35,712 nucleotides of DNA from Actinomycetota bacterium. GTDB taxonomy: Bacteria; Actinomycetota; Acidimicrobiia; Acidimicrobiales; Ilumatobacteraceae. The stretch spans positions 1 through 35,712 of the forward strand of contig RFQQ01000003.1 in NCBI GenBank assembly GCA_009924875.1. Reading direction: 5' to 3'. Position numbers and translations under genes: made by a program. Positions 1 to 35,712 of this stretch are shown in pieces (the first letter of the stretch is position 1; each line of letters begins with the position of its first letter). A model generated the notes under the pieces. It worked only from the letters and a program-made list of their open reading frames with translations, was not told the origin of the DNA and made no database searches.

Positions 1-870
1 CGTGCCGTCGCCCGAGCAGGCCTCGCAGCGGCCCCCCTTGACGTTGAACGAGAACCGACCGGGCAGGTAGCCGCGCACCTTCGCCTCGTTCGTGGTCGCG
101 AACAACTTTCGAATGTGGTCGAACACGCCGGTGTAGGTCGCAGGGTTCGATCGCGGCGTGCGGCCGATCGGCGACTGGTCCATGTCGATCACCTTGTCGA
201 GATGCTCGATCCCGTCAATCCGCTTGTGTCGTCCGGCCGGCGTCTTCGATTTATAGATGCGCTGCATCAGCACCGGCAGCAAGATGTCGCGGACCAGCGT
301 CGACTTGCCCGAACCCGACACGCCGGTGACCGCCACGAAGCATCCGAGCGGGATCTCGACCGTCAGATCGTCGAGGTTGTGCTCGCGGGCACCTCGGACC
401 ACCAGGCGTTCCGCCTTGGGAGCGCGTCGCTCCCCCGGCACGGGGATCGAACGTCGACCGGAGAGATAGTCACCCGTCACCGAATCGGCCACCGCGTTGA
501 GACCCGGCACGGGCCCGGAATAGACGACCTGGCCACCGTGCTCGCCGGCCCCGGGGCCGATATCGACGATCCAGTCGCTCTCCCGAATCGTCTCCTCATC
601 GTGCTCAACCACGAGCACGGTGTTGCCGAGATCACGGAGCCGGGTGAGCGTGTCAATGAGCCGGCGGTTGTCGCGCTGGTGCAGACCGATCGACGGCTCG
701 TCGAGCACATACAGGGTGCCGACGAGACCCGACCCGATCTGGCTCGCGAGCCGGATGCGCTGCGCCTCACCCCCAGCGAGGGTGCCCGCCGAGCGGGCCA
801 GAGTCAGGTAGTCGAGGCCGACGTCGAGGAGGAAGCCGAGGCGGGCGTTGATCTCCTTGGTCGCGGTCGC
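1..870 (-). CDS. uvrA: Excinuclease ABC subunit A, C-terminal part (runs off the left edge; different frame from the N-terminal part)
   Basis: Minus-strand translation reads [72 protein letters not shown]... to [24 protein letters not shown] at the window edge. These are canonical UvrA motifs, +1 in frame relative to ORF 767..2371. Confidence 0.9.
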
Positions 871-2371
871 GCTCGCCGAGTTCGAGACCAGCGAGGAACT
901 CGGCCGAGTCGCCGATCGACATCTCACACACCTCGGAGATGTTCTTCCCGTTCACCGTGACGGCGAGGGTGAACGGCCGGAGTCTCGCGCCGCCGCAGGC
1001 CGAGCACGGCACCTCGCGCATGTATCCCTCGAACTGCTCACGGGTCCAGTCGCTGTCAGCCTGCTCGTGGCGCCGCTTGATCCATGGGATCACCCCTTCG
1101 TACTCGGTGCTGTAGGAGCGCTGACGTCCGTAACGGTTGCGATAGCGCACCGTCAACTGACCTCCGGTGCCGTGGAGCAGTATCCGCTGCTGCTTGGCCG
1201 GCAGGCTCGACCACGGGACATCGAGGTCGATGTCGTTGGCGTCCGCCACTGACTCGAGCATTCGCACGAAGTACTGCGTGTGAGCGCTCCGCCACGGGGC
1301 GATCGCTCCGTCGTGCACGGTGAGATCGACATCGGGGACGACGAGCTCCGGATCGACCTCGAAGGTCGTGCCAAGCCCGTCGCAGGTCTCGCAAGCCCCA
1401 TAGGGCGAGTTGAACGAGAAGTTGCGCGGAGCGGGCTCCGGATGGCTCGCACCACAGGTTGGGCAGGCGAGATGCTGGCTAAAGGTCAGCGTCTCGTCCT
1501 CACCTCCCTCTCCGGCCCCGACCAGTTCGATCTGGGCCACGCCATCGGCGAGGGTGAGGGCCGACTCGAGGGAGTCGGTGAGTCGACGCTCGATGCCCTC
1601 GCGGAGCACGAGACGGTCGACGACCACCTCGATGTCGTGTTGCTCGTAGCGAGCGAGTTTCTCCTCGCGGGCGAGGAACTCATCGATCTGCACCGTCTCA
1701 CCGTCGACCCGCGCTCGCACATAGCCCTGACCGGACAGGTCCTCGAGCAGCGACTCGTACTCGCCCTTGCGTCCGCGGACCACCGGGGCGAGCACCTGGA
1801 ATCGGGTTCCCTCCGGCAGTTCGAGCACACGGTCGACGATCTGTTGCGGTGTTTGGCGCTGTAGGCGGGTGCCGTCATCCGGACAGTGCTGCACCCCGAT
1901 CCGGGCATACAGCAGGCGGAGGTAGTCGTAGACCTCGGTGATCGTCCCCACCGTCGACCGAGGGTTCCGGCTGGCCGACTTCTGATCGATGGAGATCGCG
2001 GGCGAGAGCCCCTCGATGACATCGACATCGGGTTTGTCCATCTGTCCGAGGAACTGCCGCGCGTAGGAGGACAGTGACTCGACATAGCGCCGCTGACCCT
2101 CGGCGTAGATCGTGTCGAAGGCGAGGCTCGACTTACCCGAGCCGGACAGCCCGGTGAGCACGACAAGCCGGTCGCGCGGGATCTCGACGTTCACGTTCCG
2201 AAGGTTGTGCTCCCGTGCTCCGCGGACGGAGATCACCGGGGGCCCGTCCGATGATGGCGACGCCTTCGTCGTCACGGTCTGCCTCGCTGGTGCCTTCTTC
2301 GTGGGCGCCTTCTTCGCCACCGCCTTCTTCGATGGCGACTTCTTCGCGGTCGTCGAGGATCGGGGGGCCAT
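859..2371 (-). CDS. uvrA: Excinuclease ABC subunit A, N-terminal part (frame ends in non-UvrA sequence after about 865)
   Basis: ORF 767..2371: [69 protein letters not shown]...; zinc-finger [34 protein letters not shown] Lys/Ala-rich N-terminal extension is present. Confidence 0.93.
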
Positions 2372-2379
2372 CGTCGGCG

Positions 2380-2385
2380 AGGCTA
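2380..2385 (-). promoter_or_regulatory. Candidate leaderless -10 (TAGCCT, 8 nt before uvrA ATG)
   Basis: TAGCCT-CGCCGACG-ATG on the minus strand. Confidence 0.35.
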
Positions 2386-2397
2386 ACGGTGCGTCGG

Positions 2398-4446
2398 TCA
2401 GCGGGCGTCACGCAGTTCGCGACGAAGTTCGTTGATCTCGTCGCGCAGGCGGGCCGCGTACTCAAACCGAAGGTCAACCGCTGCTTCATGCATCTCGGCC
2501 TCCAGCGTCTGGATCAGGCGGGCGATCTCGCCTTCGGGGAGCGAAGCGAGTTCCCGCTGGACTCGGTCGCGCTCCTTCTGGCGGCGCCGGTCCTTCCCGG
2601 GAACCGGCGCGGACGCGGACTCGGGCCGGAGCATCGACAGGATGTCACCGACCGCCTTGCGAATCGTCTGCGGGTCGATGCCGTGCTTCTCGTTGTGGGC
2701 GAGTTGAAGCGCGCGTCGTCGCTGCGTCTCCCCGATTGCGCGCTTCATCGAATCGGTGATGCGGTCCGCGTACATCACCACCTCTCCCTCGACATTTCTC
2801 GCCGCGCGACCGATCATCTGGATGAGCGAGGTCTCGCTGCGGAGGAATCCCTCCTTGTCGGCATCGAGGATGCACACCAACGAGACCTCCGGCAGGTCGA
2901 GGCCCTCTCGGAGCAAGTTGATGCCGACCAGCACGTCGAACTCGCCGAGCCGGAGCGCCCTCAGGATCTCGATCCGCTGAATGGTGTCGATGTTCGAGTG
3001 CAGATAGCGGACCCGCAGTCCCTGCTCGAGGAGATACTCCGTCAGGTCCTCGGCCATCTTCTTCGTCAGCGTCGTCACGAGCACGCGATCGCCGCGGGTC
3101 ACGCGACCCTCCACCATCGCCATCAGGTCGTCGATCTGCCCCTTCGTCGGGCGGACCAGCACCTCCGGGTCGACGAGACCCGTCGGACGCACGATCTGCT
3201 CGACAACCCGGTCGGATACCCCGATCTCGTAGTCGCTCGGCGTCGCCGACAGGAAGACGCACTGGTTGACGCGCTCGAGCACCTCTTCGAAACGCAGTGG
3301 TCGGTTATCGCGGGCGCTCGGCAGCCGGAAACCGTGCTCGACGAGCACATCCTTGCGGCTTCGGTCGCCCGCGTACTGACCGTGCAACTGCGGCACGGCG
3401 ACGTGGCTCTCATCGATCACGAGGAGGTAGTCGTCGGGGAAATAGTCGAGGAGGGTGAACGGCGGCTCGTCAGGCGCACGGCCATCGATGTGCATCGAGT
3501 AGTTCTCGATCCCGTTGCAGTAGCCGACCTCGGCCATCATCTCGAGGTCGTACTGGGTTCGCATCCGAAGGCGTTGGGCCTCGAGGAGCTTGCCGGCCGC
3601 CTCGAACTCGGCCAGACGGGTCTGCAACTCGGCCTCGATGCCCTGAATGGCGCGGGCCATCCGCTCCACCCCGGCCACGTAGTGGGTGGCTGGGAAGACG
3701 TGAGTGCGCGACATCTCCTCGAGGGTTTCGCCGGTGACCGGGTCGATCCTCGTCAGCCGGTCGACGGTGTCGCCGAAGAGCTCAATGCGCAGCACCGACT
3801 CCTCATACGAGGGATGCACCTCGATGGTGTCGCCGCGAACCCGGAACTTGCCACGGCCGAGGGTCATGTCGTTCCGGTCGTACTGCATGTCGACGAGACG
3901 CCGGAGAATCGACCTCATGTCGTAATCGACGCCGACGCTCAGGTCGATCAACTGACCTCGGTACTCCTCTGGTGAACCCATGCCGTAAATGCACGAGACC
4001 GAGGCAACGACGATGGTGTCTCGTCGAGTGAGCAGCGCAGCGGTCGCTGAGTGACGCAAACGGTCGATCTCATCGTTGATCGACGCGTCCTTCTCGATGA
4101 ACGTGTCACTCGACGGGATGTATGCCTCAGGTTGGTAGTAGTCGTAATAGGAGACGAAGTACTCCACCCGGTTCTCGGGGAAGAACTCCCGCATCTCCTG
4201 GGCGAGCTGGGCCGCGAGGCTCTTGTTGGGGGCCAAGATCAGCGTCGGACGCTGCACCTGCTCGATCGTCCACGCGATCGTCGCTGACTTGCCCGAACCG
4301 GTGATGCCAAGAAGGGTCTGGAACCGCTCACCGGCGTCGATCCCCTCAGCGAGGGAGGCGATCGCCTTCGGCTGATCGCCAGCCGGATCGAATTCCGAGA
4401 CGACCCGAAACCGCTCGTCGGTGACCGGAGTCGAGGTCGCGCTCAT
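2398..4446 (-). CDS. uvrB: Excinuclease ABC subunit B
   Basis: 682 aa: [73 protein letters not shown]-terminal UVR motif. Confidence 0.97.
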
Positions 4447-5012
4447 CGGCCCGCGCGGTTCGCGTCGACCACCGGCACATCCGGTGGCGGAGTGGTCGCC
4501 CGGTAGCGATCACCTTGACCCGGCAGCAGAGCGTCGAACGCTCCATCGACGAGATTCCAGTAGCGGCGCTCGATACCCGCGCGTCCCCGGTCGCGTCCAT
4601 CGAGATAGATGTCGAGAGCGACCTGACGCGGCACGTAGGTGACCACCCGACCGACATCGGGGCCGTCCTCGAGGAGCCGAACCCCGTCGGTCACGTCCAC
4701 CCGGTCGTAGTTGCGCTCGCGGGCGCCGAGACGAACCAGTTCGTCAGGATGCACGAGTGTCACGATCCCGTTCATACACGCCCCGTCGACCTCGGTGACC
4801 CCGAGAGCGACCACCACGTCGATCCGATCGACGTCCGGCCCGACGAGAGCGCCCTCGGCCACCGGCATGCCGTAGTTCCAGCGCCGTTCCCACCCATCGC
4901 ACTCCGCGGCGAGGAAGTCGACCCCTCGAATCGGATCGCGTCCGAGTGTCCCGCCAAGCGATGTCGGGCTGACGAGCGAGCCGTACCCGAAGACCCAGAT
5001 GCTCTCGCTCAC
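4443..5012 (-). CDS. Gamma-glutamylcyclotransferase-like (GGCT/ChaC fold) protein
   Basis: [25 protein letters not shown] motif of the GGCT fold. 4-nt overlap with uvrB. Confidence 0.7.
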
Positions 5013-5022
5013 AGGTTCGACG

Positions 5023-5637
5023 CTACCCCTCGGCTGTCAGCCGCAGAAGGTCGTCCCACACCTCGAGCACCCGGCCCTCGAGTGCGGCCTCATCGCCCGA
5101 GTTGTCGATCACATGGGTGGCGATCCCGCGCCTCGCTTCTCGGTTGGTCTGGCTCGCGATGCGACGCCGGGCGTCATCGGCATCCATTCCCCGAAAAGCG
5201 ACCAAACGCTCAACGGCGACGTCGGGATCGACGTCGACGACGATGGTCGCATCGAGATCATCGCGCGGATTCTCCGCGAGCAACGGGAAGTCGAGGATGA
5301 CGATCCGGTCGGTACCGCTCAGCGCCTCAACGCGAGAGCGGATCTCACGTTGGAGGGCCGGATGCACGATCCCGTTGAGGTCGGCGCGAGCCGCACGGGC
5401 CTCATCGCTGTCGCCGAACACGACCGCCGCAACGGCCGCTCGGTCGAGCGAACCGTCGTCGAGGATGACGTGGGCGCCGAAACGCTCAGCCATCTCGCTG
5501 AGCACGGGTGATCCCGGCTGCTGGAGCTCGCGGACGATCGCGTCAGCGTCGATGATCTCCGCGCCGTGCCCGGCGAGGAGAGCCGACACGGTGGACTTGC
5601 CGGCTCCGATACCGCCCGTCAGTCCGACGAGCAGCAC
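5023..5637 (-). CDS. coaE: Dephospho-CoA kinase
   Basis: MLLVGLTGGIGAGKSTVSALLAGHGAEIIDADAIVRELQQPGSPVLSEMAERFG; lies between rpsA and uvrB as in mycobacteria. Confidence 0.95.
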   Translation of the reverse strand: MLLVGLTGGIGAGKSTVSALLAGHGAEIIDADAIVRELQQPGSPVLSEMAERFGAHVILDDGSLDRAAVAAVVFGDSDEARAARADLNGIVHPALQREIRSRVEALSGTDRIVILDFPLLAENPRDDLDATIVVDVDPDVAVERLVAFRGMDADDARRRIASQTNREARRGIATHVIDNSGDEAALEGRVLEVWDDLLRLTAEG

Positions 5638-5640
5638 GGT

Positions 5641-6969
5641 TCAGTCGTCCGATTCGGCTTCGGCGGGGGTCTCCGGGGCGGCGACCGCCTCGGGGGCAGC
5701 CTCAGAGCCGCTCTCGTACTCAGCCCAAGCTGCCTCGACCTCGTCGTCGCTGTGGGTCCAATTGCCCTCGGAGTCGACGTCGAAGTGCTCGCGGTACTCG
5801 GCAGCGAGCTCGCCACCCTCAGCGGCCTGCTTGATCGACAGGCTGATGCGGCGACGCGGGAGGTCGAGATCGATGATCTTCACCCACAGCTCCTCACCCG
5901 GAGTGACGATGTCGGCCGGGTTCTCGACGTGGTGGGCCGACATCTCGGAGATGTGAACCAGACCCTCGATCCCGTCGCCCACCTGCACGAAGGCACCGAA
6001 CTGCACGAGCTTGGTGACCCGGCCGTAGACGAGCTGGCCGACGGCGTGACCCTCGGCGAACTCCGCCCACGGGTCCTGCTGGGTGGCCTTGAGCGAGAGG
6101 CTGATGCGCTCCCGACTGAAGTCAACATCAAGCACCTGCACGGTGACGGGATCGCCGACGGCGACCACGGAGCCGGGATGATCGACATGCTTCCAGGACA
6201 GCTCACTCACGTGGATGAGACCGTCCATACCGCCGAGGTCGACGAAGGCGCCGAAACTGACGACCGAGGAGATGGTGCCCGAGCGGACCTCACCGACCTT
6301 GAGGTTGGTGAGGAAGTTGTCGCGGGTCTCCTTCTGGTTCTCCTCGAGGTAGGCGCGACGCGACAACACGACGTTGTTGCGGTTCTTGTCGAGCTCGATG
6401 ATCTTCGCCTGCACCACCGTGCCGACATAGGGCTGCAGATCGCGGACCCGACGGAGCTCGACGAGCGAGGCCGGAAGGAAGCCGCGGAGGCCGATATCGA
6501 CGATGAGACCGCCCTTGACGACCTCGATGACCGGACCCTCGACGACGGCGTCGGACTCCTTCTTGGCCTCGATGTCGCCCCAAGCGCGCTCGTACTGGGC
6601 GCGCTTCTTCGAGAGGACCAGGCGGCCTTCCTTATCTTCCTTGGTGAGCACCAGCGCCTCGACCTGCTCGCCCATGGCGACGATCTCGGCTGGGTTGACG
6701 TCGTTGCGAATGCTCAACTCGCGGGAGGGAATCACACCCTCGCTCTTGTACCCGATGTCGAGGAGCACTTCGTCGCGATCGATCTTGACCACGGTGCCGT
6801 GGACCAACTGCCCGTCGTCGACGTCGATGATCGAGGCGTCACCTCCGTGGACGAGGTCGGCGAAACTCATTCCGAGATCGTTGGAGACGACCTCGCGGGG
6901 GGTGTAGTTGCCCTCGTCATCGAAGGTTCCCATCGGGGACTGAGCGGGGGCGGTAGTGGTGTCGGACAA
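5641..6969 (-). CDS. rpsA: 30S ribosomal protein S1
   Basis: Four S1 repeats (e.g. GTVVKIDRDEVLLDIGYKSEGVIPSREL; GTISSVVSFGAFVDLGGMDGLIHVSELSW; GRVTKLVQFGAFVQVGDGIEGLVHISEMS). Start uncertain: ORF opens at 7032, TTG at 6969, ATG at 6933. Confidence 0.96.
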   Translation of the reverse strand: MSDTTTAPAQSPMGTFDDEGNYTPREVVSNDLGMSFADLVHGGDASIIDVDDGQLVHGTVVKIDRDEVLLDIGYKSEGVIPSRELSIRNDVNPAEIVAMGEQVEALVLTKEDKEGRLVLSKKRAQYERAWGDIEAKKESDAVVEGPVIEVVKGGLIVDIGLRGFLPASLVELRRVRDLQPYVGTVVQAKIIELDKNRNNVVLSRRAYLEENQKETRDNFLTNLKVGEVRSGTISSVVSFGAFVDLGGMDGLIHVSELSWKHVDHPGSVVAVGDPVTVQVLDVDFSRERISLSLKATQQDPWAEFAEGHAVGQLVYGRVTKLVQFGAFVQVGDGIEGLVHISEMSAHHVENPADIVTPGEELWVKIIDLDLPRRRISLSIKQAAEGGELAAEYREHFDVDSEGNWTHSDDEVEAAWAEYESGSEAAPEAVAAPETPAEAESDD

Positions 6970-7059
6970 GGTCGGGTACTGCTTTCGGAAACGGATACGG
7001 ATGGTCGGCGGAGGCGTCTTTGGAGACCCCAAACCGCGGTCGCGAAGCGTATCAGTGGC

Positions 7060-7842
7060 TCAGAGAGATGCCATCCGGGCGATGAGCAGGTGCTCAGGCA
7101 GGTCCACCGAGGGAGGTTTCGCCGAATAGTCCCCCGGTTCTGCCCCGTCGATTGCGACAACCTCCAGCCCAACCAACTCGCAGAGCAGTCGGAGTTCGCG
7201 CGGCGTGTACCCGCCGGTCCATAGGTCAACTGCCTCAGCCCGACCGTCCTCGTCGCGCACCTCGGTGCGCTCGTGGATGATTCCGGAGGCGACATCGAGG
7301 CTCGCCTCATAGTCGCCACGCGCGATTGCGGCCGCCGTGAACAGGCTGTTGAAGGCCGACAAGGCGAGCCGCGCACCGGGCGCGAGTGCCGCGGCCATCC
7401 CCTCGAGCACGAGTCGATCGCCATCGACTCCCCCACGGGCGTCCTCGGGGCGCATCAGTCCGAACGCCCCCTGACAGAGGCAGATCACCGCATCGAACGC
7501 GGCGCCGAACCGCTCGACCGAAGCGAGCTCGCGAGCGTCGAGGCGCTCGAAGGTGGCGCCGTCAGGTGCCGTCGCGGCCGCGAGATCGACGAATCGCTGC
7601 GAGATGTCGACGCCATGCGCGAGCACCCCTCTCCGAGCCAGTTCATGACTGTGTCGCCCCGGCCCGCAGCCAACGTCGAGCACCCGGTGGCCCGCGCGAA
7701 GATCGAGCAGCTCCATGAGTCGATCGACCTCGGCCACCGTGCCTTTGGTGAAGGAGTATCGGAGGTAGGCCCCTCCGAGGTGCGCCGCGACCGGCTCGAA
7801 CCAGTGGTCGTCGCCTGCTCCCTCGGCGGCGTTCAAGGTCAC
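7060..7842 (-). CDS. Class I SAM-dependent methyltransferase
   Basis: VLDVGCGPGRHSHELARRGVLAHGVDISQRFVDLA: motif I of Rossmann methyltransferases. 4-nt overlap with polA. Confidence 0.85.
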   Translation of the reverse strand: MTLNAAEGAGDDHWFEPVAAHLGGAYLRYSFTKGTVAEVDRLMELLDLRAGHRVLDVGCGPGRHSHELARRGVLAHGVDISQRFVDLAAATAPDGATFERLDARELASVERFGAAFDAVICLCQGAFGLMRPEDARGGVDGDRLVLEGMAAALAPGARLALSAFNSLFTAAAIARGDYEASLDVASGIIHERTEVRDEDGRAEAVDLWTGGYTPRELRLLCELVGLEVVAIDGAEPGDYSAKPPSVDLPEHLLIARMASL

Positions 7843-10523
7843 GACTTCGCCGCGGCCCAGGTGTCTCCCCAGGCCACGTTGACCTCAAGGGGCACATCGA
7901 GCTCAGCGGCGCCCCGCATCAGATCCACGACGAGGGGCCCCACGGCATCGCATTCGGCTTCTGGCACCTCGACAAGCACCTCGTCGTGAACCTGCAACAC
8001 CAGCCTCGCAGCGTGGCCAGCCGAGTCGAGCGCCTCGTCAATACGCACCAGTGCGATCTTGAAGATGTCGGCCGCCAGGCCTTGAATGCCCGCGTTCATC
8101 GCCTGACGTTCACCCGCCTGACGCACCCTCCAGTTCGAGTCGAGTAGCTCGGGCACCGGGCGGCGGCGACCGAACAGCGTCTCGGTGAACCCCTTCGTGC
8201 GGGCCTCCGCCACGGTGCGGTCCATGTAGTCGCGCACATTCGGGAACGCCTGGAAGTACGCCTCGAGGATCGAGGCCGCCTCATCGGTCGGAATCGCCAA
8301 GCGCTGACCGAGACCGTAAGCCTCCATGCCGTAGGCGAGACCGTACGACACCATCTTCGCCTTCGATCGTTGATCGACCGTCACCTCGTCCGGGTCGACT
8401 TCGAAGACCCGGGCAGCCGTCGCGCGGTGGATGTCCTCCCCCGCAGTGAAGGCGCCGACGAGCCCCGGGTCGGCAGCGAGATGGGCGATACAGCGCAACT
8501 CAATCTGGTTGTAGTCGGCTACCAGCAGGCGATGCCCAGCCGTCGGCCGGAACGCGGTTCGGAAGACCCGACCCTCATCGGTGCGCACCGGGATGTTGTG
8601 CAGGTTCGGCCGATCGCTCGACAGACGCCCGGTGCGGGCGACCGTCTGGTGGAAGGTGGCGTGGATTCGCCCATCGGCGGCCACCTCGGCGATGAGGCCC
8701 TCGCCGTAGGTGCCTCGAAGCTTGTCGACCTCGCGGTGACGCAACAGCGGCTCGATGAACTCCGGCCACTGGTCGCGAAGCTTCTCGAGGGTCTGCGCGT
8801 CGGTGGAGTACCCGGACTTCGTCTTGCGCACACCGGCCGGCGACAGCCCCCGCTCCTCGTACAGCAGCTGACGCAATTGCGTGGGCGAATTGAGATTGAG
8901 TTCGGGCTGCCCGGCCTCGTCGCGCAAGCGCGCGGCCAACTCCTCGACTTCGGTCCGCAGGCGATCACCGATCTCGCGCAGCGCGTCGACATCGACCTCG
9001 ATCCCGAGATGCTCCATGCGCGCGAGCACCCTCACCAAAGGGGTCTCGATCTCGTCGAGCAGCTTCCTCGCACCAACCTCGTCGACCGCGGCGAGAATCG
9101 GCGCCGCGCACCGGGCGACCGCGAGCGCGGCATCGCCGGCCGACTGCGCACGGTCCTCATCCGCTCCACCGAGGTCGAGTTGCCCCGATGGCACCACACG
9201 CCGCTCGCCGAGCGAAAGGTCGGTGAAACGCTCCACCAGATCGGGGATCTCGTAATCACCGACGACCGGGTCGACGAGGTACGCGGCGATCGCGAGGTCG
9301 AGCTCGAGCCCGCGGAGATCGATACCGACGGGCAACAGCGAGCGCATCGCATCCTTCGCGCGGTGCATCCGAAGTCGCGAGTGGCCACCGAGAGCCGCGG
9401 AGACCGTCGGCTCGGCGAGCAGATCGACACCGACCCAGAGCACCTCTCCGGCGGCCTCATCCGTGACGAGGGCAATGCCGCTCACCGGGCTCCGACCCGG
9501 CTCCGACTCGAAGTCGACGGCCACATGCAACACCTCGACCGCGTCGATGGCTGCGACCACGGACGTCGCGTCCGCAGCGGTCGACACCCTCGCGGAGATC
9601 GCCTCGACCGGAACCTCGACTGGGGGCTCCTCAATCGTGACACCGCCCAATTCTCCGAGGACCGACTCGAGGCGTCCCAACAACTGGGAGAACTCCAGCA
9701 CGCCGAACAGGCGGCGCAACTCGGCGCTGTCCGGGGTGAGCGCGAGCGTCTCCGCCGACAGGTCTCCGACCGGGGCATCGGTTCGCAAGATCATGAGATC
9801 GTGGTTGTGACGAGCCCGATCCTCGTTCGCGGCGAGGTTCTCGCGCAGCTTCGGGGTCTGCTCATCGAGGGCCGCGAAAATCCCATCGAGACCGCCGTGC
9901 GCGTTGATGAGCTTCGCCGCCGTCTTCTCGCCAACACCCGGAACCCCGGGCAGGTTGTCGCTCGGGTCGCCTCGCAACGCCGCGTACTGCGGGTAGAGCG
10001 CGGGGGTGACCCCCGTCCGCTCGAGGATGCCGGCCTCGTCGTAGAGCGCGTAGTCGCTGACTCCCCGCTTGTTGTAGAGCACGCGGATGTGCGGGTCGCG
10101 GACCAACTGGTAGCTGTCGCGGTCACCGGTCACGATGATCACGTCGTCGCCGCGAGCCGCGAGGCCGTCGGCCGCCGTCGCGATGAGGTCGTCCGCCTCC
10201 CAACCCGCCGCCTCCACCTGATGGATGCCCGCTGCCGCGAGCACCTCACGAACCACCGGGAGCTGCTGACGGAGCGTGTCGGGGGTCGACTCGCGCTGCG
10301 CCTTGTACTCGGGTTCCGCCTCGTGGCGGAACGTCGGCTCCGGGCGATCGAAGGCGACGAGCACCCCATCGGGACGCTGATCTCGGAGCACGTTCACGAG
10401 CATCGACACCAGCCCGAACACGGCGTTCGTTGGCTGTCCCGTGCTCGTCGCCATGTCCTCAGGCAGAGCGAAATACGCCCGATAGGTCAGCGAGTTCCCG
10501 TCGATGAGGAGATGCAGCGCCAC
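7839..10523 (-). CDS. polA: DNA polymerase I
   Basis: N-terminal 5' nuclease (LLIDGNSLTYRAYFALPEDM...GDPSDNLPGVPGVGEKTA); polymerase motifs (DRPNLHNIPVRTDEGR, LLVADYNQIELR, RSKAKMVSYGLAYGM, LQVHDEVLVEVPE). GTG start at 10523 chosen over ATG 10580. Confidence 0.96.
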   Translation of the reverse strand: MALHLLIDGNSLTYRAYFALPEDMATSTGQPTNAVFGLVSMLVNVLRDQRPDGVLVAFDRPEPTFRHEAEPEYKAQRESTPDTLRQQLPVVREVLAAAGIHQVEAAGWEADDLIATAADGLAARGDDVIIVTGDRDSYQLVRDPHIRVLYNKRGVSDYALYDEAGILERTGVTPALYPQYAALRGDPSDNLPGVPGVGEKTAAKLINAHGGLDGIFAALDEQTPKLRENLAANEDRARHNHDLMILRTDAPVGDLSAETLALTPDSAELRRLFGVLEFSQLLGRLESVLGELGGVTIEEPPVEVPVEAISARVSTAADATSVVAAIDAVEVLHVAVDFESEPGRSPVSGIALVTDEAAGEVLWVGVDLLAEPTVSAALGGHSRLRMHRAKDAMRSLLPVGIDLRGLELDLAIAAYLVDPVVGDYEIPDLVERFTDLSLGERRVVPSGQLDLGGADEDRAQSAGDAALAVARCAAPILAAVDEVGARKLLDEIETPLVRVLARMEHLGIEVDVDALREIGDRLRTEVEELAARLRDEAGQPELNLNSPTQLRQLLYEERGLSPAGVRKTKSGYSTDAQTLEKLRDQWPEFIEPLLRHREVDKLRGTYGEGLIAEVAADGRIHATFHQTVARTGRLSSDRPNLHNIPVRTDEGRVFRTAFRPTAGHRLLVADYNQIELRCIAHLAADPGLVGAFTAGEDIHRATAARVFEVDPDEVTVDQRSKAKMVSYGLAYGMEAYGLGQRLAIPTDEAASILEAYFQAFPNVRDYMDRTVAEARTKGFTETLFGRRRPVPELLDSNWRVRQAGERQAMNAGIQGLAADIFKIALVRIDEALDSAGHAARLVLQVHDEVLVEVPEAECDAVGPLVVDLMRGAAELDVPLEVNVAWGDTWAAAKS

Positions 10524-10536
10524 GGGAGGGTCGACC

Positions 10537-11115
10537 TCAGCCGGGGCGGAGCGATCCGTCGAGGATGCGGTCGGCCACATCGCGCATCCGGACCCGCTCC
10601 GACATGGCGGTGCGCTGGATGAACGAGAAGGCGTCGGATTCCGACATCCCGACCTGGTCGATCAAGAGACCCTTCGCGCGATCGACCAACTTGCGGGCTT
10701 CGAGCTGCTCACCGAGGGCGTCGATTTCTCCAGTCAGGTCGCGGAGCTCTCGGAACCGTCCGATGGCGACCTCGATCGCGGGAACGAGATCGCTCCGCTG
10801 GAACGGCTTCACGAGGAAGGCGAGCGCACCCGCGTCACGAGCCTGCTCGATCACCTCGCGCTGACTGAAGGCCGTCAGCATGAGCACCGCGCAGAGCTTC
10901 TCGGAGGTGATGACCCCGGCCGCCTGAAGACCGTCCATCCCGGGCATCTTCACGTCGAGGATCGCGAGATCAGGAGCGAGATCGCGGACGAGGCCGACGA
11001 CCTCATCCCCCCGCCCCGTCTCCGCCACGACCTCGTAGCCCTCCTCCTCGAGGGTCTCGCGCAGATCCATGCGGATGATGGCCTCGTCCTCAGCGATGAC
11101 CACGCGGATGGCCAT
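10537..11115 (-). CDS. pdtaR: Response regulator with C-terminal ANTAR RNA-binding domain (PdtaR-like)
   Basis: Receiver: RVVIAEDEAIIRMDLRETLEEEGYEV...DLAILDVKMPGMDGL...LVKPF; ANTAR: RAKGLLIDQVGMSESDAFSFIQRTAMSERVRMRDVADRIL. Next to polA, as in M. tuberculosis. Confidence 0.88.
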   Translation of the reverse strand: MAIRVVIAEDEAIIRMDLRETLEEEGYEVVAETGRGDEVVGLVRDLAPDLAILDVKMPGMDGLQAAGVITSEKLCAVLMLTAFSQREVIEQARDAGALAFLVKPFQRSDLVPAIEVAIGRFRELRDLTGEIDALGEQLEARKLVDRAKGLLIDQVGMSESDAFSFIQRTAMSERVRMRDVADRILDGSLRPG

Positions 11116-11140
11116 CAGCAGGCACCTCGGCGCGGAGCGT

Positions 11141-11434
11141 TCATCGGGTGGCCGCGGCGATCCGGTCGAGCAGCTCGTCCTGACGGCGCTCGAGGTCCGA
11201 GATCTCGTCGACGAGATGGAGACGGTGACGATCGAGGGCGGAGGCATGCCGTCGGGCATCAGCCGCCTCGAACTCGGCGAGCGGGGTCTCCGACACCAGG
11301 GCCCTCAGTGCCTGGTCATCGGCCTCGGAGGCGACCACCGCGCACTGCTCCTCGATCTGGGCGAGCTCGTGGCGCAGTTCCGCGATACGGGCAGCATTCT
11401 GCGCCAAACGACGTTCCGCGAGCCAGGTGGCCAT
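11141..11434 (-). CDS. Small coiled-coil hypothetical protein
   Basis: 97 aa with heptad-like Leu/Ile spacing; candidate leaderless -10 TAGCAT 6 nt before the ATG; same strand as pdtaR. Confidence 0.6.
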   Translation of the reverse strand: MATWLAERRLAQNAARIAELRHELAQIEEQCAVVASEADDQALRALVSETPLAEFEAADARRHASALDRHRLHLVDEISDLERRQDELLDRIAAATR

Positions 11435-11499
11435 CCCAACATGCTAGGCCGACCTCCCCCGGACCCACCGGAGTCCAGCGGGGAGGCCCTGAGCCGCAT

Positions 11500-11575
11500 T
11501 GGTGCCCCGAGTCGGATTCGAACCGACACTGGACGGTGTTTGAGACCGCTGCCTCTGCCGTTGGGCTACCGGGGC
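11500..11575 (-). tRNA. tRNA with anticodon CAA (Leu by codon), short variable loop, encoded CCA
   Basis: GCCCCGG-TA-GCCCAACGGCAGAGGC-A-GCGGTCTCAAACACCGT-CCAGT-GTCGGTTCGAATCCGAC-TCGGGGC-ACCA. All four arms pair; anticodon loop CTCAAAC; 5-nt variable loop; 76 nt. Confidence 0.93.
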
Positions 11576-11608
11576 GACCCCTCGAGCCTACCCGCGGCGC
11601 ACCGTCGC

Positions 11609-11622
11609 CTACCGGCCGGTAG
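11609..11622. promoter_or_regulatory. Perfect 14-bp palindrome CTACCGGCCGGTAG upstream of fabD (candidate operator)
   Basis: Direct reading; lies between the tRNA 5' end (11575) and the fabD start (11660). Confidence 0.4.
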
Positions 11623-11646
11623 CCCTGCTCCGCCGGAACACCCGTC

Positions 11647-11652
11647 TAGCCT
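11647..11652 (+). promoter_or_regulatory. Candidate leaderless -10 (TAGCCT, 7 nt before fabD GTG)
   Basis: TAGCCT-CTCCGAC-GTG. Confidence 0.4.
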
Positions 11653-11659
11653 CTCCGAC

Positions 11660-12835
11660 GTGCTCGCGTTCACCTTCCCCGGGCAGGGGTCGCAACGCCC
11701 CGGAATGGGGCGTCCATGGGCTGACCATGAGAGCTGGGAACTCGTCCACGAGGCGAGCGAGGTCGCCGGCCGCGACGTCGCCCGACTGCTGCTCGACGCC
11801 GACGCCGACGAGCTCCGTGATACCCGCAACGCCCAGCTCACGACCTTCGTCTCGAGCCTGATGGTGCTCGACGCGGTCGAGCGACTCGGCGTCGACGCCG
11901 ACGTGTACGCCGGGCACTCCCTTGGTGAGTACACCGCCCTCGCCGCCTCCGGAGCCCTCGGCTTCCCCGAAGGGGTCGCCCTGGTCGGCGCGCGGGCTGA
12001 CGCCATGCACGACGCCGGCCTCGAACGACCGGGAACCATGGCGGCCGTACTCGGTCTCGACGACGACAAGGTCGAAGTGGCCTGCAACCTCGCCGATGAC
12101 GAGGTGTGGGTAGCCAACTTCAACGCCCCCGGTCAGGTGGTGATCGCCGGCTCACCCGAGGGCGTCGCCTCCGCGAGCGCGCATGCGAAGGAACTCGGCG
12201 CGAAAAAAGTCATGCCGCTGCAGGTGTCCGGCGCCTTCCATACGCCGTTCATGAGTTCGGCCCGAGATCGACTGCGCGAGGCCATCGCCATCGCGTCAAT
12301 CCGCAGTAGCGACCTTCCCATCGTGTCGAATGTCGATTCCCTCGCCCACGACTCGGCCGATGACTGGACGAGCCTGCTCTCGGCCCAACTCACCAGTCCT
12401 GTCCGCTGGAAGCACGGCCTACTCGCCATGTCCCAGATGGGCGTCACCTCCTTCGCCGAGCTCGGACCCGGCGGGGTGCTCACCGGGATGGCGAAGCGCA
12501 CTCTCGACGACATCCACACCATCGCCGTCGCGACCCCCGACGACCTCGACCGCTTCGTCGAGTGGGTCGCGGGAACCGCGCCGCCCGCCCCGGCCGTCGA
12601 GCATGAGGGCGAGCACCTCTACCTCGCCGAGCGGTTCGTTGTCAGCCCGTCGGCCGGGGTGTTCTCCTCGGCTGGTCTCGCCGAAGGCAGCCCGATCGAC
12701 GTCGGTGCTGTCCTCGGACTCGTCGGAGACGATGAGGTCCGCTCCCCGTTCGCCGGAGTGTTCCAGTCCTACATCGCCGCCGACACCGAGCGAGTCGCGC
12801 CCCGACAGCCCATCGCCTGGCTTCGCACCTCATGA
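11660..12835 (+). CDS. fabD: Malonyl-CoA:ACP transacylase with C-terminal extension
   Basis: VLAFTFPGQGSQRPGMG, YAGHSLGEYTALAASG, VSGAFHTPFM, FAELGPGGVLTGMAKR; extra ~75 aa C-terminal region. GTG start at 11660. Confidence 0.95.
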   Translation: MLAFTFPGQGSQRPGMGRPWADHESWELVHEASEVAGRDVARLLLDADADELRDTRNAQLTTFVSSLMVLDAVERLGVDADVYAGHSLGEYTALAASGALGFPEGVALVGARADAMHDAGLERPGTMAAVLGLDDDKVEVACNLADDEVWVANFNAPGQVVIAGSPEGVASASAHAKELGAKKVMPLQVSGAFHTPFMSSARDRLREAIAIASIRSSDLPIVSNVDSLAHDSADDWTSLLSAQLTSPVRWKHGLLAMSQMGVTSFAELGPGGVLTGMAKRTLDDIHTIAVATPDDLDRFVEWVAGTAPPAPAVEHEGEHLYLAERFVVSPSAGVFSSAGLAEGSPIDVGAVLGLVGDDEVRSPFAGVFQSYIAADTERVAPRQPIAWLRTS

Positions 12836-12874
12836 TCGAACAGCCCGCAACGGGCGCCACAGGAGGTCTCTGAC

Positions 12875-13837
12875 ATGCCCGCAACCCGACCCGGCGCCAC
12901 CGGCGCCGTCATCTCCGGCTGGGGAACCGCCCTCCCCGAGAAGGTGGTCACCAACCACGACCTTGAGAAGACCCTCGACACCAGCGACGAGTGGATTGTC
13001 GCTCGCACCGGCATCTCCGAACGGCGGATCGGCGGCACGACCACCTCGCTCTCCGTCGAGTCGGGACAGGCGGCCCTCGACATGGCCGGGCTCACCCCCG
13101 AGCGGATCGACGCCCTCGTCGTCGCCACCACCACCCCCGACCGACAGTGGGGCACCGCGCCAATCATCCAACGCGAACTCGGCCTCTCTTGCGGGGCATT
13201 CGAGCTCAACGCGGCCTGCTCAGGCTTCGTCTACGGCCTCGTTAACGCCCACGGTCTCATCGCGATGGGAGCCGAGCGCGTGCTTCTCATCGGCACCGAC
13301 ACCCTGTCGAGGATCACCGACTGGAACGACCGGGGCACGGCGCCGTTGTTCGCCGACGGATCCGGGGCTGTGGTGCTCGAATCGACGCCCCACGGCAGCC
13401 AATTGCTCGGCTGGGACTTTGATGCCGACGGCTCAGCGAGCGAACTGCTCTGGGCCGAGGTCGGAGGAACGGTCAACATGGACGGCAAAGAGGTCTTCCG
13501 CCGGGCCGTTCGCATCATGGTCGACTCCGCTGAGAAGTCGATGCGCCACGCCGGTGTCACCGGCGACGACATCACCATGATCGTCCCCCACCAGGCCAAC
13601 ATTCGGATCATCCAAGCTGCCTGCGAGCGACTGGAGGTGCCCCTCGACCGCGCCTCCGTGGTCATTGACCGCACCGGCAACACCTCGTCGGCCTCCATCC
13701 CCCTCGCCCTCGCCGCCGCCCTCGAGGACGGTCGCATCGACCACGGTGACCTCGTGCTCCTTGTCGGATTCGGCGGAGGCATGACCGCAGCGAGCGCCGT
13801 TCTGAGATGGGGCGGCGAGAAGGGGGCATCGGCGTGA
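12875..13837 (+). CDS. fabH: Beta-ketoacyl-ACP synthase III
   Basis: TSDEWIVARTGISERRI, ELNAACSGFVYGL, VPHQANIRII, GNTSSASIPLAL. AGGAGG Shine-Dalgarno before the ATG. Confidence 0.96.
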   Translation: MPATRPGATGAVISGWGTALPEKVVTNHDLEKTLDTSDEWIVARTGISERRIGGTTTSLSVESGQAALDMAGLTPERIDALVVATTTPDRQWGTAPIIQRELGLSCGAFELNAACSGFVYGLVNAHGLIAMGAERVLLIGTDTLSRITDWNDRGTAPLFADGSGAVVLESTPHGSQLLGWDFDADGSASELLWAEVGGTVNMDGKEVFRRAVRIMVDSAEKSMRHAGVTGDDITMIVPHQANIRIIQAACERLEVPLDRASVVIDRTGNTSSASIPLALAAALEDGRIDHGDLVLLVGFGGGMTAASAVLRWGGEKGASA

Positions 13838-14550
13838 GCGACAACGGAAGGATCGTCCTCGTCACCGGAGGCTCACGGGGCATCGGCCTCGCCGTCGCCC
13901 ACCGCTTCGCCGCGGCCGGCGACCGAGTCGCGGTGACCTACAACTCGTCTCCGCCCCCTGATGGCCTCTTCGGGGTCCGCTGCGACGTCACCTCCACCGA
14001 CGACGTCGACCGCGCCTTCACCGAAGTCGAAGAGCACTTCGGCGGGGCCGTGCAGGTGCTGGTCTCCAACGCCGGCATCACGCGGGACGGACTCCTCCTG
14101 CGAATGGGCGAGGACGACTTCACCGCGGTCATCGACGCCAACCTGACCGCTGCCTACCGGGTGACGAAGCGCGCGGTCCAGCAGATGCTCCGCGCGCGGT
14201 CCGGCCGGATCATCCTGGTCTCCTCGGTCGTCGGCCTGCTCGGCGCGGCCGGTCAGGCGAACTACGCCTCGTCCAAGGCCGGACTCGTCGGTCTCGCTCG
14301 ATCCCTCGCCCGCGAGCTCGGCTCCCGCTCGATCACCGTCAACGTGGTCGCTCCCGGACCCGTCGCCACCGATATGACCGCGGCGCTCGGCGAGGGGCGC
14401 CTCGCTGAGATCACCGCCTCGGTGCCACTCGCCCGTATGGCCGAACCCGATGAGATCGCCGGGGTAGTCGAGTTCCTCGCCTCTCCCGACGCTGGCTACA
14501 TCACCGGAGCCGTTATTCCGGTTGATGGCGGCCTCGGTATGGGACACTGA
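13834..14550 (+). CDS. fabG: 3-oxoacyl-ACP reductase
   Basis: VLVTGGSRGIGLAVAHRF, SNAGITRDGLLLRMGEDDF, YASSKAGLVGLARSLAREL, VNVVAPGPVATDM. GTG start overlaps the fabH stop. Confidence 0.94.
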   Translation: MSDNGRIVLVTGGSRGIGLAVAHRFAAAGDRVAVTYNSSPPPDGLFGVRCDVTSTDDVDRAFTEVEEHFGGAVQVLVSNAGITRDGLLLRMGEDDFTAVIDANLTAAYRVTKRAVQQMLRARSGRIILVSSVVGLLGAAGQANYASSKAGLVGLARSLARELGSRSITVNVVAPGPVATDMTAALGEGRLAEITASVPLARMAEPDEIAGVVEFLASPDAGYITGAVIPVDGGLGMGH

Positions 14551-14635
14551 GCGTCCCGCCACGGACGCCCGCCACTACCTACACTTGGCGACGACCAACG
14601 CGATCGCGGATTCCGCGACCCGACAAGGAGACGAC

Positions 14636-14872
14636 ATGGATCAGGAACTGTTCGCCCGCTTCAAGAAGTGCGCCGTCGAGGTGCTCTCGGTCTCGGATGA
14701 CCAGGTCACCGAGGACGCCAAGTTCGGTGACGACCTCGACGCCGACAGCCTCGACCTCGTCGAGCTCGTGATGGCCCTCGAGGAGGAGTTCGGCATCGAG
14801 GTTCCCGAGGAAGACCTCGAGGGGATCGAGACCGTCGGCCAGGCCTTCGCTCTCGTCACCAACAAGCTCTGA
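14636..14872 (+). CDS. acpP: Acyl carrier protein
   Basis: MDQELFARFKKCAVEVLSVSDDQVTEDAKFGDDLDADSLDLVELVMALEEEFGIEVPEEDLEGIETVGQAF: DSL phosphopantetheine site; AAGGAG RBS. Confidence 0.97.
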   Translation: MDQELFARFKKCAVEVLSVSDDQVTEDAKFGDDLDADSLDLVELVMALEEEFGIEVPEEDLEGIETVGQAFALVTNKL

Positions 14873-14873
14873 G

Positions 14874-16058
14874 ATGATCGGCTCCGGACGGCGCGTCGCC
14901 GTTACGGGTCTTGGCGTCGTCGCCCCCTGCGGGATCGGCCGCGACGCCTTCTGGCAGGGTCTGCTCGGCCCCGGACTCGTTGACGTCGGCCGCCTCACGA
15001 CCATCGAGGATTGGGACCCGAGCCCCTGGTACGACTCGCCGAAGGACGCCCGCCGGGCCGACCGGAGCGAGCAGTACGCCATCGCCGCGGCTACCGAGGC
15101 CCTTGAGCAGTCGGGGCGGCCAGCCGCCGACCCCAGCCGCATCGGCACCATCTTCGGCACGGGCGTGGGAGGCATCCACACTCTCGAAGAGCAGATCGTC
15201 AACCGGCTCGACAAGGGCGAGCGTCGCGTCTCCCCATTCCTCGTGCCGATGATGATGGCCAACGCGCCCGGAGCGAACGTGTCGATGCGCTTCGACCTGC
15301 GCGGCCCCAATGAGACGCTCTCGACCGCCTGCGCCGCCGGGACGCACGCCCTCGGCTACGCGGCCCGCCTCATCGCATGGGGACTCGCCGATGCGGTGGT
15401 CGCCGGAGGAACCGAGTACGCGGGCACCCCGACGGCCCTCGCCAGCTTCGGCAACATGACCGCTCTCTCCTCTACCGGCACCAGCCGACCATTCGACGCC
15501 GCCCGGGACGGTTTCGTCATGGGTGAGGGTGCCGCCGTCATGGTGCTCGAGGAGTGGGAGTCCGCTGTCGGACGGGGAGCGCGCATCATCGGTGAGATCC
15601 TCGGAGCCGCATCGAATGCCGACGCCCACCACATCACGGCGCCATCACCGGGCGGTGTCGGCGCGATCGGATGCATGAGGCTCGCCCTCGCCGACGCGGG
15701 CCTCGAACCGGCCGAGATCCGGCAGGTCAACGCCCACGGCACTTCCACCCCGCTGAACGACGCCGCCGAGGCGGCCGCCGTCTCCGAGGTGTTCGGCCCG
15801 GGAGCCGTGCCGGTTGTCTCGACGAAGGGGGTCACCGGACACGCCCTCGGAGCAGCTGGAGCGCTCGAGGCAGCGGCCGTACTCCTCTCGATGGAGCACC
15901 GGCTCATCCCGCCGACCGCGAACACCGTCGATGTCGACCCGGAGATGACCGTCGATGTCGTCACCGGCGAGGCGCGCCCCTGGGAGCCCGGCCCCACCAT
16001 GTCGAACAACTTCGGCTTCGGTGGGCACAACGGCTCCATCATCATCGGCCCGGGCTGA
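14874..16058 (+). CDS. fabF: Beta-ketoacyl-ACP synthase II
   Basis: VAVTGLGVVAPCGIG, STACAAGTHALGYA, NAHGTSTPLND, KGVTGHALGAAGALEA, SNNFGFGGHN. Confidence 0.95.
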   Translation: MIGSGRRVAVTGLGVVAPCGIGRDAFWQGLLGPGLVDVGRLTTIEDWDPSPWYDSPKDARRADRSEQYAIAAATEALEQSGRPAADPSRIGTIFGTGVGGIHTLEEQIVNRLDKGERRVSPFLVPMMMANAPGANVSMRFDLRGPNETLSTACAAGTHALGYAARLIAWGLADAVVAGGTEYAGTPTALASFGNMTALSSTGTSRPFDAARDGFVMGEGAAVMVLEEWESAVGRGARIIGEILGAASNADAHHITAPSPGGVGAIGCMRLALADAGLEPAEIRQVNAHGTSTPLNDAAEAAAVSEVFGPGAVPVVSTKGVTGHALGAAGALEAAAVLLSMEHRLIPPTANTVDVDPEMTVDVVTGEARPWEPGPTMSNNFGFGGHNGSIIIGPG

Positions 16059-16069
16059 GCCCGGTCGCC

Positions 16070-16480
16070 TCAGGCGATCACGAACATGAGGTCGCACTCA
16101 GTGGCCAGCTCCCCGCCAACGAGGGCCCGACCTGATCCACGTCCAGCGCGCGCGGACAGCTTGGTCATCGAGCACTCGAGGACGAGCTCGTCACCGGGCA
16201 CGACCTGACGACGGAACCTCGCCTTATCGATGCCGCCGAAGAGCGGCAACCGACCCGCGAACCGCTCATCGGAGAGCACCGCGAGCGCGCCTACCTGAGC
16301 GATCGCCTCGCACATGAGCACCCCCGGGAGCGTCGGACGGCCTGGGAAGTGTCCGGAAAAGAACCATTCGTCGCCGGTCAATCTCCAGACTCCACGGGCC
16401 GACTCACCCGGCACGATCTCCAGGATCTCGTCGACGAAGAGGAAGGGTGCTCGGTGGGGAAGAAGGTCCTCGGGGTTCAC
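16070..16480 (-). CDS. fabZ: 3-hydroxyacyl-ACP dehydratase
   Basis: LLPHRAPFLFVDEI, FFSGHFPGRPTLPGVLMCEAIAQVGA, FGGIDKARFRRQVVPGD. Confidence 0.9.
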   Translation of the reverse strand: MNPEDLLPHRAPFLFVDEILEIVPGESARGVWRLTGDEWFFSGHFPGRPTLPGVLMCEAIAQVGALAVLSDERFAGRLPLFGGIDKARFRRQVVPGDELVLECSMTKLSARAGRGSGRALVGGELATECDLMFVIA

Positions 16481-16503
16481 GCGGCGACCCTAGCGAGCCG
16501 CGA

Positions 16504-17268
16504 TCAGGCGTCGATGGCCGCTCGAACCTCGGCCACGTACCGGCCCACCTCGTCTGGACCCGACTCGATGAGCCGCCGCACCATCGAAGCACCCTGAATG
16601 ACACCGTCAGCCACCCGACAGGCGGTGGCCGCCTGCTCCGCGTTCGACACCCCGACCCCGACGAGCACCGGCAATTCGGTGAGCGGAAGGAGTCGTTCAG
16701 CGAGCGCGGTCGCGGTTGCCGCGAGCGAGTCGCGTTCCCCGGTGACACCGAGCAGACCGACGGAGTAGACGAAACCCCGACAGCGATCGACGATCCTCGG
16801 AAGGCGGTCATCTGGAGCCGTAGGCGCAGCGAGCATCACCGTGGCGACACCCGCGGCGTCGGCCGCCTCGCACCACTCTCCGGACTCCTCGAGCGGAAGA
16901 TCGGGGAGGATGCAACCGGTGACCCCAGCCGCCACCAGTCGATTCGCGAACCGGACCGGTCCGTCGTGATGGACGACGTTGAAATAGGTCATCACCGCGA
17001 GCGGAATGTCGACGTCGAGGTGCGGAACCTCCTCGAGCACCGACTGCGGCGTCGTGCCCGCCTCGAGGGCCGCCTGAGAGGCTCGCTGGATGACCGGACC
17101 ATCCATGACCGGATCGGAGAACGGGATACCGATCTCGACCGCGTCAGCGCCGTTGGCCGCGCAGGCTCTGATGGCGTCCTGCCACCCCGGATAGCCGCCG
17201 GTGATATACGGGACGAGAATCTTGCGACCTGACTCCTTGCACCCTCGCAGGTGAGACTCGAGACCCAT
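16504..17268 (-). CDS. trpA: Tryptophan synthase alpha chain
   Basis: LVPYITGGYPGWQDAI, GADAVEIGIPFSDPVMDGPVIQRAS, GCILPDLPLEE, GVGVSNAEQA. Confidence 0.96.
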   Translation of the reverse strand: MGLESHLRGCKESGRKILVPYITGGYPGWQDAIRACAANGADAVEIGIPFSDPVMDGPVIQRASQAALEAGTTPQSVLEEVPHLDVDIPLAVMTYFNVVHHDGPVRFANRLVAAGVTGCILPDLPLEESGEWCEAADAAGVATVMLAAPTAPDDRLPRIVDRCRGFVYSVGLLGVTGERDSLAATATALAERLLPLTELPVLVGVGVSNAEQAATACRVADGVIQGASMVRRLIESGPDEVGRYVAEVRAAIDA

Positions 17269-17271
17269 CGC

Positions 17272-18462
17272 TCAGCCGAGTCGGTCCTTCAACACGTCCA
17301 TCATCTGGCCGACATCCTTGTCACCGCGTCCGCTCATATTGACGAGAACGGTCTGGCCCTGCAGTTGAGCCGCCTCGCGAGCCACCCAGGCGATCGCGTG
17401 GGCGGGCTCGAGCGCCGGAATGATTCCCTCCGTGCGGCTGAGCAACTGGAAGGCCTCGATCACCTCGGCATCGGTCACGTTCGGGTACTCCGCCCGCCCG
17501 ATGGACGCGAGATGCGAGTGCTCAGGACCGACTCCCGGATAGTCGAGGCCAGCCGAGATGGAGTGCGCCTCCTCGACCTGGCCGTACTCGTCCTGCATGA
17601 GGAAGCTCCGCATGCCGTGCACCACACCGGGCGCGCCGCGAGACACCGCCGCACCGCCAGCCGGCTCGACACCGATGAGTCGGCTGTCGGTGTCGACGAA
17701 TCCCGAGAAGATGCCGATGGCGTTCGATCCTCCACCGACACAGGCGACGACGAGATCGGGGTCCTCTCCGACGAGCGCGAGGAACTGCGTCCGGGCCTCT
17801 TCACCGATCACCCGATGAAACTGGCGCACCATGAATGGGTACGGATGCGGGCCCATCACCGAGCCCAGGCAGTAGTGGGTGTCGCCGACGGTGGCTACCC
17901 AGTCGCGCATCGCCTCGTTGACCGCGTCCTTCAGGGTGCGGCTACCGCTATGGACAGCCTCCACCTCAGCCCCGAGCAGGCGCATCCGAAAGACGTTGAG
18001 CGCCTGCCGCTCGACATCGACCGCCCCCATGTAGACCTTGCACTCCATTCCGAGGAGCGCGGCGGCGGTTGCGCTCGCCACCCCATGCTGACCGGCGCCG
18101 GTCTCGGCGACGAGCCGAGTCTTGCCCATCCGCTTCGCGAGAAGCGCCTGACCGATCACGTTGTTGATCTTGTGCGAACCGGTGTGGTTGAGATCCTCGC
18201 GCTTCAAGAACAGGCGGAGACCGAGCTGCTCACCAAGGCGGTGACATTCGGTGAGACCCGACGGACGGCCCGCGTAATCACGGAGTACCGAGGCGAGCTC
18301 CTCGCGCCACACCGGATCGTTCCACGCCTCGTGGAAGGCCCGCTCCAACTCCTGACAGGCCGGCACCAACGTCTCGGGGACGAATCGACCGCCGAACTCA
18401 CCAAAACGGCCCGAGTCATCAGGCTCCCCCATCAGGGACCGTGTCTCTGCCGCGATCGTCAT
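17272..18462 (-). CDS. trpB: Tryptophan synthase beta chain
   Basis: [66 protein letters not shown]. Confidence 0.97.
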
Positions 18463-19139
18463 TCGTCCTCCCAGTCGTAGGGCACATCTTCGAGCGGAGG
18501 GAGATCGGACGACTCGTCCGGGGGGACCGCCGCTCGTGCGTTGGAGATGAATCTTCTCACCTTCACTGGATCCTTGCGACCCGGAGCGGCCTCAACTCCA
18601 GAGGACACATCCACCCCCCACGGCCGGACCGCGCGGATGCCGTCGGCGACATTGTCGGGGTTCAACCCCCCAGCAAGGATCAAGCGGACCGAGTCGGGAA
18701 CCTCCGTGGCGAGGTGCCAGTCGAACACCTTTCCGCTGCCCGGGGCCGGAGCATCGACCAGCACGAGGTCGGTGTGGAACCGATCGGCGCGCGTCAGATG
18801 GTCAGAGTCGGCACCGAACGCCTTGATGACGTGTCGGATGCCATGACCGGGCCCCTTGTCGACCACCTCACGCACCTGCTCTGGCGTCTCCGAGCCGTGG
18901 AGTTGCACGGCACGAACGCCGGCGCTGTCCGCGATGGAGAGCACCCGCGCGGGCAGTTCATCGCGGAACACGCCGACCGTCAGAACATCAGAGGGCAGTC
19001 GCCGCGTGATGTCGTAGACGTGCTTGGCGACGACCTGCCTGGGCGAGGGAGCGAAGATGAATCCGACCGCGTCCGCTCCCATAGCGACGGCGAGCAGCGC
19101 GTCCTCCTCATTGGTGATCCCGCAGATCTTGACGAACAT
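18459..19139 (-). CDS. trpF: Phosphoribosylanthranilate isomerase
   Basis: [62 protein letters not shown]. Start set to the ATG at 19139. Confidence 0.95.
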
Positions 19140-19178
19140 TGACGCCGAACCTACCCGGGGCACCGGGGGCCGATGCGG

Positions 19179-19967
19179 TCAACGACGACGCAGATCGCGC
19201 ACAGCATCGGCGGGGTCACCCGAGGTCACCAGCGACTCCCCGACCAGCACCGCCGAATAGCCGGCTGCCGCTAGGGCGTGGGCGTCGTCACGTCCCCGCA
19301 CCCCCGACTCGGCGACGCCGATCACACCGGCCGGTATGACCGACGCCATACGAACGGCGCGCTCCTGATCGACCTCAAAGGTGACGAGATCACGCTGGTT
19401 CACCCCGACCAGATCGGCGCCGGCGGCGACTGCATGATCGAGTTCAGCCTCGTCGTGGATCTCAACGAGCACGTCGAGCCCGACCTCGCGGGCGAGACCG
19501 TGCAGATCAACCAGCTCCTCCACTCCGAGCGCAGCCGCGATCAACAACACGCAGTCCGCGCCCATCAGCCTCGCATCGAGCACATCGTTCGGCGCCACGG
19601 TGAAGTCCTTGCGAAGCACGGGGAGGCCGACCGCCGAACGAGCCGCGACGAGATCATCGGGCGAACCCCCGAAGAACTCGCGATCGGTGAGCACCGAGAG
19701 ACAACTCGCCCCACCCTCGGCGTAGAGGCGGGCGAGCGACGCCGGGTCGAGATCCGGCGCGAGCGCGCCCTTGGAGGGCGACCGGCGCTTCACCTCGGCG
19801 ATCACCCCAACCCCCTCGCGCGCCGTGTCGACCGAGGCGAGCGACGCGCGGAACCCTCGCGTCGTCGGAAGGTCATCGCAGCGCCGCCGCAGCTCGGACA
19901 TCGAGCGCGAATCGGCCGCCGCCTCAGCGCGATGCGCCTCGAGGATGCGGTCGAGGTAGGTCGCCAT
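19179..19967 (-). CDS. trpC: Indole-3-glycerol phosphate synthase
   Basis: VIAEVKRRSPSKGAL, LSVLTDREFFGGS, LRKDFTV, VGVNQRDL, VAESGV. Confidence 0.96.
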   Translation of the reverse strand: MATYLDRILEAHRAEAAADSRSMSELRRRCDDLPTTRGFRASLASVDTAREGVGVIAEVKRRSPSKGALAPDLDPASLARLYAEGGASCLSVLTDREFFGGSPDDLVAARSAVGLPVLRKDFTVAPNDVLDARLMGADCVLLIAAALGVEELVDLHGLAREVGLDVLVEIHDEAELDHAVAAGADLVGVNQRDLVTFEVDQERAVRMASVIPAGVIGVAESGVRGRDDAHALAAAGYSAVLVGESLVTSGDPADAVRDLRRR

Positions 19968-19976
19968 CTCCCCGGA

Positions 19977-21287
19977 TCAGATCCCGAGGCGCGTCGAAAG
20001 TTCCGACATCAGCGAGTCGATCGGCACGCGCACCTGCTCCATGGAGTCGCGGTCGCGAACCGTGACCGCCGAGTCCTCCAGCGAGTCGAAGTCGACCGTC
20101 ACACATAGCGGCGTGCCGATCTCATCTTGACGGCGATAGCGGCGTCCGATCGCTTGGGTCTCGTCGTAATCGACCATGTAGCGCTCACCGATCATCGCCC
20201 TGATCTCCCGGGCGAGCGGGGTGAGGGTGTCCTTCTTCGAGAGCGGCAACACCGCAACCTTGTACGGGGCGAGACGCGGGTGGAGGCGGAGCACGGTGCG
20301 GGTCTCGCCGTTGACCTCCTCCTCGTCGTAGGCGGCGAGCAGGAAGGCGGCCATCGTGCGGGTCGCGCCAGCCGCCGGCTCGATCACGTACGGCACGTAG
20401 CGCTCATCCGTCGCCTGGTCGAAGAAGTCGAGGCGTTCCCCGGAATGGGCGGCGTGCTGCGTGAGGTCGTAATCGGTTCGCTGAGCGATTCCCTCGAGCT
20501 CGTCCCAACCCCATGGGAAGAGGAACTCCACATCGGAGGTACCCGTCGAATAATGCGACAACTCGTCGTCGGCGTGCGGACGCAACCGGAGCATCGAATC
20601 GGGGATGCCGAGCTCCCGGTACCACTCCATCCGATGGGTGCACCAGTACTCGTACCACGACGCGCCATCGGCCGGAGGGACGAAGAACTCGAGCTCCATC
20701 TGCTCGAACTCACGGGTGCGGAAGATCCAGTTCTGCGGTGTGATCTCGTTGCGGAACGACTTACCGACCTGGGCGATACCGAAGGGTGGACGCTTCCGGC
20801 TCGTCTGCAGGACATTCGAGAAGTTGGTGAACATCCCCTGGGCCGTCTCGGGACGCAGGTAGGCGTCGGCGCCGGCATCGGCGACCGGGCCGGCCTGGGT
20901 CTTGAACATCAGGTTGAACTGCCGCGCTTCGGTGAAGGTTCCGGCGCCCCCACAACTCGGGCAGACATTCGGATCATCGAGCTTGTCCAGTCGGAAACGG
21001 TTGCGGCACACCGTGCAGTCCACGAGCGGGTCACTGAAGTTGCTGAGGTGTCCGGAGGCTTCCCATACCTGAGGAGGACCGAGCACCGCGGCATCGATGA
21101 GCACCACGTCGTCGCGTTGCTGCACCATGGAGCGCACCCACGCGTCCTTCACATTGCGGAGCATCAGCGACCCGAGCGGGCCGTAGTCGTAGGTCGACCG
21201 GAAACCGCCGTAGATCTCCGCCGACGGGTAGACGAAGCCACGCCGCTTGCAGAGATTGACGATCTGATCGAGTTCGGTCGCTGCCAC
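19977..21287 (-). CDS. glyS: Glycyl-tRNA synthetase (dimeric class II type)
   Basis: CKRRGFVYPSAEIYGGFRSTYDYGPLGSLMLRNVKDAW, ASGHLSNFSDPLVDC, RPETAQGMFTNF; start GTG at 21287. Confidence 0.95.
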   Translation of the reverse strand: MAATELDQIVNLCKRRGFVYPSAEIYGGFRSTYDYGPLGSLMLRNVKDAWVRSMVQQRDDVVLIDAAVLGPPQVWEASGHLSNFSDPLVDCTVCRNRFRLDKLDDPNVCPSCGGAGTFTEARQFNLMFKTQAGPVADAGADAYLRPETAQGMFTNFSNVLQTSRKRPPFGIAQVGKSFRNEITPQNWIFRTREFEQMELEFFVPPADGASWYEYWCTHRMEWYRELGIPDSMLRLRPHADDELSHYSTGTSDVEFLFPWGWDELEGIAQRTDYDLTQHAAHSGERLDFFDQATDERYVPYVIEPAAGATRTMAAFLLAAYDEEEVNGETRTVLRLHPRLAPYKVAVLPLSKKDTLTPLAREIRAMIGERYMVDYDETQAIGRRYRRQDEIGTPLCVTVDFDSLEDSAVTVRDRDSMEQVRVPIDSLMSELSTRLGI

Positions 21288-21308
21288 GACCCCACAGGTT
21301 AGGGAGGC

Positions 21309-22037
21309 TCAGTGGCGTTCGAACAGGGCGATCGCCTTGAGTCGTCGCTCAAGGTGGTGCTCCATCGCTCTCGTAGCGAGCAGACCGACTTCATGGGTGG
21401 CGGGGCTCTCCGGTGCCGCCAGCGCCTCGTTGAGGCGCCCACCGAGGACGCAGCGCAAGAGCGAGAGGGCCGCCGGCGAGACCGACACCCCGGAACGGCA
21501 ATTACGGCAAAGAACCCCGCCCTCATCGAGATCGAAGGCGACGAGCTCGACCTCATCCCCGCTCTCCTCGCACCGGACACAGGCGTCGAGCACCGGCGAG
21601 AGCCCCTCGGCCGCCAGCAACTTCCAATAAAAGGCGGGGACGTTCATCGGGGACGGCCGCTCCGCGATCGTGCGCAACACGCCGACCGTCGAACGGAACA
21701 GCTGTGGGGTCGGCTCACGGTCGAGTGCGAGCTGCTCGGCTGCCTCGATCGCCGCCATACCCTGTGATGTCCGGTCGAGGGAGGAGAGCAGCGGTCCCAA
21801 GCGGTCGAGCGACTCTGCCTGGCTGACGGTGTCGAGCTCACGACCACGACGGAGTTGCACCGCGATGTGACTCATCGGTTCGAGTCGTCCACCGAACTTC
21901 GAGTTGGTCTTGCGCACCCCATGCGCGACCGCGCGGACCTTCCCGTGCTCCTGGGTGAGCAACACCACGATCCGATCGGACTCGCGCAGGCGATAGGTGC
22001 GCAGCACCACCGCCTCGTCGCGGTAGAGCTCCTTCAC
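21309..22037 (-). CDS. recO: DNA repair protein RecO
   Basis: EAVVLRTYRLRESDRIVVLLTQEHGKVRAVAHGVRKTNSKFGGRLEP; C-terminal CVRCEE...CRNC zinc cluster. Confidence 0.94.
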   Translation of the reverse strand: MKELYRDEAVVLRTYRLRESDRIVVLLTQEHGKVRAVAHGVRKTNSKFGGRLEPMSHIAVQLRRGRELDTVSQAESLDRLGPLLSSLDRTSQGMAAIEAAEQLALDREPTPQLFRSTVGVLRTIAERPSPMNVPAFYWKLLAAEGLSPVLDACVRCEESGDEVELVAFDLDEGGVLCRNCRSGVSVSPAALSLLRCVLGGRLNEALAAPESPATHEVGLLATRAMEHHLERRLKAIALFERH

Positions 22038-22633
22038 GCGTCAAGTCCGCCGAAGCGGCGTCGCCGGCCCGCGTACTCGGCGACAGCAGCGACGAGATGA
22101 CCCGCTTCGAGATTCCCCCAGGCCACCTCCGTGAAGACCAGTTCGGCGTAGGCGAGCTCCCACACGAGCGACGGCGGGAGGCGCGTCGCGGGACCGAGCA
22201 CCAGCACCAGATCCGGTTCGCAATCGGCCGGCTCGTACAGCACGTTCGCGACGGAGGCTTCGTTCACCTGGTCCTCTCCGATCGCGCGCATCGCGGCGGC
22301 GAACCGCTCGCGTCCATCCGCGGCCGGATCGACGATCACCGTGCACGAACCGACCACCTCGGCGCTGACGGCGACTGGCTCTGCGTCAGGCGCAGGATCG
22401 AGACGGCCCGCCAGCCCGGCGACTCCCTCGCCGGAGTACGGCCGGAGCGTCAACCACTCCACGCCAAGATCCGCCGCGACCGTTCCGAGATCGCGTCGCC
22501 GCGTCGCCCACGCCGACCGACCGAGCGCCTCCCAATCCTCCGTCGAGCCACCTACGACGAGCACATGGGCGGGCCCCATCTGGTCTCGGCCGGCCGGGCC
22601 GGCATCGGCCATCGCTGACACACCCGACGTCAC
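22034..22633 (-). CDS. Degenerate undecaprenyl-diphosphate synthase-like protein (catalytic motifs lost, C-terminal RRRRFGG retained); candidate NgBR-like subunit
   Basis: HVLVVGGSTEDWEALGRS...DLGVEWLTLRPYSGEG...VNEASVANVLYEPADCEPDLVLVLGPATRLPPSLVWELAYAELVFTEVAWGNLEAGHLVAAVAEYAGRRRRFGGLDA co-aligns with UppS. Start uncertain (GTG 22633, ATG 22612 or ATG 22579). 4-nt overlap with recO. Confidence 0.75.
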   Translation of the reverse strand: MTSGVSAMADAGPAGRDQMGPAHVLVVGGSTEDWEALGRSAWATRRRDLGTVAADLGVEWLTLRPYSGEGVAGLAGRLDPAPDAEPVAVSAEVVGSCTVIVDPAADGRERFAAAMRAIGEDQVNEASVANVLYEPADCEPDLVLVLGPATRLPPSLVWELAYAELVFTEVAWGNLEAGHLVAAVAEYAGRRRRFGGLDA

Positions 22634-22639
22634 CGACAC

Positions 22640-22666
22640 ATTGTCGCACGACCCCATCGCTAACGT
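22640..22666. promoter_or_regulatory. Candidate overlapping divergent promoters of uppS and the UppS-like gene
   Basis: Plus: TAACGT (22661-22666) then 9 nt then GTG 22676. Minus: GACAAT (22645-22640) then 6 nt then GTG 22633. Confidence 0.35.
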
Positions 22667-22675
22667 GGTCCTCCC

Positions 22676-23374
22676 GTGGCGAACTCCCCGACATCCCGCG
22701 AGCAGCCCCGCCCCGAACGGCCACTGCACGTCGCCTGCATCATGGACGGCAACGGCCGCTGGGCCGAGCAGCGCGCCCTGCCGAGAACAGCGGGACATAC
22801 CGCCGGTGAGGAGAACCTCGCCGAGGTTGTGCGCGCCTGCGTCGCCCGCGGAGTCGGATGGCTCACCGTGTTCGGCTTCTCGACCGAGAACTGGGTTCGG
22901 CCGCGGGCCGAGGTGCGTCACATCCTCGGCCTCCACGAGCGGCTTTTCGGGCGACTCGAGGAGCTCAACGAGAACAATGTTCGGGTGCGCTGGATCGGAC
23001 GACCCTTCGACGGTCCCGAGGCCCGCACGCCGAAGTACGTGCAGCGCGCGATCCGCCGAGCGATCAACGACACCTCGTCGAACACGGGCATGACGCTCAC
23101 CGTCGCCTTCGACTACGGCGGTCGTGCCGAGCTCATGTCCGCAGTCCGCGCATTGAGAGCCGACACCGGCACCGTCGATGCTGATCGCCTCGCCGCTCAC
23201 CTCTACGACCCAGAACTTCCCGACGTCGATGTGCTCGTGCGCACGAGCGGCGAGATGCGCGTATCGAACTTCCTCCTCTGGCAGTCCGCCGGGGCCGCCA
23301 TCCACTTCACGGACGCCGCCTGGCCCGACTTCGACGCCGAGGACCTCGACCGCGCACTGGACCTCGTTCGTTGA
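22676..23374 (+). CDS. uppS: Undecaprenyl (polyprenyl) diphosphate synthase, catalytic cis-prenyltransferase, lacking the C-terminal RRFGG tail
   Basis: HVACIMDGNGRWAEQRALPRTAGHTAGEENL, LTVFGFSTENWVRP, AFDYGGRAEL, LVRTSGEMRVSNFLLWQSAGAAIHFTDAAWPDF; ends ...LDRALDLVR-stop. Confidence 0.95.
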   Translation: MANSPTSREQPRPERPLHVACIMDGNGRWAEQRALPRTAGHTAGEENLAEVVRACVARGVGWLTVFGFSTENWVRPRAEVRHILGLHERLFGRLEELNENNVRVRWIGRPFDGPEARTPKYVQRAIRRAINDTSSNTGMTLTVAFDYGGRAELMSAVRALRADTGTVDADRLAAHLYDPELPDVDVLVRTSGEMRVSNFLLWQSAGAAIHFTDAAWPDFDAEDLDRALDLVR

Positions 23375-25257
23375 GCGAGAGCCCGCTCGGCGTCGGCGAG
23401 CTCCTCGACATCGCGACCTCGGCGCTACCAGCCGCTGAACGACGACCGGGCCAGAGGGAGATGGCCGACGCGGTCGACCGAGCCATCGCCGACGGACGTC
23501 ACCTCGTGGTTCAGGCCGGGACCGGCACCGGCAAGACGCTCGCCTATCTCGTCCCCGCCCTGCGCGCTGGTCGCACCGTCGTCGTCGCCACCGCGACCAA
23601 GGCGCTACAGGATCAGCTCGCCACCAAGGACTTGCCCTTCCTCGCCGAGCATCTCCGCGAGCCACTCGGCCGCGACCTCGAATGGGCGGTCCTCAAGGGG
23701 CGCTCGAACTACCTCTGCCGCCAACGACTCGCCGAGATCTCCTCCGGCGATGATCAGTTAGCCCTCGAGGGCCTCGGCGATGGCCGCCGAGAGGAGATCG
23801 CGGCGCTCGCCAGTTGGGCCGAATCGAGCGAGACCGGTGACCAGGCCGAGCTCGACCGCCTCCCCGATCCAGCGGTGTGGCGGGCCGTGAGCGTCACCTC
23901 CGATGAGTGCCCGGGCGCGAGTCGATGTCCGCTCGGCTCTACCTGCTTCGCCGAGGTCGCCCGAGACCGCGCCTCCACCGCGGACGTGGTGGTCGTGAAC
24001 ACCCACCTCTACGGCTTGAACGTGGGTGCCGACGATGCGATCCTGCCCGAGCACGACATCGTCGTCTTCGACGAGGCCCACGTCCTCGAGGACGTGATGA
24101 GCGACACCGTCGGGGTCGACCTCTCCCCCAGCCGATTCTCCACCGTCGCCTCGACCGTGCGACGCATCATCGACGACCCCTCGCTCATCGCGTCGATCTC
24201 CGATGCCGGCATCGCCTTCGGGGAGATCATCGAGGGCCACCGTGGGGAACGACTCGAGATACCGCTCCCCGCCGATGTCACCGCCGCCCTCGTCACTGCC
24301 CGCGGCTCGCTCGAACGGGCCTCCGCGGTGGTGAACGCCATTGAGACCGACGTGGAGGACGCGCGTCAACGCCGCCTCCGCGCGCAGGTGATCCTCACCC
24401 GATCCACCGAGATGATCGACCGAACCCTGTCACCCTCGGCCGACACGGTCGCGTTCGTCTCCGGCGCTCCCGGTTCACCCTCCCTCGAGATCGCCCCCCT
24501 CGACGTCGGCCCGACCATGGAAGCCGGCGTCTGGTCACGTCGCACCGCGATTCTCACCTCAGCGACAGTGCCGCGTTCCCTACCCGAGCGAATCGGCCTG
24601 CCCGAACCCGAGGTGATCGACGTCGGCAGCCCGTTCGACTACGGCGAGAACTCCCTTCTCTACTGCGCCATGCACCTTCCCGCGCCGAACGACCCCGATT
24701 TCCGCGCGGCAACCCACGAGGAGCTCGCCGCCCTCATCACCGCGGCCGGCGGCCGAACCCTCGCCCTCTTCACCAGCTGGGCCGCCATGGACGAGGCGGC
24801 CTCCGCCCTCACCGGACGGGTCCCACACACCATCCTCACCCAGCGCGATCTCCCGAAGCCGGCGCTCGTCGCCGCCTTCGCCGAGGACGAGTCCACCTGC
24901 CTGTTCGCGACCGCCGGTCTCTTCCAAGGGGTCGACGTTCCCGGCCGCACCCTCTCGCTCGTGGTGATCGACCGGATCCCCTTCCCTCGACCGGACGATC
25001 CCCTGCTCTCGGCTCGACGCGACCGGCTCGGCCGCGCAGCCTTCGGCCAAATCGACCTGCCTCGCGCGGCCACCATGCTCGCCCAGGCCAGCGGGCGCCT
25101 CATCCGCAACGATGCCGACCGAGGAGTCGTCGCGGTGCTCGACCGCCGACTCGGCACCGCCGGATACCGCTGGGATCTCATCTCGGCCCTCCCACCCATG
25201 CGACGAACCCGGGACCGCGCGGAGGCGGAGCGGTTCCTGCGGACGATCACCGACTGA
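23371..25257 (+). CDS. dinG: DinG-family ATP-dependent helicase (XPD-like, Fe-S)
   Basis: VVQAGTGTGKTLAYLVPAL, CRQRL...CPGASRCPLGSTCF cysteines, VVFDEAHVLEDV, LASGRLIRN-type motif (AQASGRLIRNDADRGVVAVLDRR). TTG start overlaps the uppS stop. Confidence 0.92.
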   Translation: MSESPLGVGELLDIATSALPAAERRPGQREMADAVDRAIADGRHLVVQAGTGTGKTLAYLVPALRAGRTVVVATATKALQDQLATKDLPFLAEHLREPLGRDLEWAVLKGRSNYLCRQRLAEISSGDDQLALEGLGDGRREEIAALASWAESSETGDQAELDRLPDPAVWRAVSVTSDECPGASRCPLGSTCFAEVARDRASTADVVVVNTHLYGLNVGADDAILPEHDIVVFDEAHVLEDVMSDTVGVDLSPSRFSTVASTVRRIIDDPSLIASISDAGIAFGEIIEGHRGERLEIPLPADVTAALVTARGSLERASAVVNAIETDVEDARQRRLRAQVILTRSTEMIDRTLSPSADTVAFVSGAPGSPSLEIAPLDVGPTMEAGVWSRRTAILTSATVPRSLPERIGLPEPEVIDVGSPFDYGENSLLYCAMHLPAPNDPDFRAATHEELAALITAAGGRTLALFTSWAAMDEAASALTGRVPHTILTQRDLPKPALVAAFAEDESTCLFATAGLFQGVDVPGRTLSLVVIDRIPFPRPDDPLLSARRDRLGRAAFGQIDLPRAATMLAQASGRLIRNDADRGVVAVLDRRLGTAGYRWDLISALPPMRRTRDRAEAERFLRTITD

Positions 25258-25278
25258 CCGACGGTCGATCGACCCGTC

Positions 25279-25284
25279 TACCGT
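25279..25284 (+). promoter_or_regulatory. Candidate leaderless -10 (TACCGT, 6 nt before the enoyl-CoA hydratase ATG)
   Basis: TACCGT-GCCTAC-ATG. Confidence 0.4.
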
Positions 25285-25290
25285 GCCTAC

Positions 25291-26055
25291 ATGGCGAACG
25301 ACGCGGAGCTGGTCCGTATCGACATCGGCCGCGGGATCGCGACCATCACGCTCGACTCCCAGCACAACCGCAACGCCCTCTCACGACAACTGCTCACCGA
25401 ACTCCATCAGGCGCTCGATCAGGCCGAGGACGCCGAGGCGAGAGCAATCGTGCTCACCCACGCCGGGCCGGCATTCTGCTCAGGGGCCGATCTCCGCGAG
25501 CGGTCATCGGGTCCACCCGATTCCGGTCCGATGGTCGCCGCCCTCGAGCGACTCATGGACACCGAGCGGCCGACGATCGCCGCTGTCAACGGAGCGGTCC
25601 GGGCCGGCGGGATCGGCCTCATGGCCTCCTGCGACCTCGTGGTGGTCGACGAGTCGGTCGACTTCGCCCTCACCGAGGTGCGCATCGGCGTCGCGCCGGC
25701 GATCATCGCCGTGCCGATACTGCGCCGGGTCGCACCGGGCCGCATCGCCGCCGCGATGCTCACCGGTGAACGGTTCGACGCCCGCCGGGCCCTCGAGATC
25801 GGTCTCATCACCCATGTGACCTCAGACGTCGTGGAGACGGTCGACGAGATCTGCTCCGGCGTCCTCCATGGAGCGCCGAGCGCCATCGCCGAGACCAAAC
25901 GCCTCCTCGCGACGGTTCCCGGCATGGAACGCGCCGCGGCCCTGTCGGAGATGCGCGCGCTCAGCGAGCGGCTCTTCTCCTCAGATGATGCCGCCGAAGG
26001 TATGGCGGCGTTCTCTGAGCGACGTCCGCCCCGCTGGTCCCCCGAGGCGACCTGA
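25291..26055 (+). CDS. Enoyl-CoA hydratase/isomerase family protein
   Basis: ATITLDSQHNRNALSRQLLTEL, AFCSGADLRE, AAVNGAVRAGGIGLMASCDLVV. Confidence 0.93.
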   Translation: MANDAELVRIDIGRGIATITLDSQHNRNALSRQLLTELHQALDQAEDAEARAIVLTHAGPAFCSGADLRERSSGPPDSGPMVAALERLMDTERPTIAAVNGAVRAGGIGLMASCDLVVVDESVDFALTEVRIGVAPAIIAVPILRRVAPGRIAAAMLTGERFDARRALEIGLITHVTSDVVETVDEICSGVLHGAPSAIAETKRLLATVPGMERAAALSEMRALSERLFSSDDAAEGMAAFSERRPPRWSPEAT

Positions 26056-26058
26056 CGC

Positions 26059-26751
26059 TCAGCCCATGAGCCGATAGCCGAGGCCGCGAACCGTCACGAT
26101 CAGTCGGGGATCGTCGGGGGTGTCCTCCACCTTCAGCCTCAAGCGTCGAACATGGGCGTCAACGAGCCTCGAATCGCCCAGGTACTCATACCCCCAAACC
26201 CGCTCGAGCAGTTGGTCCCGGCTGAGGACCGCGCCGACGTGATCGGCGAACTCGCACAGAAGGCGGTACTCGGTGCGGGTCACGGCGATCTCCACGTCGT
26301 TCCTCGCGACCACCTGACGCTCGCGATCGAGGGTCACATTTCCGAACCGCTCCACTCCGGAGCGCCCGGACTCCTCCGGGGCTGGTGAGAGCTTCGCTCG
26401 CCGCAGGAGCGCCCTGATCCTCGCCGCGAGTTCCTTCGGCACGACCGGCTTGGTCACATAGTCGTCGGCACCCGCCTCGAGCCCCGCGACCAGGTCCTGG
26501 GTCTCGGTCTGCGCCGTGATGATGATGATCGGCACCGTCGAGGTCGCGCGCAGGGCACGGCAGACCTCGAAACCCGAGAGGTCGGGCAGACGCAGGTCGA
26601 GGAGCACAAGATCGGGGTGATGCTGCCCGAACTGGACGAGACCCGAGGCTCCGTCGGCCGCCTCATGCACCTCATACCCTTCATCCTCAAGGGCGAGGCG
26701 CAGGGCGAGGCGGATCGCGTCGTCGTCCTCCACGAAGAGCAGCGAATCCAC
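26059..26751 (-). CDS. mtrA: OmpR-family response regulator (MtrA-like)
   Basis: VDSLLFVEDDDAIRLALRLALEDEGYEV...LVLLDLRLPDLSGFEV...ADDYVTKPVVPKELAARIRALLRR; winged helix RTEYRLLCEFADHVGAVLSRDQLLERVWGYEYLGDSRLVDAHVRRLRLKVE. GTG start at 26751. Confidence 0.85.
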   Translation of the reverse strand: MDSLLFVEDDDAIRLALRLALEDEGYEVHEAADGASGLVQFGQHHPDLVLLDLRLPDLSGFEVCRALRATSTVPIIIITAQTETQDLVAGLEAGADDYVTKPVVPKELAARIRALLRRAKLSPAPEESGRSGVERFGNVTLDRERQVVARNDVEIAVTRTEYRLLCEFADHVGAVLSRDQLLERVWGYEYLGDSRLVDAHVRRLRLKVEDTPDDPRLIVTVRGLGYRLMG

Positions 26752-26790
26752 CTGAGAAGTGTGCCACGCGACCCGGGCTGGCCGGCGGTC

Positions 26791-26811
26791 GCGATTTGTT
26801 ACACAAATCGC
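26791..26811. promoter_or_regulatory. Perfect inverted repeat GCGATTTGT-TAC-ACAAATCGC in the mtrA/mtrB intergenic region
   Basis: 9-3-9 dyad read directly; about 40 bp upstream of the mtrA start. Confidence 0.55.
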
Positions 26812-26864
26812 ACACAACGGGCACCACGGCGTCACATGGCGGGAGCACCATGACAACTGTTCAC

Positions 26865-26911
26865 GCTGCCCCGGTGAGGTACCTCCCTCCCCCTGGTGCC
26901 TCACCGGCAGC
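26865..26911. promoter_or_regulatory. Long stem-loop in the mtrB 5' region
   Basis: 5' arm GCTGCCCCGGTGAGGTACC (26865-26883) pairs with GGTGCCTCACCGGCAGC (26895-26911), with one G-U wobble and a 2-nt bulge; 11-nt pyrimidine loop. Confidence 0.6.
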
Positions 26912-26971
26912 GGCGGAATCCCGGCCCCTCCTCCGAGCAGCGCCGATCCCGCGTCCACCAGCATCCGCGCC

Positions 26972-28390
26972 GTGAGCAACACTGTCCCGATGGCCCTTCT
27001 GCGATCCCCGCGCCTCAGCACACGGGTCGCGCTGTTCTTCGGGCTCATCGGACTCCTCGCCGGACTCGGCTTGACAACGGCCACCTACTCCATCGCCCGA
27101 GACTCCCTGCTCGACCAGCGGGTCTCAGCCGCCCGATCCTCCGCCTTCGACAACGCCCTCGCGGTCAAGAACGCGTTCGACCAGGCCCTCCTGCCCAACG
27201 GCGACCTCGACTCCAAGGTCATCTCCGACTCGTTCCTCACCCTTGACGTCGAGCCGGGCGGCTTCAGCATGCTCACGCGCCCCTACATCCCGCTCTACCT
27301 CCAGTACCCGGCTTCCGCCTTCCCGACCGACCTCCTCGATTCCGTCGAGCGCACCCAATCCGGCCAGCAGCAGTTCGTCCACGACGGCGAGCCCTACCTC
27401 GGCATCGGGGTGCATATCGCCGCCTACGACACCTCATACGTGGAGGCCTTCCCCCTCGGATCGACCGAGCGGACACTTCGCATCATCGTGACGGCCCTCC
27501 TCATCGGATCCGCCCTTGCGGCCCTCTTCGCCACCTTCTTCGGCTTCACGACGAGCCGTGGGCTTCTCAAGCCCCTGACCCGGGTAGCCGACGCCGCTGG
27601 CGACATCGCCCAGGGAGCTCTCGACGCTCGCCTCGAGAACTCCGACGACCCCGAACTCGACCGACTCGTTCGCTCCTTCAACGACATGGCCGACGCCGTC
27701 CAGGCGAGGATCGAACGCGAGGCCCGTTTCGCCTCCGACGTCAGCCACGAACTGCGCTCACCCATCACCGCCATGACTGCCGCCGTCGAGGTGCTCGCCG
27801 CCCGCCGCGATGAACTCGGTGACCGCTCCCGACAGGCGCTCGACCTTCTCGTCGAACAGGTGCGCCGATTCGACTCGATGGTCATCGACCTCCTCGAGCT
27901 CTCCCGCCTCGACGCAGGAGCCGTCGACGGCCACGCCGAGGAACTCGACCTCGTCGAATGGGCCCAGCGCGTCGCCTCCCGATCCGCGACGCCCAATGTG
28001 CCGATCGAAGTTGAACGGGGAGCTCCCCGGCGCGCAGTGGTCGACAAGGTCCGCCTTGAGCGCATCCTCGGCAACCTCCTCGAGAACGCCGCACACCACG
28101 CCGGCGGAGCGACTCGAGTCTCGATCGAACCAGGCGACCGAGTCGGGACGTTGCTCCTCGCCGTCGAAGACGACGGACCGGGAGTGGCGGCGAGTGAGCG
28201 CGAGCGAATCTTCGAGCGCTTCGCCCGGGGCAGCGCCGCCCGGCACCGTGTGGGCACCGGACTCGGGCTCGCCCTCGTCGCTGAGCACGCCGCCGCCATG
28301 GGTGGCGAGGCCTGGGTGGACGATCGCCCCTACCGCGGATCACGATTCGTCGTCCGGCTCCCCCGCGACCGATCGGAGCTCGCGCCGTGA
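26972..28390 (+). CDS. mtrB: Sensor histidine kinase with HAMP domain (MtrB-like)
   Basis: Two TM segments (RVALFFGLIGLLAGLGLTTATY; IIVTALLIGSALAALFATFFGF), HAMP, ASDVSHELRSPITAMTAAVEVL, NLLENAAHHAGG, DDGPGVAASERERIFERF, GTGLGLALV. Start 26972 GTG or 26990 ATG. Confidence 0.88.
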   Translation: MSNTVPMALLRSPRLSTRVALFFGLIGLLAGLGLTTATYSIARDSLLDQRVSAARSSAFDNALAVKNAFDQALLPNGDLDSKVISDSFLTLDVEPGGFSMLTRPYIPLYLQYPASAFPTDLLDSVERTQSGQQQFVHDGEPYLGIGVHIAAYDTSYVEAFPLGSTERTLRIIVTALLIGSALAALFATFFGFTTSRGLLKPLTRVADAAGDIAQGALDARLENSDDPELDRLVRSFNDMADAVQARIEREARFASDVSHELRSPITAMTAAVEVLAARRDELGDRSRQALDLLVEQVRRFDSMVIDLLELSRLDAGAVDGHAEELDLVEWAQRVASRSATPNVPIEVERGAPRRAVVDKVRLERILGNLLENAAHHAGGATRVSIEPGDRVGTLLLAVEDDGPGVAASERERIFERFARGSAARHRVGTGLGLALVAEHAAAMGGEAWVDDRPYRGSRFVVRLPRDRSELAP

Positions 28391-29184
28391 CGCCGACGAT
28401 CCGCCACACCCGTGGGCTACTCGCCGTCGCCGGCCTGCTCGTCGGTTGCGGACTGCCTATCGACGAGCGCGTCCAGACCTTCGACGAGGTTCCCTTCGAT
28501 CTCGCCACCCCGACCACGACCTCGACAACCACGACGACCACCGAACCGCCGACACCCGTCGGTGAGCCCGATGAGCCGCCACCGGTCGAGCAGACGACCA
28601 CGACCATCGTGCGCACCACCGTGGTGGAGTTGTTCTACGTCCTCGGTGCCCGGGGGGACCTCCAGCAGATCACCTCATCGCTCCCGACGCCGGTGTCCGA
28701 CGCCGTCCTCATCGACCAACTCGAGAACGCGCCCTCGGGCACCGGAACCCCGCTACGCACCGCGGTCGCGAGGAACCTCATCAACGGCTACACCGTCGAT
28801 CGGGGACTCGCGGTGGTCGACCTCAATCGCGGAGTGCTGTCGCGGACCAACAGCTCCGAGCAGCGACGCGCGATCGCGCAGATCGCGCTGACCCTCACCC
28901 TGTTCACCACCCCCGACGGCGGTATTGGACAGGTGTCGTTCACGGTGGAGGGTGAGGCGATCAGCGTCTTCGTACCCGCGCGCGGCGCCAACAGCGCACC
29001 CGGGGAACCCCTCGCCCACTCCGACTTCACCTCGCTCGTCTCGGGTGCGCCGCCGACCACCACCACACCGTCGACCTCGACGACCTCGACGACGATCCCG
29101 ACCTCGTCGACCACGGTTCCATCGTCCACGACGACCCCGTCACCCTCGACGACCACCACGCCCGAGGATTCGCCCGAACAGTGA
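28387..29184 (+). CDS. GerMN-domain lipoprotein (short LpqB-like) with Thr-rich segments
   Basis: Lipobox LLVGCG; TTTSTTTTTTEPPTP linker; VELFYVLGARGDLQQITSSLP...LIDQLENAPSGTGTPLRTAV...VDLNRGV resembles GerMN; Thr/Ser/Pro-rich C-terminus. Overlaps the mtrB stop. Confidence 0.75.
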   Translation: MTPTIRHTRGLLAVAGLLVGCGLPIDERVQTFDEVPFDLATPTTTSTTTTTTEPPTPVGEPDEPPPVEQTTTTIVRTTVVELFYVLGARGDLQQITSSLPTPVSDAVLIDQLENAPSGTGTPLRTAVARNLINGYTVDRGLAVVDLNRGVLSRTNSSEQRRAIAQIALTLTLFTTPDGGIGQVSFTVEGEAISVFVPARGANSAPGEPLAHSDFTSLVSGAPPTTTTPSTSTTSTTIPTSSTTVPSSTTTPSPSTTTTPEDSPEQ

Positions 29185-29203
29185 CCGTCCCGGCCGTCAG
29201 GGC

Positions 29204-30061
29204 TCAGTAGCCGAGCCGCTCGACCCGATCGGGACGTCGCTGCCAGTCACGGTCCACCTTCACCCGGAGCTCGAGATGCGCTCCGGGCGGCATTTGCTCG
29301 CGCACGCGCTGACCGACCTCTTTCAGCACCGAACCTCCCCGGCCGATGACCATGCCCTTCTGGCTCTCCCGCTCGACCACGATCTCGCAACGAACCCTCG
29401 GCCACTCCCACTCGGTCACCCTCGTCGCGATCGAATAGGGCAGTTCATCCCGCACCACGGCGAGGAGTTGCTCACGCACCAGTTCGGCGACCCAGAGTTC
29501 GTCGTCGGGCACGTCGGTGCCCTCCGGATAGAGGGCCGGTCCCGGCGGGAGACGGCTGAGGAGATGCCCGACGAACGTGTCCAGGCCCTCTCCCGTGCGA
29601 GCGGACACGGGGAAGTACGCCTCCGCCCCGAGATCGGAAGCCGCCGACAACGCGGCGAGCACCTCCTCTGGGCGGGCCCGGTCGCACTTGTTCACCACCA
29701 CAACCGTCGACGGAAGGTGCAACCGATCGGCGACCCAACGGTCGCCCCGCCCAAACGGAACCGTCGCGTCGACCACCAGGCATTGGACGTCGACATCCCC
29801 AGCGCTCTCCAGCGCGGTCGAGTTGACCCGCTCGCCGAGCGCGCTCACCGGCTTATGCAGCCCGGGAGTGTCGACGAACACCAATTGAGCCCCCGGTGAA
29901 TTCGCGACGCCGACCACCCGGTGACGGGTGGTCTGGGGCTTGTCCGAGACGATGCTCACCTTGCGGCCACAGACCGCGTTCACGATCGAGGACTTGCCGA
30001 CATTCGGTCGGCCGACGAGCGCCACCAGCCCACAGCGGTGCTCGGTCATCGCGTCGGCCAC
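29204..30061 (-). CDS. era: GTPase Era
   Basis: GLVALVGRPNVGKSSIVNAVCGRKVSIVSDKPQTTRHRVVGV, FVDTPGLHKP, VNKCDRA; C-terminal KH (ESQKGMVIGRGGSVLKEVG). Start may be ATG 30049. Confidence 0.95.
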   Translation of the reverse strand: MADAMTEHRCGLVALVGRPNVGKSSIVNAVCGRKVSIVSDKPQTTRHRVVGVANSPGAQLVFVDTPGLHKPVSALGERVNSTALESAGDVDVQCLVVDATVPFGRGDRWVADRLHLPSTVVVVNKCDRARPEEVLAALSAASDLGAEAYFPVSARTGEGLDTFVGHLLSRLPPGPALYPEGTDVPDDELWVAELVREQLLAVVRDELPYSIATRVTEWEWPRVRCEIVVERESQKGMVIGRGGSVLKEVGQRVREQMPPGAHLELRVKVDRDWQRRPDRVERLGY

Positions 30062-30145
30062 AGATCATTCGTACCAGAGCGCGCCCACCCAACGCGGGCC
30101 TCCGCCGAGTGCAGGGCCGCACGCCGCCCCTGACATGATGGAGCG

Positions 30146-30604
30146 ATGAGCACACGGACGATCAACGGAGTCGACGAGATGAAGGCCCTCGTCGGGGAGC
30201 ACCTCGGCTACAGCCCCTACGTCGAAATCACTCAAGAGCAGGTGAACCTCTTCGCGGACGCGACCGGAGACCACCAGTGGATCCACATCGACGTCGAGCG
30301 AGCCAAGGCCGGACCCTTCGGCGGACCGATCGCCCACGGCTACCTCACCCTCAGCCTCGGGCCAAGCCTGTACGCCCAAATCGCTCAGTTCACCGGCTTC
30401 GCAATGGGCGTGAACTACGGCACCAACAAGGTGCGATTCCCGAGCCCCGTTCCGGTGGGCGCGCGGCTCCGACTCGGCGCCCGACTGCTCAGCGTCGACG
30501 ACATCGCCGGAGGGGTGCAGGCGACCGTCGAGTTCACCTTCGAGGTCGAGAACGCGGCCAAGCCGAGCTGCGTCGCCGAGGTCGTGTTCCGCAACTACGT
30601 CTGA
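30146..30604 (+). CDS. MaoC-family (R)-hydratase
   Basis: LFADATGDHQWIHIDVERAKAGPFGGPIAHGYLTLSL: hot-dog fold hydratase motif. Confidence 0.9.
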   Translation: MSTRTINGVDEMKALVGEHLGYSPYVEITQEQVNLFADATGDHQWIHIDVERAKAGPFGGPIAHGYLTLSLGPSLYAQIAQFTGFAMGVNYGTNKVRFPSPVPVGARLRLGARLLSVDDIAGGVQATVEFTFEVENAAKPSCVAEVVFRNYV

Positions 30605-30616
30605 TCGGCAGCGGCG

Positions 30617-32242
30617 ATGGAGCCCGGTTCGGTCGCGATCGCCGAGATCCTCCGAGCGATCGCTCGTGACCGACCGAGTGCCGAGCACTCCGTCGCCGGT
30701 GATCGCCGCCTGACCTGGGCCGAGGCGGACGATCGGTCGGATCGGCTCGCCGGCGTCCTCGCGGGGGCCGGACTCGGTTGCTTCGAGGAACGACCAGCGT
30801 TAGCCCGACACCGGTCCGGCCAGCATCACCTCGGGATCCTCACCCATAACCGGCTCGAGTACCTCGAGTCGATGATCGGCTCCTGGAAGGCCCGGGTCGC
30901 CCCGTTCAACATCAATTACCGATATGGCCCGAACGAGCTCGAGCACCTGCTCACGCTTGCCTCCGCATCCGCGCTCATCGTGCAGGGCTGCCTCGCAGAC
31001 CGCGTCGCCGGACTCATCGACCGTCTGCCCGATCTCCGGATCGTGCTTCAGATCGACGACGGCTCCGGGGCCGCTCTGATCCCCGGGGCGCTCGACTACG
31101 AGGAGGCGATCGCGGCGTCGACGGGAGCCCCGACCGACCGAATCCCGTCCCCCGACGACCTCTACCTGCTTTTCACCGGAGGGACCACCGGTCTCCCGAA
31201 AGGGGTCATGTGGCGCAATGGTGACGCCGTCACCGAGTGTTTCAACGGATCGAGGAAGGCCCGCGACCTCAGCGACTTCGTCGCCGCGGCCGACACCGGA
31301 CTTCGAAGCCTCCCAGCGGCCCCGTTTATGCACGGCGCCGGGCACTGGTCGGCGATCCGGGCGCTGCTCGGTGGAGGAACCGTGATCGTGCCTCGCCATG
31401 ACGGTCGCCTTGACCCTGACGCTGTCTGGTCGACCGTTGATCGCGAGCAAGTGAACCTCATGCTCATCGTCGGCGACGCGTTCGCTCGCCCGCTCATCGA
31501 CGCGTTCGACGACGGCGACTACGACGGATCAAGCCTCAACGTTCTCGTCACCGGCGGTGCTGCCCTCTCACCCGGCGTCGCGCGCCGCCTGCTCGACCGC
31601 CTGCCGACCCTGATGATCGTCGACGGATTCGGCTCCTCCGAGGCCGGCGGCCAGATGACTCGGGTGACCACATCGGGGAATCCCGACACGCCCGGTTTCA
31701 AGGTGAACGACCGCACCTTCGTGCTCTCCGAGGACCGGTCGCACCTGCTCGCCCCCGGCGACCCAGAGGCCGGCTGGCTCGCCCGCTCCGGCCGGCTACC
31801 GCTCGGCTACCTCAACGATCAAGAGGCGACCGACCTCACGTACCCGACGATCGCCGGTGAGCGCCTCGTAGTGCCGGGCGACCGGGCGCGCGTGCTCGCC
31901 GATGGCACCGTGCACCTGCTCGGTCGCGAGTCGGGCTGCATCAACACCGGGGGCGAGAAGGTCTTCGCCCAGGAGGTGGAACTCGCTGTCGTCGGACTGC
32001 CCGGCATCGCCGACTGCCTCGTCGTCGGCACCCCCGATGAGCGCTGGGGACGCGTCGTCACCGCGATCGTCGAGCCGTTGCCGGACGAGACGATCGACCT
32101 CGACCTGCTCCGGAGCGGCCTTGACGGCGTGATCGCCGATTACAAGATTCCGCGACGACTCATCGTCGTCGAACGCGTCGAGCGCGGTCCGAACGGCAAA
32201 GCCGACTATCGGTGGGCTGAGGAGTTAGCGGGAGCCGGTTAA
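30617..32242 (+). CDS. AMP-dependent acyl-CoA synthetase (FadD-type)
   Basis: LYLLFTGGTTGLPKGVMWRNG, VDGFGSSEAGGQ, GCINTGGEKVFAQEVE, GPNGKADYRWA. Confidence 0.92.
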   Translation: MEPGSVAIAEILRAIARDRPSAEHSVAGDRRLTWAEADDRSDRLAGVLAGAGLGCFEERPALARHRSGQHHLGILTHNRLEYLESMIGSWKARVAPFNINYRYGPNELEHLLTLASASALIVQGCLADRVAGLIDRLPDLRIVLQIDDGSGAALIPGALDYEEAIAASTGAPTDRIPSPDDLYLLFTGGTTGLPKGVMWRNGDAVTECFNGSRKARDLSDFVAAADTGLRSLPAAPFMHGAGHWSAIRALLGGGTVIVPRHDGRLDPDAVWSTVDREQVNLMLIVGDAFARPLIDAFDDGDYDGSSLNVLVTGGAALSPGVARRLLDRLPTLMIVDGFGSSEAGGQMTRVTTSGNPDTPGFKVNDRTFVLSEDRSHLLAPGDPEAGWLARSGRLPLGYLNDQEATDLTYPTIAGERLVVPGDRARVLADGTVHLLGRESGCINTGGEKVFAQEVELAVVGLPGIADCLVVGTPDERWGRVVTAIVEPLPDETIDLDLLRSGLDGVIADYKIPRRLIVVERVERGPNGKADYRWAEELAGAG

Positions 32243-32246
32243 CCGA

Positions 32247-33467
32247 TCAGATCGGCAGTGCGCCCGTCGCTGCTCGAGTCGTACCTGAGTCGTTGTAGGC
32301 GGCGATCGTGCGCTGAGCGATCCGCATCTGATGGATCTCGTCGGCTCCATCGGCGAACCGCGCCCACCGGGCCTGCTGGAGCATGTGGGCGAGTGGCGTA
32401 TCGGTGGAGTAGCCGAGCGCGCCGTGCACCTGAATGGCCCGGTCGATGATCCTCCACAGGCTGTTCGCGACGAAGTGCTTCGCCATCGACACCACCGCCG
32501 TGAAATCCATCTGATGCTCGATCTGGTAGGCGGCGTGCAAGACCATCAACTTGCACTGATAGAGCTCGACCGCCGAGTCCGAGATGAGCCACTGGATCCC
32601 CTGCTTCTCGGCGAGGAGCGAACCATGGGAGTACCGCTCCATCGCTCGGGCCACCATCATGTCGAGCGCCGTCTCCGCTTGGCCGATCCAGCGCATGCAG
32701 TGCGCCAGCCGAGCCGGACCGAGTCGGTACTGACCGAGCAGGTGGCCCTGACCGGGTCCACCGAGCATGTTCGCATTGGGCACCCGAAGGTCCTCGATCA
32801 GGATCTCGCAGTGGTTGTGCGACCCGGACATCGTCTGCACATCGCGCACCACATTCCAGCCCTCGCTGGGTAGATCGACGATGAAGCACGAGTTGGCCGC
32901 CTGAGGGATCTCGGGATCCTCCTCAGTGCGGGCGACTAGAAGCGCGAAGCCCGCACCCCGGGCGCCCGAGATGAACCACTTGTGGCCGTTGATCACCCAT
33001 TCATCCCCGTCGCGGTAGGCGGTTGTGCGGATGAGGGTCGGGTCACTGCCGGCCACCTCGGGCTCGGTCATCGCGAAACATGAGCGCACCGTCCCCTCGC
33101 ACAGGGGACGGAGGTACCGCTCGTGCTGCTCAGGGGTTCCCCAGTGCAGCAATGTGTGTTGGTTGCCCTCATCAGGGGCCTGAGCGTTCAGGACGAACGG
33201 GCCGATCGAGACCTTCGCCGCCTCGGCCGACACCGCCGCCATGGCGGTCGGTCCGAGCCCCATTCCTCCCCACTCCTCGGGCATGTGGGGAAGCCAGAGC
33301 CCGCGTTCCTCTCGCGCCTCTCGACGCAGGCGCACGATGCAGCCCACCACCTCGGAACGCGTCGACTGGTCGATCGCCTCCCACTCCGGCCGGACACGCT
33401 CGTCCATGAAGGCCCGCACGCGTAAACGAATCTCGTCGACCTCGGGCGGCAAGGAGAAATCGATCAT
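32247..33467 (-). CDS. Acyl-CoA dehydrogenase
   Basis: CFAMTEPEVAGSDPTLIRTTAYRDGDEWVINGHKWFISGA, IQVHGALGYSTDTPLAHMLQQAR. Confidence 0.93.
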   Translation of the reverse strand: MIDFSLPPEVDEIRLRVRAFMDERVRPEWEAIDQSTRSEVVGCIVRLRREAREERGLWLPHMPEEWGGMGLGPTAMAAVSAEAAKVSIGPFVLNAQAPDEGNQHTLLHWGTPEQHERYLRPLCEGTVRSCFAMTEPEVAGSDPTLIRTTAYRDGDEWVINGHKWFISGARGAGFALLVARTEEDPEIPQAANSCFIVDLPSEGWNVVRDVQTMSGSHNHCEILIEDLRVPNANMLGGPGQGHLLGQYRLGPARLAHCMRWIGQAETALDMMVARAMERYSHGSLLAEKQGIQWLISDSAVELYQCKLMVLHAAYQIEHQMDFTAVVSMAKHFVANSLWRIIDRAIQVHGALGYSTDTPLAHMLQQARWARFADGADEIHQMRIAQRTIAAYNDSGTTRAATGALPI

Positions 33468-33514
33468 GGCCCATTGTCGTCGCTAAGGGGTGGGCGCTGC
33501 GAACTGGGTCGGCG

Positions 33515-33520
33515 TAGCCT
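33515..33520 (+). promoter_or_regulatory. Candidate leaderless -10 (TAGCCT, 6 nt before menG GTG)
   Basis: TAGCCT-GCCGAC-GTG. Confidence 0.4.
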
Positions 33521-33526
33521 GCCGAC

Positions 33527-34255
33527 GTGTCGAAGTCGCGCCGACCATCAGACGGATCGGCCCTCTGGGACCGCGACACGCTCCCCGAGGGGGCCGAGAA
33601 ACAGCGCGCCGTGCGTGAGATGTTCGACGCGATCGCGCCCCGGTACGACCTGGTCAATCGAATCATGACCTTCCGACTCGATGTGCGTTGGCGTCGCCGA
33701 GCCGTGCGCGATCTCGCCCTCCCCGCCGGAGCCACCGTGCTCGACCTCGCGTCGGGCACCGGCGATCTATGCATCGATCTCGCCGAGGCCGGACTCCGAC
33801 CGATCTCGATGGACCTCAGCTACGGAATGCTCGCCGCCGACCGGTCCGGCTCGCCCCGCGCGCAAGCCGACATCTTGCGCCTTCCCGTCGACACCGCCTC
33901 CGTCGACGGTCTCACCTGCGGATTCGCGTTGCGCAATCTCGTCGACCTCGGGGAGTTCTTCGCCGAGGCGGCTCGCGTGGTTCGACCCGGCGGTCGGATC
34001 GCCCTCCTCGATGTCGGCGTTCCGCACAATCCGCTCGTGCGTTTCGGTAACTCGATCTACTTCGGGCGGATCGTCCCGCTTATCGGTCGCCTGCTGTCTG
34101 ACGGGGCCGCCTACCGATACCTCCCCCGCAGTGTCGCCTACCTGCCCCCTCGTGAGGAGCTCGTCTCCATGTTGCGCGACCGCGGCTTCTCCGACGCCAT
34201 CCATCATCAACTGAGTGGCGGATTGACCCAGTTGATGACCGCCACACGGGACTGA
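33527..34255 (+). CDS. menG: Demethylmenaquinone methyltransferase (UbiE/MenG)
   Basis: VREMFDAIAPRYDLVNRIMTFRLDVRWRRRAVRDLALPAGATVLDLASGTGDLCIDLA; followed by isochorismate synthase and menD. Confidence 0.92.
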   Translation: MSKSRRPSDGSALWDRDTLPEGAEKQRAVREMFDAIAPRYDLVNRIMTFRLDVRWRRRAVRDLALPAGATVLDLASGTGDLCIDLAEAGLRPISMDLSYGMLAADRSGSPRAQADILRLPVDTASVDGLTCGFALRNLVDLGEFFAEAARVVRPGGRIALLDVGVPHNPLVRFGNSIYFGRIVPLIGRLLSDGAAYRYLPRSVAYLPPREELVSMLRDRGFSDAIHHQLSGGLTQLMTATRD

Positions 34256-34257
34256 CC

Positions 34258-35469
34258 GTGGACCCGCTCCACTCCGTCACCTTCGACCTCGCGAACGGCG
34301 AGGCAGTCGCCGCCTCACTGGTCGATATCGCTGGGGCGGACGGCTACCTCTTCGTACGAGATGGGCGTGGTTTCGCCGCCTGGGGCGAGGCCGTCCATGT
34401 CGACATCGACACTGCCGTCGAGCAGCTCGCCGCCATTCCCCACGATGACCGGAGCTCGGGATGCTCCGGACCGTTGGCATTCGGAGCCGTTCCCTTCGCG
34501 CCCGGGGCCGCCGCCACCCTCACCGTCCCCGAGGTCATCGTGCGCGACGACGGAAGCGGTCGCCGCACGGTGACGGTCACCGGCACCAACGCGGTGAACG
34601 CCATACCGGAGATCCCGGTGCGTCGTCCGCCGACACCGAGAGCGGCCTCGTTCGAGGTTGCTCCGGACGGCTCCGTCGATCGGTATCTCACGGCGGTCGA
34701 ACAGGCCGCCGAGGCGGTGCGAGCCGGACGCTTGGCCAAAGCCGTCATCGCTCGTCCGGTCAGGGTGCGGAGCGACTCAGAGATTCCGGTGCACTCCGTG
34801 CTCCGTCGACTCGAGACGATGTTCGCCTCGACGTACCGATTCTCCTTCGACGGTCTCGTGGGCGCCTCACCCGAGTTGCTCGTCGAGGTCGACGGGACGA
34901 TCGTTCGAGCGAACCCGCTCGCGGGCACCACCCGCACCACCGGCGACCCGGATCGGGATGCCGCCCTCGCCGAGGCGCTCCTGCGCAGCGAGAAGAACCA
35001 GATCGAGCATCGAGCGGCGATCGAGATGGTGCGCGACACCCTGCTGCCCCACTGCTCCTACCTCGACTGGACTCCTGAGCCCTCGATCGTCAAGGTCGCC
35101 AACGTGCAACACCTCGGCTCGCTCGCCGAAGGACACCTGTCGACACCGCACGCGACGGTCGTCGAGCTCGTCCGGGCGCTCCAGCCGACCCCGGCCGTCG
35201 GCGGACATCCGCGAGATGTCGCCCTCGAGCTCATCGCCGAACTCGAGGGATTCGAACGGGGTCGCTACGGGGGCGCGATCGGCTGGGTCGATGCTCACGG
35301 CGATGGCACGTGGGCGGTCACCCTGCGATGCGCCGAATTCTCCGACGACCGACGTGAAGCGCGTCTGGTCGCCGGCGGAGGAATCGTCGCTGACAGCGTC
35401 GCCCATGACGAACTCGCCGAGACACAGGCGAAACTTCAGGCGATGTTGAGCGCGATCGTCCGCGCCTGA
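34258..35469 (+). CDS. menF: Isochorismate synthase (MenF/EntC-type chorismate-binding enzyme)
   Basis: AGRLAKAVIARPV, ANPLAGTTRTTGDPDRDAALAEALLRSEKNQIEHRAAIEMVRDTL, HLGSLAEGHL, TPAVGGHPRDVALELIAELEGFERGRYGGAIGWVD. Confidence 0.93.
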   Translation: MDPLHSVTFDLANGEAVAASLVDIAGADGYLFVRDGRGFAAWGEAVHVDIDTAVEQLAAIPHDDRSSGCSGPLAFGAVPFAPGAAATLTVPEVIVRDDGSGRRTVTVTGTNAVNAIPEIPVRRPPTPRAASFEVAPDGSVDRYLTAVEQAAEAVRAGRLAKAVIARPVRVRSDSEIPVHSVLRRLETMFASTYRFSFDGLVGASPELLVEVDGTIVRANPLAGTTRTTGDPDRDAALAEALLRSEKNQIEHRAAIEMVRDTLLPHCSYLDWTPEPSIVKVANVQHLGSLAEGHLSTPHATVVELVRALQPTPAVGGHPRDVALELIAELEGFERGRYGGAIGWVDAHGDGTWAVTLRCAEFSDDRREARLVAGGGIVADSVAHDELAETQAKLQAMLSAIVRA

Positions 35470-35471
35470 CC

Positions 35472-35712
35472 TCAGGGAACGAGCGCGTCGACGGCCGCGG
35501 TGGCCGCCTCATGCAGGTGGCGGTGCACGTCGACATTCAGCCGGCGATCCGACGGCACCCTGATCACCCTCGGCCCCGGCTGCGCCAACGCCTCGACCAG
35601 AGCATCGACGGTGTCGACCTCGTCGAAGGCCGCACCGAACGCGCGAGCGAGCGAAGCGATATCGGCACCATGCGGGGTGCCGAAGAGCTGCTCGAAGGTC
35701 GACCCTCCCGGA
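35472..35712 (-). CDS. menD: MenD (SEPHCHC synthase) C-terminus, partial
   Basis: Minus-strand reading: FEQLFGTPHGADIASLARAFGAAFDEVDTVDALVEALAQPGPRVIRVPSDRRLNVDVHRHLHEAATAAVDALVP-stop; menaquinone gene context. Confidence 0.82.
   Translation of the reverse strand, partial: PGGSTFEQLFGTPHGADIASLARAFGAAFDEVDTVDALVEALAQPGPRVIRVPSDRRLNVDVHRHLHEAATAAVDALVP

Follow-up and report, generated by a model that had tools for sequence, protein, structure and literature searches.

A probable divided cis-prenyltransferase in Ilumatobacteraceae: a tail-less UppS and its predicted tail-donating partner

Two divergent neighbor genes of Ilumatobacteraceae very probably encode the subunits of a heteromeric cis-prenyltransferase making undecaprenyl (or decaprenyl) diphosphate. 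UppS, which makes the cell-wall carrier lipid, is also a target of antibacterials, and heteromeric forms of cis-prenyltransferase occur in both eukaryotes and archaea. Our prediction draws on how active-site residues are distributed over the two products, on predicted structures, on the co-occurrence and gene order of the two genes across relatives, and on the selection acting on them; from these patterns, we infer heterodimer formation, the need for the partner, the position of its tail, and the identity of the product.

Two divergent genes with UppS features

The 35,712-nt stretch of Ilumatobacteraceae (order Acidimicrobiales) DNA analyzed here (hereafter “the window”) carries uppS on the forward strand at positions 22,676–23,374, encoding a tail-less cis-prenyltransferase of 232 aa from a GTG start at 22,676. 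Its product, the catalytic subunit, matches positions 1–208 of the 219-position Pfam profile PF01255 with 226 bits, and ends 14 residues past the WPD motif, short of the tail. In the sequence, the codon of the catalytic Asp (equivalent to E. coli D26, within MDGNGRW) lies at 22,745–22,747 (+), and RTSGEMRVSNF, the IPP-binding (S2) motif, at 23,240–23,272 (+), with the R194, R200, and S202 positions of the latter invariant in 90/90 catalytic copies. The full cis-prenyltransferase catalytic residue set is likewise present in all 90 of these homologues. The sequence-only reading of this gene, i.e., all catalytic motifs but no C-terminal RxG tail, is thus borne out by the truncated profile match and by the lack of RxG at every one of 131 catalytic loci. 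At 23,371, uppS overlaps by 4 nt with the gene of a DinG-like helicase (23,371–25,257, +; Pfam Helicase_C_2 and DEAD).

On the opposite strand, positions 22,034–22,633 encode a non-catalytic UppS-like partner of 199 aa (from GTG at 22,633) or 192 aa (from ATG at 22,612). It matches PF01255 across profile positions 130–219 with 49.1 bits (E 6.7e-13), for a curated cut-off of 27 bits, and we rejected chance or weak similarity to UppS since the score exceeds the Pfam cut-off both in the window and in relatives. The likeness is confined to the C-terminal half of the protein, because of which the partner can easily be overlooked by annotation. Its C-terminus reads RRRRFGGLDA, with RRRRFGG at 22,046–22,066 (−) and the RxG itself, as R-F-G, at 22,049–22,057; R-R-F-G is invariant in 91/91 partners and is proposed to complete the active site of the catalytic subunit. 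Three further features first noticed in the window alone hold up: the catalytic Asp position is Gly in all 91 partners, the middle of the protein is shorter by ~40 residues, and the gene overlaps by 4 nt with recO (21,309–22,037, −; Pfam RecO_N and RecO_C). The Trp of MDGNGRW is kept in 91/91 partners although the Asp is replaced, and a partner-specific PPSLVWELAY replaces SNFLLWELAY, the S202 position being Pro in 90/91.

Between the two start codons (GTG at 22,633 and GTG at 22,676) lies a 42-bp divergent promoter region (22,634–22,675), whose candidate −10 elements, GACAAT at 22,640–22,645 (−) and TAACGT at 22,661–22,666 (+), are both placed for a leaderless start. Both motifs recur in the intergenic regions of relatives (39/78 against a shuffled mean of 0.12, and 30/78 against 2.9), in counts inflated by near relatives and against a shuffle that preserved base composition only. 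A promoter scan found no sigma-70 consensus pair. Elsewhere in the window (1–2371, −), a UvrA frame (767–2371) stops at 534 aa and a conserved 10-residue stretch of the UvrA C-terminal part is found at about 705 in a different frame, so that this gene is frameshifted here, either through assembly error or in reality.

Predicted structures

AlphaFold2, run on the family alignment, predicted the partner with a pLDDT of 89 and a pTM of 0.86, and the 50 best PDB matches of this model in Foldseek were all cis-prenyltransferases (best E 6e-7, TM about 0.6), in line with the UPPS fold that the sequence-only reading had anticipated. The model lacks the middle helices found in the catalytic subunit, and the TM of only ~0.6 to solved UPPS chains is due in part to this missing middle. 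The catalytic subunit was predicted with a pLDDT of 86, and its best PDB match was the dodecaprenyl-diphosphate synthase of T. fusca (TM 0.84), to which it is 45% identical (7cpn). The last residues of the partner (177–181) are low in pLDDT, which is compatible with a tail that gains order only within a complex, without demonstrating one.

Complementary loss of catalytic residues and tail

We compared 48 tailed UppS of the class, 90 catalytic copies, and 91 partners in a joint alignment, with E. coli numbering assigned by homology. D26 is retained in all 48 tailed UppS and all 90 catalytic copies but in 0/91 partners, where Gly takes its place throughout. The same division holds for N28, R30, R39, H43, S71, N74, R77, R194, and S202, present in 90/90 catalytic copies and essentially absent from partners, while R200, invariant in catalytic copies, is often retained in partners too (51/91). 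Conversely, 91/91 partners have the tail residues R239, R241, R242, and G244, which the catalytic copies lack, with RxG detected at none of 131 loci (116 complete sequences and 15 rechecked borderline loci, most of the latter picked because their PF01255 matches ran furthest). Tail loss by frameshift or assembly error was rejected, given the absence of the tail in all 131 loci and of any intact in-frame tail when the 15 loci were translated beyond the stop. Overall, the complementary split of catalytic residues and tail is fixed across pair-bearing genomes, and in neither chain of the pair do the catalytic Asp and RxG occur together, as they do in an ordinary homodimeric UppS.

The split extends to the helix preceding the WPD motif. 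There, Y211 and E213 are invariant in both tailed UppS and partners, while Y211 is changed to Gly in 81/90 catalytic copies and E213 is lost in 76/90 (kept in 14/90). In PDB sequences, human DHDDS has Cys at the E213 position, and NgBR has Glu there and ends in RLGK. Since Glu213 is divided in the same way in DHDDS/NgBR, and RxG is too, the split agrees in two respects with that of the human enzyme.

Distribution of the pair

Both PF01255 matches were found in 135 of the 150 sampled Ilumatobacteraceae genomes and, among the matches listed for these 150, the catalytic ones all stop before the profile end. The genome of the window, a draft assembly that is 58% complete, yielded no third PF01255 copy; given this level of completeness, the question of a second, tailed UppS is decided by closed relatives instead. 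The sequence-only reading had implied that no such gene would accompany the pair and that tail-less UppS would not occur without a partner. Consistent with the former, the closed pair-bearing genomes G043, G049, and G067 contain exactly two PF01255 matches each, i.e., the pair, and no second tailed uppS; as for the latter, tail-less UppS without a partner was found among relatives only at contig ends and in the metagenome-assembled genome (MAG) G015. Contig ends removed the other gene in G004, G059, G087, G153, and G167, and account for about half of the exceptions within the family. In G015, a single in-frame TAG (locus L032, 2259–2261) interrupts an otherwise intact partner gene that is uninterrupted in close relatives, and may be a sequencing error, a strain variant, or a true loss.

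The two genes are retained even when separated: both are present on separate contigs in G170, G172, and G173, and in four loci they lie 0.7–2.3 kb apart. A single full-length tailed UppS occurs in G042, G053, G085, and G134, a tailed-type fragment at a contig end in G144, and no PF01255 match at all in four incomplete family genomes. G134 and G144 (loci L148 and L160) are grouped with the pair-bearing genus g29 yet have a single tailed-type UppS; the G134 assembly is full of broken frames, with rpoB in pieces, and binning or quality may be responsible. In G159, the catalytic and the partner gene each occur twice, over two contigs (L126/L143 and L149/L163), representing either a joint duplication or a contaminant.

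Outside the family, each of 16 genomes, drawn from 16 further Acidimicrobiales families, has one UppS that reaches the profile end, and in a class-wide sample, all non-family UppS matches reach profile position 219 except one clipped by a contig end. A partner-profile search of a 398-genome phylum sample identified no full-length partner outside Ilumatobacteraceae, the other matches being those genomes' own UppS at far lower scores. In a scan with a single 8-residue pattern, the named relatives of the partner belonged to Ilumatobacteraceae or otherwise to Acidimicrobiia/Actinomycetota; most were MAGs, and Ilumatobacter nonamiensis YM16-303 was among them. The pair is thus a lineage-wide, near-universal character of Ilumatobacteraceae.

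Origin of the pair

Outside Ilumatobacteraceae, nearly every family of the order that we read has uppS immediately upstream of recO on the same strand, with dinG divergent in several. In pair-bearing genomes, the partner occupies this old uppS slot, and the catalytic gene lies between the partner and dinG in the orientation of dinG. The sequence-only reading had placed the partner in the uppS slot beside recO: synteny across the order confirms this slot as the ancestral one, with the refinement that it is the partner, and not the catalytic gene, that holds it. The genus g28 (G042) has the dinG|uppS-recO arrangement with a tailed UppS, and the single tailed UppS of the basal genera g28 and g39 is the ancestral state. 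An rpoB tree places both of these genera outside those that bear the pair, with moderate support (71/84), and one gain therefore suffices. The pair probably arose once inside Ilumatobacteraceae, where the uppS preceding recO would have undergone an inverted duplication followed by reciprocal loss. Such an inverted duplication with reciprocal degeneration, in which we infer the duplication step, is the simplest reading of these loci.

A variant of this origin, compatible with a heteromer, has the catalytic subunit acquired horizontally from a donor beyond the order. The catalytic copies form a monophyletic clade (100/100) whose very long stem (2.18 changes per site) would suit such a transfer, as would its loose placement among Acidimicrobiia UppS. 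Against this, the catalytic and partner profiles both score best versus tailed UppS of the same order, and the catalytic gene was inserted precisely at the junction of the old uppS slot with dinG, so that we consider a transfer unlikely, if still a variant to reckon with. Orthology of the partner to NgBR/Nus1 was rejected, as its profile reaches 76.8 bits against E. coli UPPS and 27 bits against NgBR; it is further opposed by the best matches of the partner, among tailed UppS of its own order, and by its position in the ancestral uppS slot.

Selection on the two genes

Median dN/dS was 0.23 for the partner, 0.12 for the catalytic gene, and 0.13 for recO, and ranged from 0.03 to 0.24 for the partner among the 25 closest pairs: the partner is under purifying selection. 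Partner and catalytic distances were correlated given the recO distance (partial Mantel r 0.53, p 0.001), which is consistent with a joint function but no proof of contact, since both correlated distances and co-occurrence are also expected from linkage and shared history.

A proposed heteromeric enzyme

In the human enzyme of dolichol synthesis, the tail of NgBR reaches across the subunit interface, with the backbone N of L291 and G292 coordinating the S2 phosphate and R290 lying between S1 and S2 (PMC7573591). The conservation of RRFGG solely in the partner, opposite an enzyme without RxG, suggests the same trans-complementation in Ilumatobacteraceae. Specifically, the catalytic subunit would provide both substrate sites, for FPP (S1) and IPP (S2), together with the catalytic Asp, without an RxG tail, while the partner would provide the dimerization half of the UPPS fold along with the tail, having lost the active site and the part that would form the chain-tunnel wall. 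The RRFGG of the partner would cross the heterodimer interface into the active site of the catalytic subunit. There, the IPP diphosphate would be bound by backbone N-H groups of this motif, and the Arg would link the S1 and S2 diphosphates, in the manner of NgBR L291/G292/R290; one active site would result per heterodimer.

Some observations count against a heteromer, namely the E213 kept in some catalytic copies, the TAG in the G015 partner, and the modest TM of the partner model. In addition, MM_0014 of M. mazei is an active homodimer without RxG, with a TLGG end and shorter products (PMC8131916), so that RxG loss alone does not require a partner. The tail-less UppS could accordingly be a self-sufficient homodimer like MM_0014, with the partner acting as a regulator (e.g., a stabilizer or feedback sensor) that supplies no active-site residues, which would leave room for co-occurrence and co-evolution of the two proteins. 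Yet conservation in the partner is strictest in a part that includes the very tail absent from the enzyme (91/91), Y211 and E213 are divided the same way, an invariant RRFGG would be needless in a pure regulator, and the tail is retained in single-UppS relatives, all of which makes a purely regulatory role improbable. Least plausible of all is a decaying or repurposed paralogue of unrelated function (e.g., recO-linked) alongside an independent loss of the UppS tail: the 4-nt overlap with recO and the faster evolution of the partner relative to the catalytic protein would allow it, but it is opposed by a dN/dS well under 1, a confidently predicted fold, conserved residues that belong to the WELAYAE helix and the tail, and the retention of both genes together throughout Ilumatobacteraceae even when non-adjacent.

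For the heteromeric enzyme that we favor, dependence on the partner may be less than absolute. The human heteromer has a kcat about 400-fold above that of DHDDS alone, and DHDDS homodimers are weakly active (PMC7573591), so that “obligate” may mean strongly stimulated. It is likely that in this one family an essential homodimeric enzyme became an obligate active/dead heterodimer through a single duplication and reciprocal degeneration, converging on DHDDS/NgBR at RxG and Glu213.

Significance and comparison with known systems

If true, a bacterial two-subunit UppS would mean that evolution arrived at the DHDDS/NgBR design more than once. Such a system would be soluble and compact, and both its before-state (the single tailed UppS of g28 and g39) and its after-state survive, which allows a stepwise test of the transition from homodimer to obligate heterodimer and of the role of the dead subunit. 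Ilumatobacteraceae would also offer an interface-dependent version of the antibacterial target UppS, and a protein present across an environmental family would gain a name. In the literature searched, with subscription papers mostly outside coverage, we found no characterized bacterial heteromeric cis-prenyltransferase, and a 2020 review assigns the homodimeric class to bacteria and plants and describes the heteromeric one as typical of fungi, plants, and animals (PMC7839719).

Homodimeric UppS, as in E. coli, M. tuberculosis (Rv2361c), and Thermobifida fusca, share their fold and catalytic residues with the catalytic subunit, but combine RxG tail and catalytic Asp in one chain, whereas the Ilumatobacteraceae pair divides them over two. 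MM_0014 also lacks RxG, but is a homodimer for which no tail-donating partner has been described. A two-subunit prokaryotic cis-prenyltransferase is found in the same archaeon: MM_0618/MM_1083 of M. mazei is, according to Emi et al. 2019 as cited in PMC8131916, a heteromer making a C45-50 carrier lipid, which we liken to the Ilumatobacteraceae pair by description. The closest parallels are DHDDS/NgBR (NUS1) and the plant CPT/LEW1-type enzymes, which likewise associate an RxG-less catalytic subunit with a dead UPPS-fold subunit supplying RxG, and the Glu at E. coli position 213 is kept in both NgBR and the partner and lost in both DHDDS and most catalytic copies. Unlike DHDDS/NgBR, the Ilumatobacteraceae pair is bacterial and separately derived, with a partner profile nearer to bacterial UppS; its catalytic subunit is without the C-terminal helix-turn-helix of DHDDS, its partner has no N-terminal membrane segment visible in the sequence, and its product is presumably C50-C55 and not dolichol. 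Taken together, these likenesses and differences are best explained by a heteromer that is convergent with DHDDS/NgBR, i.e., one that evolved separately and is not orthologous to it.
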